The position numbers and the translations under genes are program-made. From positions 5,655,501 to 5,719,500 of the forward strand of contig NZ_AP017928.1 of the NCBI RefSeq assembly GCF_003584645.1: a stretch of 64,000 bases of DNA, in the 5' to 3' direction. The notes beneath the pieces were generated by a model. It worked only from the letters and a program-made list of their open reading frames with translations. It searched no databases and was not told where the DNA came from. Below are positions 1 to 64,000 of this stretch, in pieces; the stretch's first letter is position 1, and the number at the start of each line of letters is the position of its first letter. The DNA comes from Methylocaldum marinum (lineage in GTDB: Bacteria; Pseudomonadota; Gammaproteobacteria; Methylococcales; Methylococcaceae).

Positions 1-2
1 GT

Positions 3-392
3 AAACGCGCCAATCCGACCATGACGGCGATGGCGGAACCCTTGTCCGACGCTGACATCGACGATATCAGCGCCTATTACGCCCGGCAGAAGGTCACGCT
101 GGAAAAGGCGGAGAAGCCGAATCCGCTGGGCGAAAAGATCTACCGCACCGGTAATGCCTCGTCCGCCGTTCCGGCTTGTACCGGCTGTCACGGCCCGGAC
201 GGGGCCGGCAATCCTTCCGCCAAGTTTCCCGCTCTGCGTGGCCAATATGCCGCGTATCTCGAAAAGACCTTGAGTGATTTCAAGTCGGGCGAACGAGCCA
301 ACGACGCAAATTCTATCATGCGTGCGATCGCGGCTAAGCTGAGCAGCGAAGAAATCGCCGCCGTGTCCGGCTTCACCGCGGGATTACAATGA
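3..392 (+). CDS. Cytochrome c4-type dihaem cytochrome, C-terminal part
   Basis: This is the 3' end of a gene that enters from the left edge: the frame is open from base 3 with no start in view. The visible part ends one c-type domain (a stretch like NPTMTAMAEPLSDADI, which carries the distal Met ligand, followed by an ISAYYA helix) and then contains a whole second domain with the haem-binding motif CTGCH in the context PACTGCHGPDGAGN. Two tandem c-type domains of this form are typical of cytochrome c4, a periplasmic electron carrier that feeds terminal oxidases. dsbA follows on the same strand, a neighbourhood often seen in gammaproteobacteria. The family is clear; the exact partner oxidase cannot be told. 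Confidence 0.88.
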   Translation, partial: KRANPTMTAMAEPLSDADIDDISAYYARQKVTLEKAEKPNPLGEKIYRTGNASSAVPACTGCHGPDGAGNPSAKFPALRGQYAAYLEKTLSDFKSGERANDANSIMRAIAAKLSSEEIAAVSGFTAGLQ

Positions 393-477
393 GATCCGCG
401 CCTCGAAATCGCTCAAATTTAGGCATTGTCGACACATTTTTCATGATTTTGGGTTTAAAATCCTAAGCGTTAAGTGA

Positions 478-497
478 GGCCGGGCGAACCCCCGGCC
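478..497 (+). terminator. GC-rich hairpin between cytochrome c4 gene and dsbA
   Basis: GGCCGGG and CCCGGCC (478-484 and 491-497) form a 7-bp stem with a short loop, 85 bases after the cytochrome stop. There is no T tract behind it, so termination is only a possibility; it could also be a leader structure of dsbA. Confidence 0.35.
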
Positions 498-549
498 GGA
501 TTTCCGATCACTTTTCCGGTTCGCATCCTTTCAGATTGGAGCTTGTTGA

Positions 550-1197
550 ATGAAATCGGCGTTGAGTTTGCTAGCTTGCCTGGTCTTGTTTTCGGTGGCG
601 TCCATCGCGGCGCCCAAGCCTGAGGAATTCGAAGAAGGCGTAGACTACGAACTGGTAAATCCGCCGCAACCCACGGTCGATCCTTCCAAGGTCGAAGTCA
701 TGGAGTTCTTCTGGTACGGCTGCCCTCATTGTTATCACTTCGAGCCGGACCTGAACGCATGGCTGAAAAAGAAACCCGACAACGTCGACTTCGTTCGGCA
801 ACCGGCTGTTTTCAATGCGCGCTGGGCGGCTCACGCCAAGGCGTTTTATACCGCGGAAGTTCTGGGTGTACTGGATAAGGTCCACGCCGATTTGTACGAC
901 GCCATTCAGAACAAGAAGCAGGCATTGGAGAGCGAGGCGGAACTGGCCAAATTTTTCGTCGGCCACGGCATTGCCGAAAATGATTTTCGCAACGCTTACA
1001 AATCATTTGCCGTGGATACGAAAATGCGGCAGGCCGAAACTGCCGCGGCGCGCTACGGCGTGACTGGAACGCCCAATGTCATCGTCAACGGCAAATACCG
1101 GATCGCCCCTCAACAGGCCAAGTCGTTTCCTCGGATGATCGCCATCATGAACGATTTGATCGAAAAGGAGTCCACTGGGGCAAAAGATATCCAATAA
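550..1197 (+). CDS. dsbA: Thiol:disulfide interchange protein DsbA
   Basis: Periplasmic oxidase that introduces disulfides into exported proteins and is re-oxidised by DsbB. The 215-residue product has an N-terminal signal peptide (about residues 1-20, ending VASIAA), a thioredoxin fold with the active-site motif CPHC at residues 58-61 (WYGCPHCYHFEP), the inserted helical domain, and the cis-Pro loop GVTGTPNVIVNG near the C-terminus. Length and motifs are normal for DsbA. The ATG is preceded by a purine-rich stretch (TTGGAGCTTGTTGA). The next gene begins within a few bases of the stop, so the two are probably co-transcribed. Confidence 0.95.
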   Translation: MKSALSLLACLVLFSVASIAAPKPEEFEEGVDYELVNPPQPTVDPSKVEVMEFFWYGCPHCYHFEPDLNAWLKKKPDNVDFVRQPAVFNARWAAHAKAFYTAEVLGVLDKVHADLYDAIQNKKQALESEAELAKFFVGHGIAENDFRNAYKSFAVDTKMRQAETAAARYGVTGTPNVIVNGKYRIAPQQAKSFPRMIAIMNDLIEKESTGAKDIQ

Positions 1198-1207
1198 CGG
1201 TGTGTAC

Positions 1208-2092
1208 ATGAAAGAAACGTCAACGTCATTCCGCCGGATCGACGGCGAGCAGGTTGGGGGGGCGGTATCATTGAGCACGGCGATGGCCTCGCGAGCCGTC
1301 GCCACGTCCCTGAAGACCAGCGCGGCGGTCAACAAGCGGCACATTCGGTTGGCCAGTTTCAATATCCAGACCGGCATTACGACATCCAGCTACCGGGACT
1401 ACATCATCGGGAGCTGGCGGCATATCTGGCCGTCCCAAAAACGTCTTCCGAACCTGATCCGGATTGCCCATCTTCTCCGATCTTTCGATGTCGTCGGTTT
1501 GCAGGAAGTGGACGGAGGCGGCGTACGCAGTCATCATATCGTTCAGACTCAATATCTTGCGGAAACGGCGGGCTTTGCTTATTGGCATAACCAGGTCAAC
1601 CGTCGTATCGGCAATCTGGCCCTACACAGCAACGGGCTGCTGAGCCGGATCAAGCCCGATTTCATCCATGACTACAAGCTGCCGGGCCTGCCCGGGCGCG
1701 GCGCTTTGCTGGCCCGTTTCGGCGCCGTGGGTGAAGACGCCTTATATTTGTGTATTCTGCATTTGGCCCTGAGCAGGCGTGCCCGTCTCAAGCAGATTGC
1801 GTTTGTCAGCGAGCTGATCCGCGACCTGCCTCATGTCGTATTGATGGGAGACCTGAACTGCGAGCCGAATTCGCCGGAACTCAATCTCCTGACTTCCGCG
1901 ACCGAGCTGTGTGATCCGATGTGCGAGTTGAAAACGTTCCCGAGCTGGCGTCCGCACAAGATGCTCGATCACATTCTGGTAACGCCGAGTCTTCTGGTGA
2001 CGCATGTGCACGTGATCAATTTCGCCTGTTCGGATCACCTGCCCATCGCGATGGAAGTGGAATTGCCCGATCAGCTGGCGGTGGCGGCCTGA
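1208..2092 (+). CDS. Endonuclease/exonuclease/phosphatase family protein
   Basis: A 294-residue member of the EEP (DNase I-like) metal-dependent hydrolase superfamily. Visible family motifs are the N-terminal strand RLASFNIQTG, the metal-binding Glu in VVGLQEVDGG, the catalytic D-x-N in LMGDLNCEPNSPE, and the C-terminal SDHLPI. Such proteins cleave phosphodiester or phosphoester bonds in nucleic acids, phosphoinositides or sphingomyelin; the substrate cannot be assigned. There is no signal peptide; the first 45 residues are not conserved-looking. An in-frame GTG lies two codons upstream (1202), and neither start has a good Shine-Dalgarno. It follows dsbA by about 10 bases and ends at a strong terminator. 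Confidence 0.85.
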   Translation: MKETSTSFRRIDGEQVGGAVSLSTAMASRAVATSLKTSAAVNKRHIRLASFNIQTGITTSSYRDYIIGSWRHIWPSQKRLPNLIRIAHLLRSFDVVGLQEVDGGGVRSHHIVQTQYLAETAGFAYWHNQVNRRIGNLALHSNGLLSRIKPDFIHDYKLPGLPGRGALLARFGAVGEDALYLCILHLALSRRARLKQIAFVSELIRDLPHVVLMGDLNCEPNSPELNLLTSATELCDPMCELKTFPSWRPHKMLDHILVTPSLLVTHVHVINFACSDHLPIAMEVELPDQLAVAA

Positions 2093-2096
2093 GCGA

Positions 2097-2130
2097 TTGC
2101 GAAAAAACCGGCTGTGCGGTTTTTTCGCAA
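2097..2130. terminator. Bidirectional intrinsic terminator
   Basis: A perfect 14-bp inverted repeat (TTGCGAAAAAACCG and CGGTTTTTTCGCAA) with a 6-base loop lies 4 bases after the EEP stop. The A6/T6 runs supply a U tract for either strand, as suits the convergent EEP and ABC-ATPase genes. Confidence 0.85.
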
Positions 2131-2189
2131 CGGCTTCTTGTCCGAGGTTTTGAGACGGCGTGGGGTGGCAGAGGCTAACCGTCGTCGAT

Positions 2190-3416
2190 TCATTCCGCGT
2201 TCGAAACCTTCGCCTCAATCGAGATTAATCCTTCATAAGCTTGCCCCTGTTTCTGGGCGACCACCAGCGTCAGTAAATGCCCGCCATAGCCGAGCCAGTC
2301 CCCCGCCGAGACGAACCCGCCCGCGACACGGTAAATTCCGGGAATCAGCGACAGGAACGGCAATGCTAGGCGCAACCGTCCGCCGTCAGGTTTGAGCGAA
2401 AGCCGGTGGCCATCCGTATCCGAATGGGTCGTGGCGATCAGGATATCCGCCTGGTTCCAAAATTGAAGCACCAAACCGGCGGAGTCCACCGGGACTGAGG
2501 CGAAATAGCTCACTTCGAAGTCCACAGGCTGTCCCGTAAAAACTTTCACGCCGCCGGCATTTTCCTGTCCTTTGACCGCCAACGCGCGTATCGAGGCTAC
2601 GCCGGCAAAGTCCGCCGGTATCTCGGGCGAAGTTCCCAAAGGTTTGAGCTGCCGATCGAGATAGCCTATTGACTGGTAATACTTCAGAAACACTTTGTCG
2701 GTTTCACCGAAGGCCAGTGCTTCGCCGTCGAAAAGGAGCAGGCAGTGGTCGGCTACGTGTCGGATGGTCATTTCGGAATGAGATACGAACAAAACCGTCG
2801 TCCCATTGCATTTAAGACTGTCGAGCCGCTCCAGGCAGCGTATCTGGAAGGCGATGTCGCCCACCGCCAGAACTTCGTCGACGAGCAGGATATCGGTCGG
2901 GAGACAGGTGGCTATCGAGAATTCCAGGCGTGCATACATGCCGTCGGAATAATGCCTGACCGGCGCATCGAGCGTCTTTTCCAGCCCTGCAAAAGCCACA
3001 ATCTCGTCCAGTGTGGCATCGGTCGCCCGCTTGTCGAGTCCGAGCTGCGCGCATTGGATATAGATATTCTCGCGTCCGGTCAACATGGGTTGAAGTCCCG
3101 TACCGAGGCGGATGAGGGATTTGATTCGTCCGCGCATGGCAATTCGGCCGCGATCCGGTCGATAATCCCCATTGACCAGTTTAAGCAGCGTGCTTTTACC
3201 GGCACCGTTCGGGCCGATAATCCCTATGCATTCGCCTGCTCCGGCCGTAAACGAGATATCGCGCAGCGCCCAAAATTCATCGCTGCGCAGGTGCTCCAAG
3301 GGTTTTCGGCGGAATAGGCTCCGCGAGGCGTCTTGAAAGCCGTAAAGCAGGTCGGCTTTTAGAGACCGGCGGAATTTTTTTCCGACGCCTTCGAAAAGAA
3401 TTACGGGATGCGACAC
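2190..3416 (-). CDS. ABC transporter ATP-binding protein, Wzt/TagH type, with C-terminal sugar-binding-like domain
   Basis: Nucleotide-binding subunit of a polysaccharide exporter. Residues 1-250 form the ATPase: Walker A GPNGAGKST, a signature reading YSDGM (the usual form in this subfamily is YSxGM), Walker B ILLVDEVLAVGD and the H-loop LFVSHS. The remaining 150 residues match the position of the Wzt C-terminal beta-sandwich that, in O9a-type systems, recognises the capped glycan end. Start is GTG. In known systems the permease (Wzm) is encoded next door, but here no membrane partner is visible on either side; it must lie elsewhere, or this is a relic. The FRG-domain gene is 108 bases upstream on the same strand. 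Confidence 0.88.
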   Translation of the reverse strand: MSHPVILFEGVGKKFRRSLKADLLYGFQDASRSLFRRKPLEHLRSDEFWALRDISFTAGAGECIGIIGPNGAGKSTLLKLVNGDYRPDRGRIAMRGRIKSLIRLGTGLQPMLTGRENIYIQCAQLGLDKRATDATLDEIVAFAGLEKTLDAPVRHYSDGMYARLEFSIATCLPTDILLVDEVLAVGDIAFQIRCLERLDSLKCNGTTVLFVSHSEMTIRHVADHCLLLFDGEALAFGETDKVFLKYYQSIGYLDRQLKPLGTSPEIPADFAGVASIRALAVKGQENAGGVKVFTGQPVDFEVSYFASVPVDSAGLVLQFWNQADILIATTHSDTDGHRLSLKPDGGRLRLALPFLSLIPGIYRVAGGFVSAGDWLGYGGHLLTLVVAQKQGQAYEGLISIEAKVSNAE

Positions 3417-3524
3417 GCTTGAACTATGAGACGAGAAACCGACTATAGCCGATCGGAATTCCGCTGTAGGCAGGGGCGAGCGGCAAGGATTCTGGAGACA
3501 GACGGCCGATGCCGAGAACCGGGG

Positions 3525-4337
3525 CTAATGCGGGCCGGCCGGCTTCGGTACGCGGCAAGGGCCCGGTCCGTAATACCGTTTCAGCCATCGGCTCAAACCA
3601 TCGAGGCCCGGAAAGAGCATCCGCTCGGTGACGTTGTCCTGATCGAGTTTGTCCCGTACTTCCCATTTGATCTCTTTCGGGATGATGATGCGGAAATAAA
3701 GCGCTGGATGATTCAAGAGAAATTCGCTGAGAACCAGTGTGGCTCCGGGCATTGCCGACATGATGGCGCCTTGGTTGACGATTCGGGCATCCAGCGACGG
3801 CGGCTCGAAGAAGAGCACGAAGCGGCCATTTTCAGCCAGCTGATCGAACTCGTCCAGAGTCCGTATGAATTCGAGCATCTCGACCGAGAACAGAAATGCG
3901 GATTCGCGCTTGAGTACGTCGCGAAGCTTTTCCGGTAGCAGAGACCGGGCCTCCACCACGTTGATGCACCAGATCGCCGCATCCCGATCGTAGTACTGCT
4001 CTTCCGCCGTGGCAAAATGCACTGCCACCTTGGGCGAGATTGTCCAATCCAGGAGGCGGGTCGGCAAACCGTAATGCTGGGCCACGGCCAACTGGACCCA
4101 GAGCGGTCCGGTCGGTATCGATCCGGGTTCCGCGTACTTCCGAAAGCCCCGCAACATTGGCTTTTCGATGTTGACATAGTCGCCGCCGAGCCGCAGCAGA
4201 CTGTTCTCGAGTCCCCATGAGGCGTCAGCCAAACCTCGATAGACGAGATCCGACCGATAACGCTGGAGATTGTTTCTCGGAATGTCGTACAAGGCCTGCA
4301 TCAGCTCGAACCAATTCGCGACTCGAATGTCGTTCAT
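3525..4337 (-). CDS. FRG domain-containing protein
   Basis: A 270-residue soluble protein whose N-terminal half holds the FRG domain: the name motif as YRG near residue 33 and the diagnostic block QHYGLPTRLLDWT about 55 residues later, followed by VAVHFA. The family has no agreed biochemical function; its members occur singly and in some defence-related loci. I chose the second ATG because GGAGATCGCT lies just ahead of it, whereas the ATG four codons upstream (4349) has no Shine-Dalgarno. No toxin, antitoxin or nuclease gene lies beside it. The domain call is firm, the function unknown. Confidence 0.85.
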   Translation of the reverse strand: MNDIRVANWFELMQALYDIPRNNLQRYRSDLVYRGLADASWGLENSLLRLGGDYVNIEKPMLRGFRKYAEPGSIPTGPLWVQLAVAQHYGLPTRLLDWTISPKVAVHFATAEEQYYDRDAAIWCINVVEARSLLPEKLRDVLKRESAFLFSVEMLEFIRTLDEFDQLAENGRFVLFFEPPSLDARIVNQGAIMSAMPGATLVLSEFLLNHPALYFRIIIPKEIKWEVRDKLDQDNVTERMLFPGLDGLSRWLKRYYGPGPCRVPKPAGPH

Positions 4338-4601
4338 AGCGATCTCCATGTCGGCGAGACTCGCGCAACAGGTCTGTTCTTTGTCCGCTTACCGACCGAA
4401 AGCCAAGTCTCGGGTCCTAACGCGAAATTGGCCGTAACGACGCGGCAGAATACCCGGCCTCGCCGAAGGTGCGGCCAACGAAACGGTACCGGAGGCTTCC
4501 GATCCGGATTGGAGCCGTACCTTTCGGGCCAATAGCCGAACCGTCAGAGTCGCACCGTCTCGATCGCCGGAAGCCGTATCTCTCGCCGCCGTCCCATCCG
4601 G

Positions 4602-5885
4602 TTACTGTGCCGTGCCGGAAACCAGCTCCCCCCCGACAGGTTCAACGGATTCACCGGCCGGATTTTGCTCGATCTGGGCCACCACCTCGTTGGAAGCGAA
4701 CATCAATCCATTTCGGTAAAAATGACAGGCCGCGGCGAAATCGTTCTGCTGATGCAACACATCGCCCAACAGCTGGTAGGCTTCCACGCTGGGTTCCACA
4801 TCCAGGCTTTTCTCCAGGTAATCTCTGGCTTTGTCCCAATGCTTGCAGCGTATGGCGAGCTTGCCCAGCACTCTGAACAGTACCGCGTCCCTAGGATGCG
4901 GACCCAGCCAGGTTTCCGCATGCTGGAGCTGCTTTGCCCGGTCGGACAGCTGAATACAACCGTAGAGCACCAGTAGGGTCTCGTCCCACTCTTCGCCGAG
5001 TGCGCGGCGGAGTTCGTCTTCGATTTCCTCGCCGGCTCCGGCCTCGATCATGGCGGCGAAATAAAGCGACTGAATGCCTGTGGAGGCCCGGATGTGCATC
5101 GGAACAGTCGCCCAAATCTCGCGCAGGGACGAGGCATTTCGAGTTTCCGATTTTTGCTTGATCAATGCGCTGTAGGTTTCCGTTTCGAGCAGTCTGACCT
5201 CAGCTTCCATCAAAACCTTGCTCCTGTGCAAGTCGGGAAGCAAACGGTGCAAAGCTTCCCAATCTTCCATTTGGGCGTAGGCCTGGTGGGTCAGTCTCAG
5301 GACCGCGGCGTGGCTCGGCGCGATTCTGTTCAGATGAGTGAGGGATTCCAGCGCTTCCTCGAACTGCTTATTGGACAACTGCAATTCGGCGCGGGTCAAG
5401 CCGACGGCGAGTTCGGATTCGGGTGCGATTTCGCGCGCCAGCTTCAGGTATTCGTCGCGCTGCTCCACCGCGCCACGTGCATGTGCGGCCCGTGCAGCGG
5501 TCAAATAGTTGATGAGCGGCGCCCCGCTGTCGGCAGCGTGGCGGATCAGGTTCCGCTCGGCCTTTTCCCAATTGCCCTCGGCCGATTCGATGAGGCCGGT
5601 GAGCAAGGATTCCTGGGAACGCTTGTTGCGAAGCTCGCCGCTGCGCTTTTTCATGACCGCGGGAAGACTTATCGCCTGCAGGACGACGCGGACCAGCAGG
5701 TAGAACAGCACGAAAGCGCCGATCAGGGTGATCAGCATCACCAGCAGCGACGATTCCAGCACCCAGCGGTCATAGCCGATGATGACATAGCCCGCTTCAC
5801 CGGCAACCAGAGCGCGGTGCACGAAAAAGGCCACGCCGGCAGCGATCGAAAATATGATCAGAGCGTAGATGACGGCCTTCTTCAC
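4602..5885 (-). CDS. hemY: Haem biosynthesis-associated TPR protein HemY
   Basis: A 427-residue inner-membrane protein with two N-terminal transmembrane helices (about residues 5-25 and 42-68) followed by a long alpha-helical region of tetratricopeptide repeats, the normal HemY plan. The precise role of proteobacterial HemY is unsettled; it is encoded with hemC, hemD and hemX and is thought to organise or support late haem-pathway steps. It is distinct from the Bacillus oxidase also called HemY. Its ATG overlaps the hemX stop (ATGA), so translation is probably coupled. About 250 bases downstream hold no recognisable gene. Confidence 0.92.
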   Translation of the reverse strand: MKKAVIYALIIFSIAAGVAFFVHRALVAGEAGYVIIGYDRWVLESSLLVMLITLIGAFVLFYLLVRVVLQAISLPAVMKKRSGELRNKRSQESLLTGLIESAEGNWEKAERNLIRHAADSGAPLINYLTAARAAHARGAVEQRDEYLKLAREIAPESELAVGLTRAELQLSNKQFEEALESLTHLNRIAPSHAAVLRLTHQAYAQMEDWEALHRLLPDLHRSKVLMEAEVRLLETETYSALIKQKSETRNASSLREIWATVPMHIRASTGIQSLYFAAMIEAGAGEEIEDELRRALGEEWDETLLVLYGCIQLSDRAKQLQHAETWLGPHPRDAVLFRVLGKLAIRCKHWDKARDYLEKSLDVEPSVEAYQLLGDVLHQQNDFAAACHFYRNGLMFASNEVVAQIEQNPAGESVEPVGGELVSGTAQ

Positions 5886-7111
5886 GGCTGCGTCTCCGCC
5901 GGCTGGGTCTGCTCGGGCGGCTGGCCGCGGCTGCCTCTGGCTTCAGCCTCTTCGGCTTCCAGTCGAAGCTTTTCGATATTCCTCAAAAGCGTCAAAGACT
6001 TGCTGATATCCGGAAACGGTATGCGAATCGGTTGGTCAGCCAGCGCGCTGATTTCCGCGGCGGCGTGCCGGGTCTGTTCCGCGCTCGGATCGAAGTGCTC
6101 GTCCAGCCATGCGCGCGCGGATATTAGGGCGGCTTTGTACATCTCTTCGTCGCTCCGGAGAAGCGCCGCCCGGGCCGTTTCCAGCTTGAGGACCAAAACC
6201 TGGCGAAGCGCCTCGGCCTGTTCCGGATGGAGGACGGCATCGACCGGTCGATCGGTACGGCGTATCTTCACCAGATCCTTGATATTGTCCAGTGCGGAAA
6301 CGACGCCTTCGTCGCCCCCACCCCCAGGGCTTTGCTCGCCGGTTTCGTGGGGGGCGCCGTGTTCGCCGACTCTGCCGGCATGGGGCAGGAACAAGGGAAT
6401 ATCCTTGACTCCGTGTTCGAGAGCCAGCAGTTTCGAGGAAATGCCTACGAGATCGGGCGCATCGAGCCTGCGGAGAGTCTCGAGTTCATCGGCCAATGCT
6501 TCCCGAACCTTGAATACCGCCGGGTCGCCGCTGTCGTGCAGACGCTGGTCGGCGGCTTCCATGGCGGCGAGCACGGCCTTCACGTCGCCGATCAAATGAA
6601 GTTTCTGGTTGGCGATGCTCAGCAGGTACTCGGCGTCCGCGACCATCAGATCGCCGCGAGTCTTGTTGAGCTGCCGCTGAATGTGGTGGACCGATTCGTT
6701 CAATTCGCTCCGCGTCAGGTTCAATCTTTCGTTGAGTTGGGCGGACTGTTCGCCGATCATGCGTTCGAATCTCGAGTCCTCGGTCGTCACCTGGGATTGC
6801 AGCGTCGCCAACTGGGAGTGTAGGGATGCCAGTTCGGATTGCACCGCGCCCAGCTGACGCGTAAATTCCATGATCTGCTGGTCCTTGCTGCTCAATTGGC
6901 CGCCCAGTCCTTCCTGTTTGGAACGCAATTCTTGAAGAAAGTACCAGCCTCCGACGGTAAGACCCAGTATGCCCAGCAATATGAGATAACCGATCCACGC
7001 GAAGCTGCGGGATTTTCTGGGGGGCGCGGCAGATGTCTTCACTGCCTCGGTCTCCGCGCCGCTGGCGGGTTGGCCGGTGGCCGACATCAATTCGTTGTTT
7101 ACGTCAACCAA
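5882..7111 (-). CDS. hemX: HemX, uroporphyrinogen-III C-methyltransferase-like membrane protein
   Basis: A 409-residue protein with a short cytoplasmic tail, one transmembrane helix (about residues 38-60), a coiled-coil stretch rich in Glu, Gln and Leu (65-165), and a helical C-terminal domain ending in a Pro/Gln/Glu-rich tail. This is the HemX plan. Despite the family name it lacks the SAM-binding methyltransferase fold, so catalysis is unlikely. It sits between hemD and hemY in one operon. The frame opens with TTG at 7111, preceded by GGGG eight bases away; an ATG at 7087 is an alternative start. Confidence 0.9.
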   Translation of the reverse strand: MVDVNNELMSATGQPASGAETEAVKTSAAPPRKSRSFAWIGYLILLGILGLTVGGWYFLQELRSKQEGLGGQLSSKDQQIMEFTRQLGAVQSELASLHSQLATLQSQVTTEDSRFERMIGEQSAQLNERLNLTRSELNESVHHIQRQLNKTRGDLMVADAEYLLSIANQKLHLIGDVKAVLAAMEAADQRLHDSGDPAVFKVREALADELETLRRLDAPDLVGISSKLLALEHGVKDIPLFLPHAGRVGEHGAPHETGEQSPGGGGDEGVVSALDNIKDLVKIRRTDRPVDAVLHPEQAEALRQVLVLKLETARAALLRSDEEMYKAALISARAWLDEHFDPSAEQTRHAAAEISALADQPIRIPFPDISKSLTLLRNIEKLRLEAEEAEARGSRGQPPEQTQPAETQP

Positions 7112-7183
7112 TGCTGTATCCCCGTAGTCTTGAACTTTTGAATAGCTTTTGTTGGAGAAATAATTCGAAATCAGGAGGTCCGA

Positions 7184-7999
7184 TTACCGGCTGGTCTGGA
7201 GGTCTTGCGCGGCTCTCTTGGTTTCGGCCAGGCCAATGATCGTTTCCGTTATGGCCTGATCGCTGGCCGGCTCCGCGCCGATCACGTGATGCCAACCCAG
7301 ATCCCGAGCCAGTTTTTCGATGCGAGATCCGATCACCACCAGCGGCGTGCGCTCGGTGAATTCGTGTCTTGCCTCGCCCAAGAACAACATAAGATTGTTC
7401 AAAGCCTCTCCGCTGGTGATGGTCACAACGTCGATACGGCCTTGGCGCCAGAGGTCGATCCAGTAGGCGATGTCCATCTCGGGAAGAATCCTGCGATACA
7501 CTTCCGCGAAGACGACTTCCGCGCCGCGTGCCTCGAGTGTTTGTGCAAGATGCTCCCGTCCGCCTTCGCCCCGGACGATCAATATGGATTGGCCGGTTAC
7601 ATCGGCCATTTCCGGCGAAGCCAAAAGGGACTCGCTATTAAACTGCGGTTTAGGTATCAGGTCCACCCGAATTCCGGCTTTGGCCAGTGCTTCCGCCGTG
7701 GCTCGGCCGATCGCAGCGACTCGTGCCGACGGCGGGGGCGCATACGATCCGCCGATAATCTGCAGGGCGAAGCGAACGGCGTTGGTGCTCGTAAATATCA
7801 GCCAATCCCATTGATCCGTCCTGGACAAAAGCGCTTCCGCGGTAGACGGATCGGCGACCGCCGCGATTTCCAGCAAGGGCATTCGTAATGCTCGGCCGCC
7901 GGCAGCTTCAATTAGAGCGCAGAGGCCATCGGCTTGTTCCCGCGGTCGGGTGACCAGTACGTTCAAGCCGAACAGAGTCGTATTCGTCGAGCTTGCCAT
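7184..7999 (-). CDS. hemD: Uroporphyrinogen-III synthase
   Basis: Cyclises hydroxymethylbilane to uroporphyrinogen III with inversion of ring D, the branch point for haem, sirohaem and cobalamin. The 271-residue product shows the weakly conserved HemD features: the N-terminal VLVTRPREQADGL, the DWLIFTSTNAVRF segment and the later VVTITSGEALNNL. Its start lies three bases after the hemC stop, so the two enzymes acting in sequence are made from the same message. Confidence 0.93.
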   Translation of the reverse strand: MASSTNTTLFGLNVLVTRPREQADGLCALIEAAGGRALRMPLLEIAAVADPSTAEALLSRTDQWDWLIFTSTNAVRFALQIIGGSYAPPPSARVAAIGRATAEALAKAGIRVDLIPKPQFNSESLLASPEMADVTGQSILIVRGEGGREHLAQTLEARGAEVVFAEVYRRILPEMDIAYWIDLWRQGRIDVVTITSGEALNNLMLFLGEARHEFTERTPLVVIGSRIEKLARDLGWHHVIGAEPASDQAITETIIGLAETKRAAQDLQTSR

Positions 8000-8002
8000 G
8001 GC

Positions 8003-8926
8003 TCAGGCATAAAGTGCGTCCAGTACGCGGTCGGCCCCGCGTGCCAACAAATTCTCCGCCAAGGCTCTGCCCAAGGCTTGCGGATCGTCCTTGGCGCCTT
8101 CGATGACGCCTTGAACGAGCGTACGGCCGTCTGGTGTGCCGACCAGTCCCCGCAGCCTGAGACGGTCGCCGGACAATTCCGCATATCCGGCAATCGGTAC
8201 CTGGCAGCCGCCGTTCAGGCGCTCGTTGAGGGCGCGCTCCGCCATGACACAGATTGCCGTTTCTTCATGGTGCAATACCTTTAGAGACTCGTTCAGCCAA
8301 ATGTCATCCCGGCGGCATTCGATGCCGATGGCGCCCTGACCGACCGCCGGCAGACTGATTTCCGTCGAAAGTATTTCGGTGATCCTATGGCTCAGGCCGA
8401 GCCGCTTCAATCCCGCGGCGGCCAGGATGATGGCGTCGAACTGCTCGTTCTCGAGCTTGCTCAGGCGGGTATCAACGTTGCCGCGAAGATTGAGCGTTTC
8501 GCAGCCGGGAAGGCGGGCTTTGATCTGGCACTGGCGGCGGAGGCTGGAGGTTCCGACTTTCGCCTCGGGAGGCAGTTGCTCGAAGGAAGAATAACGGACG
8601 GAAACGAACGCGTCACGCGGGTCTTCGCGCTGGAGAATCGCGGCGAGATGCAGTCCATCGGGCAATTCCGCGGGCACATCCTTCATCGAGTGCACGGCCA
8701 AGTCGGCGGATTCCGCTAGCAGCCCCTCCTCCAGTTCTTTCACGAACAAGCCTTTGCCGCCTACCTTGGCCAGCGGGGCATCGAGCAATTTGTCGCCGCG
8801 CGTGACCATTTTCACCAGTTCGACCTCGATATCGGGGCATGCGGCCCGCAGCCGCGTCGCGACGTGTTCGGCCTGCCATAAGGCCAGGGCGCTCCTGCGG
8901 GTGGCGATGCGTATACGTTGTGGCAT
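8003..8926 (-). CDS. hemC: Porphobilinogen deaminase (hydroxymethylbilane synthase)
   Basis: Joins four porphobilinogen units into hydroxymethylbilane. The 307-residue protein opens with [19 protein letters not shown], carries HSMKDVP with the essential Asp region, the arginine-rich [11 protein letters not shown] substrate-binding stretch, and the cofactor cysteine in the [12 protein letters not shown] loop to which dipyrromethane is attached. Length is normal. It is the first enzyme gene of the hemCDXY group and follows the LytTR regulator gene by 38 bases, the same order as algR-hemC in Pseudomonas. Confidence 0.96.
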
Positions 8927-8964
8927 CGTGATTAACCGTGCGTAAATTTGGCCATTGTACCAAA

Positions 8965-9726
8965 TCAGCGGTTCTCACCAATCGTAGCGAGTTGTTTCAA
9001 CTGGGCTCTTACCGCGGGAAGGTGGCGGCGGCTGATTTCCAGGGTCTCGCAAATGCCTCTGAGGCGAAGCGCCATTCCGCCGGAGGCGGATTTTTCCAAT
9101 GCGATGATATGCTCGACCGCCGCCAGGGCGTTGCGGTGGACTCGAATGAATGTGTTTCCGAACTCTTCTTCCAGAGACTTCAGCGAGTCGTCAATCAAAG
9201 TTTCTCCGTCGGGGGTTCTTACCGTCGTATATTTTTGTTCGGCGCGGAAGTACAGCACCGTATCGAGCGGAATCAAGCGAATGTCGCCATGGCTGTAGAT
9301 GCATAAATGGCTGCGGGTCGACTGCCCGGCCGGCAGGGCTTCCGCGAACTGTTTCCACGCGATTTCGGTAAAGCGTTCCGCCTTGCGCAAGGCGGCGGCC
9401 AGGCGGTCCTTGCGCACCGGTTTGAGGAGATAATCGATCGCGCTGACCTCGAAGGCTTGCAACGCATATTCGTCGTAAGCCGTGGTGAACACCACGGCCG
9501 GCGGCTGCGGAAAACGGGCCAGTTCGCGCGCGGTCTGGATGCCGTCGATCCACGGCATGCGGATGTCCAGGAGAACCGCGTCGGGCCGGGTTCGAGCGGC
9601 GAGTCTCAGGGCCTGTTCGCCGTCGGCGGCTTCGCCCACGACGGTCAGGGTCGAATCGATCTCGCTGAGCACATCCCGCAATCGGCTTCGAGCCGGCGCT
9701 TCATCATCGACGATCAGGATTTTCAT
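8965..9726 (-). CDS. algR: LytTR-family response regulator, AlgR type
   Basis: A 253-residue two-component regulator. Residues 1-120 are a receiver domain with the acidic pocket (VDDEAPAR), the phosphorylation site in AVLLDIRMP and the conserved Thr and Lys ([19 protein letters not shown]). Residues 145-245 are a LytTR DNA-binding domain ([27 protein letters not shown]). AlgR of Pseudomonas, next to hemC in the same way, controls alginate, twitching motility and virulence; which genes are controlled here is not visible. The start overlaps the kinase gene by 23 bases, so the pair is translationally linked. Confidence 0.9.
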
Positions 9727-10864
9727 GATGTTTCGGGCGATAAGGAAAGACCATTCGGACTTGGTAACAATTGTCGACTACGCTGGTCAGGAGACGCGCC
9801 TCGCCCGGAAAGCAGGCTTCGAGACGTGCGCCTAGATTGGCCAGGGCTACCCGCGTGCCCCGGCGCGAGCGCCTCGCATCCACTTGCGGCAGGGTGTTTT
9901 TTACCGTAAGCACGAGTTGATGTTTGGCGAGTTGGCCGCCGATCTCGATCGCGCCTCCGGACTGGGATGGTTCGATGCCGTGATATATCGCATTTTCCAC
10001 CAGCGGCTGGATGCTGAGAGGAGGGATCAATGCATCCTCCGGAGCGTTCTTCAGAAGCCAGGTAACGCGGAGACGTTCGCCGAGGCGCTGCCGCTCGATG
10101 TTCAGATACTGGCAGGTGAGGCCGACTTCGTCCTTCAGCGTCACCCACTTGGCCTCTTTCCTAAGTACCGCGCGAAACAGCTCGGCCAAATCCAGCAGAA
10201 GTTCTTCCGCCATTTTCGGATCGTTGCGAGTCAGGCTGGCGATGGTGTTGAGACTGTTGAACAGAAAATGGGGGCGCATCCGCGCCTGCAGCGCATCCAG
10301 CCGGGCTTCCCCCTCCGCCCGGATTTGCTGGCGCCAGCGCGACTGGATGTAGAGGTAGCGCAGCCAGGCCGCCGTCACGAGACCGCTGACTCCGAGGGCT
10401 TTCAAATATTCGATGCCGTCGATAGTTCGGGAGGAAACCGCAAGTCCCGGATTCAGCGGACCATCACGGGTCAGCCAGGTCATGAGCAAGGTCGCCGCCT
10501 GAATGACGGAAAAGGTCGCAATTCCGCTCCAAAACGCGTCGAGCCGGACCAGCCACGGGCGTATGCCGCACAAGAGGAACCCGCTGCTCAGCGCGATCCA
10601 GACGATGAACAGCGAGCGCAGCCCCAAGTCGGACCAGAAGCCGTACTCGGGGGAAGAATCGGCAAGCGTCAGAACGAAGGCCAGCAACTCCGACGAAACG
10701 ACCAGCGTCAAGGCGGTCGAGAGGCTGCAAAAGTCGGGAAGAAAGGATTCGGCGGTCCGGCCGGTTCCTGACTTTGCCTGGCGGGAGTCTGCCGATGTTT
10801 TCTCCGAGCCGGGACCGTTTGGCGTCAACTTTGGTCTGTCTTGCGCGGTTTTTCGCCGTTGCAT
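9704..10864 (-). CDS. algZ: LytS/AlgZ-type sensor histidine kinase
   Basis: Sensor partner of the adjacent LytTR regulator. After a charged 45-residue cytoplasmic start come about four to five transmembrane helices (residues 45-175) without an obvious ligand-binding loop, then a His_kinase domain with the phospho-acceptor His in RPHFLFNSLNTIASL and an ATPase domain with PLVENAIYHGIE and a degenerate glycine-rich end. This is the plan of AlgZ/FimS. The ATG at 10864 follows a GAAAG stretch; a TTG four codons upstream (10876) is possible. Confidence 0.87.
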   Translation of the reverse strand: MQRRKTAQDRPKLTPNGPGSEKTSADSRQAKSGTGRTAESFLPDFCSLSTALTLVVSSELLAFVLTLADSSPEYGFWSDLGLRSLFIVWIALSSGFLLCGIRPWLVRLDAFWSGIATFSVIQAATLLMTWLTRDGPLNPGLAVSSRTIDGIEYLKALGVSGLVTAAWLRYLYIQSRWRQQIRAEGEARLDALQARMRPHFLFNSLNTIASLTRNDPKMAEELLLDLAELFRAVLRKEAKWVTLKDEVGLTCQYLNIERQRLGERLRVTWLLKNAPEDALIPPLSIQPLVENAIYHGIEPSQSGGAIEIGGQLAKHQLVLTVKNTLPQVDARRSRRGTRVALANLGARLEACFPGEARLLTSVVDNCYQVRMVFPYRPKHHENPDRR

Positions 10865-11232
10865 CGATACTTTCAACGATTAAATGTTCAGATGAGCATT
10901 CGAGGAATCGGACAAAGGGATTCGTTGCCAAACAGAAAGTTTAGAAGCCGTGTAACAAACTTGCTTGGTGGTAGACTCGAGCTTGTGTGACGCCCTCGGT
11001 TCGAAATCTTCGGCGAGCGGAATCCGGTGCGGGGAGCGCGTTCGTGGCGGATCTGCCGCTCACCGCCATCGAATCGGACGCCATCCTGGAGCGTACCGCC
11101 TTACGCTGTCTGCTACATTCGTCGCGGTCGGACAGGGCGGATTCCCCGGCGTACGCTACACATTCCTCTTGCCGCTCAGTCAAAATACGTATCATCTAGG
11201 CTGATGCAGCAACATTCTTTTGGATCGAACAC
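10865..11232. other. Intergenic region between the divergent algZ and yihY genes
   Basis: About 370 bases. Short open frames on both strands lack family features and Shine-Dalgarno sites. The region must hold the promoters of the kinase-hem operon and of the yihY gene, but I could not place a convincing -35/-10 pair. Confidence 0.4.
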
Positions 11233-12519
11233 ATGAAAAGCCGGCCTTGGCCATCGATTAACCGGGAGTCGCTCCGCAGTGGGTTCGGCGTCCTCAGCGC
11301 TTTGATCAGAAGGCTTATAAGCGACGTACAAAAGGGCGGTTTGGATTACCGCGCGATGAGTCTCGTCTATACAACGCTGCTGTCGCTGGCCCCGCTGCTG
11401 GCGGTCAGCTTTTCGGTACTCAAGGCGTTCGGCGTGCACAATGAAATGGAGCCGTTATTGCTGGAGCTGGTGGCGCCGTTGGGGCGGCAAGGCGAGGAAA
11501 TCGTTGAACGCGTCCTTGGATTCGTCACCAATATGAGAGTCGGCGTATTGGGTTTCGTGGGCTTTGCCATGCTGTTCTACATCGTTCTGTCTCTGCTGCA
11601 AAAAATCGAGGAGTCTTTCAACTATGTGTGGAGAGCCAAGAAATTACGCAGTTTTCAAAGGCGCTTCAGCGACTATCTGAGCGTACTTCTGGTGGGACCG
11701 GTACTGGTTTTCTCCGCGCTTGGTCTCATGGCGTCCATGGCCAGCACCGAAATCGCGCAGACGATCATCAGCCAGGAGCCTTTCGGAACTCTCTACTACC
11801 TGCTCGGACTGATTTTGCCGTACCTCCTGATCATCGGCGCTTTCACGTTTGCCTATCGGTTTCTCCCGAACACCAATGTGAACTTGCGCTCGGCTCTGGT
11901 CGGAGGCTTTGCTGCGGCTCTCGGCTGGCGGGCGGCGGGCTGGCTGTTCGCCGAGTTCGTCGCCAACTCGGCCAAGTACGAGGCCATTTATTCCAGCTTT
12001 GCGATTCTAGTCGTCTTTATGATCTGGATTTACGTGAGCTGGCTGATCCTGTTGATCGGCGCCCAGATTTCTTTTTATCACCAACATCCGCGCTACATCT
12101 ATCTGGCCGAGCGCGAAGTCACGCTCTGCTTTCATCTGTTCGAACGCCTGAGTTTCCTGATCATGTACTTGATCGCGGATCACTTTCACCGGGGAGAGCG
12201 ACCCTGGACGGTCGAAACCCTGAGCCAGCGGCTTGCTCTTCCGGATCTCGTGATCGAAAAGATCGTGGACGTGTTCAAGGCGCGAAATCTGATTCTGGTC
12301 GCGGCGGAAACCCAGGCGGGACTGATCCCTGCCCGAGACTTGTCGACCATGGCCGTCAACGAAATCCTGGAAGCGATACGAACGTCGCCGACCGAAGCGT
12401 TGCCCATCAACAAGGACGCTCTTTCGGTATCCGCGGTCGATCATCTATTGGCAAAATTGCACACATGCACAGTGCAGGCCGCCGAGGGTGTTTCTCTCAA
12501 GGATTTGGTCGATGCCTAG
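11233..12519 (+). CDS. YihY/BrkB family inner-membrane protein
   Basis: A 428-residue polytopic membrane protein with about six transmembrane helices in residues 40-290 and a cytoplasmic C-terminal region (290-428) that includes a winged-helix-like segment (VETLSQRLALPDLVIEKIVDVF). Motifs DYRAMSLVYTTLLSLAPLLA and FLPNTNVNLRSALVGGFAAA are typical of the UPF0761/YihY family. The old ribonuclease BN label of this family is known to be wrong; its true role is uncertain, with transport or envelope functions proposed. The extra C-terminal domain is found in the longer proteobacterial members. Confidence 0.9.
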   Translation: MKSRPWPSINRESLRSGFGVLSALIRRLISDVQKGGLDYRAMSLVYTTLLSLAPLLAVSFSVLKAFGVHNEMEPLLLELVAPLGRQGEEIVERVLGFVTNMRVGVLGFVGFAMLFYIVLSLLQKIEESFNYVWRAKKLRSFQRRFSDYLSVLLVGPVLVFSALGLMASMASTEIAQTIISQEPFGTLYYLLGLILPYLLIIGAFTFAYRFLPNTNVNLRSALVGGFAAALGWRAAGWLFAEFVANSAKYEAIYSSFAILVVFMIWIYVSWLILLIGAQISFYHQHPRYIYLAEREVTLCFHLFERLSFLIMYLIADHFHRGERPWTVETLSQRLALPDLVIEKIVDVFKARNLILVAAETQAGLIPARDLSTMAVNEILEAIRTSPTEALPINKDALSVSAVDHLLAKLHTCTVQAAEGVSLKDLVDA

Positions 12520-12632
12520 CCGCCGCCTCCTGCATGCGTGGGTGTTGCGCGGGGACCCGCTGCAAGCCGCAGCGAATTCGTCCGCAAGCCTCGTTGCAGA
12601 CGTCAAACGAACCCCTTTCGGAGCACGACCCG

Positions 12633-13586
12633 ATGAAATGGCTCGGAGCTGAGCAGATCAACGAATGCCTTGATTACCCGTCTTTGGTGGACTGGCTGGA
12701 AACTGCCCACGGCAGCGATATAGACGCAATGGACGACCTGCTGCTGAGCCGATCGGCCGAGGAACGCCCGACCCGGCATTTTCTCCTGCGAGCCGCCTGG
12801 CAAAGCGATCTGGGCGTGGGCGCGAAGCTGGTGACGGTGTTTCCGGATAATCAAACGCTTGGATTACCTTCGGTACAAGGTCTTTATATTCTGTTCGCGG
12901 TGGACGATGGCCGTCCTTTGAGCTGTCTCGACGGTACCGCGCTCACCCTGTGGAAAACGGCCGCCGACTCCGCACTGGCTGCGCGGCATTTGGCCCGCGA
13001 GGGCGCCGGGACGCTGCTCATGGTCGGCGCCGGCGCCATGGCGCCTCACCTGATTCAAGCCCATCTGGCGGTCCGCCCTTCGATCGAATCGGTATGGATC
13101 TGGAACCGCACGCCGGAGCGTGCGGAACGGCTGGCGAACGCCTTGACCGATTTGAGAGCGCCGGTATGCACAGTGGCGGATTTGGAGCGGGCGGTACGCG
13201 AGGCCGACATTATTGCCTGCGCAACCATGAGCACTGCGCCCCTGATTCGGGGCGAATGGCTCAGACCGGGAACTCATCTCGACCTGGTCGGCGCGTTCAC
13301 GCCGGATATGCGGGAGGCCGACGACACCGCCATCCGCCGTGCCAAGATCTTCGTCGATTCGCGCGAGACCACCATCGCCCAGATCGGCGAACTCTTGATT
13401 CCCATCCGTGACGGCGTGATCTCCGAGGCGGATATCCTGGCCGATCACTTCCAGCTATGCCGCGGCGTTCATCCGGGCCGGCGGGCCGCCGCCGAAATCA
13501 CGCTGTTCAAGAATGGCGGCGGCGGTCATCTGGATCTGATGACGGCGCGCTTTATCCTCGAACGAGCGGATCATCGCGAAGGATGA
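12633..13586 (+). CDS. Ornithine cyclodeaminase / mu-crystallin family oxidoreductase
   Basis: A 317-residue NAD(P)-binding enzyme of the OCD/mu-crystallin family, which includes ornithine cyclodeaminase, alanine dehydrogenase and pyrroline-2-carboxylate reductase. Seen are the dinucleotide-binding glycines in LLMVGAGAMAPHLIQAHL, WNRTPERAERLA, and the family block VGAFTPDMREADD. The C-terminal family signature, usually like FKSVGxAxxDLA, reads FKNGGGGHLDLMTA here, so the substrate may differ from the model enzymes. The frame stays open far upstream into the yihY gene, but the ATG at 12633 is where the conserved fold begins (MKWLGAEQI). It lies 113 bases after yihY on the same strand. Confidence 0.88.
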   Translation: MKWLGAEQINECLDYPSLVDWLETAHGSDIDAMDDLLLSRSAEERPTRHFLLRAAWQSDLGVGAKLVTVFPDNQTLGLPSVQGLYILFAVDDGRPLSCLDGTALTLWKTAADSALAARHLAREGAGTLLMVGAGAMAPHLIQAHLAVRPSIESVWIWNRTPERAERLANALTDLRAPVCTVADLERAVREADIIACATMSTAPLIRGEWLRPGTHLDLVGAFTPDMREADDTAIRRAKIFVDSRETTIAQIGELLIPIRDGVISEADILADHFQLCRGVHPGRRAAAEITLFKNGGGGHLDLMTARFILERADHREG

Positions 13587-13988
13587 GGGCCGACGAATTT
13601 CGGACCGCTGCCTAGACCGCAACGGGCGCTGTCGCCTCTTTAAGGAGGCCCTGCCTAAGCCCTCTTCCTCGGGGACAAATCGGCGGGGCGAGGCGCAACG
13701 CGACGAGCGGGCAGGGCCGGGGATGGGCTGCCCCGGACTCGCGAGCGAAGCGGGACAGCGTCGCGAGGCCGATTTACTCGCCTCATCCCTGAGTCTCGCC
13801 CTTCGGGCCGTGCTTCGCACGTTCCCGTTCGCTCCCGGCGAACGGGTGCACGCGTGAGCGCCGCTTGCGGCTCCGCACAGGGAATGTGCGGCGTGATCGG
13901 GTTGGGTGGGCTTGTTGGCTCCATCAGTTGCACAGGTCGCTTCTCCGAATTGGAGACTTAATCAGCGCTTCCTAAAGCCGTCGATAAG
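13587..13988. repeat. Non-coding stretch dense in short inverted repeats
   Basis: No gene is supported in these 400 bases. Between about 13630 and 13900 many short palindromes follow each other, for example CGTGCTTCGCACG, CGTTCGCTCCCGGCGAACG, GCCGCTTGCGGC and CGCACAGGGAATGTGCG. An open minus-strand frame of 92 codons runs through them, but its Arg/Pro-rich product looks like translated repeat. The pattern fits a REP-like or MITE-like dispersed element between two convergent genes; whether it is repeated elsewhere cannot be seen here. Confidence 0.5.
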
Positions 13989-15536
13989 CTAGAACGTGCT
14001 CTCGGTCACCTCGACTTCGTCCAGGTTCAATACGGCCTTCACGCCCGAAAAGCTTTGCCCTATACCTAGGCGAATGCCCACCGGCTCTGCCACGGTCGAA
14101 TCCCAGTTGTAGCGAGCGACTTCCGAGTCGCTGTTGCCGTTGTCGAAATAAAGCACGGCCGTTGCCTCGCGAGTGCCGACACGGAGCAGGCGGAGCATCC
14201 AATACCGCCACCTTCCCGTGTCTATCGTTTCCGCGCTGCTTATGCCGCCGGTACTGCCGTCCCACTTCTTGCCCGCAATCCCCGCATAGATCGAATCTCC
14301 GGTTCGGCGCAAGCGGGCAGCGGCGGCGAGCGGAGTACTGGCCTGATTCAGGAAATGCAGCAGATAGGCCTGTTTGTCCACCGGGAGTTCCAGCTTGTCG
14401 GGACGCACCCACCCGCCGACCCGCCATTCGAAACGGCCCGCGGGTAGGCCCCGTTCGATCGCCGCCTGCTGCGAGCCGGACTCGGTATTCGATTCGTCCG
14501 TTGCCCTGAAGCTGTGCGTACCGGCCAAGGCCAAGGTCGCATCATTGGCGATGGTCGTCCCGGAACCGGTGGTGCTGGTTCGTTTGGTCCAATCTGTGGG
14601 CACGTCCCGGCCATCCTCGAAGGTCAAGTTGTATGTTACTGCCGCCTGGTTCGGCACGGCGATGGTTTCGCTGGCTTTGCTGTGCCCGGCCAGGTCGTAT
14701 ACGCGGGCTGCCAGCCTATCGCAATTGCCGGGAAGATTTCGTAGCACGATGCCGTACTGGAGGTCGGTACGGTTGTCGGCGGCCATGTTCGAAGTCTGGT
14801 AGCCTTCCACGGCAATGTCGTTGACGAAGGCCAAGTCATCGGAGTTGCCCTCGTTGATGGTCGTTTTATCGTTGAGATCCACTCGCCGGGTTTGCAGCAT
14901 GGTCGAACCGTTCATGATGTCCACTTCCACCCGCGAAAGATCCCCCTCCTTTTTGCTCGGAAGGCTGAAATTCAGCCGCGCCGCCATCGCGCCGTTCGCC
15001 TGACGGTTGAAGCGGGGATTGGCTGGAGCGGTCAGGTTGTCGGTGTCTTCGTAAGGCAGAAAGAGCAGAGGGTGCCGACTGCTGGACTGCTCTGAATTGC
15101 CCTGGCGGAATTCGAGGTGAAGATGGCAGTAGGTGGCGCCGTCGTCGCCGAGTTTTGGGCCCCGCTTTACTTGCACGTCTTTTTTGAGTCCGTCAGCGAT
15201 CGATTGAAGATGAAGATAATAAACGTATACCTCGCCGCGGGTGGCGTCATTCACCTTGAGGACGACATGACGGGAGTTCCACCTCGGGGGCTCGGCGCTC
15301 CCAAAGCCGATTACCGTGCCATCGGCCACGGCATGCACCTCGGTGCCGCATTCGCCGGGCAGATCCACGCCGTCATGCATGTCCCAGCGCGAATTGTTGA
15401 TGCGTGGACCGAACGAGGTGTTCATCGGGTCCTGGGTGGCGCTGTTGCTGATCGGCCAAACATAGGTGGTGGCCTTCGCCCACAGCGGGGAGGGAAGGAA
15501 TAAGCATAAAATCAAAAAGGCCGGGAAGTGTTGCAT
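13989..15536 (-). CDS. Secreted M23-family metallopeptidase with C-terminal beta-rich domain
   Basis: A 515-residue exported protein: signal peptide (about 1-20, ending PLWA), then an M23 (LytM-like) zinc peptidase domain with ligands H54 and D58 in MHDGVDLPG, a further His at 109 and the HLH pair at 138-140. M23 enzymes cut peptide cross-links of murein. Residues 200-310 and 310-515 are two beta-rich regions, the last resembling a concanavalin-like binding domain (FEDG near its start, LNLDEVEVTES at the end). I chose the ATG at 15536 because AAGGAG sits seven bases ahead of it; the ATG six codons upstream has none. No secretion or lysis partner lies beside it. Confidence 0.85.
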   Translation of the reverse strand: MQHFPAFLILCLFLPSPLWAKATTYVWPISNSATQDPMNTSFGPRINNSRWDMHDGVDLPGECGTEVHAVADGTVIGFGSAEPPRWNSRHVVLKVNDATRGEVYVYYLHLQSIADGLKKDVQVKRGPKLGDDGATYCHLHLEFRQGNSEQSSSRHPLLFLPYEDTDNLTAPANPRFNRQANGAMAARLNFSLPSKKEGDLSRVEVDIMNGSTMLQTRRVDLNDKTTINEGNSDDLAFVNDIAVEGYQTSNMAADNRTDLQYGIVLRNLPGNCDRLAARVYDLAGHSKASETIAVPNQAAVTYNLTFEDGRDVPTDWTKRTSTTGSGTTIANDATLALAGTHSFRATDESNTESGSQQAAIERGLPAGRFEWRVGGWVRPDKLELPVDKQAYLLHFLNQASTPLAAAARLRRTGDSIYAGIAGKKWDGSTGGISSAETIDTGRWRYWMLRLLRVGTREATAVLYFDNGNSDSEVARYNWDSTVAEPVGIRLGIGQSFSGVKAVLNLDEVEVTESTF

Positions 15537-15874
15537 TATTATTCTCCTTGTCATTGAAATCAGAGTGTTAGAAGACGTTGCCGACCTCCTTTAAAGGCTG
15601 GAGCGGCTTTCGGAGGAGGGGGCCCGCTTCCAATTACTAAAGCAGCACGATCCGGGCAGCGTCAAAGTGAATATTCACGAGTACAAACAGGCGTAATCGA
15701 AAGGAAAAATTGTCTAGGCTACACGGATGCGAGCTTGCGATGGCTAAAGCAGGAACCGGTTGTATTTGGATGAGGGGCGCCGGTGTGCAAACGAATCCGG
15801 CAGTCCAGAAGAGCGAAACCCGTCGCCTGCTCCCGGCAGGAAGGGGCGGACCTTACCGACCGCCTGCCGGCGGC
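15537..15874. other. Intergenic region upstream of the M23 peptidase gene
   Basis: About 340 bases between two minus-strand genes. Apart from the ribosome-binding site AAGGAG at 15544-15549 I see no gene, repeat or clear promoter. Confidence 0.35.
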
Positions 15875-16951
15875 TCAATCTCGGAGGGCTAGCGTTGATT
15901 GTTCGACGGCGTGATAGAAGACGCTCGTGTCCTCGATGAAGTAGTTGAAAAAGCCTCGCTGCACCGGAATCTCGATGGGGACGAGTTCGATTTCGTGGAA
16001 TCCGAGCTTCTCCAGGGGCGCTTTGAGCTGCTCGTTGCGCAGCAGGCGATTGACCAGCTCGATTCGGGCGAGTTGCTGGGCATAGGCTCCGTTGAACCAG
16101 AGCTCCGTTTCCAGGTCCTGAAGTTCTACGAAGCTTTCCGGCAACTCGCCCACCCACCGGTATCGCTGTGGCCGCGGGATATAGATGACATGGGCGGCGC
16201 TCAGTTCCGAGAGAATGAACTGGCGTGCATAGGCGCCGTCAATGTGTTCTTGCGGTTTGCCGTCACGCTGGAATCCGTAGAGACCGAGCCAGAGCGCATC
16301 CCGAACCGCGTCCGCGGTGATTCGCTCCGGTTTGACCGAGGGCAGATCTCCGCTGTCCCGCATCGCCTGAGCGTGCGCATCGTCCGGACGCCGGTTTCGG
16401 CGCTCCTGCTCCACCGTATGGTAGGAGTCCCGTGCAGCGTCGTTCATGTGCAGATGCTCGGTTCCCAAACGCGGACTGAAGCTATTGAAGAAGATGGCGA
16501 TGTCACTGGCATTGAACGCTTCGGCGATTCGATGATAAGTCTCTCTCGGCCGCGTCGGGACGAGAAGTTGGGCGGGAAACCACAGGTCGCCCCATCGTTC
16601 GGGCGGTGTCAGGTACCATTTCGAGAAAAGACGTGTGAAATACTCCGGGACAGCAGGCCGGAAAACGCCTTCACCGCCGAACCAATAGGCCAGCCATGAT
16701 CGCAGCGTCGATGGCGGCAGCCGGCGCCAGATCGCCGAGCGAGCGTCGTCGGCCGATTGCCTGAATTCCTGTTCAAGGTCGTGTCCTTCCAGCCAGCGCC
16801 AAGTCCAATAGATCATGCCGGACGTACAGGAGATGTGCGTCGGTGTTTTTCCTTCCATTCGGGCTGCGTGCAGGAAACCGGCGCCATGGGCATTCGAGCC
16901 GCCTATGCCACCCAAAGCGAAAGCAAGGTTGGTTCGGCCGTTCGTAGGCAT
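15875..16951 (-). CDS. Patatin-like protein with degenerate nucleophile elbow
   Basis: A 358-residue protein that reads like the patatin phospholipase fold: a glycine-rich oxyanion loop near the N-terminus (FALGGIGGSNAHGAGFLHAA), a strand-turn with Ser44 in SCTSGMIYW, and Asp238-Gly239-Ala240 in EHIDGAY, where active patatins have DG(A/G). The elbow is CTSGM rather than the canonical GxSxG, so the catalytic Ser is kept but its small flanking residues are not; activity may be changed or lost. There is no signal peptide. GGAGGG ahead of the ATG supports the start. The gene stands alone between the M23 peptidase and a DNA glycosylase gene. Confidence 0.65.
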   Translation of the reverse strand: MPTNGRTNLAFALGGIGGSNAHGAGFLHAARMEGKTPTHISCTSGMIYWTWRWLEGHDLEQEFRQSADDARSAIWRRLPPSTLRSWLAYWFGGEGVFRPAVPEYFTRLFSKWYLTPPERWGDLWFPAQLLVPTRPRETYHRIAEAFNASDIAIFFNSFSPRLGTEHLHMNDAARDSYHTVEQERRNRRPDDAHAQAMRDSGDLPSVKPERITADAVRDALWLGLYGFQRDGKPQEHIDGAYARQFILSELSAAHVIYIPRPQRYRWVGELPESFVELQDLETELWFNGAYAQQLARIELVNRLLRNEQLKAPLEKLGFHEIELVPIEIPVQRGFFNYFIEDTSVFYHAVEQSTLALRD

Positions 16952-17215
16952 GCTTGTTCCCTCCGGTTTATGATGGGTAGGCTCGACGGCCCGCTCCCGG
17001 ATCGTCCCATGTTCAGTCCTTTTTCCGTCACTGCGTTGCCTATGGCATCTGCCCGGTAGCTACGGCTTCAAGCCGGTGCCTGCAAGCCACGGCTCTGTCC
17101 TCATCAATGAGACTCATTGCCGGGAGAGGAGTTGCGCAACGGCGCTGCCGTATCGGAGTTCGGACGCGTCGCAGGGGCGTATCCGGGCGTTACGGTCGAC
17201 GCGATTTGGAAAGTT

Positions 17216-17821
17216 CTACCGGACGGAAGCGCTGTGTCGAAGGTGGCGGCTGCCGAGTATTTCGAAATCCTCTTTCAGGGTAACGGCAACCCAATCGAAA
17301 CGCAGCGCGGCAGCGGGGTGGTAGGTAACGAAATAATTCTGGCCGTTGCGTGTTTGGACAGTTCCGTGCAGTTGGGACACGGTTGCGGTTTCACCCAGCA
17401 TTTGACGGGCGGCAATCTGTCCGAGCAACACTATGAACTTGGGCGAGATCAGCTCGATTTGCTGCTTCAGCCACAAATTCGTGCAGATTTTCAGTTCGTC
17501 GCGGCGGGGCGTTCGATTCTCCGGCGGGCGGCACTTTACGCAATTGGTGATGAAAAGCCGGTCGCGCGCGATGCCCTGGCTTCGAAAAAGCTGGTCCAGG
17601 TAGCGGCCCGCGGGGCCGACGAACGGACGACCGGTTGCATCCTCCTTGCTGCCGGGGCCTTCACCCAATACCACGATTTCAGCGTTCGCCGGCCCTTCTC
17701 CCGGTACCGCTTGCCGCCGGCTTTGGTGAAGCCGGCATGCGACACACCGGCGAATCCCCCGGGCGAGGTTTTCGAGTTGTTCGCAGGATTCTTCCGCGTC
17801 CACCGGAGCCCTAAACCGCAT
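17216..17821 (-). CDS. Type-4 uracil-DNA glycosylase (Fe-S containing)
   Basis: Removes uracil from DNA to start base-excision repair. The 201-residue protein has motif A as LGEGPGSKEDATGRPFVGPAG, cluster cysteines C-x2-C in RRCVACRLH and C-x15-C starting at VKCRPPENR, and motif B as TYHPAAAL. These are the marks of the family 4 enzymes, which carry a 4Fe-4S cluster. Length is normal. It may be a single-gene unit; the neighbours are unrelated. Confidence 0.9.
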   Translation of the reverse strand: MRFRAPVDAEESCEQLENLARGIRRCVACRLHQSRRQAVPGEGPANAEIVVLGEGPGSKEDATGRPFVGPAGRYLDQLFRSQGIARDRLFITNCVKCRPPENRTPRRDELKICTNLWLKQQIELISPKFIVLLGQIAARQMLGETATVSQLHGTVQTRNGQNYFVTYHPAAALRFDWVAVTLKEDFEILGSRHLRHSASVR

Positions 17822-18149
17822 TCATGTCGGAGAGAGTTTGCAGGCATCTATTGCGCAGACCGGTACGCTGCCCATAAAGTTCAAGGGGCAGTCGGGACGG
17901 AGGAAAAGCGGCTTTTGCAACTCTCTGCTCGGTCAAGAATAACGGTAATAAGTCAGTGCTCTCGCTGATGAGTTTGTTGCGTAAATTTGTTAAATTCGGA
18001 CTGCTAACTCGGCGCGGGTGGCTTCGCTTCCACTCCGCGCAAGACCAGGAATGGTCGGCTACCTCGCGAACAGGAGATCTCGCCAAAGGGTGGGTTTCCA
18101 GGGAGTTGATTCGCGAGGTGTGATTTCAATCAGGACGATGAGGTGGCAA
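17822..18149. other. Intergenic region between divergent DNA glycosylase and Crp/Fnr genes
   Basis: About 330 bases. The frame of the regulator is open back to 18018 but without family features there. An AT-rich patch at 17945-18000 may hold a promoter for the regulator; nothing else was recognised. Confidence 0.35.
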
Positions 18150-18878
18150 ATGTCTAATTTAGGAAAGGGAAACATTTCTATCGCGCGGCATCCAGCAGCC
18201 AGGGTGTTTGAAGAAGATACCGGCGATGCGCTGACGAACTTCGAAATGGCGGGTTTCGACCCCCTTTTCCAAGGCGGCAAGCGAAAATCGTTTGCCGCCA
18301 AGCAGATCATTTTTCGGGAAGGCGATCCGGCCGATACCGTATCGGCGATTGTGCAAGGTCTCGTAAAACTCATCAGTTATTCCCCCGACGGTCGAGCTCG
18401 AATCGTTCGGTTACATTCCAAAAGCTCGTTTCTCGGTCTCGGTGGCTTGATCGAACCGACTTACCGCCACACGGCGGTGGCGGTCGATCAGGTCGAGGCG
18501 GTTTGCATGCCGTTGCGGGCGATCGCCCAGCTCAAGAAGGAAAATCCGCATTTGTATTGTCGGCTGATCGAGTGCTGGTATCAGCATTTGAAGAGCGCCG
18601 ACGTCTGGATTACCGATTTTTCCACCGGGTCGATTAAGGCTCGCGTGGCCCGGCTGGTGAATTTCCTGGCGGCCATTCAAAACGATGTGCCGACATCGAC
18701 TGCGGTTACCCTGTTGACCTGCGAAGAAATGGCGGCGATTCTTGGGGTTACGGTTGAGAGCGTCAGCCGGGTTCTGGCGCAGTTCAAGCGCTCGCACATG
18801 CTGCGCGCGATAAAATGCAAGCCGGCGAAAAGATACGAAACCAATTTGCCTGCACTCAAGCGCGTCGCTCAAATTTGA
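18150..18878 (+). CDS. Crp/Fnr family transcriptional regulator
   Basis: A 242-residue regulator: cyclic nucleotide-binding-like domain (residues 35-150, with FAAKQIIFREGDPADTVSAIVQGLVKL) and a C-terminal winged helix-turn-helix whose recognition region reads TCEEMAAILGVTVESVSRVLAQF. It lacks the N-terminal cysteine cluster of the oxygen sensor FNR, and the cAMP-binding arginine context of CRP is not evident, so the signal is unknown. The ATG at 18150 is preceded by GAGGTG and begins the conserved part; upstream in-frame starts at 18138 and 18018 are less likely. Confidence 0.88.
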   Translation: MSNLGKGNISIARHPAARVFEEDTGDALTNFEMAGFDPLFQGGKRKSFAAKQIIFREGDPADTVSAIVQGLVKLISYSPDGRARIVRLHSKSSFLGLGGLIEPTYRHTAVAVDQVEAVCMPLRAIAQLKKENPHLYCRLIECWYQHLKSADVWITDFSTGSIKARVARLVNFLAAIQNDVPTSTAVTLLTCEEMAAILGVTVESVSRVLAQFKRSHMLRAIKCKPAKRYETNLPALKRVAQI

Positions 18879-18909
18879 GGAAGCGATTCGGTTGCTCGGT
18901 CGGATGAGT

Positions 18910-18945
18910 AATCCGCCTGCCGCATGCGCTGTCGGCAGGCGGATT
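18910..18945. terminator. Palindromic terminator between convergent genes
   Basis: AATCCGCCTGCCG and CGGCAGGCGGATT (18910-18922 and 18933-18945) form a 13-bp stem with a 10-base loop, 31 bases after the regulator stop and just beyond the stop of the opposing gene. It lacks a long T run. Confidence 0.6.
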
Positions 18946-18948
18946 GGT

Positions 18949-19434
18949 CTAGTCTTTCGTAATGCTGCGAACCAAGCGTTGCCTTAAGTTTGTGCTGGCG
19001 CCGAGAACCAAGCCCGCAACCAGGGCGCCGATCACGATATCGCTGGTTCGAATATGGGCCGCACCGAGAACGTCGCTTACGGTTGCGCGTAAAGATTCGG
19101 GGATTGCTCCGGGAGGCGGCGATGCAGCCGCGAGAGTAGCGCTGGACCGTGGCGGCAGCTCGGGCGTTCTGCCCTGTTTTGTGATCAATCGGGCGATAAC
19201 CCATAAGGCAACGAAAGCGATCACGATCATGGCGCAGCCGACGATTATTCCGGCTGTCCAGGGTTCCACGACCGCTTCCAGCGACAGATAAATCCCGAGA
19301 AGTGCGAAGACCAGGCCGCCGAAAGCCGCCAAGGCGGAGAAAATCGCCAAGGCGAATAGTACCGCCGATCGGCTCAGCGCCTGCCAAAGCTTTGCTTTTT
19401 CCGCTGCGACTATACTTGTGAATGATTGGATCAC
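18949..19434 (-). CDS. Phage holin superfamily III (DUF1469) membrane protein
   Basis: A 161-residue inner-membrane protein with two long hydrophobic helices (about 24-50 and 60-85), a Pro/Ala/Ser-rich linker, and a third hydrophobic segment near the C-terminus (IVIGALVAGLVLGAS). This is the DUF1469 plan (YqjE-like in E. coli), which despite the holin name is a chromosomal envelope or stress protein commonly paired with a DUF883 gene, as here. Start is GTG, 15 bases after the DUF883 stop. Function is not established. Confidence 0.75.
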   Translation of the reverse strand: MIQSFTSIVAAEKAKLWQALSRSAVLFALAIFSALAAFGGLVFALLGIYLSLEAVVEPWTAGIIVGCAMIVIAFVALWVIARLITKQGRTPELPPRSSATLAAASPPPGAIPESLRATVSDVLGAAHIRTSDIVIGALVAGLVLGASTNLRQRLVRSITKD

Positions 19435-19449
19435 GGCTGCGGATCGCCG

Positions 19450-19728
19450 TTAGCGGCGGGTGCCGAGCAGCGTGCCTATCGCGAAGCCTGTGCCGAAGGC
19501 CACCAGGAGACTGGTCAAAGGGCGCGCCTCAACATAGTGCTCTACGCTTTCCTGGGCCGCCACCGCCTGGCCGCGGGCGCGTTCACCAACTTCGCGCGCC
19601 CTGGCGTAGGCGGTACGTCCCTGCTCGACGCCCAAATCCTTCATCACAGCCATCAAGTTGCCCACGTCCGCTTTGAGGGTCGCCAAATCCTGTTTCAGAT
19701 CCTGGGTGATCTCGTCCGTAGTTGCCAT
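19450..19728 (-). CDS. DUF883 family protein (YqjD/ElaB-like)
   Basis: A 92-residue protein: an amphipathic N-terminal helix rich in Asp, Lys and Ala, then a C-terminal transmembrane anchor with small residues (LLVAFGTGFAIGTLLG). In E. coli the relatives YqjD and ElaB are stationary-phase, ribosome-associated inner-membrane proteins. GGAGGT lies ahead of the ATG. It is the first gene of a two-gene unit with the DUF1469 gene, matching E. coli yqjD-yqjE. Confidence 0.82.
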   Translation of the reverse strand: MATTDEITQDLKQDLATLKADVGNLMAVMKDLGVEQGRTAYARAREVGERARGQAVAAQESVEHYVEARPLTSLLVAFGTGFAIGTLLGTRR

Positions 19729-20083
19729 CGTTGACCTCCAGCTGTATCAGAGTTAGATCGTGTCGCCAATCGAAGGTCGGTACCAAGGCAGACTAATCGC
19801 TTCAGACGCTGCCGTCATTTAGAAAACCCAATGGCAGCCGGGATTTGTCCGCTGGGGTGCCGAGTAATTCATTCGCATTGTGTACCGATTTTTCGGATAG
19901 GCAGCAGAGACCCGCCCGGCCGATTTAATGATACGGGCTTCCTCGCAATCGACCGGATACGTGATTTGGACTCGAAGATGGAGCGGAAAGTTGCCTTGAG
20001 ATCGGGTGTGTTATAGATCAGAGCCTTGTACGATTAGTGAAACAGAAATTTGCGGAATCGGTTCAGGCCATGAGCCGGTGAAA
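19729..20083. other. Intergenic region upstream of the DUF883 gene
   Basis: About 355 bases between the DUF883 start and the ssb stop. It presumably holds the promoter of the DUF883-DUF1469 unit. I saw no gene or clear repeat. Confidence 0.35.
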
Positions 20084-20560
20084 CTAGAACGGAATATCGT
20101 CGTCGAAGTCGTCCGAGCCGCCGAATCCGGGCTCCGGTTGGGGCGCTTGCTTGGAACCCGAAGACGGTGGTGCATGACGTTCGGACTCTCCGCGTCCGCC
20201 CGTTCCGGGAGGAGCGCTGCCTGCGCGATCCAGCATCTGCATCTGGTCGGCGATGATTTCGGTGGTATATCGGTCCTGGCCGTTCTTGTCCTGCCATTTG
20301 CGTGTCCGGAGACTACCCTCGATGTACACCTTGCTGCCTTTTCTCAAGTATTCTCCGGCAATTTCGGCCAGTTTCCGAAAGCACACGACCTGATGCCATT
20401 CTGTGCGTTCCTGCTGCTGGCCGGTTTGCTGGTCTTTCCAGGTTTCGCTCGTGGCGAGGCGCAGAGTGGTTACCGCGCCTCCGCTGGGCATATAACGCAC
20501 TTCCGGATCGGAACCCAGATTGCCGATGAGTATGACTTTATTGACGCCGCGACTGGCCAT
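20084..20560 (-). CDS. ssb: Single-stranded DNA-binding protein
   Basis: Binds and protects single-stranded DNA in replication and repair. The 158-residue product has the OB-fold start [22 protein letters not shown], the [21 protein letters not shown] block, a Gly/Pro/Ser-rich disordered linker and the acidic tip DFDDDIPF that recruits partner proteins. GGAG lies nine bases ahead of the ATG. It is near uvrA, as in many gammaproteobacteria, with a transporter gene between. Confidence 0.97.
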
Positions 20561-20697
20561 ATTAAGGTTTCTCCGATCGATGACGGGTGAGAAATTAAAC
20601 GAAGATTAGACCGGCTACTGTAACTGAAGTTCTTAATTTTAAAGTAAAAACGCTTTCCGTTTCAGGTTCTGAAAAACAGTCCGGGAGGTTCGGGTAT

Positions 20698-22089
20698 TCA
20701 CGCAGCCATTTCCTGCAACAAGCCGTTGAGTGCCATGCGGTCGAACTTCTCCTTGTCGATTTTCAGGTAGGCTACACCATCTTCGGCCAAGACCACCGCT
20801 TCGGCAACCCCCGGCAACTGGAGCAACCGCTTGGACAGGCTGGAGGCCTGATCATGGTTCAGCCCGCTCACGTTGACGAGAAGACTGCTCAAACCCCGCG
20901 GCGCTTTCATGCTGAGAGCAAACACAAACCATAACAGACCGACGGCCGCGCAGAACAGGAAGACCTGAGGTATGCCATAGTGACCGTAGATCCAGCCGCC
21001 GCCGGCTCCGCCCACGAAGGCCCCCAGGAATTGAGCGGTGGAATAAACACCCATGGCAGTACCCTTGAGGTCGAGCGGAGCGATCTTCGATACTAGCGAG
21101 GGGAGGGTGGCTTCCAACAGGTTGAAGCCGGTGAAAAACAGGTAGAGGAGTCCGAAGACGATCCAGAAATCATGTTTGAGCCAGGCAAAGCCGGCATCGG
21201 AAATCGCAACCAGTCCGATGAAAGAGACGAATACCGCTTTCATCTTGCGTTTCTTTTCGGCAAGAATCACGAAAGGAACCATGCTTGCGATGGCAAGTCC
21301 GAAAACCGGCAAGTAGATATGCCAATGCTTGGCCGTTTCAAGCTGCAGCGAGTCGCGCAGAATCAGCGGAAGAACAACGAATGTGGCGGTCAGGACGAGA
21401 TGGAGACAGAAGATGCCGAGGTCCAGTCGAAGAAGTTCGCGATTCGCCAATACGGTCTTCAAAGATGCCGGACGAACTTCCGCGTCTCGATGAAAACGGC
21501 TAACGGAGGGTGTCGGCACGACGGTATAGAGCACCGCTATGGCGAGCAGAGCAAGGGCCGTGATGATCCAGAAAAGTCCTTGGAGTCCGACCCAGCCGGA
21601 GAGTACCGGCCCGATGACCATGGATAGCGCAAACGACATCCCGATGCTGATGCCGATCAAGGCCATGGCCTTGGTGCGATGCTCTTCTCGGGTAAGATCG
21701 GCAGCCAGCGCCATGATGACCGCTGCGACAGCGCCGGCGCCCTGCAGCGCCCGGCCGGCGATGATGCCGTAGATCGAATCGGACAGGGCGGCGAGAACGC
21801 TTCCGGCCGCAAACAGCAGCAAACCCAGTGCAATCAAACGCTTTCGCCCGTAACGGTCGGACCAGAGGCCGAAGGGAATCTGCAGGATTGCCTGGGTTAG
21901 ACCGTATGCGCTGATGGCGAAACCAACCAACTGCGGCGAAGCGTCCGGTAGCTCGAGGGCGAATACCGAGAGAACCGGCAAGATCAGAAACATGCCCAGC
22001 ATCCGCAGCATATAGATGGCAGCTAGCGACAAGCTGGCGCGTACCTCGGTACGGGTCATAGGGGTGTCGATATGCAAAGCCGGATTCAA
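20698..22089 (-). CDS. MFS transporter with C-terminal ferredoxin-like domain, YajR type
   Basis: A 463-residue major facilitator protein with 12 predicted helices; the loop 2-3 motif reads GLWSDRYGRKRLI. After the last helix comes a soluble domain of about 75 residues (SSLLVNVSGLNHDQASSLSK onward) resembling the YAM domain of E. coli YajR, a proton-driven exporter. The substrate is unknown. For the start I chose TTG at 22089: AAGGAG precedes it by eight bases, while the first ATG (22059) has no Shine-Dalgarno and would lose ten residues. It is divergent from uvrA with only 71 bases between. Confidence 0.85.
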   Translation of the reverse strand: MNPALHIDTPMTRTEVRASLSLAAIYMLRMLGMFLILPVLSVFALELPDASPQLVGFAISAYGLTQAILQIPFGLWSDRYGRKRLIALGLLLFAAGSVLAALSDSIYGIIAGRALQGAGAVAAVIMALAADLTREEHRTKAMALIGISIGMSFALSMVIGPVLSGWVGLQGLFWIITALALLAIAVLYTVVPTPSVSRFHRDAEVRPASLKTVLANRELLRLDLGIFCLHLVLTATFVVLPLILRDSLQLETAKHWHIYLPVFGLAIASMVPFVILAEKKRKMKAVFVSFIGLVAISDAGFAWLKHDFWIVFGLLYLFFTGFNLLEATLPSLVSKIAPLDLKGTAMGVYSTAQFLGAFVGGAGGGWIYGHYGIPQVFLFCAAVGLLWFVFALSMKAPRGLSSLLVNVSGLNHDQASSLSKRLLQLPGVAEAVVLAEDGVAYLKIDKEKFDRMALNGLLQEMAA

Positions 22090-22160
22090 GCGACATGCTC
22101 CTTTGCGAGTGACGGGAATCGTCCTATAGTAACAGGTTCTCTCTTGCGCTTGAATTTTGC

Positions 22161-25043
22161 ATGGACACGATTCAGATCCGTGGAGCACGTACCCACAACC
22201 TCAAGAATATCGACCTGGACCTGCCCCGTGACAAGTTGATCGTTATTACGGGATTATCCGGTTCCGGCAAGTCGTCGTTAGCGTTCGACACCATTTACGC
22301 CGAAGGGCAACGGCGCTATGTGGAGTCGCTGTCCGCCTATGCACGGCAGTTTCTGTCGGTCATGGAAAAACCCGATGTCGACCATATCGAGGGCTTGTCG
22401 CCGGCCATTTCCATCGAGCAGAAGTCCACTTCGCACAATCCCCGCTCCACTGTCGGTACGATTACCGAAATTTACGATTATCTGCGCCTCCTTTATGCCC
22501 GCGCCGGCATGCCACGGTGTCCGGAGCACGGCATCTCGCTGGAAGCGCAGACCGTCAGCCAAATGGTGGACCACGTTCTCAGCCAGCCGGAGGACAGCCG
22601 CTGGATGCTGCTCGCCCCGGTCGTCAGCGAGCGGAAGGGAGAGCACGCTCAGGTGCTGGAAGATTTGCGCGGCCAGGGGTTCATCCGCGCCCGCATCGAC
22701 GGCGAAATATACGAGCTGGACGAACCGCCCAAGCTCGATCTCCGCCGCAAGCACAGCATCGAAGTGGTGGTCGACCGGTTCAAGGTGAGGCCGGATCTGG
22801 CGGTACGTCTCGCCGAATCGTTCGAGACGGCGCTGCGGCTGGCAGAAGGGATTGCTCTGGTGGTGGCGATGGACGATTCGAAAACCGAACTGGTCTATTC
22901 GGACAAATATGCCTGCCCACATTGCGGTTACTCCCTGAGCGAACTGGAGCCAAGGATCTTTTCCTTCAATAATCCGAAGGGGGCATGCCCGAGCTGTGAT
23001 GGCCTCGGGGTCAAACAATTCTTCGATCCGCGGCTCGTCGTCCAGAATCCGCAGTTGAGCCTGGCGGGCGGCGCCGTGCGGGGCTGGGACCGTCGCAACG
23101 CTTATTACTACCATCTGGTCCAGTCGCTGGCGGAGCATTACGGCTTCGATCCGGAGCAGCCATTCGGCCAGCTCTCGAAGTCGGTCCGGGACATTATTCT
23201 CTACGGCAGCGGAACCGAAACCATTCCTTTCAAAGTGCTGACCGCCCGCGGAGATACACTGGTTCACCGCCATGCTTTCGAGGGGATCATTCCGAACATG
23301 GAGCGGCGCTACCGCGAGACCGATTCGATGATGGTGCGCGAAGAACTGTCCAAGTATCTGTCCGGAAAGCCCTGTCCGGAGTGCGAGGGAACGCGCTTGA
23401 ACCTTGCGGCGAGGCATGTGTTCGTAGCCGATTCCTCTCTGCCGGAGTTGACGGCCTTGCCGATCAGGCGTGTGCTCGAATTTTTCGCCGGCTTGACTTT
23501 ATCGGGAAGGCGAGGCGAAGTGGCGGCCAAGATCGTGAAAGAGATCACGGCACGCCTGCAGTTTCTGGTTAACGTCGGGCTCGATTATCTGACCCTGGCG
23601 AGGAGTGCCGATACCCTGTCGGGCGGCGAGGCTCAGCGGATTCGCTTGGCAAGCCAGGTGGGGGCGGGGCTGGTGGGGGTCATGTACGTTCTGGATGAAC
23701 CGTCGATCGGCTTGCATCAGCGCGATAACCAGCGGTTGCTCGATACCTTGCTGCGGCTGCGCGACCTGGGTAACACCGTCATCGTGGTGGAGCACGACGA
23801 GGATGCCATCCGCATTGCCGACCACGTCGTGGATATCGGACCGGGAGCCGGTGTTCACGGCGGCCGAATCGTGGCCGAAGGGACGCCCCAGGCGATCCTG
23901 GCGGACCGGCATTCCCTTACCGGCCAATACCTGTCCGGCCGACTCGAGATTCCCGTGCCGGAGCGTCGGATTCCGCCCGATTCGGAACGCCTGCTCCGAG
24001 TTCGGAACGCCCGCGGCAATAATCTGAAGGGTATCGACGTTTCGTTCCCGGTCGGACTCTTTACCTGCGTGACCGGCGTTTCGGGTTCCGGAAAATCCAC
24101 TCTGATCAACGATACGCTGTTCCGATTTTCTGCTCGCGAGTTAAACGGAGCAGCTGCGACGCCGGCGTTGAGCGACGGGATAGAAGGGTTGGAACATTTC
24201 GACAAGGTGGTGGACATCGACCAGAGCCCGATCGGCCGCACGCCGAGGTCGAATCCCGCAACCTATACGGGGCTGTTTACGCCGATTCGGGAGCTTTTCG
24301 CGGCAACCCCGGAGGCACGATCACGAGGCTATACGCCGGGGCGGTTCAGCTTCAACGTCAAGGGAGGGCGTTGCGAAGCCTGCGCGGGCGACGGTGTGAT
24401 CAAGGTAGAGATGCACTTCTTGCCCGATATCTTCGTTCACTGCGATGTTTGCAAGGGGAAGCGCTATAACCGCGAGACACTCGAAATTCGCTACAAGGGC
24501 AAGACGATTCACGAGGTGCTGGAAATGACGGTGGAAGAAGCCAGCCAGTTTTTTTCCGCGATCCCATCCATTTCCCGCAAGCTCGATACGCTGATGGAGG
24601 TGGGATTAGGTTACATCAGCCTGGGGCAAAACGCAGTGACGCTTTCCGGCGGCGAAGCCCAGCGCGTCAAACTGGCGCGCGAATTATCGAAGCGGGATAC
24701 TGGCAAGACGCTTTATATTCTGGACGAGCCGACGACCGGGCTTCATTTTCACGACATCCGGCAGCTACTCAGTGTTTTGCATCAATTGCGGGACCACGGG
24801 AATACGGTGATTGTCATCGAGCATAACCTCGATGTGATTAAGACCGCCGACTGGCTGGTCGACTTGGGACCAGAAGGTGGCGAAGGCGGCGGTCTGATAA
24901 TTGCGGAAGGAAGGCCCGAGCAAGTTGCGGAAAATGAAGCGTCCTATACCGGGGCGTACTTAAGGAAGATCTTGAATAAGCGGACCGCGTCAAACCGAGA
25001 GTCCGGCACCATTAGTCGGAAGACTGCTCGGAAGTCGCCGTAG
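22161..25043 (+). CDS. uvrA: Excinuclease ABC subunit A
   Basis: Damage-recognition ATPase of nucleotide-excision repair, acting as a dimer with UvrB. The 960-residue protein has two ABC modules with P-loops GLSGSGKSS and GVSGSGKST, two signature motifs ([12 protein letters not shown] and [12 protein letters not shown]), both Walker B motifs ending LDEPSIGL and LDEPTTGL, and two zinc-binding cysteine groups (CPHCGYSL with [16 protein letters not shown] with CDVCKGKR). Length is slightly above the E. coli 940 residues because of a basic C-terminal tail. No LexA-type CTG-N10-CAG box was found in the short upstream region. Confidence 0.98.
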
Positions 25044-25209
25044 CGATAAGGTCGACGTCGTTATCCAGAGAATTCTCTGTCGCCACGGCCGACGGCGTTG
25101 ATAACGATGTTTTAGCAGTCCTGGGGTCGGTCGCGATTAACCAGAATATGATGAGGCCTAGCACTAGGGCGGTGACAACAACCATGTGCTTTTCGCTGAG
25201 TGCTTTCAC
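25012..25209 (-). CDS. Small single-pass membrane protein
   Basis: A 65-residue product with a charged N-terminus, one strong transmembrane helix (about residues 9-27, [17 protein letters not shown]) and a Ser/Thr/Asp-rich tail. GTG is preceded by GGGAG with eight bases of spacing. Its last ten codons overlap the end of uvrA on the opposite strand. I know no family for it. The helix and ribosome-binding site make it likely real, but it could be chance. Confidence 0.5.
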
Positions 25210-25256
25210 TTAATGTCTCCCTCTGTATGATAAAACTCCGTTGCAGAGCTTATTGA

Positions 25257-25284
25257 GTCCGCGTGACAGCGACGTGACGCGGAC
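25257..25284. repeat. Inverted repeat upstream of the DUF2959 gene
   Basis: GTCCGCGT and ACGCGGAC (25257-25264, 25277-25284) are perfect 8-base arms around 12 bases, between two divergent genes. It could be an operator or a small hairpin. Confidence 0.35.
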
Positions 25285-25419
25285 GCTACGTAAAGTCGGT
25301 CAAAGCGCTGTAAGTGGAAAATGATAACGCCGTAATAATTAGGTTACAAACGGTTTTAAGCGGATTTTATTTTTACCCGGCTTTCTTCTGCCTTTTCCGA
25401 AAAACAAGCAGTGTATGTC

Positions 25420-26121
25420 ATGAACAAGTCCTCCAATACGAATGCAATGAGCTTTGCTGAAGTGCTTCGGCAGCTTCTGAATCCTTTGGCCCGTTATCTG
25501 GTGTCGAAATGTCAAAAGGTCTACTTTCGTGCCGTGGAATCGGCAGGGCACCATAAGCGCGATATCCTCGTCAGTCGTGTGGAGAATGCAAGGGATAGCC
25601 TGGAAGAAGCGAAGGAGCAGTTTCAGAGCGCTCTGGATAAGTTTAGCGCACTCACGGATTTTCAGGGCGGCGAACTTGAGGACATGTACCGGCAGATAAA
25701 AGTCGAGTTTGATTACAGCAAAGCCAAGGCTTTAGCCGTCAAGGACCGCATAGCCGCGGTCCAGGATGTAGCCGAGGCGCTTTTTGCGGAATGGGAAGAA
25801 GAGTTGGAGTTGTACACGAGCCGCAGTCTCCGAAGCAGCAGCAGGCAAAAGCTCAAGCTGACTCAGCAGCACTATGGACAATTGATTTCGGCGATGCGTC
25901 GGGCCGAGGGCAAGATCGAGCCGGTTTTGAGCGTATTCCAAGATCAAGTGTTGTTTCTGAAGCATAACCTCAACGCAAAGGCGATTGCATCGCTGGAGCA
26001 TGAATTGGCAGCGATGACCGTTGGCGTTGCAGGGTTGATTACGGCTATGGAACGTTCCATAAACCGTGCGAATGATTTCGTGTATTCCCTTAATGGTCAA
26101 AAAGTGCTTCCCGCTGGTTAG
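25420..26121 (+). CDS. DUF2959 family protein
   Basis: A 233-residue, mostly helical and probably coiled-coil protein. The conserved-looking stretches HKRDILVSRVENARDS, EEAKEQFQSALDKFSAL, VQDVAEALFAEWEEELE, MRRAEGKIEPVLSVFQDQV and FLKHNLNAKAIASLE match DUF2959, a proteobacterial family of unknown function. Many members carry an N-terminal lipoprotein or signal sequence; here the N-terminus (MNKSSNTNAMSFAEVLR) shows neither. A GTG three codons upstream (25411) is the alternative start; neither has a good Shine-Dalgarno. Confidence 0.8.
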   Translation: MNKSSNTNAMSFAEVLRQLLNPLARYLVSKCQKVYFRAVESAGHHKRDILVSRVENARDSLEEAKEQFQSALDKFSALTDFQGGELEDMYRQIKVEFDYSKAKALAVKDRIAAVQDVAEALFAEWEEELELYTSRSLRSSSRQKLKLTQQHYGQLISAMRRAEGKIEPVLSVFQDQVLFLKHNLNAKAIASLEHELAAMTVGVAGLITAMERSINRANDFVYSLNGQKVLPAG

Positions 26122-26266
26122 TGCACCATGGTGGGGCGATTTCGCGGGACATTCTTTGGTTGTGGCGGTGAGTCTCCAGATAGCAGTCGACATCGAGACA
26201 TAAGGATCGTCCCTGTCTTGACCTTGCTTAGATTCATTTTTCTGGGTATTGTTTTAATTGCAACAA

Positions 26267-26283
26267 AGTGTTGCTTTGGTGCA
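26267..26283 (+). promoter_or_regulatory. Possible weak NtrC half-site
   Basis: The right half GGTGCA (26278-26283) is perfect while the left half is poor. Its centre lies 31 bases, about three helical turns, upstream of the strong site centre, the same arrangement as the paired NtrC sites before E. coli glnA. Confidence 0.4.
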
Positions 26284-26297
26284 ATTAATTGGGAATT

Positions 26298-26314
26298 AGC
26301 ACCGCAATGGTGCA
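26298..26314 (+). promoter_or_regulatory. Predicted NtrC (NRI) binding site
   Basis: AGCACCGCAATGGTGCA matches the NtrC consensus TGCACY-N5-GGTGCA at every fixed position but the first. It is centred about 86 bases before the transcription start expected from the sigma-54 element downstream, a usual distance for an enhancer. Confidence 0.7.
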
Positions 26315-26364
26315 TGTTTCGTCCCGGTCGGCACATAAGCGGTTGAGTATGCTTGGTGTTTGGT

Positions 26365-26381
26365 CTGGTATGGAATTTGCG
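26365..26381 (+). promoter_or_regulatory. Predicted sigma-54 promoter
   Basis: CTGGTATGGAATTTGCG has the GG-N10-GC core (GG at 26367-26368, GC at 26379-26380) and matches YTGGCACG-N4-TTGC at most positions. It predicts a start near 26392 and a 30-base leader before the porin ATG. Confidence 0.65.
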
Positions 26382-26422
26382 TTAAGGCTGTCGTTCCAGA
26401 AAACAGACCAGAAGAGATTAGT

Positions 26423-27703
26423 ATGGCGAAGAATTCACTCAAGATTAGAATGGGGCGCGTGACTTTCGGTGTTTTTGCAGCGATTTTTGGCGCCGCGGCC
26501 GAAGCCGAAGAGGCAAGCGAACCCACGGGGTTGCTGGGGTCTCTGGAGGCCGATGTCAATGAGACCCAATTCATGAAAAATTTGGGGCTGCAATTTGGCG
26601 GATGGATCAATGCCGGTATCACGTACAACGCAAACGAACCTGCCGGCCGATTCAACGGTCCGGTAACGTTCAATGATCGCGCTTCCGAATTTCAGCTGAA
26701 TCAGCTTTATTTTTATCTGCAGCGGCCGGTGAATACGGAAGGAGACTCCTGGGATTTCGGCGGGCGCTTCGACTTTATGTTCGGTACCGATGCCCAATTT
26801 ACCCAAGCGGCTTATGGTCACTGGGATCAGCGCCTGATCAACGATCAACGCTTCTATGACATTGCGTTGCCTCAGGCCTACTTCGAAATTTTTGCGCCGT
26901 TTGGTAATGGCATCACAGCGAAGATCGGTCACTTTTACACCATTATCGGTAACGAAGTGGTAACGGCGCCGGATAATTTCTTCTACTCCCATGCTTATAC
27001 GATGCAGTACGGAGAACCGTTTACCCATACGGGCGTGTTGTTGAGTTATCCGATCGATCAGAACTGGACGATTTCGGGGGGTGGGGTGACTGGAAGCGAG
27101 ACCGCCGGCTGGGATGGCGGTTGGGATAAGGGGCTCGGTAACTGGGCGTTTCTCGGCGGTGTAACTTGGACCAGTATCGACGAAGGTACTTCCGTGGCTT
27201 TTAGCGCCACCAGCGGCGAGATTTCCGAGCAAGACTCAAATAATTGGAGCATGTACAGCCTGGTTATCAAGCACGACATCATAGAAGGCCTGCACTACAC
27301 CTTCCAGCATGACCACGGGTGGGCAACCAGTGTTGTTGATGCAACAGATCGTGCAGGCAGCAATGGTAGGGATGCGGAATGGTATGGGATTAATCAGTAC
27401 CTCACCTACGACATTAGAGACGATCTTGCCGTGGGACTCCGTGCTGAATGGTTCCGAGATGACGATGGTTTCCGTGTTCTTTCCCCAATTAGAGGTCCTT
27501 TCGCACCTCCGGCATCAAGCTATTATGCCGTCACGGCGGGTTTAAACTGGAAGCCGGTGAATTGGCTGATGGTGCGGCCGAGCGTTCGGTATGATTGGGC
27601 TGACAAGGCGGACGCTTATGACAATGCCGGTGGGGCGGCAGGCTTCATCGGCAAGAAGGGCGATCAATTCCTTTTTTCTACCGACGTAGTCATAACGTTC
27701 TAA
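26423..27703 (+). CDS. Outer-membrane beta-barrel porin, BBP2/OmpL-like
   Basis: A 426-residue exported protein: signal peptide (about 1-26, ending GAAAEA), then alternating aromatic beta-strands (for example GLQFGGWINAGITYNA, FQLNQLYFYLQRPVN, FDFMFGTDAQF, WLMVRPSVRYDW) and a C-terminal strand ending in Phe (LFSTDVVITF), the signal for barrel insertion. It resembles the putative beta-barrel porin-2 family. The solute is unknown. The ATG at 26423 begins a proper signal peptide. The upstream NtrC and sigma-54 elements suggest expression under nitrogen limitation, so a nitrogenous solute (ammonium, urea, nitrate, amines) is an inference. Confidence 0.83.
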   Translation: MAKNSLKIRMGRVTFGVFAAIFGAAAEAEEASEPTGLLGSLEADVNETQFMKNLGLQFGGWINAGITYNANEPAGRFNGPVTFNDRASEFQLNQLYFYLQRPVNTEGDSWDFGGRFDFMFGTDAQFTQAAYGHWDQRLINDQRFYDIALPQAYFEIFAPFGNGITAKIGHFYTIIGNEVVTAPDNFFYSHAYTMQYGEPFTHTGVLLSYPIDQNWTISGGGVTGSETAGWDGGWDKGLGNWAFLGGVTWTSIDEGTSVAFSATSGEISEQDSNNWSMYSLVIKHDIIEGLHYTFQHDHGWATSVVDATDRAGSNGRDAEWYGINQYLTYDIRDDLAVGLRAEWFRDDDGFRVLSPIRGPFAPPASSYYAVTAGLNWKPVNWLMVRPSVRYDWADKADAYDNAGGAAGFIGKKGDQFLFSTDVVITF

Positions 27704-27871
27704 AAATCCCCGGGAACCTCTCGATGAAGGACAGGGATGTCCTCGTCCTCTGCCGCGTGTTTGTCCTTCTTCCCTCTTTCGTTTCGAACGGACCCGCGCT
27801 CCAAATGAATACACCTATGGCTGCCGCCGAACTCGGCCGCCACTCGGCTCGCCGTCCAGGCGCTAGAGCGT

Positions 27872-28078
27872 TTATGCGGCTTTGCGTGGATTGCTGTCCG
27901 GCGCGGATCTTTCGAGCAGGCACTGCCGTATCAGTTGCTTGGCTTGAACCGCGCATTTTCCGCATTGATCGCAGGCGCCCAATTTGGATCGTAAGCCGCG
28001 CATGCTGGTGACCTCCTGCTCTTGAACGGCCTTCCGGATTTGTCCGTCGGTGACTTTCTTGCAGATGCAGATGTACAT
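27872..28078 (-). CDS. bfd: Bacterioferritin-associated ferredoxin
   Basis: A 68-residue 2Fe-2S protein that donates electrons to bacterioferritin to release stored iron. The four cluster cysteines are in CIC (residues 4 and 6) and CDQC (36 and 39), with a further Cys at 42. The C-terminal 15 residues extend beyond the usual fold. It lies 118 bases downstream of bfr on the same strand, and the gap contains a Fur-box-like palindrome, consistent with induction of Bfd when iron is short. Confidence 0.9.
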   Translation of the reverse strand: MYICICKKVTDGQIRKAVQEQEVTSMRGLRSKLGACDQCGKCAVQAKQLIRQCLLERSAPDSNPRKAA

Positions 28079-28121
28079 AGCCGGATCAGATGAATTAATC
28101 TGATCTAAATACTAGTACAAC

Positions 28122-28136
28122 TGAGAATTGTTATCA
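28122..28136 (-). promoter_or_regulatory. Predicted Fur box upstream of bfd
   Basis: TGAGAATTGTTATCA matches the 7-1-7 Fur consensus TGATAAT-N-ATTATCA with two mismatches and lies 44 bases ahead of the bfd start. Fur repression of bfd is known in other proteobacteria. Confidence 0.6.
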
Positions 28137-28195
28137 AATAAGATTTGCGCGGCGTTAACTTGCCGATGGACATGGCAAGTCGGGGGGTGTAAATA

Positions 28196-28663
28196 CTACA
28201 TTTGAGATTGCAAGTAGTTCTGAAGCCCGATTTTTTCGATTAGGCTGAGCTGGGTTTCCAGCCAATAGGCGTGATCTTCTTCGGTATCCTTGAGAAGGGC
28301 GAGGAGTATGTCCCGCGTGACATAATCGCCGACGTTTTCACAAAACCCCATTGCCTCTCTGAGCTCGCCGATCACTTTATATTCCAAAGCCAGATCGTTC
28401 TTGAGCATGCTCGGCACATCCGTACCGATTTGAAGTGCGTTGCGCTTGCTCAGATCGGGTGTGCCTTCGAGGAATAGAATTCGGTTGATCAATCGGTCGG
28501 CGTGGGACTGTTCTTCCTGCAGTTCATGGTCTATGCGTTCGTACAGCCGGCTAAGCCCCCAGTCCTTATACATTCGAGAGTGGGTAAGGTACTGGTCGAT
28601 GGAAGTCAGTTCACCTGCCAGTAAGTGGTTTAAGCGAGCAATAACATCGGTATCGCCTTTCAT
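28196..28663 (-). CDS. bfr: Bacterioferritin lacking the haem-ligand Met52
   Basis: A 155-residue ferritin-like iron-storage subunit that forms 24-mers. From the ATG at 28663, preceded by GGAG eight bases away, the ferroxidase ligands fall at E18, E51, H54, E94, E128 and H131, with one residue inserted before E128 compared with E. coli. Position 52, the Met that ligates haem between two subunits in E. coli Bfr, is Gln here (EEQSHADR). This matches the haem-free subunit type seen in organisms with two Bfr paralogues. It is likely co-regulated with the downstream bfd. Confidence 0.92.
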   Translation of the reverse strand: MKGDTDVIARLNHLLAGELTSIDQYLTHSRMYKDWGLSRLYERIDHELQEEQSHADRLINRILFLEGTPDLSKRNALQIGTDVPSMLKNDLALEYKVIGELREAMGFCENVGDYVTRDILLALLKDTEEDHAYWLETQLSLIEKIGLQNYLQSQM

Positions 28664-28832
28664 TGTTGTTCTCCGTCGTACACTACGAGATGCCTCTCCG
28701 GCGTGGGACAAACCTACCGAAGTGAGTAAATTGAAACAGAATTACGTATACTAGTCACCCTTTGGCGCTTCGGCGGCCCATCAGCGGGTTCGTCGGCAGC
28801 CGAGGGTGTTCGACAAATTCCACGATAGGCGT

Positions 28833-29354
28833 ATGACTCAAATAGAATACGAAGTCCGCGAGCAAGACCTGGTTGCCTTCAACGAACATCAATTGCAGAA
28901 CTCCGCGAGTTGGCAAAAGACTATGCGGCGCCATCAGGCAGTTTTCCCCGGCATCATGGCACTTATCGCGCTGTTCTTGTGGTTTTATTATCAAGATACG
29001 CTATCCGCCATTTATGTCGGCGTGATTGCCGCATTGTGGGGGATTTTGACGCCGCTCTATTTCAAGGGAAGCCTGCGTAGACAGCTCCGGAAAATGTACT
29101 CGGATGAAGAGCGCGCCAGCATCTTGGGCACATATACTTTGCGCTCCGAACCCCATGTTCTGGTGGAGGTCAATCGAAACGGCGAGTCTCGTGTGAAATG
29201 GTCCGATGTCCTTCGCGTCGAGATGACTAAGAAATACGCCTTTCTCTTTGTCGGTATCGACACGGCCCTAATAATTCCCCGAGCGACCGTCAAGAAGGGG
29301 GACTTGCATGAATTCGTCAAAGAAGCGGACCGGCGAATCGAGCATGCTGCTTGA
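28833..29354 (+). CDS. YcxB-like family membrane protein
   Basis: A 173-residue protein with two adjacent transmembrane helices (about 40-56 and 60-78) and a C-terminal beta-rich cytoplasmic domain (ILGTYTLRSEPHVLVE, VKWSDVLRVEMTKKYAFLF), as in the YcxB-like family, related to PH-like domains of membrane proteins. Function is unknown. I take the start at 28833, where MTQIEYEVREQDL begins; the frame is open nine codons further upstream. The ABC-F gene follows after 53 bases on the same strand. Confidence 0.68.
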   Translation: MTQIEYEVREQDLVAFNEHQLQNSASWQKTMRRHQAVFPGIMALIALFLWFYYQDTLSAIYVGVIAALWGILTPLYFKGSLRRQLRKMYSDEERASILGTYTLRSEPHVLVEVNRNGESRVKWSDVLRVEMTKKYAFLFVGIDTALIIPRATVKKGDLHEFVKEADRRIEHAA

Positions 29355-29407
29355 TTTCGCATTTTCTTACCCGGAACCAACGAATGTCTGCTTAGCGTTC
29401 CGGCGGC

Positions 29408-31297
29408 ATGCTTAATTTCAAGTCGGTCGCGTTGAGGCGCGGCCAGCGCCTTCTGTTTGAAGAGGCGTCCTTTACCATACACAGTGGTGAGAAGGTCGGT
29501 ATTACCGGTGCGAACGGGGCCGGGAAATCCAGTTTGTTCCGCCTGATCTTGGGTGAGATTCATATCGACGCCGGCGAAATTACGATGCCGCCGAACCTCG
29601 ATATCGCCCACGTGTCTCAGGAAACCCCGGCGAGCGAGCGGACCGCGTTGGAATACGTTATGGATGGCGACCGCGAGCTGCGCCTGATCGAAGCGGAACT
29701 TGGCGAGGCGGAAAAACGCGGTGACGGTGTGAGGCTCGGATTGCTTTATTCCCGGCTTGAGGCGATAGGAGGCTACGAGGCCCGGGCGCGGGCCGCCAAG
29801 CTGATGGCAGGTCTCGGGTTCGGGCCGGGCGACGAGGCGAAGGTGGTCAATCGGTTTTCCGGGGGTTGGCGAATGCGTCTCAACCTCGCGCAGGCCTTGA
29901 TGTGCCGTTCCGATATGCTGCTTCTCGACGAACCGACCAATCATCTCGATTTGGATGCCGTGATTTGGCTTCAGGAGTGGCTGTCCCGATACCCGGGTAC
30001 ATTGCTTCTGGTTTCCCACGACAGGGACTTTCTGGACGATATCGTCGATCACGTGCTTCATATCGAGAATCAGGCGGTTGCGCTTTTTTCCGGAAACTAC
30101 TCGGCATTCGAGATTAGGCGGGCCGAACTCCTCGGGCAGCAGCAAGCAGCCTATGAGAGGCAGCAGCGTGAAGTCGCGCGAGTCCAAGCTTTCGTAGATC
30201 GGTTTCGTGCGAAGGCCACCAAGGCCAGGCAGGTGCAAAGCCGACTCAAGGCCTTGAGCAAGCTCGAGTTGATCGCTGCGGCGCATGTGGATTCGCCGTT
30301 CAGGTTCTCGTTTCTTCCGCCGGAAAAATTGCCGTCGCCGTTGTTGAAAGTGGATGATGGGAGCGTCGGATACGGAACGACAGCGATCTTGAACGGCGTC
30401 AACCTGACTCTGAATCCAGGCGAAAGAATCGGTCTTTTGGGACCGAACGGCGCCGGAAAATCCACCCTGATCAAATTGTTGGCGGGTATGTTGAACCCGG
30501 GGTCGGGGGAGCGTTTGGAGGCACAAGATCTTAGAATCGGTTATTTCGCGCAACATCAGCTTGAACAGTTGCGGGTAGACGAAAGTCCGCTCCAGCATTT
30601 GCAGAAGCTTGATCCCAGGGCCACCGAAAGGGATTTGCGGAATTTCCTTGCCGGTTTCGGGTTTTGCGGCGATCAGGCATTGGCGGCGGTAGCGCCGTTT
30701 TCCGGCGGTGAGCGTGCCCGGCTCGCGCTGGCTCTCCTGATCTATCGGAAGCCGAATCTTTTGTTGCTGGACGAGCCTACCAACCATCTCGATTTGAATG
30801 CCCGTGATGCGCTTGCCTTGGCCTTGCAGGATTATCAAGGGGCGATGGTGTTGGTGTCTCACGATCGCCATTTGCTCCGGACCGTTGCCAACGATTTCTG
30901 GCTGGTTGCAGACGGAAAAGCTGAAAAGTTCGATGGCGACTTGGATGACTATCGGCAATGGTTGAGCAGTCGGCGTTCCGCGTCGCAGTCCGTGGTTGAA
31001 AGCATCACCACGCCTTCCCGGAAAGATCAGCGTCGCCAGGACGCCGAGCGGCGGCGCGCATTGCGGCCATTTCAGCAGGCGCTGGAGCGAGCCGAAGCCG
31101 CTCTCGAGAAATTGACCTCGGAAAAGCGGCGCCTTGAAGAGCGGTTGTCGGCTCCGGAGCTCTACGAGATTGAGGCGAAACCGGCCTTGCAGGCTTTGCT
31201 GCTGGAGAAGGCCGAAATCGATCATCGGTTGGCGGAAACGGAATCCCTCTGGCTAGAGGCCGTGGAAGCATTGGAATCAGTCCTGGGTGAAGTTTGA
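29408..31297 (+). CDS. ABC-F family ATPase, YheS type
   Basis: A 629-residue protein with two ABC ATPase cassettes and no membrane helices: P-loops GANGAGKSS and GPNGAGKST, signatures FSGGWRMRL and FSGGERARL, and two LLLDEPTNHLD Walker B motifs. The linker between them (about residues 235-310) is charged, and the last 100 residues are a coiled coil (KDQRRQDAERRRALRPFQQA). ABC-F proteins bind the ribosomal E site and act in translation; YheS is the E. coli member with this length and tail. The next gene begins within or just after its 3' end. Confidence 0.93.
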   Translation: MLNFKSVALRRGQRLLFEEASFTIHSGEKVGITGANGAGKSSLFRLILGEIHIDAGEITMPPNLDIAHVSQETPASERTALEYVMDGDRELRLIEAELGEAEKRGDGVRLGLLYSRLEAIGGYEARARAAKLMAGLGFGPGDEAKVVNRFSGGWRMRLNLAQALMCRSDMLLLDEPTNHLDLDAVIWLQEWLSRYPGTLLLVSHDRDFLDDIVDHVLHIENQAVALFSGNYSAFEIRRAELLGQQQAAYERQQREVARVQAFVDRFRAKATKARQVQSRLKALSKLELIAAAHVDSPFRFSFLPPEKLPSPLLKVDDGSVGYGTTAILNGVNLTLNPGERIGLLGPNGAGKSTLIKLLAGMLNPGSGERLEAQDLRIGYFAQHQLEQLRVDESPLQHLQKLDPRATERDLRNFLAGFGFCGDQALAAVAPFSGGERARLALALLIYRKPNLLLLDEPTNHLDLNARDALALALQDYQGAMVLVSHDRHLLRTVANDFWLVADGKAEKFDGDLDDYRQWLSSRRSASQSVVESITTPSRKDQRRQDAERRRALRPFQQALERAEAALEKLTSEKRRLEERLSAPELYEIEAKPALQALLLEKAEIDHRLAETESLWLEAVEALESVLGEV

Positions 31298-31328
31298 TCG
31301 AATACGATTCGGCAGCCGAAGAATAACC

Positions 31329-31829
31329 ATGCCGCTGATAAAGCTGTTTCTCGACATCTGTTTTTTCAAGAAGGGGCCGCAGGATGTTCCTGCATCGGGT
31401 TTGCTGCTGGCGCTTGCGATTTTGGCCTATTCGGTGGTGGGTGTCGTGCTGCTCGGATTGGAGCGTGATTGGCGCGGAGCGGTCGTTGAAGCCGCGGTTG
31501 AAGGTTTAATGCTGTTCGCCTTTATCTATACGGCTCTCCATCTGAGGCGAAAGATTCCCCGGCTTCAGAAAACCGCGACTGCTTTATACGCGTGCGATGC
31601 TTTGATCAGCGCGGCAGCCATTCCCTTTCTCGCTTGGCTTTCGGCGACACCGGAAGTGAAAGGAGTCTATTTTTTTCTGATGTTTCTGATGCTTTGGCAC
31701 TTGGCCGTGGTCGGGCATATCTTGCGGCACGCTCTGGCCATTTCATTCTTTTTCGGTGTGGGGCTGGCCTTTGGATACATCATCGTAAGCTATCAAGTTA
31801 TGATGGCTTTGTTCGATCGAGTCACGTGA
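31329..31829 (+). CDS. Integral membrane protein of unknown function
   Basis: A 166-residue protein with about five predicted transmembrane helices spread over its length (for example LLLALAILAYSVVGVVLL, LMLFAFIYTALHL, FFLMFLMLWHLAVVGHIL, FFGVGLAFGYIIVSY) and few charged residues. I do not recognise the family. The ATG at 31329 starts 31 bases after the ABC-F stop; an earlier start at 31287 would overlap that gene. The universal stress gene follows after 27 bases, so the three may form one unit. Confidence 0.65.
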   Translation: MPLIKLFLDICFFKKGPQDVPASGLLLALAILAYSVVGVVLLGLERDWRGAVVEAAVEGLMLFAFIYTALHLRRKIPRLQKTATALYACDALISAAAIPFLAWLSATPEVKGVYFFLMFLMLWHLAVVGHILRHALAISFFFGVGLAFGYIIVSYQVMMALFDRVT

Positions 31830-31856
31830 CTGCAAACAGGAAATAGGAGACTGGCG

Positions 31857-32294
31857 ATGACGTACCGGCAGATTTTATTGGCAGCCGATTTTTCCGAACA
31901 CGGCGAGCAGGTGATTCGGCGGGCTCAGGAACTGGCGACAAAGTATGAGGCGCGGTTAAATGTAATCCATGTCGTCGAGAATGTGCCGATCATGGATGCG
32001 TCTTATGGGCCGATAGTGCCGTTTGATGTCGATCTGACCGATCAGATGGTCAACGCGGCGCGGAAACGTTTGGCGGAGATTGCCGAACGTTTGTCCATTC
32101 CGCCGGAATGCCGCTGGGTTGAAATCGGGAGTCCAAAAGTGGAAATTATCCGTGTCGCTCGGGAGTTGCAGGCGGATTTGATCGTTATCGGGTCGCACGG
32201 GAGACATGGTATCGGCTTGTTGCTCGGTTCTACGGCCGCCAGCGTCGTTCACCATGCCGAGTGCGACGTGTTGGCCGTTCGTCTGCGAAGTTGA
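31857..32294 (+). CDS. Universal stress protein, UspA family
   Basis: A 145-residue single-domain Usp: start YRQILLAADFSEHGEQVIRRA, and near the C-terminus the nucleotide-binding motif GSHGRHGIGLLLGSTAASVV, which fits G-2x-G-9x-G(S/T) of ATP-binding members. Such proteins accumulate under stress or growth arrest. GGAG lies ahead of the ATG. The gene is followed by a YbhB-like gene after 39 bases. Confidence 0.93.
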   Translation: MTYRQILLAADFSEHGEQVIRRAQELATKYEARLNVIHVVENVPIMDASYGPIVPFDVDLTDQMVNAARKRLAEIAERLSIPPECRWVEIGSPKVEIIRVARELQADLIVIGSHGRHGIGLLLGSTAASVVHHAECDVLAVRLRS

Positions 32295-32333
32295 GTTGCG
32301 ACTGATCTTTAATCGGCAGGGAGGTCAGACATT

Positions 32334-32912
32334 ATGAAAGCCCGTCGTAGTCGCTGGGCGCGGATATTGCTCGGCAGTGTGCTGTTCGCCGCCGCTGATG
32401 TGGCTGTTTCAGAGGAGTCCAAAGGAGGGCAGGGCATGTCCATGAAGATCGAATCGTCCGAATTTGTGCATAACGGTGATATGCCTCAGCGGTTTACCTG
32501 TGATGGACAGGATCTATCGCCGCCGTTGTCCTGGTCCGGTGTGCCCGAGGGGGCGAAAAGCCTGGTGCTGATCGTGGATGATCCTGATGCGCCGGATCCG
32601 AAGGCGCCGAAAATGACCTGGGTTCACTGGGTGCTCTACAACATTCCGACCGACGCCGGCGGATTGCCGGAGGGAGTTTCGTCGGGATCTTTGCCGCCCG
32701 GCACTGCCGAAGGGGTTAACGATTGGAAGCGGACGGGCTATGGCGGTCCCTGTCCACCGGTTGGAAGGCATCGATATTTTCACAAGCTTTACGCACTCGA
32801 TACGGTATTGTCAGGACTGCATAAGCCATCGAAAACTCAGATCGAGAACGCCATGAAAGGACATATTCTGGCGCAGGCCGAACTGATCGGCCTGTATCAA
32901 CGTGGCAGATGA
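32334..32912 (+). CDS. YbhB/YbcL family (PEBP-like) protein, exported
   Basis: A 192-residue phosphatidylethanolamine-binding-protein-like protein. A cleavable signal (residues 1-26) precedes the fold, which has FTCDGQDLSPPLSWSGVP, LVLIVDDPDAPDP, WVHWVLYNIP and GGPCPPVGRHRYFHKLYALD, all family hallmarks lining the anion pocket. E. coli relatives YbhB and YbcL have no settled enzymatic role. The start has a good GGGAGG ribosome-binding site. Confidence 0.93.
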   Translation: MKARRSRWARILLGSVLFAAADVAVSEESKGGQGMSMKIESSEFVHNGDMPQRFTCDGQDLSPPLSWSGVPEGAKSLVLIVDDPDAPDPKAPKMTWVHWVLYNIPTDAGGLPEGVSSGSLPPGTAEGVNDWKRTGYGGPCPPVGRHRYFHKLYALDTVLSGLHKPSKTQIENAMKGHILAQAELIGLYQRGR

Positions 32913-32931
32913 TGCCATTCAAAGGGCTTTC

Positions 32932-34389
32932 TTATTTTCTCCAGTATGCCGGCGTGAACAGGATCAGCGCCGTAAATACCTCGATGCGGCCTAGAAACAT
33001 GGCCAATGTACATAACCAGGTCTGAAAGTCCGTCAGTCCGGCGTAATTGGCAGCAGGACCCACTTCGCCCAAGCCGGGCCCCATGTTGTTGATGCATGCA
33101 ATGGCGGCCGACAGGGCTGAGACGACATCCAGCCCGCTGATGATCAGCAGCAGGACCAGGATTACTATGCTCATGAAATAGACGAAGATGAATCCCAACA
33201 CGGCAAGGATGATGCCCGATGGGATGACCATGGTGCCTAGTTTGAGCGGATTCACGGCCGTGGGGTGGGTGAGAAGCAGCATCTGTAGTTGGCTTTGCTT
33301 AACCAGGATCAAGGTTCGCATCAATTTGATCCCGCCGCCGGTGGAGCCGGTGCACGCCGTGATACATCCAAGGAAGAGCATCCAAAGGGGAGCAAACAAC
33401 GGCCATTGATTGAAGTCCGTGCCGGCGTAGCCGCAGTCGGTAGCAAGCGACACCAGGTTAAAAGTCGTGTGCCGCAAGGCGGTCCAAAAGTCGGGATAGG
33501 TATGTTCCTGCCACAGGTAGAAAGCAATACCAACGCAGCTTGCCAAAATCAGGATTAGAAAGGGCGCTAGCTCGATGTCATGCTTGTAAGGGGTGAAGGT
33601 CCTGCTGCGGATCGCCAGGAAATGCGTGGCGAAATTCATTCCGGCGAGCAGCATAAAGAAGGTGAGCACGCCTTCGATTTGCGGAGAATCGAAATATCCA
33701 ATGCTGGCATCATGGGTCGAAAATCCGCCCAGGCCTACCGCGGAAAAAGCGTGGCAGATGGCGTCCAGCCAGTTCATCCCGGCAAGTTTTAGCGACACGA
33801 TACAGGCTATGGTAAGGCCCGCATAAACCAGCCAGAGATTCTTGGCGGTTTCGGTGATGCGCGGTGTCAGCTTGCTTTCCTTCATCGGGCCGGGGGTTTC
33901 GGCCATGAACAACTGGCGCCCGCCGACTCCGAGTACCGGCAGAATGGCGACGACCAGGACGATGATTCCCATGCCGCCCAGCCAATTGAGTTCGTGCCGC
34001 CACAGGTTGATTGCCGGCGGTAAGTCATCCAAACCCGTCAGCACGGTCGCGCCGCTCGTTGTAAGCCCGGACATGGCTTCGAAATAGGCATCGGTAAACG
34101 ACAAATCCTCAAGATAGGATTTCAGGGGTAAGGTTGCGAAGGCCGCCATTCCGATCCAGGCGAGCACCACGAGCAAGAAGCCGTCCTTAGCTTTCAGTTC
34201 TCGCCGAAATTTCCGTGTCGTGAGCCACAAGAGTCCGCCCGCCGCCAAAGTAAGCAGCATATCCTGAATAAATAAGGAGAGCGTGCCGTCACCATAGACC
34301 AAGGATGCAAGGATAGGAAATGCGTACGTCACGCTGAAAACCATCAGCATCAGGCCGAAAACTCTGGCCAGGGATAAGAATCGGTACAT
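32932..34389 (-). CDS. trkH: Trk system potassium uptake protein TrkH
   Basis: A 485-residue potassium-translocating subunit with the four-fold repeat of membrane-pore-membrane units; filter-like turns can be seen, such as GLTTSGATVL, AVGLGGFSTHDASIG, DCGYAGTDF and NNMGPGLGEVGP. It works with the cytoplasmic regulator TrkA, whose gene is not in this window. I place the start at ATG 34389, in front of the first helix; in-frame GTG 34452 would add 21 residues without family similarity. It is convergent with the YbhB-like gene. Confidence 0.93.
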   Translation of the reverse strand: MYRFLSLARVFGLMLMVFSVTYAFPILASLVYGDGTLSLFIQDMLLTLAAGGLLWLTTRKFRRELKAKDGFLLVVLAWIGMAAFATLPLKSYLEDLSFTDAYFEAMSGLTTSGATVLTGLDDLPPAINLWRHELNWLGGMGIIVLVVAILPVLGVGGRQLFMAETPGPMKESKLTPRITETAKNLWLVYAGLTIACIVSLKLAGMNWLDAICHAFSAVGLGGFSTHDASIGYFDSPQIEGVLTFFMLLAGMNFATHFLAIRSRTFTPYKHDIELAPFLILILASCVGIAFYLWQEHTYPDFWTALRHTTFNLVSLATDCGYAGTDFNQWPLFAPLWMLFLGCITACTGSTGGGIKLMRTLILVKQSQLQMLLLTHPTAVNPLKLGTMVIPSGIILAVLGFIFVYFMSIVILVLLLIISGLDVVSALSAAIACINNMGPGLGEVGPAANYAGLTDFQTWLCTLAMFLGRIEVFTALILFTPAYWRK

Positions 34390-34684
34390 CTGGAGGAACC
34401 CTTTGACACTGGATCGCTTGTATAAAGGGGTTACATGAAACAATCTACGCACGGCTGAAGAAAGCCGAACTTCTCTCGCCTTCGAGAGGTTCCGTCATGA
34501 AGGTTGTGGCGAAGCCCCGGACCAAGGGGAAGCGAACTCTTTGGCGGATGCCCGGGGGAACTGGAGCGTAAGTGGCCGAAAGGAGTCAGCCATGTTTGGG
34601 AATTGGACGTACTTTGGCAGTAGAGTCCTTGAAGTTGGATGAAGCTTTTCGGTGCAGCATGGGCCGATTACGAAATACGTGGTT
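34390..34684. other. Intergenic region between tRNA-Leu and trkH
   Basis: About 295 bases with no supported gene. A small hairpin (CTCTCGCCTTCGAGAG, near 34473-34488) is the only structure I noticed. Confidence 0.35.
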
Positions 34685-34772
34685 TGGTGCCTCGGGCCGG
34701 AATCGAACCGGCACGCCGGGTTAGGGCGCGGGATTTTAAGTCCCGTGTGTCTACCTATTCCACCACCGAGGC
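34685..34772 (-). tRNA. tRNA-Leu (anticodon TAA)
   Basis: An 88-base class II tRNA including encoded CCA. On the minus strand it starts GCCTCGGTGGTGGAATAGGT and ends CCGAGGCACCA; the 7-bp acceptor stem is perfect, the T loop reads GTTCGATTC, and the anticodon arm CGGGACTTAAAATCCCG gives anticodon TAA. The long variable arm fits tRNA-Leu. Confidence 0.95.
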
Positions 34773-34788
34773 AAACAGCCTTGAAATC

Positions 34789-35436
34789 TCATCGGACAGG
34801 CGTGTCGCTGATAAGGTTGTACCTTGCGGCCAAACGCGTCAGCTCCACGTCGTTCTTGACCGACAGTTTATCGTACGCCCGATATCGGTATGTATTAACC
34901 GTTTTCGGGCTGATCGTCAGCATATCCGCCATGTCCTGAATCGAACGGCCTTGCAGCGTCATGATTACGACTTGAAGTTCGCGGTACGACAAATCGTTAA
35001 AAGGAGACGAATACTGGTCGGGCAGTTTTGCCAATGCCATTTTACTGGCAACGTCCTGGCTAAGATATCGTTTGCCGTCAAACACTGCGCGAACAGCATT
35101 GATCAGCTCGCTGATAGGGCAGCTTTTCGAGACGTAGCCGTGGGCGCCCAAATTCAGGAGCTGATGCGGAAATGGTCCGTCAACGTAGACGCTCAACGCC
35201 ACGATTTTGACCCTTGGGTGTTTCTGACTAATCTTTCGGCATGCCTCGATTCCGCCAATTCCCGGCATGTTGATGTCCATAACGATCAAATCAGGTTTCA
35301 GCCGGTCGGCTTGCTCTATAGCCTCTTCACCCGAGCGCGCTATGCCGATGACTGTCATGCCCTCGGCTTCGTTTAGTAAGTGCTCGATGCCCGTTCGAAC
35401 CAGTTCATGATCATCCACCAGGAGAATACCGATCAT
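34789..35436 (-). CDS. GacA/UvrY-type response regulator
   Basis: A 215-residue regulator of the NarL/FixJ group: receiver domain (residues 1-120, VDDHELVRTGIEHLL, phospho-acceptor Asp in DLIVMDINMP, conserved Lys in YVSKSC) and a LuxR-type helix-turn-helix (LSYRELQVVIMTLQGRSIQDMADMLTISPKTVNTYRYR). The closest model is GacA/UvrY, which answers to a GacS/BarA hybrid kinase and activates CsrA-antagonising small RNAs. The usual uvrC downstream neighbour is absent; tRNA genes flank it on both sides. Confidence 0.88.
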   Translation of the reverse strand: MIGILLVDDHELVRTGIEHLLNEAEGMTVIGIARSGEEAIEQADRLKPDLIVMDINMPGIGGIEACRKISQKHPRVKIVALSVYVDGPFPHQLLNLGAHGYVSKSCPISELINAVRAVFDGKRYLSQDVASKMALAKLPDQYSSPFNDLSYRELQVVIMTLQGRSIQDMADMLTISPKTVNTYRYRAYDKLSVKNDVELTRLAARYNLISDTPVR

Positions 35437-35480
35437 AGCGTCAATGGCAAAAACTGGGCTGGCACACTACCTGAAAAACA

Positions 35481-35570
35481 TGGCGGAGAGGGAGGGATTC
35501 GAACCCCCGGACGGGATCAACCGTCAACGGTTTTCAAGACCGCCGCTTTAAACCGCTCAGCCACCTCTCC
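35481..35570 (-). tRNA. tRNA-Ser (anticodon TGA)
   Basis: A 90-base class II tRNA including CCA. On the minus strand it starts GGAGAGGTGGCTGAGCGG and ends CCCTCTCCGCCA, with T loop GTTCGAATC. The anticodon arm CGGTCTTGAAAACCG gives TGA, and the long variable arm fits tRNA-Ser. Confidence 0.95.
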
Positions 35571-35626
35571 TTGATTCGTCAATCTTGTCATATAAGGATA
35601 ACGTATATACTCTTTCTATTCTATCT

Positions 35627-36340
35627 TTACGCTTTCCAGAGGCATTTTCCGTTGCTTGCCTTATCAATGATATCGAGTCGGGCGAGATGCTCCTGAAGCT
35701 CAGCTTCGCTGCAACGAATAATTTTTAGCGGTGCCCTATCTGCTGCAATGGTCGGTTTTGGCGTTAGTTGCAAATCGTCCACGGCCTTATCCGTCGACTC
35801 CGGCTCCAATACCAGCAAAGTCTGGCCACCGGTCATCACAAGATAGACTTCGGCTAGAATCTCCGCATCGAGCAGTGCTCCGTGCAGTTCTCGATGTCGA
35901 TTATCGACGTTATACCGTTTGCACAATGCGTCCAGGTTATTGCGTTGTCCGGGATGTTTCTTTCTGGCGAGAGCCAAGGTGTCCAGAACGGTGCAATAGT
36001 CCGCCACGCTGGCCAAGCTAGTGGGTAGCAATTGCAATTCATGGTTGAGAAACCCGATATCGAACGGGGCATTGTGAATGATTAGCTCCGCGCCTTTGAT
36101 ATACGCCAGCAGGTCCTCGGCGATATCGGCAAATCGCGGCTTATCAGCCAGAAACTCGGCACTTAATCCATGCACCTCGACCGCGCCGGGGTCAATCTCC
36201 CGCTCGGGGTTCAGATAGACGTGAAAGCGGTTGCCGGTTAGTCGACGACCGATGACTTCCACGCAACCGATTTCGATAATGCGATGCCCTTCCGTCGGGT
36301 CGAGTCCGGTTGTTTCGGTATCAAGTACGACTTGTCGCAT
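35627..36340 (-). CDS. dnaQ: DNA polymerase III epsilon subunit (proofreading exonuclease)
   Basis: The 3'-5' exonuclease of the replicase. The 237-residue protein has the three Exo motifs of DEDDh enzymes: Exo [12 protein letters not shown], Exo [14 protein letters not shown] and Exo III with [16 protein letters not shown]-terminal region of about 60 residues would carry the clamp-binding and alpha-subunit contacts. Its start overlaps the 3' end of rnhA by 20 bases on the same strand, so the two are coupled; in E. coli the same genes are adjacent but divergent. Confidence 0.96.
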
Positions 36341-36809
36341 GATTTGTCTTGGTGTTTTTTTGCGCTGGTGGTTTCAAAAGTTCGTCTATCCCGCGGTTCG
36401 CCAGTGCGTCGGCACGTTCGTTCTCGATATGGCCGTTGTGTCCCTTGACCCATTTCCATTCGATGTCATGCTCCTGCTGTGCGGCGACGAGTCGCTGCCA
36501 CAGATCGACATTCTTGACCGGCTTCCGCGTTGCGGTTTTCCAGCCGCGTCGGATCCAATCCGGCAACCACTCGGACATGCCCTTGAGCACATATATGGAA
36601 TCCGTAGTAATGCACACCTTGCTCGGCCGTTTCAAAGCTTCCAGGCCTTTTATCGCGGCTAGAAGTTCCATGCGATTATTCGTGGTGTTCGGCTCCGACC
36701 CGTAGAGCTCCAGCTCCTTATCTTTATAGCGCAGCACTACGCCCCATCCGCCGGGGCCCGGATTGCCTCGGCAGGCGCCGTCTGTATAGATGTTAACTCT
36801 GTTGCTCAC
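36321..36809 (-). CDS. rnhA: Ribonuclease HI
   Basis: Cleaves RNA in RNA-DNA hybrids. The 162-residue enzyme has the catalytic carboxylates in [41 protein letters not shown] and [12 protein letters not shown]. The start is GTG. The gene lies between the methyltransferase gene (15-base gap) and dnaQ (20-base overlap), as part of a three-gene minus-strand operon. Confidence 0.96.
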
Positions 36810-36824
36810 TGTTCGCTGTCTTGT

Positions 36825-37556
36825 TCATTCTGAAGTTTCAAACATGTGACCGGGCACTAGGCCGGGGGTACTGATCCACTTTGGCTGTATCGGTATTAAT
36901 GTATAGGTCCGCTTGATTGCCTTAATGCCGAAGGCGAAAGATAGATTGGCGCGTGATTTGCTGAAAACGGAATCGGGTTTTTGTATCACTTTGGATGAGG
37001 CGATGCTGAATGCGGCGCTGAATTCGGCGTCGAATTTGAGAAGACTCAACCATTCCAATAACCGATAACTACTGATGAAGTTCGGGCGCCAGAACGATGA
37101 GCGTCGCGGAAGATACTGAATGATCCCGCGCACGCTCCACGGGTTTAAGCTCAAGATGAAAAGCCGGCCATTAGGCTTTAGCACGCGTTCGACTTCATGT
37201 AGGATTTGGTGTCTGTTGAACTCGAAATCGATGACGTGCGGCAAGATTAAGATGTCTATGGTCTCGGAGGCAACGGGCAGCGCCTCGGGGTTTGCTCTGA
37301 TGATGTGTCTGACATATGGCCCGGGGCTTTGCTCTCTGCCGACAAGAAAGAAATTTTGGATAAAAGGCTCATGGATATATAAATTTTCGCACCCTAGTTG
37401 ATCAACTTGTAAAATTTTTTGGTTATAAGTAGGATTAAGCGAACCCTGGAGGAAGGACGCCTCGATGGTTTGCAGTATTTGCCCTAGGGTTGTGGCGTGA
37501 TACCACTCCAGAAATGCCTGGCGAAGGTGGGGCAATGGCGCTTGTTTGGTTTTCAT
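36825..37556 (-). CDS. YafS-like SAM-dependent methyltransferase
   Basis: A 243-residue class I methyltransferase-like protein. The post-motif region is recognisable (ETIDILILPHVIDFEFNRHQILHEVERVLKPNGRLFILSLNPWS), but the glycine-rich SAM-binding motif I, expected near LQVDQLGCENLY, is not canonical, so SAM binding is plausible rather than shown. In E. coli yafS sits beside rnhA and dnaQ, matching this position. The substrate is unknown. Confidence 0.82.
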   Translation of the reverse strand: MKTKQAPLPHLRQAFLEWYHATTLGQILQTIEASFLQGSLNPTYNQKILQVDQLGCENLYIHEPFIQNFFLVGREQSPGPYVRHIIRANPEALPVASETIDILILPHVIDFEFNRHQILHEVERVLKPNGRLFILSLNPWSVRGIIQYLPRRSSFWRPNFISSYRLLEWLSLLKFDAEFSAAFSIASSKVIQKPDSVFSKSRANLSFAFGIKAIKRTYTLIPIQPKWISTPGLVPGHMFETSE

Positions 37557-37614
37557 TGACTAAACTACAGGCATGCCGCTATAACTCACCCGAATGAACT
37601 CTGAGGTAGATACG

Positions 37615-39327
37615 ATGAGACGGCCGAAACGCGATGTAAAGTTGCTATGTTATGCATCTGTTTTTGCCTTATCCCTAAGCGCTTGTACACACCAGGCCGG
37701 GAAGCCCAAGTCGGACAACAGTTTAACCGACAATTCTCAATCCGCGTCAACGTCAAGCGGTAAAAAGCCCCGCGTCTTTCATATCTCCAAGAACACAAGC
37801 CGCTGGTTTAGGAAAAAGGACAAGACCTCTGACGGAGCGGTACGCGCTGGCACTAAGGGGTTCGCCGAATACGACAGCTTGTGGGATCGATTATTTGATG
37901 CATACAATTTGCCTCCTGTCGAGCATGAGGAAATCGATCGCGAACTTGAATGGTTCGTAAGTCACCCGGGCTACGTGGATCGTGTACAAAGACGGGCCGA
38001 ACCTTTCCTCTATTCTATCGTCAAGCAGTTCGAAAAGAACGATGTCCCCGGCGAGCTGGCGCTATTGCCTGTGATCGAGAGCGCTTTTCAGCCCGAGGCA
38101 GTGTCTCCGGCTAAAGCCGCTGGCCTTTGGCAGTTCATTCCTTCCACCGGCCGTCGTTACGGCTTGATTCAGAACCGTTCGTATGATGGCCGGCGTGACG
38201 TTTATGCCTCTACTCGGGCAGCGATCAAATACCTGAAGAAGCTTCATTCCGATTTCAACGGTGACTGGCTGCTTGCAATCGCCGCTTACAATTGCGGCGA
38301 GGGCGCGGTTGCAAGGGCCATCAAGAAGAATGAGGCCAGGAACAAGCCCACGGATTTCTGGTCTCTGGACCTGCCGGGAGAAACACGCACCTATGTTCCG
38401 CGCCTGTTGGCCGTCGCGAAGTTGTTCGCGGGAGCCGACCAGTACGGCATAGACCTGCATTACATTCCCAACGAAGCGTTGTTCAAGCCCGTCAAGATAG
38501 ACACTCAGCTGGATTTGGCGCTGGCGGCCAGCGCGGCGGATATCCCTTTGGATAAACTATTTGAATTAAATCCGGGTTTTAAGCGCCAATACGCTAATAT
38601 CGAAGGAAGTTACAGGCTGTTCATACCCGCCGATAAAAAAATCAGTGAATTTAAGCAAGAGTTGGAGCGATTGGCCCAACTGAGCCATCCGTTGGAGACC
38701 GATCGTCCATCGATTGCCGATGAGCTGATCGCCGCGCAGGATTCGAGGGGGGGAAGCGTTGCGGTTGCGTCGAAGTCAGTGAAGGCTCGCGTTCGTTATT
38801 CGGGTCAGGAGCTCGGATCCCAGAAGCGAGCAAAAGCGAAGTTAACGGCAAAGAAATCGCGTGATCGGAGGCGCAAAGCCGTTGCGTCAGGTACGACTGT
38901 CCAGAAAGTCGGTAGCAAGAGCAATGTTGCAACAGTTGCCCTGAATGCCAAGTCCACGGAAGCGCCGAGTAAGCGGTCGAACTATTCCGTTCAGCCAGGC
39001 GATACGCTTTGGTCTATTGCCAAGAAACATTCCGTCGGCGTTGAGCAGCTAGCCAAGTGGAACGGTCTGTCGGCCAAGAGTGGAATCAAGGCAGGCCAGA
39101 ATTTGGTGCTTTGGAACAAGGATGCGGGGAAGAAGCTGGCGATAGCCAGTTCCGGAATCAAACCTTCCCAGTCGATCCACTATACCATCCGACAAGGCGA
39201 CACGCTGTTTTCAATTTCGAAGCGCTTCAAAGTCAGCGTGGCTGATCTACGCAAATGGAATGGCTCTAAAATCGAAAAGTATATACAGCCGGGCACAAGC
39301 ATCATGGTCCAAGTCGGCAAGGATTAG
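37615..39327 (+). CDS. mltD: Membrane-bound lytic murein transglycosylase D
   Basis: Cuts glycan strands of murein to 1,6-anhydro products. The 570-residue lipoprotein has a lipobox (LSLSAC, lipidated Cys near residue 23), an SLT domain with catalytic Glu in LLPVIESAFQPEA and the AAGLWQFIPSTGRRYGL and AIAAYNCGEGAV motifs, a basic linker, and two LysM repeats (YSVQPGDTLWSIAKKHSV; YTIRQGDTLFSISKRFKV). GAGG eight bases ahead supports the ATG at 37615; a start seven codons upstream lacks one. It is divergent from the yafS-like gene. Confidence 0.94.
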   Translation: MRRPKRDVKLLCYASVFALSLSACTHQAGKPKSDNSLTDNSQSASTSSGKKPRVFHISKNTSRWFRKKDKTSDGAVRAGTKGFAEYDSLWDRLFDAYNLPPVEHEEIDRELEWFVSHPGYVDRVQRRAEPFLYSIVKQFEKNDVPGELALLPVIESAFQPEAVSPAKAAGLWQFIPSTGRRYGLIQNRSYDGRRDVYASTRAAIKYLKKLHSDFNGDWLLAIAAYNCGEGAVARAIKKNEARNKPTDFWSLDLPGETRTYVPRLLAVAKLFAGADQYGIDLHYIPNEALFKPVKIDTQLDLALAASAADIPLDKLFELNPGFKRQYANIEGSYRLFIPADKKISEFKQELERLAQLSHPLETDRPSIADELIAAQDSRGGSVAVASKSVKARVRYSGQELGSQKRAKAKLTAKKSRDRRRKAVASGTTVQKVGSKSNVATVALNAKSTEAPSKRSNYSVQPGDTLWSIAKKHSVGVEQLAKWNGLSAKSGIKAGQNLVLWNKDAGKKLAIASSGIKPSQSIHYTIRQGDTLFSISKRFKVSVADLRKWNGSKIEKYIQPGTSIMVQVGKD

Positions 39328-39343
39328 GACCGTTATCCGGTCC
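39327..39343 (+). terminator. Hairpin at the end of mltD
   Basis: GGACCG-TTATC-CGGTCC begins at the last base of the mltD stop and lies between two convergent genes. A 6-bp stem followed by only TT makes it a weak terminator candidate. Confidence 0.4.
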
Positions 39344-39368
39344 TTGGCGGGCGATTTCAGCGCAAAAG

Positions 39369-40745
39369 TCAAGACCGGATCTCCAGTCTTCCCGGCAATG
39401 GTACATGACTGGTGACATAACGGTATTTTCCTGAAGCTTCAGGCGGTATTTTATCCACCAGATCGACCTCGATAGCTACGTCCTCACCCATCCTGTTCCG
39501 TAGCTGTCGAATTATTTCGTCCTTTGCGCTTTCCAGCCAAACTGGGCTTGGAACGACCAGAACATTCAAGCGGTTTGTCGTGGGCTGAACGATCTTGAAT
39601 TCCTCAACCCCATCGATTGCCCGGAGCACATAGATGACAGCCAAGGCATGCATGATCGTTCCGTCGGGACGAACGATGAAATCGGTGGTACGGCCCATGA
39701 TCTCCGCTACAACATTTAGGCCGCGACCCAAGCGGCATAATTCGTCGGTTTGCCGTGCCATATCGCCAGTGCGGTACCGAATAAACGGTTGAGCATCCGA
39801 ATGTAGGTTTGTGATGACGACTTCTCCGATTTTGCCCGGAGACACGGGCCTCCCTGTTTCATCCAAAATCTCGACAATCAAGGTTTCGCTGTTCACCAGC
39901 ATTTGGCCTTGGGGAGATTCGAGTGCCACCAATCCGCCATCACGACATCCGTATTCGTTCGATACGGGTTTATCAAAGACTTCCTCGATCAACGCTCTTT
40001 GCTCGGGAAATAACGGTTCTCCCGTCGTGCAGACGACTTTGAGGCGAGGGAGCTTCGGGACTCGGTTCCGTTTCTTCGCAAACGATGCCAAGAGGCTCAG
40101 GCTACTCGCGTAACCATAGATGCAGGCAGGGTTGAAAGATTGGATATTGTTGAGGTAATCGCTCAACCTGCTCTCCGACATTTCGAACGCATTTAGTAGC
40201 AATTGGTTAAACAGTCGATCCCGTATCCTTTTAACGAAATCCGTTCTATTGAGTTCTACTGGTGCTCCCCACAAAAAGACTTCAGGGTCGCCGACCTCGA
40301 CGTTCCACCATCGGCGTGCGCGCATCCGGGTTGCGGCGTCGGCAGCCTGTCGTTTTCTGCCGAAATAAAAGATCAGCGGCTGGCCACTCGATCCTCCGGT
40401 ATTATATTGGTATGCGCCTCCAGGAACGCTTCTCCAGACGATACGGTCTCTGTTGGCCGATGCGTCCGCCTTATCCATTGTCGGCAATCGGCGAAGGTCG
40501 TCGAAATTGAGTTCTCGTCGTGCGGTTACATCGAGACCTGACGCCCGAATCCGTTCCTCGTGCCAAGGGCTATGGTCGTAAGCCAACTGGAGCAATGAAT
40601 GCAATTTTTTCATCTGCAAGCGCTCAAGTGCTTCACGTGATAGCCACTGTGTCTTTTCCAGCTCATTCAGGTAGGCAAATGTGGGGCGATTTACAAGCTG
40701 TTCATGAATAGGGTAGAAAAAACGTTTGACCAGATTCGGATACAT
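39369..40745 (-). CDS. Phenylacetate-CoA ligase / CapK family adenylate-forming protein
   Basis: A 458-residue member of the ANL adenylating superfamily, PaaK/CapK branch. Seen are the ATP-binding loop YNTGGSSGQPL, the EYGCRDGG block, RYRTGDM, and GRTTDFIVRPDG, which match the family's A motifs. PaaK activates phenylacetate with CoA; CapK relatives are found in surface-polysaccharide clusters. No phenylacetate pathway and no glycosyltransferase gene is adjacent, so the substrate stays open. It appears to be a single-gene unit. Confidence 0.85.
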   Translation of the reverse strand: MYPNLVKRFFYPIHEQLVNRPTFAYLNELEKTQWLSREALERLQMKKLHSLLQLAYDHSPWHEERIRASGLDVTARRELNFDDLRRLPTMDKADASANRDRIVWRSVPGGAYQYNTGGSSGQPLIFYFGRKRQAADAATRMRARRWWNVEVGDPEVFLWGAPVELNRTDFVKRIRDRLFNQLLLNAFEMSESRLSDYLNNIQSFNPACIYGYASSLSLLASFAKKRNRVPKLPRLKVVCTTGEPLFPEQRALIEEVFDKPVSNEYGCRDGGLVALESPQGQMLVNSETLIVEILDETGRPVSPGKIGEVVITNLHSDAQPFIRYRTGDMARQTDELCRLGRGLNVVAEIMGRTTDFIVRPDGTIMHALAVIYVLRAIDGVEEFKIVQPTTNRLNVLVVPSPVWLESAKDEIIRQLRNRMGEDVAIEVDLVDKIPPEASGKYRYVTSHVPLPGRLEIRS

Positions 40746-41139
40746 GATAGATAAGTAGTGGACAGGAAAATGATTTGCGTGACTTGCAGGCGAGTTTCTA
40801 GTAACGCCTAATTACCCGGTGTGCAGTAATTACTGAGCGTAAAGAAAGTAAAGTCGTATTCGAATTGCCCTCACCCCAACCCTCTCCCAGAGGGAGAGGG
40901 AGTTCTTGTGGCTTTACTTTCTTGACGATTAGTATGTTCACTCATCAAGATTGTCGCCTGTTCCGCTAAAGTGAGGTTTTGTACGGAAACTTCCCTTGTA
41001 AACCAGGCTGGAATGAAAGGCAAGCCCGCCTGCGACAGTAAAGTACCCGTTGCCGGAATATCCTGAATTGATGCAAAACATGAACCGATGGCTTTATCGG
41101 ATAATTGCCGATATCGGCCAATTCGTTGTTACGGTTAGA
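40746..41139. other. Intergenic region between divergent ligase and serine protease genes
   Basis: About 390 bases. Apart from the palindromic element at 40842-40923 no gene was recognised. The frame of the protease is open back to 41050, so part of the right end may be coding. Confidence 0.4.
40842..40923. repeat. Palindromic element with nested CCCTCACCCC-type repeat
   Basis: Outer 12-base inverted repeats AAGAAAGTAAAG (40842-40853) and CTTTACTTTCTT (40912-40923) enclose CCCTCACCCCAACCCTCTCCC followed by AGAGGGAGAGGG, a G/C hairpin of about 9 bp at 40880-40900. The CCCTCACCCC...GGGAGAGGG sequence is familiar as an intergenic repeat in many proteobacteria. A related, more degraded pair lies near 52486-52572. 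Confidence 0.65.
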
Positions 41140-41922
41140 ATGCGCTTGACGAGACTTTGCCTGATCGGGATCGGAGTAATCGGCTCGATCTCGGGTTTTA
41201 GTGCACGAACTCAAGCCGGCCAACTGCCCGACATTATCGAAAAGATCAAGCCGGCTATAGTCGGTATCGGGACCTATCAAAGAACGCGGACTCCGCCCGC
41301 GGTGTTCCGGGGAACCGGTTTCGTCATCGGCGATGGCTTGCACGTTTTGACAAACGCACATGTTCTTCCGGTGGCGATCGACAAATCCAAATACGAGGTC
41401 TTGGCGGTCTTCAGTCGTGACGGCAAAAAGCAGACCGTGCGGCAGGCAGTAGAAATTGCAAAGGATGAATCCCATGACGTCGCCTTGCTGAGAATTGGAG
41501 GATCGCCCCTGCCGTCGGTAAGATTAGGAGACTCGGCCAAAGTCAGGGAGGGCGAGCAATACGCCTTCACCGGCTATCCGATCGGTATGGTACTGGGTCT
41601 GAACCCGGTGACGCATCGCGGAATCGTTTCCGCCATAAGTCCGATTGCGATCCCGGCTCATACGGCGCAGCGGCTGAACTCGAAAATTATCCGTCGGCTA
41701 TCGGAGCCTTATGACGTCTTTCAGCTCGATGCGACGGCGTATCCGGGAAATAGCGGCAGTCCGCTGTACGACATCTTGAGCGGCGAGGTTGTCGGCATAA
41801 TCAACAAGGTCTTTGTTCAGGAGACGAAAGAGAACCTTTTGGAACGGCCGAGTGGAATTAGCTATGCCATTCCCATTAAGTACGCCGTGAGCTTGCTGAC
41901 GGAAAACGGCGTAAAACGCTGA
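41140..41922 (+). CDS. Trypsin-like serine protease, exported
   Basis: A 260-residue S1-family (DegP/V8-like) protease without a PDZ domain. The catalytic triad is visible: His in VLTNAHVLPV, Asp in SHDVALLRIG and Ser in PGNSGSPLYD. From the ATG at 41140 it has a normal signal peptide (MRLTRLCLIGIGVIGSISG, ending near TQAG), so it should act in the periplasm or outside. Upstream in-frame ATGs at 41071 and 41080 would give a longer N-terminus; none has a good ribosome-binding site. An intrinsic terminator follows 75 bases downstream. Confidence 0.86.
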   Translation: MRLTRLCLIGIGVIGSISGFSARTQAGQLPDIIEKIKPAIVGIGTYQRTRTPPAVFRGTGFVIGDGLHVLTNAHVLPVAIDKSKYEVLAVFSRDGKKQTVRQAVEIAKDESHDVALLRIGGSPLPSVRLGDSAKVREGEQYAFTGYPIGMVLGLNPVTHRGIVSAISPIAIPAHTAQRLNSKIIRRLSEPYDVFQLDATAYPGNSGSPLYDILSGEVVGIINKVFVQETKENLLERPSGISYAIPIKYAVSLLTENGVKR

Positions 41923-41997
41923 GTTGCCCGAGAACCGCAGCCTACAGCGCGTGGAAACCCGGTGTCGGGCGATTGGACGGCGTTTAAGATTATGGCC

Positions 41998-42017
41998 CGC
42001 TCCCGAGGGAGCGTTTT
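41998..42017 (+). terminator. Intrinsic terminator after the serine protease gene
   Basis: CGCTCC-CGAG-GGAGCG followed by TTTT, 76 bases past the protease stop and ahead of rsfS. Confidence 0.7.
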
Positions 42018-42083
42018 GTGGTGTTTTCGGGTCCTAGGAAATGATGACAGTTCACTTGGGAGAGAATCCTTTTGCATAGAGAC

Positions 42084-42443
42084 ATGACTACAGATCAATT
42101 GCTGCAGATTGTATTGCTGGCTTTGGATGACGGTAAGGGTAAAGATATCAAAGTGATCGATGTCCGGAAAAAAACCGGCATTGCGGATTTCATGGTAATT
42201 GCGAGTGGCACTTCGGAACGACATGTGAGGTCGCTCGCCGATCACGTGATCGAAGAAGCGAAAAATAACGAAGTGCAACCGTTGGGCGTAGAAGGGCAGG
42301 GAGGCGGCGAATGGGTTCTGGTGGACTTGGGGGATGTCATCGTCCATGTAATGAAGCCCCAGACGCGAGAGTTTTATCAGTTAGAGAAGTTTTGGCAAGC
42401 TGATTATTCGCCGCTTTATGCCGTGGCCGGTGCAGCACGCTAA
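42084..42443 (+). CDS. rsfS: Ribosome silencing factor RsfS
   Basis: Binds ribosomal protein uL14 and blocks subunit joining when nutrients are scarce. The 119-residue product shows DIKVIDVRKKTGIADFMVIASGTSERHV, EGQGGGEWVLVDLGDVIVHVM and REFYQLEKFW, the usual RsfS (YbeB) blocks. In most gammaproteobacteria it lies between nadD and rlmH; here neither is adjacent. The ATG at 42084 is preferred over a TTG four codons earlier. Confidence 0.94.
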   Translation: MTTDQLLQIVLLALDDGKGKDIKVIDVRKKTGIADFMVIASGTSERHVRSLADHVIEEAKNNEVQPLGVEGQGGGEWVLVDLGDVIVHVMKPQTREFYQLEKFWQADYSPLYAVAGAAR

Positions 42444-42530
42444 GCGGGCCTGAAACGTCGCGGGCGGTCCGAGACCAAGCAAGGGGCTCGGCGGAGAGCG
42501 CCACTTCGCCGGTTCTTTTGGCCTTACCAT

Positions 42531-42555
42531 GATGCTGAGCGAGGAGCTCAGCATC
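42531..42555. terminator. Hairpin between convergent rsfS and ferredoxin genes
   Basis: GATGCTGAGC and GCTCAGCATC form a perfect 10-bp stem with a 5-base loop, just beyond the stop of the minus-strand gene. No T tract is present. Confidence 0.5.
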
Positions 42556-42560
42556 GATTC

Positions 42561-42932
42561 TCAGGCTTGTGTTGTCGCAAACGCAAAGTCGGCTATTGGC
42601 TTCCCACCGATGAGATGCTCTTGAATGATTCGCTCCAGAACCTCTGGCGTACAGGAGTGGTACCAAACACCTTCGGGATAGACAACGGCAATCGGGCCAT
42701 GACGGCAAACCCTTAGGCAATTGGCCTTGGTGCGCTGGATTCCCCCCGCTCCGGTGAGCTTTAGCTCGTCCAGCCGGCGTTTTAGAAACTCCCAGGATTC
42801 GAGTCCGGCTTCTTTGCTGCAGCATTTTGGCTTTGTCTGGTCGCAGCACAGAAAAATGTGTTTCTTGGTGGCGGAGATCTCCAGGGTACGAGCGATCGCC
42901 CGTAAGCTTCTGTCGGCATCGTTTTCAGTCAT
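42561..42932 (-). CDS. Thioredoxin-like 2Fe-2S ferredoxin
   Basis: A 123-residue protein of the (2Fe-2S) ferredoxin group with a thioredoxin fold, related to the NuoE C-terminal domain. The cluster cysteines lie in [18 protein letters not shown] and in [21 protein letters not shown], followed by the helix [11 protein letters not shown]. The redox partner is unknown. The first 20 residues are outside the fold, so a later start is possible. It is a single-gene unit. Confidence 0.88.
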
Positions 42933-43318
42933 TTGCGTTTCAACCCCTTGATGTGCGGAAAGTAATTACGACGTTTACCGAGTCATCGCACGCATCCGCC
43001 ATTCGCAGTTGTACTTTCGGTAGTGCGTCGGGAGTTTTGTGCGTGTGGCCTCTAAAGAGTTTATGGCCTTAAGGAAGCTCTGACGAGATGGATATAGCGG
43101 ACAGCCCGGTCGGCAGCTATCCGCATCGATCAGAATTACCTGGCACCGCTATGGTCCCATCTGCCCTATTCGGTCCTCGCGAGCGTCGTTTTGACGCTAA
43201 ATTGAAAGGCAAGAAACGCCGGTCGTCGACCGACGTTCTTGTTTCAGGCTTTTGGGAAGCTCTATACCGGGGTAATACGGCTAATCAATCCATATTTGAA
43301 AGCCGGCAGCGACGATGC
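42933..43318. other. Intergenic region between the ferredoxin and metalloprotease genes
   Basis: About 385 bases. No gene is supported; a small palindrome GTCGTCGACCGAC lies near 43221. It should hold the ferredoxin promoter on the left. Confidence 0.35.
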
Positions 43319-45157
43319 TCATTTGTAGACCTGGATCGAGGTCTGTCCCGAATTACCGGCCGCATCGCTGCCGACCAGCGAGATCGTGTGCGCACCCGGC
43401 TTGATGGGGCGGGTGTTCCATGTATAGGCGATTGATGTGCTGCTTGTTGAAGCCACGACCGCGCCGTCGATGACCAGCTTCAAGCTTTGTAATTTAACGT
43501 TATCGCTGCCGTTGCCGCTGATCTTCACCTTGCCGGCGACGGTGCTACCGTTGCCGGGACTCACGATTTTGAGCGATGGGGGTGTTGTGTCTGCGCTACT
43601 TGCGGTTGTCGTCGCCGAAGCCGTATTGGAGAAGGCAGAGTTGCCGATGCTGTTGTAGGCATAGACACGATAGGAATAGGTTGCCCCGGCGCTGAGCCCC
43701 GTATTGGTAAAGTGGGTCACGTTGCCACCGAGGGACGCAATTTCGCTCCAGTTCACGCCGTCCTGGGAGCGCTGAACTTTGAAGCCAATTTCATCGCCGG
43801 AATTGTCCGCCCAGGACAAGGCGATGCTGCTGGACGAATCAGAAGCCGCCGTCATGCTTGCAGGCGCGGTCGGAACCGAGGCCATGGCGGCGATCGACGT
43901 CCGGAAGCTCGCGACCGTCGCACTGGTACCGTTCATGGAACGGGCGGTATCTTGAGAATTGGCTATTCCGATCGGCTGGCCGTTGTAATAAATATTAGGA
44001 TTGGAGAAATACGGGATCCGCGGTGAGCTGCAGCCGTAGGACATGATATCGTGGAACACTCCGCAGATTCGGTAGCCGTACGAGTAGGGGTACACGCCGG
44101 CGTAAGATGAATTGGCGGGATCGTGCATATTGCCCTGATTGTGGCCCAATTCATGGGCCAGGGTGTTACTACCGAGGCAGTTGTACTTGGAGTCGTCATG
44201 TACCACCGCGAAGGCATAGGGGGCGAACCATGAACCCAGGCTGGTCATGACATAGGCGATGCCGCAATAGTTGGCGTCGGCGGTTACGAGCGCAACCTGG
44301 TCGGCTCCGTACTGGTTGCGCCAGGAATGTACGATATCCATCTTGCCGTCGTTGGTACCGGTAATGTGCGATAGGCTGGTCGACATATTACCGGTCTCGG
44401 TGTAGTTGACCTCGGCCATTTTTACCAAGTTCAACTGCATGTCCACCTGGCTGTTAAGGTAGGCTTGATTGGCCTTGGTAACAGCGTTAATGATCTTGGC
44501 TTCAATGCCCGCTTGGCCTCCCGCGTTGGTGCGCGCTTTCGGCGTGTAAACCACCATGAGATCGATGACTTGGCCGGTGCTGGCTGCCGCCGTGGGGGTG
44601 TCGGTCGAAGCTATGGCAGCGGTGGCCAAGTCACCCTCGGGACTAACGTCCGGAGCGAGAGGTTCCGAGTGCGGCGCGGTTTTGCCGGGGTCTATTTGTC
44701 GAACGGCATGTGTCTGATTGCCCGTGTAGACGATTTCGAATATTCTGCCGTCTTCCAGCGTCACGGTTCCCATCATGGCCCGTCCTCGGACGGCGAGGAT
44801 AACCTCACTGCTTCCTTCTTGTCCTTCGATATGACCGACCCAGGAGAAGCGGTCGTTGATGGTCTCGATCCGGTCGAGTATTGCAGTCACCGTGGTGTCG
44901 TCGAACAGATCGAGCGTGAGTGTGTCGGCGTTTATCGCATTGAAATCGATGGCTACGCCTCGGCTACGCGCTTTGATGGCTTTGAGCGGCATTTTGGCGT
45001 GTGCCGGTAGGGTCACCGTATCGCTGAATAAGCGCTGTGGCGGTGCAGCGTGGACGCCATCAATCGTTATTGTCGCGGCTGTAAACACGCCTGCAAGTGC
45101 GAGAATGTTTTTTCGGCGTTTGACGATAAACTTGGAGCGCGGAGTTGTGTTGCTCAC
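43319..45157 (-). CDS. Secreted metzincin zinc protease with fibronectin III and Ig-like domains
   Basis: A 612-residue exported protein. After a signal peptide (about residues 14-37) comes a propeptide-like region, a reprolysin-like catalytic domain with HELGHNQGNMHD (H335, E336, H339, H345) and the Met-turn HDIMSYGC, then a fibronectin type III domain (about 445-535) and a C-terminal bacterial Ig-like domain (540-612, TPPSLKIVSPGNGSTVAG). This layout suits an extracellular protease that binds surfaces or polymers. The GTG at 45157 has GGGGA ahead of it and puts the signal peptide in the right place; an earlier start at 45265 adds 36 unrelated residues. No secretion system gene is adjacent. 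Confidence 0.88.
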   Translation of the reverse strand: MSNTTPRSKFIVKRRKNILALAGVFTAATITIDGVHAAPPQRLFSDTVTLPAHAKMPLKAIKARSRGVAIDFNAINADTLTLDLFDDTTVTAILDRIETINDRFSWVGHIEGQEGSSEVILAVRGRAMMGTVTLEDGRIFEIVYTGNQTHAVRQIDPGKTAPHSEPLAPDVSPEGDLATAAIASTDTPTAAASTGQVIDLMVVYTPKARTNAGGQAGIEAKIINAVTKANQAYLNSQVDMQLNLVKMAEVNYTETGNMSTSLSHITGTNDGKMDIVHSWRNQYGADQVALVTADANYCGIAYVMTSLGSWFAPYAFAVVHDDSKYNCLGSNTLAHELGHNQGNMHDPANSSYAGVYPYSYGYRICGVFHDIMSYGCSSPRIPYFSNPNIYYNGQPIGIANSQDTARSMNGTSATVASFRTSIAAMASVPTAPASMTAASDSSSSIALSWADNSGDEIGFKVQRSQDGVNWSEIASLGGNVTHFTNTGLSAGATYSYRVYAYNSIGNSAFSNTASATTTASSADTTPPSLKIVSPGNGSTVAGKVKISGNGSDNVKLQSLKLVIDGAVVASTSSTSIAYTWNTRPIKPGAHTISLVGSDAAGNSGQTSIQVYK

Positions 45158-46099
45158 GTAGTGATCCCCTAGTAGTCGAGTTGACGGTGTTGGCCACGGG
45201 GAACTCGCGCGACGACAGGCAAACCAAAGCAATAGTTTGGCTTGAGCTGGCAATCCCGCTGTCATAGGAGACTATCTCCCGTAGACCGGTAACTTTGCGC
45301 CACCATCTTTCAATGGTTTTGCCTTTATCAGATCAAGCTGCAATTGGTCTGCGGCCCGATTTCTGAGCAGAAATAAGAATGGTCTAAATTTGGAAAATTT
45401 GTGTGAGCCAGGCGGCAGAAAAATGTTTTCGGCTGTTTCACATTGGTATTGAATCGTTGTTCTTATTCGATGGCCTAGATGCCGGTACGCAATTCGTTCG
45501 CCGATTGCTTATGGCCTCTAAATGAAGATATTTGCTGGCGCCCCCTTTTTTACGCAGGCAAAAGCGAGCCGAAATTTCTTTTCGGCCTTTGGCGCATAGC
45601 TGCAATGCCTGAGTGGCAGATCATCCAGCGTAATCTGCGCATTTTTGGAATGTGCATGTGGTGTGCCAACCGGCGTCGGCGCGCCGGGCAGGCTTTTGGA
45701 ATTCTTGAAGATCCTGTCCCTCGAGATGGGGCGAGTCGGCAGAACGCCGCTTCAAATACAATTTCCGGCCCCAAATTGTCCCCGTTCGGCAACGCAGCCT
45801 TTGGAACCTTCTGGTCGTCCGGATCAGTGGAATATGAAGAAATACGCGCTCCGATGCCTGTTTTCCGGCTGCCCGAGTCGGCGACATCGGCCCGGCATCC
45901 GGGAAAGATCGCAATATGGCCGCTACTGTTGCAATCCGGATGGTTTTGAACGGTCGCTGATGCGCGACACTCTTGTAGAAGAGAGGAGTCGTTTTGCGCG
46001 GGAGAGGGAAGGCGTTTGCCTCATGAAACGGTAAGGTGTTGAAATGAGCCGCAGCTAACCCCTATAGTGAACGGACGAATTTTGTTGTGGGGGATATTT
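45158..46099. other. Long region without a supported gene
   Basis: About 940 bases between the protease start and the entericidin gene. Overlapping open frames of 80-156 codons occur on both strands, but none has a recognisable fold, signal or ribosome-binding site, and their Cys/Trp/Arg-rich products look like chance translation. The left 300 bases are AT-rich and should hold the protease promoter. A decayed gene is possible. Confidence 0.4.
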
Positions 46100-46240
46100 G
46101 TGAGGAATTTCGCTTCTAGCATCCTGGTGTGGCTAATGATCGCGGTGCTGGCCGGCTGCAATACCGTCTCGGGCTTCGGTAAGGATGTCCAGAAGCTCGG
46201 CAGGAAAATGGAAGAGGCTGCCGACCGGCGCAACCGATAG
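46100..46240 (+). CDS. Entericidin-like small lipoprotein
   Basis: A 46-residue product too short to stand out in a simple open-frame scan. It starts with GTG after a GGGGGA stretch and reads MRNFASSILVWLMIAVLAGC followed by NTVSGFGKDVQKLGRKMEEA. This is the entericidin A/B plan: a lipoprotein signal with lipobox LAGC (lipidated Cys20) and the family motif NTVxGFGKDVQ, then a short amphipathic helix. In E. coli EcnA/EcnB form an antidote-toxin pair; only one copy is seen here, as in many proteobacteria, where the role is unclear. Confidence 0.85.
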   Translation: MRNFASSILVWLMIAVLAGCNTVSGFGKDVQKLGRKMEEAADRRNR

Positions 46241-46355
46241 CGTGCTGACCGATTCTGGGCGGATGAGACGAGGCGGAGATCGTTTTCGGAAACCTGTTCG
46301 GCTGCCGTAACTTGCGGCAAGCAGGGTATAATTCTCAATTTCGTTGTAACTTTCG

Positions 46356-47936
46356 ATGTCTGAATTTCTTACGGAATTACGCCGCCGCCGTACTTTCGCC
46401 ATTATTTCCCACCCTGACGCCGGCAAGACGACTTTGACCGAAAAGCTCCTCCTATTCGGTGGCGCGATCCAGTTGGCCGGTTCGGTCAAAGGACGCAAGG
46501 CGGCTCGCCATGCCACCTCGGACTGGATGGAAATGGAAAAGCAGAGAGGAATCTCGGTCACGACTTCGGTCATGCAGTTCGAGCATAAAGACACGATTTT
46601 CAATCTGCTGGATACGCCCGGACACGAGGATTTTTCGGAGGATACCTACCGCACGCTTACGGCCGTGGATTCTGCCCTGATGGTGATTGATAGCGCCAAG
46701 GGTGTAGAGGAGCGAACCATCAAGCTGATGGAGGTTTGTCGGCTCCGCGATACCCCGATCCTGACTTTCATCAACAAGCTCGACCGCGAAGGGCGCGAGC
46801 CCATCGAATTGTTGGATGAAATCGAGCGCATTTTAAGCATTCAATGCGCGCCCATGACTTGGCCGATTGGTATGGGTAAGCGCTTCAAGGGCGTTTATCA
46901 GTTGTATGCAGACGCGATTCAGCTGTTCAACCCCTCTCATGGAGATCGTGTTGTCGAAGGAGAGGTGATCCAGGGCTTGGACAATCCTCGATTGGACGAG
47001 ATTCTGGGGGATCAGGCGGACGAATTGCGGATGGAGATCGAGTTGGTGCGCGGTGCCAGTCACGAGTTCGACAAAAAGACCTACTTGGCCGGAAAGCAAA
47101 CCCCAGTGTTTTTCGGCTCGGCGATCAACAATTTCGGTGTATTGGAGTTATTGGACGCATTTGCGGATAATGCGCCCCCGCCTCAATCGCGGCAGGCCCG
47201 CGAACGGGTCGTGGAGCCGGATGAAGAAAAGTTCACCGGTTTTGTTTTCAAAATCCAGGCGAATATGGACCCCGCGCACCGCGACCGTATCGCTTTCTTG
47301 CGGATATGCTCGGGGAAATATGTGAAAGGCATGCGTATGCATCATGTTCGCATCGGCAAGGCGGTGCAGATCGCCAATGCCATCACGTTCCAGGCGGATA
47401 CCCGAACCAATATCGAAGAGGCGTATCCGGGCGACATCATCGGACTGCATAATCACGGCACGATCCAGGTAGGCGATACCTTCAGCCAGGGGGAGACGCT
47501 CAAATACGAGGGAGTGCCTTATTTCGCGCCGGAGCTGTTTCGCCGGGTGGTTTTGAAAGATCCGCTTCGTGCCAAGGCCTTGCAAAAGGGTTTGCAGCAA
47601 TTGACCGAGGAAGGCGCGACCCAACTCTTCCGTCCGCTCAAGAACAATGATCTCATCCTGGGGGCTGTCGGCGTGCTGCAATTCGACGTAACGGCCTTCC
47701 GATTGAAATCGGAGTACAACGTCGAATGCGTCTACGATAACGTGCCGGTTACCACGGCACGCTGGGTCGGATGCGACGACCCGAAGAAGCTGGAAGAGTT
47801 CAAGCGCAAGGCCTTCGACAATCTGGCCGAAGACGGCAGCGGCTATCTGGTTTACCTGGCGAGCAGTCGAGTCAATCTGCAGCTTACCCAGGAACGCTGG
47901 CCGGATATCCGTTTCAGCGCGACCCGTGAATTATGA
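46356..47936 (+). CDS. prfC: Peptide chain release factor 3
   Basis: GTPase that removes RF1 and RF2 from the ribosome after peptide release. The 526-residue protein has G1 [10 protein letters not shown], the switch I region with [11 protein letters not shown]3 DTPGHEDF and G4 NKLDREG, followed by the domain II and III sequences typical of RF3 ([35 protein letters not shown]). Length matches E. coli (529). It is convergent with soxZ, 13 bases apart. Confidence 0.97.
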
Positions 47937-47949
47937 AGATAGCGAAGAG

Positions 47950-48261
47950 CTAAGCGATCGTGGTTTCGGCGCTATCGGTGTTTCCGAGGTTATCCGTCCA
48001 GGTGACGCGGATGCTGTCGGCCGTCTGCCCGCCGCGAAATCTGAGCGAGATGTAGGGGTTTCGGGATACGCCCGTGCTGAGTTCGCAGCTTGCGACCAAG
48101 CGCTGGTTGTGCTCTATTCTGACTTCTCGAATAAAGTGAGCCGGAATGGTTTTTCCCGTCAGATCGTCCCTGCGCCGTCCGGTTTCCATCGGGTGGGTGA
48201 TGAGCATGCGGACGATCGTCAGGCCGTCTTTCTGCTTGGTGCGTATCTTGATACTGGACAT
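47950..48261 (-). CDS. soxZ: Sulfur-compound chelating protein SoxZ
   Basis: Half of the SoxYZ carrier on which thiosulfate sulfur is oxidised in the periplasm. The 103-residue product matches SoxZ: HPMETGRRRD, IPAHFIREVRIEHN, GVSRNPYISLRFRG and IRVTWTDNLGNTDSAE. It has no signal peptide, as usual, because it is exported as a complex with the Tat substrate SoxY. Unusually, soxY is not in the same operon but divergent, 86 bases away. No soxA, soxX, soxB or soxCD is in the window. Confidence 0.9.
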   Translation of the reverse strand: MSSIKIRTKQKDGLTIVRMLITHPMETGRRRDDLTGKTIPAHFIREVRIEHNQRLVASCELSTGVSRNPYISLRFRGGQTADSIRVTWTDNLGNTDSAETTIA

Positions 48262-48347
48262 CGAGTTTCTTCACTACCTCTCATTGCGTTCGAAGCCGAA
48301 GTCTCAAAAAAGTCGTCCGATTATTTGGAGTCAAGCGTAGATAGGAA

Positions 48348-48800
48348 ATGGCGCTATCCAGACGCAATTTCATTCGAATGCTCGCAGCATTGGCGGCGTT
48401 AGTGTCGCCTCCATTGCCGGCATTTGGAGCGGCGAAATCAAGGGCGTCCAAACGATCGGACAATGATTTCAGCCGACTGCTTGCGGAAACACTCGCGGGA
48501 GCATCGTGGACTGAAACCGATCGGATTACGCTCGAGGTACCGTACTTGGCTGAAAATGGGGCGATTGTACCGCTTTCGGTCGAGAGCAGTCTGCCGAACA
48601 CCTCGCGCATTCTCATTTTCGTAGAGAAAAACCCAACGCCCTTGGTAGCTCAATTCCGTTTTCAGCCGGGCGCCGACGGATTCGCGTCATTGCGCTTGAA
48701 GATGAACGAAACGAGTCCAATATTGATCATCGCGGAGTCTGAGGGACGCTTCTTCGGAACCCAAAAACTGGTGAAGGTAATGATCGGCGGCTGCGGTTGA
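48348..48800 (+). CDS. soxY: Thiosulfate-oxidation carrier SoxY
   Basis: Carrier protein that binds the sulfur substrate on its C-terminal cysteine. The 150-residue product has a Tat signal (SRRNFIRMLAALAALVSPP), a beta-sandwich with DRITLEVPYLAENGAIVPLSV, and ends in the diagnostic swinging-arm motif GGCG. This end motif makes the call firm. The gene is divergent from soxZ; the 86-base gap must carry both promoters. Without the other Sox proteins nearby, it may serve another sulfur-transfer route or a dispersed Sox system. Confidence 0.92.
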   Translation: MALSRRNFIRMLAALAALVSPPLPAFGAAKSRASKRSDNDFSRLLAETLAGASWTETDRITLEVPYLAENGAIVPLSVESSLPNTSRILIFVEKNPTPLVAQFRFQPGADGFASLRLKMNETSPILIIAESEGRFFGTQKLVKVMIGGCG

Positions 48801-48813
48801 CCCGGCCGGCGTC

Positions 48814-49551
48814 TCATGCCTGGACGAAATGCCTCAAAACCGCCGTCAAATCGGCCATCCCTGCCGCCAGGTTCGCTTCGATTTCTGTCATCGTAATCTC
48901 GGCCGCTGTTTTTCCCGCAGCCCAATTGGCAATCACGGCGCAGCAGGCGTAATCGATACCGATTTCCCGTGCCAGGGCGGCTTCAGGCATACCGGTCATT
49001 CCGACGAGATCGCAGCCGTCGCGCTCCATGCGGCTGATTTCCGCCGCCGTTTCCAGGCGCGGTCCCTGCGTGCAGCCGTAGACGCCGTCATCGACGACGC
49101 TGATGCCGGCGACGTGAGCGGCCGTCAGGACCTTTTTCCGCAGCCGGGCGCTGTAGGGATGGGTGAAATCGACGTGGGTCACCAGTTCGAGATCGGTCTC
49201 GAAGAACGTGTGCGGACGTCCATAGGTGTAATCGATAATCTGGTGTGGAACGGCGATCTTTCCGGGCACCATGTCGGCGCGGATTCCACCTACCGCGGCT
49301 ACGGCCAGGATGCTGCCTACCCCCGCTTCTTTTAGTGCCCAAATATTCGCACGGAAGTTGATCTTGTGCGGCGGAATGGCGTGCGGGTTGCCATGGCGCG
49401 CCAGAAACACCAGGTCCTGTTGGTGAAACTGCCCGAAAACCAGTTCCGAGGAAGGATCTCCGTACGGCGTGGCGACGCGTTCACGTCGGACGATGGTGAG
49501 ATCCGGAAGCCGCGTGAGGCCGGTCCCGCCGATGATAGCTATTAGGGTCAT
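48814..49551 (-). CDS. mtiP: S-methyl-5'-thioinosine phosphorylase (MTAP/PNP family)
   Basis: Splits methylthioinosine (or methylthioadenosine) with phosphate, as part of polyamine by-product salvage. The 245-residue protein shows IAIIGGTGLTRLPD, FLARHGNPHAIPPHKINFRAN, VAAVGGIR, YGCTQGPRLETAAEI and GMTGMPEAALAREIG, all MTAP-type. It is shorter than true MTAP, like Pseudomonas PA3004, which prefers methylthioinosine. The neighbours fit: the next gene encodes the phosphoribosyltransferase that would reuse the released hypoxanthine. It is the last gene of the nagZ-hpt-mtiP unit. Confidence 0.88.
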   Translation of the reverse strand: MTLIAIIGGTGLTRLPDLTIVRRERVATPYGDPSSELVFGQFHQQDLVFLARHGNPHAIPPHKINFRANIWALKEAGVGSILAVAAVGGIRADMVPGKIAVPHQIIDYTYGRPHTFFETDLELVTHVDFTHPYSARLRKKVLTAAHVAGISVVDDGVYGCTQGPRLETAAEISRMERDGCDLVGMTGMPEAALAREIGIDYACCAVIANWAAGKTAAEITMTEIEANLAAGMADLTAVLRHFVQA

Positions 49552-49565
49552 GACAGCTCTCTTTA

Positions 49566-50117
49566 TCAGTACACGTGCTTGCAGGCAAAGATGCCCGGCC
49601 AGTTGCGAAGAAAGCTTTTATAGTCCATGCCGAAACCGAACAGATAGCGGTTCTCGGCTTCCACTCCGATGAAATCGGCGCGGCATGGTTTCTCCTTGTT
49701 CAGTTTCTTGTCCACGACAACAGCGGTGTACACGGCTTCGGCACCTTCTTCCAGACAGTACTTTCGAATCTCGGCGAGAGTAATGCCTTCATCGAGGACA
49801 TCGTCGATGATGAGAACTGTGCGCCCACGGAGGGGAATGGTCGGTTTTAGCAACCAGCGAATCTCGCTGCCGCTGGTTTCTCCCTGGTAGCGTCCGGCCT
49901 TGATGGAGTCCATTTCCAAGGGGAAACGAAGGCGCAAGGCTAGCATTGCGGTGGGAATGATGCCGCCGTTGAGAACTGAAATCAGCAAAGGGGTTTTATC
50001 GCCGACCAGCATAGTGATTTCGGCCGCCATGCGGTCAAGAGTTGCTTCGATTTCGCTTTCGCGAAAAAGACAGTCGGCTTCGGCGAGCACGCGTTCGATT
50101 TCTTCGGATTTGTTCAT
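49566..50117 (-). CDS. hpt: Hypoxanthine-guanine phosphoribosyltransferase
   Basis: Converts hypoxanthine or guanine plus PRPP into IMP or GMP. The 183-residue enzyme has the PRPP-binding motif VLIIDDVLDEGITLAEI and the flexible-loop region MDSIKAGRYQGETSGSEIRW. The ATG at 50117 overlaps the nagZ stop (ATGA) and has AGGGA five bases ahead; the upstream frame is spurious. Together with the adjacent methylthioinosine phosphorylase it would close a purine-salvage route. Confidence 0.92.
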   Translation of the reverse strand: MNKSEEIERVLAEADCLFRESEIEATLDRMAAEITMLVGDKTPLLISVLNGGIIPTAMLALRLRFPLEMDSIKAGRYQGETSGSEIRWLLKPTIPLRGRTVLIIDDVLDEGITLAEIRKYCLEEGAEAVYTAVVVDKKLNKEKPCRADFIGVEAENRYLFGFGMDYKSFLRNWPGIFACKHVY

Positions 50118-51160
50118 GCGAGTCCCTGTTGTTCGTTGATGGACGCAATCAATTCTGCCGCGTGCCGCCAATCCTCGCTGGCCATCAATGTTTGACGATC
50201 CGTGGGATAGCGGCCCCGCATGCGCTGCAGGCGGGAATCGCGTTTCGCGTCGGAATGGTTCGCCAAGGATTCCAGGACTTCTTCGGCGGCGTCCGGCATA
50301 TTGCAGACGAGGATCATATCGCAGCCGGCTTCCAGTGCTAATCTTGCCCGGTCGACAGGGTTTCCGGCAAAGGCGGCACCTGCCATGGACAAGTCGTCGC
50401 TGAATACGGTTCCTTCGAATCCGAGCCTGCGGCGGAGTACTTCCTGAATCCAGAACGGCGAGAATCCGGCCGGGCGTTCATCGATTTCCGCGTAAACCAC
50501 ATGGGCCGGCATGATGCCTTCCGGTCCGAATTCGATGAAAGTCCGGAAGGGCAGTAAGTCGCGGCTTTCGATTTCGTCAAAGGGACGCCTATCGACCGGA
50601 AGCTCATGGTGGGAATCCGCGGCTACCCCTCCATGACCAGGAAAGTGCTTACCCACGGCTGCCATGCCGGCTCGTCTCATGCCTTTTGCAAAGGCTAGCG
50701 CAAGCTTCGCGGCTTCGAAAGGATCGCGGGAAAATGCGCGATCACCGATGATCTCGCTGATACCGGAATCGACATCCAATACCGGAGCGAAACTGAAATC
50801 GATATCGATTGCTCGAAGTTCGGCCGCCATGAGCCAGCCGGCGGTTTCGGCCGCTGCTTCGGAGAAATTGGGTTGCCCGTCGCCGGCTTCGCCATAACGC
50901 GAAGCCGGCGGTAATCTCGTAAATCCTTCGCGGAAGCGTTGCACGCGCCCCCCCTCGTGATCCACTGCGATCAGGATTTGCGGGCGCAAGGCGCGAATTT
51001 CGCGGACGAGTTCCATGAGCTGTTCGGGCGATTGATAGTTCCGGCTGAATAAAATCAGTCCGCCCGCTGCCGGGTGGGTTAATTTGTCCCTTTCGTCGGG
51101 GCTTACCGACAGGCCCTGCAAATCGAGCATTACAGGCCCCAGAAGTTCGGAAGGTCTCAT
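50114..51160 (-). CDS. nagZ: Beta-N-acetylhexosaminidase NagZ
   Basis: Cytoplasmic glycoside hydrolase family 3 enzyme that removes GlcNAc from anhydromuropeptides in murein recycling; its product tunes AmpC beta-lactamase induction in many species. The 348-residue enzyme shows GGLILFSRNYQSPEQL, VDHEGGRVQRFREGFT, the signature KHFPGHGGVAADSHHELP and VFSDDLSMAGA, which includes the catalytic Asp. I place the start at 51160, at MRPSELLGPVMLDL; an in-frame GTG ten codons upstream is possible. It heads the nagZ-hpt-mtiP unit. Confidence 0.95.
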   Translation of the reverse strand: MRPSELLGPVMLDLQGLSVSPDERDKLTHPAAGGLILFSRNYQSPEQLMELVREIRALRPQILIAVDHEGGRVQRFREGFTRLPPASRYGEAGDGQPNFSEAAAETAGWLMAAELRAIDIDFSFAPVLDVDSGISEIIGDRAFSRDPFEAAKLALAFAKGMRRAGMAAVGKHFPGHGGVAADSHHELPVDRRPFDEIESRDLLPFRTFIEFGPEGIMPAHVVYAEIDERPAGFSPFWIQEVLRRRLGFEGTVFSDDLSMAGAAFAGNPVDRARLALEAGCDMILVCNMPDAAEEVLESLANHSDAKRDSRLQRMRGRYPTDRQTLMASEDWRHAAELIASINEQQGLA

Positions 51161-51251
51161 GGGCTTCGGCTGGAAATCCTGAAGGTTCACGATTTTAAAC
51201 TATAATCGGCAGACGCAGCGAAACGCTAATCGATAGCGCCCGGAGAATCTA

Positions 51252-51629
51252 GTGGGAAAGTCGAAAATTTTGACTTGGCTTCTTATTTTGTCGAGTCCCT
51301 TCGGTTATGCCATGAGCGGCGGAGGCGAATATTTACCTTTGGAATCGGTGCTGGTGAATCTCGATGGAAGACGCCATTATCTTAGAGCCGACATCCAATT
51401 GTTTGTCGAGAGCAAGGCGCATGCGGAAAGGATCAGGATGCACATGCCGCCTGTTCGCCATGCTTTGATCATGCTTTTCTCGAACCGCAATTCCGAACAG
51501 CTTTCCGTTGCCGATGAGCGCGAGAAACTTCGCCAAGCGGCTCTGGCGGACATCACCAAAACACTGCAAAAATATGGCGCAGCCGATGGGCTAAAGGATT
51601 TGTTTTTTACCGATTTTCTTATCCAATAG
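51252..51629 (+). CDS. FliL-like protein with signal peptide
   Basis: A 125-residue product resembling the periplasmic part of FliL, the stator-associated flagellar protein: YLPLESVLVNLDGRRHYLRADIQL, IRMHMPPVRHALIMLFSNR, LSVADEREKLRQAALADI and the ending DLFFTDFLIQ. The N-terminus (KILTWLLILSSPFGYAM) looks like a cleavable signal rather than the usual anchor. No other flagellar gene is in the window. The GTG start follows GGAG at six bases. It lies 13 bases ahead of the tautomerase gene. Confidence 0.78.
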   Translation: MGKSKILTWLLILSSPFGYAMSGGGEYLPLESVLVNLDGRRHYLRADIQLFVESKAHAERIRMHMPPVRHALIMLFSNRNSEQLSVADEREKLRQAALADITKTLQKYGAADGLKDLFFTDFLIQ

Positions 51630-51641
51630 AGGAGTCGTTCT

Positions 51642-51986
51642 ATGCCGTACCTGACGATACAGAGCAATCGGGCCGTCACGCCAGACCAGCGCGAACCGCT
51701 GCTGACCGCGGTATCGCGCCTATTGGTCAAAGAGCTCGGCAAACCCGAGTCCTATGTCATGGTGAGTTTGAGCAGCGATGTTCCTATGCTGTTCGCCGGC
51801 ACCGGCGAGCCTGCGGCCTACGTGGAGCTTAAGAGCATAGGGCTCCCCGCCGGCCAGCTCAAGTCGCTATCCCGAGAAATCTGCAATTTGCTGGAGCAGC
51901 AACTCGGGGTGCTTCCGGCACGCGTCTATATCGAATTTACCGATATCAAAGGAAGTCATTGGGGCTGGAACGGCGGAACGTTCTAA
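51642..51986 (+). CDS. MIF-like phenylpyruvate tautomerase family protein
   Basis: A 114-residue protein of the tautomerase superfamily, MIF group. It keeps the catalytic Pro2 (MPYLTIQSN) and the conserved VMVSLSSDVPMLFAGTGEPAAYVELKSIG and VYIEFTDIKGSHWGWNGGTF blocks. Bacterial members tautomerise keto-enol substrates of uncertain identity. AGGAG lies ahead of the ATG. It follows the FliL-like gene closely. Confidence 0.88.
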   Translation: MPYLTIQSNRAVTPDQREPLLTAVSRLLVKELGKPESYVMVSLSSDVPMLFAGTGEPAAYVELKSIGLPAGQLKSLSREICNLLEQQLGVLPARVYIEFTDIKGSHWGWNGGTF

Positions 51987-52005
51987 ACCTCTTAGGCCAT
52001 GGTCG

Positions 52006-52317
52006 CTAGTGTCCGCCGGCTTCGTTGCGGCGCTGGATTTCTTCCATGGCCTTCAGTTGCTCCGGTGTGGCCTCTTTTTGATACTTGGCTTTCCATTCCG
52101 CGTAAGGCATACCGTAGATGATGTCTTGTGCTGCGGGATAATCCAGGTCGATACCGTGTTCCTTCGCCTCGGCGCTATACCATTTGGCCAGACAGTTACG
52201 GCAAAAACCCGCCAAAATCATCAGATCGATGTTTTGTACGTCGGAATGCTCGCGGAGATGCTGTAACAACCGCCGGAAGGTGGCGGCTTCAAGTTCGATC
52301 TTGGTTTGGTCGTTCAT
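52006..52317 (-). CDS. DUF1244 family protein
   Basis: A 103-residue helical cytoplasmic protein with the DUF1244 core (LQHLREHSDVQNIDLMILAGFCRNCLAKWY and YPAAQDIIYGMPYAEWKAKYQ). The family is widespread in proteobacteria and has no known function; the FCRNC cysteines may matter. It is convergent with the tautomerase gene, 19 bases apart. Confidence 0.88.
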   Translation of the reverse strand: MNDQTKIELEAATFRRLLQHLREHSDVQNIDLMILAGFCRNCLAKWYSAEAKEHGIDLDYPAAQDIIYGMPYAEWKAKYQKEATPEQLKAMEEIQRRNEAGGH

Positions 52318-52711
52318 CGCTTTAAGTATTCAAGTTTGTCAAAAATTTGGACAGAGAAATCCCGGAATCGCTTCCGTTCGGAATTATCAATTTCAATGTT
52401 TGGGCACGCCGCCGCGCTCCCCAGGAAGGCTACAGCCGCGTGCGAACCTTTAATGTTGGGACTTGCGCGGAAACGTTTTCAGTTCTCTCGCCATTCAGGG
52501 GGAGGGTGAGAGGAATCAAAAATAAGGAATTTTTTCTTTTTGGCCCCTCATCCCGACCTTCTTCCGGAGGGATAACGGGCAAAATGCATAAGCCCCGAAT
52601 GTGTTAAGCTTTCCCTATATAGGTCCTCCAGTTATTGTCGTATATAAGGTTCTGTGAAATAGTATGCATCATAAGGGAATGAACCGATAACGCGGCAGGC
52701 GCCGTTCGATT
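52318..52711. other. Intergenic region with degraded CCCTCAC-type repeats
   Basis: About 390 bases without a supported gene. Two relatives of the repeat at 40880 occur in opposite orientation: GGGGGAGGGTGAGAGG near 52499-52514 and CCCCTCATCCCGACC with CCGGAGGGA at 52544-52572. An AT-rich stretch at 52600-52660 may be the promoter of the next gene. Confidence 0.45.
52486..52572. repeat. Inverted pair of CCCTCACCCC-type repeat copies
   Basis: The left part read on the minus strand (CCTCTCACCCTCCCCC) and the right part on the plus strand (CCCCTCATCCCGACCTTCTT) are variants of the sequence at 40868-40900, facing each other across a 30-base AT-rich spacer. Confidence 0.5.
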
Positions 52712-53077
52712 ATGGATATCCAAAATTCCGCTTACGTCATCGCTGAACGAGTACGGCAAAGCGGACTTGTGTCTGTCTGCGGGGTTGCTTCGCCTCGTCC
52801 GTGGGTAACGGCGGGTGCGGAAGCTTCCGGTGTTTCCTTCGATGGACGTGGCGCAGGCGAGTTCGCGGCTTCGGATGAATTGAAAGCCGTTCTGGAGCGC
52901 CTCGATAGGTCGGTCCAACTCAAGGAAGGCGAGTTGCAGCGACCCCCGCAAGAGCTGGCGAGTCTGAGCTCGAGAACCGTGCATGCGCTGAATGCCTATC
53001 TCACATATTTCGATCTGCCGCAGTCTGAGGCGAAAAGCGCTCTGAGCAAAATGTTGGACCTGGATGTCTACGCCTGA
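52712..53077 (+). CDS. Hypothetical protein
   Basis: A 121-residue product with no recognised family. It has a mixed N-terminal half (YVIAERVRQSGLVSVCG) and a helical second half (ELKAVLERLDRSVQLKEGEL, TVHALNAYLTYFDLPQ). There is no signal peptide or membrane segment, and no strong ribosome-binding site. It reads directly into the yciB region, so it may be the first gene of that cluster. Reality is likely from position and composition but not certain. Confidence 0.5.
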   Translation: MDIQNSAYVIAERVRQSGLVSVCGVASPRPWVTAGAEASGVSFDGRGAGEFAASDELKAVLERLDRSVQLKEGELQRPPQELASLSSRTVHALNAYLTYFDLPQSEAKSALSKMLDLDVYA

Positions 53078-53107
53078 TTGAATCCCTTCTTTATTCATAT
53101 CCGAACT

Positions 53108-53653
53108 ATGAAATTGCTGTTCGATTTTTTTCCGATTCTTCTTTTTTTCATCGTCTTCAAATTTTTCGACATCTACGCGGCGACGCTTGCCGCTATCGTG
53201 GGTACCGTCGTGCAAGTCGGTGTGACTTGGATCAGGACGCGCAAGGTTGAGCCCATGCATCTGGTCTCGCTGGCAATCATCGTTATTTTCGGCGGCGCAA
53301 CCTTGTTCCTGAAGGATGAGCTTTTCATCAAATGGAAGCCGACCGTCCTCAACTGGCTGTTCGGCGTAGCCTTTCTGGCCAGCCAGCTATTCGGCAAACG
53401 AACCCTGATCGAACGTATGCTGGGTAATCAGATCGTCCTGCCGGCTTGGGTTTGGCGTAGACTGAATTTCAGCTGGGCCGCTTTCTTCTTTGTTCTGGGT
53501 GGCGTCAATCTGTTTGTTATATACAATTTCAGTACCGAGGCTTGGGTCAACTTTAAGCTTTTCGGTCTGTTGGGACTAACGTTCTTGTTCGTCGTTGCCC
53601 AGTCCGCCTATCTGTCCCGTTTCTTACCCGAACCTAAACCTGAGGAGGAGTAG
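53108..53653 (+). CDS. yciB: Inner-membrane septation protein YciB (IspZ)
   Basis: A 181-residue integral membrane protein with five to six helices. Family marks are [20 protein letters not shown] at the start, [33 protein letters not shown] and [27 protein letters not shown]. YciB contacts cell-elongation and division proteins and affects envelope integrity; in Shigella it is needed for normal septation. It leads a compact cluster yciB-yciI-bolA-ppiase. I choose the ATG at 53108; an in-frame TTG at 53078 is the alternative. Confidence 0.93.
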
Positions 53654-53657
53654 CTTT

Positions 53658-53960
53658 TTGCTCTACGCGATTATTTGCGAGGATGTCGAGGGAAGTTTGC
53701 CGCGTCGCCTTGAGGTGCGTCCTGCCCATCTTGAGCGGCTGAAAGCATTGCAGGCCGAGGGGCGTTTGATCCTGGCAGGCCCCCATCCGGCTGTCGATTG
53801 CGAAGATCCCGGCGAGTCCGGGTTTACCGGCAGCCTGATCGTCGCCGAGTTTCCCGATCTGGCGGCCGCGCAAGATTGGGCGGACGAGGATCCTTACCGT
53901 CGGGCCGGCGTCTATGCCCGGGTGACGATCAAGCCATTCAAAAAGGTGCTTCCACAATGA
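53658..53960 (+). CDS. YciI family protein
   Basis: A 100-residue ferredoxin-like alpha/beta protein. YciI marks are the opening [13 protein letters not shown], the [24 protein letters not shown] stretch and [24 protein letters not shown] is the start, with GAGGAGGAG seven to eight bases ahead and four bases after the yciB stop. Its last base pair overlaps the bolA start (ATGA). Function in the family is not settled. Confidence 0.9.
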
Positions 53961-54247
53961 TGAACCGAGCCGAAAAAATCAGGAACCGATTGGAAGAGGC
54001 GCTTTCGCCGGTGCACTTGGAGATAACGGACGACAGCATGGCCCACGCGGGCCATAAGGGTGCTATGGAATCCGGAGGCGGGCACTTTTATGCCACCATC
54101 GTGTCCGAGAAATTTGAAGGAAAGAGTTCGGTTCAGCGACACCAGCTGGTTTTTCGCGCGCTGGGCGACTTGATGCAGACGGAGATACACGCCTTCAGCA
54201 TGAAGGCATTCACCCCCCTTGAATTTCAACAAAAAGGAAACCCATAA
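53957..54247 (+). CDS. BolA family protein
   Basis: A 96-residue BolA/IbaG-type protein, a partner of monothiol glutaredoxins in iron-sulfur trafficking, with regulatory roles in cell shape and stress. The fold is recognised from [25 protein letters not shown], the conserved [27 protein letters not shown] (read as two motifs) and [14 protein letters not shown]. The ATG overlaps the yciI stop, with a second ATG next to it. The next gene begins at the following base. Confidence 0.92.
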
Positions 54248-55228
54248 ATGAAGAGATATTCACTTGTCGCTGCCATCGCCAGTGCAATGATTTTCGCAGG
54301 ATGCAACAACATCGGCACCGATGGCCAAAAGGGTGCGACAAGCACAGCCGAGGCCCCGACGGCAGAGAATTCTGTCGCCGTAGTCAACGGCAGGCCGATC
54401 AGCAGAGCGGCAGTCGACATTTTGTCGGCGGAACTGGTGCAACGCCGCGGGGACAACGGCATATCGGAAGACAAAATCATTGACGAACTGATCAAGCGGG
54501 AACTTCTGCGCCAAGAAGCTGTAGCTCAGCAACTGACCAAGGATCCGAAAAACGCTGCGCGTGTGGAAAACGCGGATCGCATGGTTTTATCACAAATGGC
54601 GGCCGAGCACTTCACCAACACTGCAGCAATCACCGACGAAGATCTGAAGCAGGAATATGACCAGCGGGTCGGTTCGATGAAGCTGACCGAGTATAAGGCC
54701 CGACATATACTGGTGGATTCCGAAGATGCCGCGAAGGATGTCATTAAACGGTTGAAGAAAGGAGAAAAATTCGCCGATATCGCGAAGAAGGTATCCAAGG
54801 ATCCTGGCTCCAAGGGGAACGGCGGCGATTTGGGCTGGTTTAATCCGCAGCAGATGGTGCCCCCGTTTGCCAATGCGGTGATTGCGCTAAAGAATGGGGA
54901 ATTGTCCGAAACGCCGGTGCAAACCCAATTCGGTTGGCACGTCATCCAGCGTGACGATTCGCGGGATCAGCCGCCACCGCCCTTTGATGCCGTCAAGGAT
55001 CAATTGCGCTCCATGATGCAAACACAGCGTCTGCAACAGCATATTGCCGACTTGAAAAGCAAGGCGAAGATAGAACAGTTCGAAAAGCCGGAACCGGCCG
55101 AAAGTCCTGTGCCTGAGCAGCCCGGTACCGGCGCGGAGCCTGAACAGCCTTCCGAAAGTCCGGCAACTGACCCGTCGGAGAGCGGTCCGAACGATGACGC
55201 TCCTGAGTCGCAAAAACCTGCGGAATAA
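54248..55228 (+). CDS. Parvulin-type peptidyl-prolyl isomerase, lipoprotein
   Basis: A 326-residue periplasmic folding catalyst. It begins with a lipoprotein signal (lipobox IFAGC, Cys19), then a SurA-N-like helical region (NSVAVVNGRPISRAAVDIL to about 140), and a PpiC/parvulin domain (150-255; YKARHILVDSEDAAKDVIKR, FADIAKKVSKDPGSKGNGGDLGWF, FGWHVIQRDD). The last 45 residues are a disordered tail rich in Pro, Glu and Ser. It ends the yciB cluster, followed by a hairpin. Confidence 0.92.
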   Translation: MKRYSLVAAIASAMIFAGCNNIGTDGQKGATSTAEAPTAENSVAVVNGRPISRAAVDILSAELVQRRGDNGISEDKIIDELIKRELLRQEAVAQQLTKDPKNAARVENADRMVLSQMAAEHFTNTAAITDEDLKQEYDQRVGSMKLTEYKARHILVDSEDAAKDVIKRLKKGEKFADIAKKVSKDPGSKGNGGDLGWFNPQQMVPPFANAVIALKNGELSETPVQTQFGWHVIQRDDSRDQPPPPFDAVKDQLRSMMQTQRLQQHIADLKSKAKIEQFEKPEPAESPVPEQPGTGAEPEQPSESPATDPSESGPNDDAPESQKPAE

Positions 55229-55237
55229 ACTCCAGCA

Positions 55238-55268
55238 TTTAGAGCCGGAGTTTCTCTCCGGCTCTAAA
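55238..55268. terminator. Strong hairpin between convergent genes
   Basis: TTTAGAGCCGGAG and CTCCGGCTCTAAA form a 13-bp perfect stem with a 5-base loop, 10 bases after the isomerase stop and overlapping the stop of the diguanylate cyclase gene. It probably serves both genes, though no separate T tract follows. Confidence 0.65.
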
Positions 55269-56403
55269 AACCGGCAACGTACTGTTGCGGCGCTTTCTGG
55301 ATGCTCGGTTCGACGAACCCGCTAACAACACGGTTTCGGCCGTTGTTCTTGGCAAGATAGAGCGCCCTGTCAGCCGCCTCGATGAGCCGCTCCACGGTAG
55401 CGTCAATTCCGTCAATCCTGGAAGGATCCAACGTGGCTACACCGATGGACAAGCTTATCTGCAGAGCCTGGCTGTTCTTATCATAAAATTCGTGATCGGC
55501 GATGCATTGCCGAATTCGCTCTGCGACATCCGCAGCCGCTCGATCTCCTGTCCCGGCCGAAAGAAGCACCACGAATTCCTCGCCGCCATAACGCGCCAAT
55601 ACGTCGCTGTCCCGCAGCGTGGAGCGTATGGTTTGTGCCGCATCGACCAGTACTCGGTCGCCGCTTTGATGCCCGTAGGTATCATTGATCGTCTTGAAAT
55701 GATCGATGTCCAGAAACAGACAGGATAGGCATTCGCCGGTACGCCGTGTTCGGTCGATCTCTTCACCGACACGTTGTTCGAAATAACGCCGATTGTTGAC
55801 GCCGGTGAGCATATCGATGAGGCTGGTTCGTCGAATCAGCTCGAAGTTCAAGGTGTTTTCCAGGCATACACTGAGTACGCACGCGAGACGATCCAGAAAA
55901 TCCGTCGCCATCTGCTCGCAAAAGCGCGTCTTATCGGTGCTCGCAAGATTCAGGCTGCCCATGAGTTTGCCGCGGCGATAGAGAGGCAAGAGTGCAACGC
56001 TGGACGAGGGAGCGGGCGGGCCCGGAAAAAATGCGCCGCATTTTTCAACTTTATAGTTTCCTAAATACGGTCTTAAGTGTTTGCGGAACGTTCGGTCCAG
56101 GAGATCTCCGCTGGACAGCAAAATCAAGTTGGGCTGCTTTTCGACACGCAGGCCGTCTTCGATGAGGAATCGTTTCAACTCGCCTTTTTCGTCAACCAAT
56201 ACGAAGCTAACGGCATCAAGTTCGAATAACAGACGAGTGTCTTCCAGAACCTGGTCGACCAGTTCACGCAGGGAGTTCAGCGTAAGCAAGTTCATTTCCA
56301 GGGTCTGGAAGCGATGCAATTTGATCTGGTTCAGCCGAATGCTATCGACGAGGTTATCGAGGTGGCTTTGCAGGACGCATAAATCGGTATAAAGCTCATC
56401 CAA
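55264..56403 (-). CDS. Diguanylate cyclase with GAF-like (DUF484) sensor domain
   Basis: A 379-residue cytoplasmic enzyme predicted to make cyclic di-GMP. A short coiled coil (residues 1-40) leads to a GAF-like domain (40-190), similar to DUF484, and then a GGDEF domain (195-365) with intact active site RYGGEEFVVLL and a product-inhibition site RDSD five residues before it. DHFKTINDTYGHQSGDRVL also matches. The signal for the sensor domain is unknown. The PilZ protein encoded at 59 kb is a possible receptor of the product. Confidence 0.9.
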   Translation of the reverse strand: MDELYTDLCVLQSHLDNLVDSIRLNQIKLHRFQTLEMNLLTLNSLRELVDQVLEDTRLLFELDAVSFVLVDEKGELKRFLIEDGLRVEKQPNLILLSSGDLLDRTFRKHLRPYLGNYKVEKCGAFFPGPPAPSSSVALLPLYRRGKLMGSLNLASTDKTRFCEQMATDFLDRLACVLSVCLENTLNFELIRRTSLIDMLTGVNNRRYFEQRVGEEIDRTRRTGECLSCLFLDIDHFKTINDTYGHQSGDRVLVDAAQTIRSTLRDSDVLARYGGEEFVVLLSAGTGDRAAADVAERIRQCIADHEFYDKNSQALQISLSIGVATLDPSRIDGIDATVERLIEAADRALYLAKNNGRNRVVSGFVEPSIQKAPQQYVAGF

Positions 56404-56494
56404 ACTTTGGATCCTTAGGCGGTGCTTTGGCTTCGGTTTTAAGCATAGAAGCCTAGCAGAAGTTTACGAACGCACTTTTCGATTCACGCAAAGA

Positions 56495-57586
56495 TCAGAA
56501 CAGGCTGGTTTGCGTCGGTCCATCATCGGGACGCCGAAAGAGTTTCGAAGTCAAGCGGACGTCAATTGAATTAAGCCCCGTTTTCTTGAGGGCCAGCCGG
56601 AACCGTTTTCGAATAAGCTCCGCATAAATGCCCGATCCGGTCTGGCGAAGGCCGAAACTCGATCGGTACGGCTTGCCGCCGTGGATATCACAGAGTCTCG
56701 CAAGAATATGCCTGGCTTTGAGCGGGACATGGGTTTCCAGCCATTCCTGGAACAGTTCCTTCAGTTCGAGGGGGAGGCGCAGCATGATGTAATCGGCCCG
56801 TATGGCGCCGTGTGCGGCTGCATGAGTAAGAATCGTTTCGAGTTCCGCGTCAGTCAGAATCGGAACAACCGGGGCGACCAAAACGGTCACCGGGACGCCA
56901 GCCTCGGCCAGCAAGCGAATTGTTTGAAGGCGGCGTTGCGGACTGGCGGCTCGCGGCTCCATGATTCTGGCCAATCCTTTGTCCAGCGTGGTGAGTGAAA
57001 TCTGAACCTGGGCCAGATGCTCCCGCGCCATGGCCGAGAGGATGTCGAGATCGCGTTCGATCAGGGCCGACTTGGTTGTGATGCTTACCGGATGACGGCA
57101 ATTTTGGAGCAGTTCAAGGACCTGGCGGGTCACGCGCCATTCTTTCTCGATGGGCTGATAGGGATCGGTGTTTGCGCCCAAGGCAAGCGGGCTGGGGCGG
57201 TGGGTTTTCTTGGCGAGCTCCTTGCGCAGCAGGGCTGCCGCATCGAATTTGACGAAAAGCCGGCTCTCGAAATCGAGGCCCGGAGATAGTCCCATGTAAG
57301 CATGGCCGGGCCGCGCATAGCAGTAGATGCAGCCGTGCTCGCAGCCGCGATAGGCGTTGATCGACTGATCGAAAGGGATGTCCGGCGACCGGTTATGGGT
57401 GATAATGCTGCGGGCGCTTTCACGTGTCACGATGGTTGGCAACGAGGGGATATCCTCGGACCACCAGCGGTCGTCGATTTTTTCCCGGATGGTCTCGGAG
57501 TAGCGCGATTCCCGATTGCTGACGGCTCCTCGGCCTTTTTTCGGCGAATTCGGAAGTCGCGTTGTTTCGAATGGATCGTCGCTCAT
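56495..57586 (-). CDS. Radical SAM protein, PA0069 family
   Basis: A 363-residue radical SAM enzyme distantly similar to spore photoproduct lyase. The 4Fe-4S motif CEHGCIYCYARP has the CxxxCxxC spacing, followed by GLDFESRLFVK and the ALGANTDPYQPIEKEW block typical of the PA0069 group. The reaction is unknown. The ATG at 57586 (MSDDPFETT) is chosen because the residues before it are not conserved-looking. It is divergent from moeA, 59 bases apart. Confidence 0.88.
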   Translation of the reverse strand: MSDDPFETTRLPNSPKKGRGAVSNRESRYSETIREKIDDRWWSEDIPSLPTIVTRESARSIITHNRSPDIPFDQSINAYRGCEHGCIYCYARPGHAYMGLSPGLDFESRLFVKFDAAALLRKELAKKTHRPSPLALGANTDPYQPIEKEWRVTRQVLELLQNCRHPVSITTKSALIERDLDILSAMAREHLAQVQISLTTLDKGLARIMEPRAASPQRRLQTIRLLAEAGVPVTVLVAPVVPILTDAELETILTHAAAHGAIRADYIMLRLPLELKELFQEWLETHVPLKARHILARLCDIHGGKPYRSSFGLRQTGSGIYAELIRKRFRLALKKTGLNSIDVRLTSKLFRRPDDGPTQTSLF

Positions 57587-57645
57587 ACTGGCCACCAATA
57601 GTACCATTCCTGCCTGCAACGAATATTTTCCAGATTGGTCCCGCC

Positions 57646-58920
57646 ATGACTACACCTTCGACTAACCGACCCAGTTGTAGCGATAGTGAAGAGCATGATG
57701 CTCTTCGCGTCGAAGAGGCCTTGGCTCGTATGTTGACTGCCACGTCTCCGGTTAAGGGATATGAGCAAATCGGCATACTCGAAGCCGTTGCCAGAGTATT
57801 GCACGAGCCCGTGGTTTCGGTGCTCGATGTGCCGAGCCACACCAATTCCGCCGTCGACGGTTATGCCCTGAGAGGAGATGATCTTCCGAAGGCTGGAAAT
57901 TTGGTGAAGATGCCGGTAGTGGGAGTGGCTTTGGCTGGAAAGCCGTTTGCCGAAACCGTGCTTCCCGGGCAAGCGGTGCGCATCACGACCGGCGCGCCCA
58001 TGCCGGCCGGAACCGATACCGTACTGATGCAGGAACACATTGATATGGAAGGGGATAGGATTTGCATTGCCGGTGGCCGGCATCGTCCCGGAGAAAATGT
58101 ACGTATGGCCGGGGAAGATGTCAGGCAGGGTGAAACGATTCTCGACCAGGGGCGCTACTTGACCCCCCCGGATGTCGGACTGATCGCTTCGATAGGGATA
58201 GGCGAGGTTAAGGTCAAGCGGCGGCCGCGGATCGCTCTCTTGTCGACCGGTAACGAATTGCATTCGATCGGGCGATCCTTGGGCGTCGGCGGCGTCTACG
58301 ACAGTAATCGGTATACCCTTAATTCGGCCCTAAAGCGACTGAGCGTCAAAGTGATGGATCAGGGCATTGTGCCGGATGATCCTGAATTGTTACGGGAAGC
58401 CTTGCTTAGAGCCGCGACCATGGCCGATGTGGTCATCTCGACCGGAGGGGTATCCGTGGGCGAGGCGGATTTCGTCAAGGACGTTCTGCGTTCCATAGGC
58501 CACATCTATTTTTGGAAGGTTGCCATGAAGCCGGGACGCCCCTTGGCGTTCGGCAGTATCGGCTCATCGGTTTTTATCGGCTTGCCGGGCAATCCGGTCG
58601 CCGTGATGGTGAACTATTACCAGTTTGTCCTTCCTCTGCTAGAGAGAAAAATGGGCATCGTGGAACGGCCGGTTCTCCCCACCTTGAAAGCCACGTCCAC
58701 TGAGCGGCTCGTTAAGAAACCCGGCCGCACGGAGTATCAGCGGGGTATTCTCGAAAGGGGCCAAAGCGGGGAATGGCTCGTGCGTACAAGCGGCAAACAG
58801 GGTTCCGGCATCCTGCGCTCCATGAGCCTGGCAAACGGCATGATCGTTCTGGAGCACGGCCGTTCTACCGTGGAACCCGGTGAGATCGTCGACGTCTTGC
58901 CCTTTGCCTGTCTGATGTAG
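57646..58920 (+). CDS. moeA: Molybdopterin molybdotransferase MoeA
   Basis: Inserts molybdate into adenylylated molybdopterin to finish the molybdenum cofactor. The 424-residue protein has the MoeA blocks LDVPSHTNSAVDGYALRG, RITTGAPMPAGTDTVLMQE, IALLSTGNEL, VYDSNRYTLNSAL, ISTGGVSVGEADFVKDVL, KPGRPLAFG and FIGLPGNPVAVMV. The start at 57646 (MTTPSTNR) leaves a 40-residue lead before the first block. No other molybdopterin gene is in the window. Confidence 0.95.
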   Translation: MTTPSTNRPSCSDSEEHDALRVEEALARMLTATSPVKGYEQIGILEAVARVLHEPVVSVLDVPSHTNSAVDGYALRGDDLPKAGNLVKMPVVGVALAGKPFAETVLPGQAVRITTGAPMPAGTDTVLMQEHIDMEGDRICIAGGRHRPGENVRMAGEDVRQGETILDQGRYLTPPDVGLIASIGIGEVKVKRRPRIALLSTGNELHSIGRSLGVGGVYDSNRYTLNSALKRLSVKVMDQGIVPDDPELLREALLRAATMADVVISTGGVSVGEADFVKDVLRSIGHIYFWKVAMKPGRPLAFGSIGSSVFIGLPGNPVAVMVNYYQFVLPLLERKMGIVERPVLPTLKATSTERLVKKPGRTEYQRGILERGQSGEWLVRTSGKQGSGILRSMSLANGMIVLEHGRSTVEPGEIVDVLPFACLM

Positions 58921-59003
58921 CTTGAGATAAATGCTTGGTGTTCCGAAACGTGTCGAGCCAAACGGGCATTCAGTTCGAATGTGGGTGGATCTAAAGTCGC
59001 TTG

Positions 59004-59327
59004 CTAGGCTTTGCGCAGAATCGCCGGCTTGCTTGACTTCCAAAATCCGAGTCCTATTCCGTGCTGCGACTCGCGTACCACAACGACGGAATAGCGCGCT
59101 AATCTTACAAGGTTGCCGTGTTCGAGAGTAAAGACCAAGCGCGCCGGTTCACCGATGACCCGTTTTAAAGGTCTTTGCGTCTCGATGAAGACGCCTGAAC
59201 GGCTTATGTTTCTCGCGACGCCGCGCAAGGGGGCGCCGGATGGCATGATCAGATAAGCGGAAATGCGCGAATCCAGCCGTGGTGCGCGCCGGCGTTCCTT
59301 TCCCGAATTCGTTCTGCTTCCTAACAT
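59004..59327 (-). CDS. PilZ domain protein
   Basis: A 107-residue single-domain protein. The two cyclic di-GMP-binding motifs are present as RRRAPR near residue 12 and NISRSGVFIE about 25 residues later, with the beta-barrel between and after. Such small PilZ proteins act as cyclic di-GMP receptors in motility or surface-polysaccharide control. It is a lone gene 3.7 kb from a diguanylate cyclase gene. The sequence ends normally. Confidence 0.85.
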   Translation of the reverse strand: MLGSRTNSGKERRRAPRLDSRISAYLIMPSGAPLRGVARNISRSGVFIETQRPLKRVIGEPARLVFTLEHGNLVRLARYSVVVVRESQHGIGLGFWKSSKPAILRKA

Positions 59328-59757
59328 ATCAGGGTGACCAGTTGTCTAACGGATAGAGTTAATCCCAAATACCGCAATATCGTATCGGTTGGTGGGTAAG
59401 CAAAGGTTTCTGAGCCTCCAATCCGGCTCCGGGAGGATGATACCAGGTGATCAGTATTCGTAAAATCGCTAAAGAGTCCGTTTTTCAGATCCGCTTTTCT
59501 GGCGTAATCGGTTCTTAGTCTGTACCATTTTCCGATTGAGTCTTTTTTTTATAACAATACAACGTTGACCTCTTTCAGAATGCAAAGTCAGAGTTGCGCA
59601 ATCTGTCATCACAGGAGCAACGGGTCATCAAAAATGCCTGCAATTGTTTGGTTCCAAGCAAACGACGGGTCGGAAATCAGCAGATGGCTTTGAGCTTTGC
59701 TTGTCCGCAATCGAAAAATTTAACTGGAAGTTCTTAAGTACTGGAGGAATCTTTCCT
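59328..59757. other. Leader and promoter region of aceE
   Basis: About 430 bases, AT-richer than the flanks, with a T7 run near 59545 and TTGACC at 59568 that might be a -35 box. The aceE frame is open back to 59644 but shows no family sequence before 59758. I found no clear PdhR operator. Confidence 0.4.
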
Positions 59758-62445
59758 ATGTCCGCCGTGAGTCCCTCTCACCCATCGCAATACCTTAAGA
59801 GTGCCGGCGATATCGATCCCGAAGAAACCCGAGAGTGGTTGGAAGCACTAGAAGCCGTGATCGAAACTGAAGGCATCGAACGGGCACATTTTCTTATCGA
59901 GAGTTTGGTCGATCAGGCACGCCGGGCCGGAGCGAATCTGCCTTATAAGGCGAATACGGCGTACATCAACACCATCCCGCCCCACATGGAGCCCCGTATG
60001 CCGGGCGACGCCGGTCTGGAGCAGCGGATTCGCTCCTATATTCGCTGGAACGCTATGGCCATGGTTGTTCGTGCCAACCGCAAAACCAGCGAGTACGGTG
60101 GGCACATTGCCACGTTCGCTTCGGCTGCGACGCTTTACGACGTCGGTTTCAACCACTTTTTCCACGCCGCCGACGGGCATCATGGCGGAGATCTGGTTTA
60201 CTTTCAGGGACACGCCGCTCCCGGAATTTATGCGCGTGCCTTTTTGGAAGGGCGACTGACCGAAGAACAGCTCGACTGTTTTCGCGCCGAAATCGGCGGG
60301 AACGGACTTTCGTCCTATCCACACCCTTGGTTGATGCCCGACTTTTGGCAGTTTCCAACGGTATCCATGGGTCTTGGTCCGCTGATGGCGATCTATCAGG
60401 CGCGCTTCATGAAGTACCTCGAGGATCGAGGGATTCTTGCGACGGCAGGCCGAAAGATCTGGTGTTTCTGCGGTGACGGCGAAATGGACGAGCCGGAATC
60501 CATGGGCGCCATCGGTCTCGCCGGCAGGGAGAAGCTCGACAATCTCATTTTTGTCATAAATTGCAATTTGCAGCGGCTCGACGGACCCGTACGCGGCGAC
60601 GGCAAGATCATCCAGGAACTTGAGGCGGAGTTCCGGGGTGCCGGCTGGAACGTCATCAAGGTCATTTGGGGCTCGTACTGGGATCCTCTGCTGGCCAAGG
60701 ACAAGGACGGCCTGTTGAAGAAGCGCATGGAAGAATCCGTGGATGGCGAGTATCAAGCCTACAAGGCGAAGGGCGGTGCCTATACCCGCGAGCATTTCTT
60801 CGGCAAGTACCCGGAACTGAAAGCGATGGTGGCCAATATGTCCGACGAGGACATCTGGCGCCTGAATCGCGGCGGGCACGACCCGCACAAGGTCTACGCC
60901 GCTTATCACGCGGCGGTAAACCATACCGGACGGCCGACCGTGATCTTGGCCAAGACGGTCAAGGGCTATGGCATGGGCAGTGCGGGCGAAGGACTCATGA
61001 CCACGCACCAGCAAAAGAAAATGGACGAACAGGCGATCCGTCACTTCCGGGACCGTTTCAATATTCCCATTCCGGATGACCAGCTGATGGAATTGCCTTA
61101 TTACAAGCCGCCGGAAGACAGCGCGGAGCAGATCTACATGCACGAGCGTCGCAAGGCCCTGGGCGGATACGTGCCGCGACGGCGACGCGACGCGCCACTT
61201 TTGCAGGTGCCGGAACTAGACGTCTTCGAACCTCTGCTGAAGGGCTCCGAAGATCGGGAGATGTCGACCACGATGGCGTTCGTTCGCATCCTGACGCTGC
61301 TGCTGCGGGATAAAAAACTGGGTAAGTACGTGGTACCCATCGTCCCGGACGAAGCCCGAACTTTCGGTATGGAGGGACTGTTCCGCCAATACGGCATTTA
61401 CTCTTCCGTCGGGCAGTTGTATGTTCCTGCGGATGCCGGGGGAGTCATGTATTACAAGGAGGACAAATCGGGCCAGATACTGGAGGAGGGTATCTCCGAG
61501 GCCGGGTCCATGTGCTCCTGGCTGGCGGCCGGTACGGCTTATACCAACCACAACATCCAGATGATCCCTTTCTACATCTACTACTCGATGTTCGGCTACC
61601 AACGGGTGGGGGATCTGATGTGGGCCGCGGGCGATATGCAGACACGCGGCTTTTTGATGGGAGGAACTGCCGGACGTACGACGCTGGCGGGCGAGGGATT
61701 GCAGCATCAGGATGGGCATAGTCACGTCAGTATGTCGGCGATTCCAAATTGCGTAGCTTACGATCCTTGCTTTTCCTACGAACTCGCCGTAATTATCCAG
61801 GATGGTCTCAGGCGAATGTATCAGGAGGGCGAGAGCATCTTCTACTACGTCACCGTCATGAATGAAAATTATACTCATCCTGACATGCCGGCCGGCGCCC
61901 GCGAAGGGATCGTCAAGGGCATGTACAAGCTCAAGGATGCCGGCGAATCGGTTCAGGCCCAGATTCTGGCCGGCGGTACGATACTCCGCGAGGCCATCGT
62001 CGCCGCCGAGTTGCTGGAGCAGGACTTCGGCGTAAAAGCGAACGTTTGGAGCGTCACCAGCTTTACCGAGCTGCGCCGTGACGGACTCGACAAGCAGCGC
62101 TGGAATCTCCTGCACCCGGATCAGCCGCCCCGCGTCAGCTACGTGGAGGATTGTCTGGCGGGAACCGAGGGGCCGGTTATCGCGGCGTCCGACTATATTA
62201 AAATGCTCGCCGATCAAATCCGGCCGTTTGTACCGAGATCCTATACGGTTCTGGGCACCGATGGTTTTGGGCGCAGCGATCAACGTTCCGAATTGCGGAG
62301 ATTTTTCGAGGTGGACCGGTATTACATTACGTATACCACTCTAAAAGCCTTAGCGGATGAGGGCAGTGTGGCGCTTTCAACACTCGCGGAAGCCATGGGC
62401 AAATACGGCATCGATCCGGAAAAGCCCAATCCAGTGAAGGTGTAA
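59758..62445 (+). CDS. aceE: Pyruvate dehydrogenase E1 component, homodimeric type
   Basis: Thiamine-diphosphate enzyme that decarboxylates pyruvate and acetylates the lipoyl arm of E2. The 895-residue protein is close to E. coli AceE (887) and shows FNHFFHAADGHHGGDLVYFQGHAAPG (two motifs), the ThDP-binding GDGEMDEPES with downstream NCNLQRLDGPV, and VVPIVPDEARTFGMEGLFRQ. The ATG at 59758 (MSAVSPSHPSQ) is preceded by GGAGGA. It heads the aceE-aceF-lpd operon. Confidence 0.97.
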   Translation: MSAVSPSHPSQYLKSAGDIDPEETREWLEALEAVIETEGIERAHFLIESLVDQARRAGANLPYKANTAYINTIPPHMEPRMPGDAGLEQRIRSYIRWNAMAMVVRANRKTSEYGGHIATFASAATLYDVGFNHFFHAADGHHGGDLVYFQGHAAPGIYARAFLEGRLTEEQLDCFRAEIGGNGLSSYPHPWLMPDFWQFPTVSMGLGPLMAIYQARFMKYLEDRGILATAGRKIWCFCGDGEMDEPESMGAIGLAGREKLDNLIFVINCNLQRLDGPVRGDGKIIQELEAEFRGAGWNVIKVIWGSYWDPLLAKDKDGLLKKRMEESVDGEYQAYKAKGGAYTREHFFGKYPELKAMVANMSDEDIWRLNRGGHDPHKVYAAYHAAVNHTGRPTVILAKTVKGYGMGSAGEGLMTTHQQKKMDEQAIRHFRDRFNIPIPDDQLMELPYYKPPEDSAEQIYMHERRKALGGYVPRRRRDAPLLQVPELDVFEPLLKGSEDREMSTTMAFVRILTLLLRDKKLGKYVVPIVPDEARTFGMEGLFRQYGIYSSVGQLYVPADAGGVMYYKEDKSGQILEEGISEAGSMCSWLAAGTAYTNHNIQMIPFYIYYSMFGYQRVGDLMWAAGDMQTRGFLMGGTAGRTTLAGEGLQHQDGHSHVSMSAIPNCVAYDPCFSYELAVIIQDGLRRMYQEGESIFYYVTVMNENYTHPDMPAGAREGIVKGMYKLKDAGESVQAQILAGGTILREAIVAAELLEQDFGVKANVWSVTSFTELRRDGLDKQRWNLLHPDQPPRVSYVEDCLAGTEGPVIAASDYIKMLADQIRPFVPRSYTVLGTDGFGRSDQRSELRRFFEVDRYYITYTTLKALADEGSVALSTLAEAMGKYGIDPEKPNPVKV

Positions 62446-62455
62446 AGGAATCGCT

Positions 62456-63796
62456 ATGGCAATGCTAAGAGAAGTTGTAGTTCCCGATATCGGTGATTTT
62501 AAGAACGTCGAAATCATCGAAGTGCTGGTAAAGCCAGGTGATGAGATCAAGGCCGATGACTCCCTGATTACTCTGGAAAGCGATAAGGCGGCGATGGAAG
62601 TTCCCTCGCCGTTTTCCGGCATCGTGAAAGCCATGCAGGTCAACGTCGGCGATCGGGTGAGCATGGGGTCGCCGATTTTGCAGCTGGAACTTGCCGAAAG
62701 AGGAGCGGAAACAGAGGGAAAAGCCCCGTCGGTAAAGGCGGAGGCCGAGAAGATCGAGGCCGGCGAGGCGGAAGAGTCCCGACCCGTCCCTGAGCAACCC
62801 GCGCCTTTCCCGCCAAGCGAGCCTGAAGCGAAAACGAAGCACGAGACGGCTATTGCCGAGCGGCCGTTAGAGGTTGGCGAAGAGCATGCTCAACCTCCCC
62901 ATGCGAGCCCGTCGGTTCGCAAGTTCGCCCGTGAATTGGGCGCTGAGCTTCAAAAGATTCAAGGTACGGGGCCTAAGGGGCGTATTTTGAAGGAAGATGT
63001 CCAGTCGTTCGTAAAGGCGAGTTTGAAGCGTACCGAGCAAGCGACGACCGGCGGTATCTTCGCAATTCCGCCGCAGCCGGAAATCGATTTTGCGCAGTTC
63101 GGTGCCATCGATCGGCAGCCCTTGTCCCGCATCAAAAAGCTTTCCGGCCCGAATTTGCTTCGGAGCTGGATAAGCACTCCCCATGTCACCCAGCACGACG
63201 AAGCGGATATATCCGATCTCGAGGCTTTTCGCCAGTCGCTGAAGGGGGAGGCGGAAAAGCAGAATGTAAAACTGACCTTTCTGCCGTTCGTAATCAAGGC
63301 CGTAGCCGCGGCGCTCAAAGCGTTTCCGACTTTCAACTCGTCGCTCGCAGCCAATGGCGAGGAGCTGATTCTGAAAAAGTATTATCACTTGGGCGTGGCG
63401 GTGGATACTCCGGAAGGCCTGGTAGTGCCCGTAGTGCGGGATGTCGATCAGAAAGGCATTTTCGACCTGGCCAGGGAGTTGGCCGAGCTCGGAGCCAAGG
63501 CTCGCGGCAAAAAGCTGCGCAATAACGATCTCGAAGGCGCGTCGTTTACCATCTCGAGTCTCGGCGGCATCGGCGGCACGGCTTTTACGCCCATTATCAA
63601 TCCGCCGCAGGTGGCCATTCTCGGTTTATCCCGGGCACAAACCAAGCCCGTTTACCAGGATGGACAGTTCGTGCCGCGCCTGATGTTGCCATTGTCCTTG
63701 TCCTATGATCATCGCGTAATCGACGGTGCGGAAGCGGCGAGGTTCACGGTGTATTTGGCCGGACTGCTGGCTGAGTTGCGGCGAGTCCTCTTGTAG
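62456..63796 (+). CDS. aceF: Pyruvate dehydrogenase E2, dihydrolipoamide acetyltransferase
   Basis: Core of the complex: passes acetyl from lipoate to CoA. The 446-residue protein has one lipoyl domain (1-80; lipoylated Lys44 in ESDKAAMEVP), an acidic, Pro/Ala-rich linker, a peripheral subunit-binding domain (about 145-182, VRKFARELGAELQKIQGTG), and a catalytic domain with His419 and Asp423 in YDHRVIDGAEA. Gammaproteobacterial AceF often carries two or three lipoyl domains; this one has a single copy. AAAGGA precedes the ATG, 10 bases after aceE. Confidence 0.96.
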   Translation: MAMLREVVVPDIGDFKNVEIIEVLVKPGDEIKADDSLITLESDKAAMEVPSPFSGIVKAMQVNVGDRVSMGSPILQLELAERGAETEGKAPSVKAEAEKIEAGEAEESRPVPEQPAPFPPSEPEAKTKHETAIAERPLEVGEEHAQPPHASPSVRKFARELGAELQKIQGTGPKGRILKEDVQSFVKASLKRTEQATTGGIFAIPPQPEIDFAQFGAIDRQPLSRIKKLSGPNLLRSWISTPHVTQHDEADISDLEAFRQSLKGEAEKQNVKLTFLPFVIKAVAAALKAFPTFNSSLAANGEELILKKYYHLGVAVDTPEGLVVPVVRDVDQKGIFDLARELAELGAKARGKKLRNNDLEGASFTISSLGGIGGTAFTPIINPPQVAILGLSRAQTKPVYQDGQFVPRLMLPLSLSYDHRVIDGAEAARFTVYLAGLLAELRRVLL

Positions 63797-63897
63797 AGGC
63801 GAGCAGCTTACAGGCTTGCCGGTGCGCCGGTTTGATACAGCCATGACGGAACAACGCTAACCCAAGCAACTTATCCCTATTAGAAGGTAAATAATCG

Positions 63898-64000
63898 ATG
63901 TCTGATACATCCAGTCTCCATGCCGAGGTTGTGGTTTTAGGTGGCGGTCCGGGTGGTTATACCGCCGCTTTTCGGGCTGCTGACTTGGGCAGGCAGGTGG
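63898..64000 (+). CDS. lpd: Dihydrolipoyl dehydrogenase E3, N-terminal fragment
   Basis: Only the first 34 codons are inside the window. They encode a FAD-binding Rossmann start with GGGPGGYTAAFRAADLGRQ preceded by EVVVL, as in dihydrolipoyl dehydrogenase, which re-oxidises the lipoyl groups of E2. AGAAGG lies ahead of the ATG. Position after aceF supports the call. The gene is cut by the window edge and is not known to be broken. Confidence 0.9.
   Translation, partial: MSDTSSLHAEVVVLGGGPGGYTAAFRAADLGRQV

Follow-up and report, generated by a model that had tools for sequence, protein, structure and literature searches.

Textbooks cover AmtB and its regulation by GlnK, and, in the enteric model, glnA and glnK are expressed from sigma-54 promoters with paired NtrC sites. 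To our knowledge, the passage of ammonium and other small nitrogen compounds across the outer membrane at limiting concentrations has hardly been studied, and for BBP2 the only designation is that of a "putative" porin family. In the anammox planctomycete Kuenenia stuttgartiensis, the BBP2 porin KSMBR1_3177 is strongly upregulated under ammonium limitation and has been proposed as an entry route for ammonium (PMC7438415). In Flavobacteriales and marine viruses, a glnK-amtB-ompL cluster that includes a gene for an OmpL-like porin has been described (PMC8115048). In Herbaspirillum seropedicae, the nlmA-glnK-amtB operon is NtrC-dependent and induced by nitrogen limitation (PMC3023670), and FmdC of Methylophilus methylotrophus is a porin for amides and urea (PMC10781810, PMC5877670).

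Here, we describe a BBP2-type outer-membrane porin gene in a 64,000-nucleotide stretch of the Methylocaldum marinum genome (hereafter, the window), preceded by NtrC and sigma-54 promoter elements. We consider it likely that this porin is NtrC/sigma-54-dependent, is part of the core response of Methylococcales methanotrophs to nitrogen limitation and admits small nitrogen solutes, ammonium being the best candidate. With KSMBR1_3177, it has in common the BBP2 domain and, on this reading, the tie to nitrogen limitation, whereas neither an NtrC/sigma-54 promoter nor gln linkage is given in the passage on the Kuenenia gene. A porin gene adjoining glnK-amtB is shared with the glnK-amtB-ompL cluster, in which, however, the porin gene lies downstream of amtB and, in the excerpts of that paper, no NtrC/sigma-54 promoter is described. 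The likeness to nlmA-glnK-amtB, an NtrC-dependent pairing of an envelope protein gene with glnK-amtB, is drawn at the level of the operon; NlmA is called a membrane-associated, probably periplasmic protein of unknown function (PMC3023670). FmdC, a nitrogen-controlled methylotroph porin that feeds a nitrogen-solute transporter, is encoded within a formamidase operon and is compared with the BBP2 porin here by description. The initial annotation of this locus knew of no description of nitrogenous-solute uptake for the porin family, a statement that the Kuenenia porin and the glnK-amtB-OmpL-like cluster qualify. For methanotrophs, a search of the open-access literature found no description of an NtrC/sigma-54-controlled BBP2 porin. 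The promoter type and the porin family are both known, and their combination and genomic linkage appear to be undescribed in methanotrophs.

The porin (426 aa) is encoded at positions 26423..27703 on the plus strand of the window, and its prior assignment to the BBP2 type was confirmed by a match to the full Pfam profile PF07642 across residues 56-426 (339 bits against a cut-off of 26.2; E = 3.3e-101). The protein contains an N-terminal signal-like sequence and a C-terminal Phe, and its AlphaFold2 model is a beta-barrel of about 16 strands (pLDDT 76, pTM 0.77), for which the top folds retrieved by Foldseek are general porins such as PorB, Omp32, DcaP, and OprP/OprO; at a pLDDT of 76, the solute cannot be read off the pore. 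A sequence search of the PDB yielded no solved relative. The best-matching sequences come from Methylocaldum sp. 14B (88%) and other Methylococcales. In the window, the neighbors of the porin gene encode a DUF2959 protein and a ferritin-like protein. The DUF2959 gene, located upstream, is transcribed in the same direction and ends at 26121, so that the intervening 300-bp gap belongs to the porin.

Within this gap, on the plus strand, an NtrC-type site, AGCACCGCAATGGTGCA (26298..26314), whose position is conserved in relatives, is followed by a sigma-54 -24/-12 element of the GG-N10-GC form, TGGTATGGAATTTGCG (26366..26381), which is a conserved island in the genus. Each has a single mismatch to the respective consensus (TGCACC-N5-GGTGCA for NtrC and TGGYAYRN4TTGCW for sigma-54), with both motifs assessed by simple consensus scores rather than trained matrices. 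The sigma-54 element lies 42 bp before the ATG at 26423, and transcription would be expected to start near 26392. The GGTGCA half-site (26278-26283) belongs to a 17-bp frame centered at 26275, 31 bp from the center of the main site at 26306; given that the remainder of this frame is degenerate (5 mismatches), "half-site" is the appropriate term. The NtrC site, the half-site, and the sigma-54 element had been pointed out in the initial annotation and were confirmed, apart from the distance of about 75 bp assigned to the interval between the NtrC site and the sigma-54 element, which is approximately 67 bp from center to center. The half-site is part of a longer conserved block, ATTGCAACAAAGTGTTGCTTTGGTGCAATT (26257..26286, plus strand). 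An alignment of four upstream regions from the genus Methylocaldum shows three conserved islands: this block (ATTGCnACAAAGTnTTGnTnTGGTGCA), the palindromic NtrC site, and the sigma-54 element. The block also contains the dyad GCAACA-AAG-TGTTGC (26260-26274), which overlaps the half-site region and may be a third NtrC site or a site for another regulator. A similar sequence, TTGCAAATAAGTTGTTGC, is found upstream of glnA in the same genome. An additional NtrC-like sequence, TGCACCATGGTGGGGCG (26122-26138; 2 mismatches), directly follows the DUF2959 stop codon and precedes the main site by about 175 bp.

Conservation in relatives, the check proposed along with the initial annotation, was assessed for a cassette defined as a sigma-54 element with a score of at least 5 and an NtrC site with at most 3 mismatches located 55-125 bp upstream. 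The cassette was detected upstream of 67 of the 105 related porins, compared with 5 of 548 other genes of the same loci and none of 105 shuffled porin regions, with the proviso that the scanned loci are kin and not statistically independent. These loci span Methylocaldum, Methylococcus, Methylobacter, Methylomonas, Methylovulum, Methyloglobulus, Crenothrix, and others. The architecture is conserved across Methylococcales, the opposite of the refuting outcome named in the initial annotation. A sigma-54 element reaching the score of 5 is present in 90 of the 105 porins, and 53 of these 90 sigma-54-anchored regions contain a pair of NtrC sites with at most 7 summed mismatches, against 1 of 450 shuffles. 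The spacing within the pairs peaks at 31-32 bp (29-32 bp in 37 of the 53), and the start of the proximal site falls for the most part within -80 to -77 or -70 to -68, two positions separated by one helical turn. The window gene falls within a 102-row clade (SH-aLRT 82) of a tree of 120 porins, and the sigma-54 element is present in most rows of that clade. The Methylobacter orthologues (L047, L048, L051, L056, L058, L081, L095) retain a strong element, TGGCAYTTTAYTTGCW; in most of them, no good NtrC palindrome lies within 160 bp of this element, and in some an NtrC-like site occurs about 200 bp upstream of it. One Methylocaldum-like porin locus (L041, DYIL01000088.1; 77-80% identity) comes from a record labeled Methyloversatilis universalis, which by genome kinship belongs to the same genus as the window and therefore is probably misnamed or misbinned.

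The gene neighborhood of the orthologues points to the same response. When the ORFs of about 81 porin loci were clustered, with names given from sequence recognition and inter-locus BLAST rather than from a curated scan, the commonest neighbors were glnA (57), glnK (42), amtB (42), ntrB (15), and ntrC (14). In most Methylococcales, the porin gene either diverges from glnA or immediately precedes it, with glnK-amtB as the usual neighbors. The divergent arrangement occurs in 51 loci, with the two genes mostly 220-520 bp apart; in the common order, glnK-amtB follows the porin gene on the same strand and glnA is divergent, and in Methylomonas, amtB and glnK are divergent from porin-glnA(-ntrB-ntrC). 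The orthologue in Methylocaldum and Methylococcus has lost its place in the gln cluster and yet retains the NtrC/sigma-54 promoter, which separates ownership of the promoter from linkage. In the window genome, glnA-ntrC is 0.64 Mb away from the porin gene, and the retention of the promoter at this distance indicates that the sites serve the porin rather than glnA. The possibility that they belong to a divergent glnA was rejected for this genome, glnA being distant and the upstream DUF2959 gene co-directional. Among the glnA upstream regions of relatives, few (4 of 72) contain the cassette in the direction of glnA. Taken together, the conserved sites and the usual glnA, glnK, and amtB neighbors support, at the level of sequence, the prior suggestion that the porin is wired to nitrogen limitation.

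The regulatory components are encoded in the same genome, which contains rpoN, glnA, and an NtrC that shares 71% identity with the NtrC of a Methyloglobulus relative. Its glnK-amtB promoter comprises the NtrC sites CGCACCGTTATAGTGCA and CGCTCCGTAATGGTGCA, 29 bp apart, followed by TGGCACAAGTTCTGCT, and, as judged from these predicted sites, is a same-genome positive control with the layout of the porin promoter. The porin promoter and the glnA/glnK promoters have in common a -24/-12 element preceded by two NtrC sites with a spacing of about 30 bp, and differ in that the former drives an outer-membrane porin and has, in the window genome, only a half-site at the distal position.

Related porins were also sought beyond the order. 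A sample of 369 genomes of the class gave strong subfamily matches almost exclusively in Methylococcales, the single exception being G421. This gammaproteobacterium of another family encodes a 42%-identical subfamily porin (L245; G421:C1:972508-984635), with no gln neighbors and no sigma-54 element at the locus, possibly a result of horizontal transfer. Among the weak matches (24-29% identity), seven genomes contain a BBP2 porin gene immediately upstream of glnK-amtB, and such distant porin-glnK-amtB loci (L247, L248, L249, L220-L224, L227, L232, L239) come from several gammaproteobacterial genera outside Methylococcales. All three distant loci whose upstream regions were inspected encode BBP2 porins according to Pfam and contain NtrC and sigma-54 sites: perfect TGCACCATCGTGGTGCA and TGGCTTGGAAATTGCT in one, and paired GCAC...GTGC-type sites with TGGCATGGGATCTGCW in the other two. 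The window genome itself encodes a second BBP2 porin (L122:4382-5683; G000:C1:4396381-4397682; also L252), 57% identical to the first, which faces, across 518 bp, genes for an SsuA/NMT1-type ABC transporter, UAAP1, urea carboxylase (TIGR02712), and allophanate hydrolase (TIGR02713). The shared gap contains NtrC-like sites with 3 mismatches each, spaced by 31 bp, and sigma-54-like elements in both orientations; although these motifs are weaker than those of the window porin, their presence makes both BBP2 porins of this genome look nitrogen-controlled, and the adjacent genes hint at urea or guanidine as the solute of the paralogue. Tentatively, and with somewhat less than even confidence, BBP2 porins with NtrC/sigma-54 promoters and glnK-amtB or glnA linkage could form a widespread class partnering AmtB, with a sister branch for urea or guanidine and the window porin as the Methylococcales member.

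Several other explanations of the promoter and of the porin have to be weighed. Taken singly, the motifs invite the suspicion of chance: sigma-54 matches as good as the one found number 4 in the window against 2.6 expected, which is the chance level, and NtrC-like sites with at most 2 mismatches number 6 against 2.3 expected, the site at 26298-26314 being the sole one with at most 1 mismatch. An NtrC core followed after 45-75 bp by a sigma-54 element, however, occurs once in the window and in none of 100 shuffles; it is also found once in the whole 6.09-Mb genome, which was searched by patterns rather than by a full PWM scan, and the reversed control pattern gave 0 matches. A relaxed genome-wide pattern requiring W after TGC gave 0 matches, because the last base of the porin site is G and the pattern does not accommodate the glnK pair. 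Given that the combined pattern was framed after the site had been seen, conservation in relatives is the stronger evidence; with the islands in the genus alignment, the pairing of the sites, and the enrichment of the cassette upstream of porins over other genes, it led us to reject functionless chance matches as an exceedingly improbable explanation. That the sigma-54 element is real but is served by another enhancer-binding protein with a similar palindrome is conceivable in a genome that encodes about twenty sigma-54 activator-like proteins, all the more as the conserved dyad GCAACA-N3-TGTTGC overlaps the distal half-site; the same palindromes in the glnK-amtB promoter of this genome and the linkage of porin orthologues to glnA and ntrBC make this quite improbable.

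With regard to function, a porin under the same NtrC/sigma-54 control could mainly admit organic compounds (urea, short amides, guanidine, or amino acids), in the manner of FmdC, rather than ammonium. The paralogue facing the ABC transporter, urea carboxylase, and allophanate hydrolase cluster speaks for such a role, but the genes linked to the orthologues of the window porin are glnK-amtB and glnA rather than urea or amide genes. The FmdC-type context (formamidase and the FmdDEF transporter) is absent at the window porin, the window genome has no match to formamidase (PF03069), and none of the 14 formamidase (FmdA) loci searched contains a BBP2 porin of this subfamily nearby. We therefore regard a chiefly organic substrate as rather unlikely. 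An improbable alternative casts the porin as a general or structural envelope protein, such as an S-layer anchor, with levels that track nitrogen status for other reasons. In Methylomicrobium album BG8, the highly expressed porin Metal_2279 accompanies shed S-layer units, its expression almost ceases in an acid-adapted strain in which the S-layer has been lost, and its gene lies three locus tags from that of NtrC (Metal_2282) (PMC13274458). By position, Metal_2279 probably is the orthologue of the window porin, the order in Methylomicrobium sp. RS1 being ntrC-ntrB-glnA-porin. Against a structural role, the S-layer gene is mutated in the same acid-adapted strain, and the linkage to glnK-amtB extends to other gammaproteobacterial families.

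Returning to the preferred reading, a porin of the nitrogen-limitation response, we infer NtrC binding, induction, and the solute from the promoter and the gene neighborhood. When fixed nitrogen is scarce, NtrC would be phosphorylated and would bind the site at 26298-26314 and its partner around 26275. These lie about 86 and 117 bp before the expected start, within the range of about 70-140 bp looked for in NtrC palindromes. Bound NtrC would activate sigma-54 RNA polymerase at 26366-26381. The increased amount of porin would render the outer membrane more permeable to small nitrogen solutes, alongside the AmtB and glutamine synthetase response. The solute would most likely be ammonium destined for AmtB, with urea, amides, and guanidine-like compounds as alternatives; ammonium is small and passes through general porins, so that it is not evident why a dedicated channel would be required. 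Also counting against this reading are the Methylobacter orthologues with few good NtrC palindromes near their sigma-54 elements, the half-site at the distal position in this genome, and a paper on the nitrogen-source transcriptome of Methylococcus capsulatus, whose text does not mention porins. The suggestion of the initial annotation that a nitrogenous solute is taken up fits the regulation and the gene neighborhood, the solute itself being the conjectural part.

Most likely, then, ammonium or another small nitrogen compound enters across the outer membrane through this porin under nitrogen scarcity. A porin wired to the glnA/glnK/amtB/ntrBC response across an order of methanotrophs provides a testable function for the BBP2 family and bears on how methanotrophs compete for nitrogen and, through this, on methane oxidation in soils, lakes, and bioreactors.
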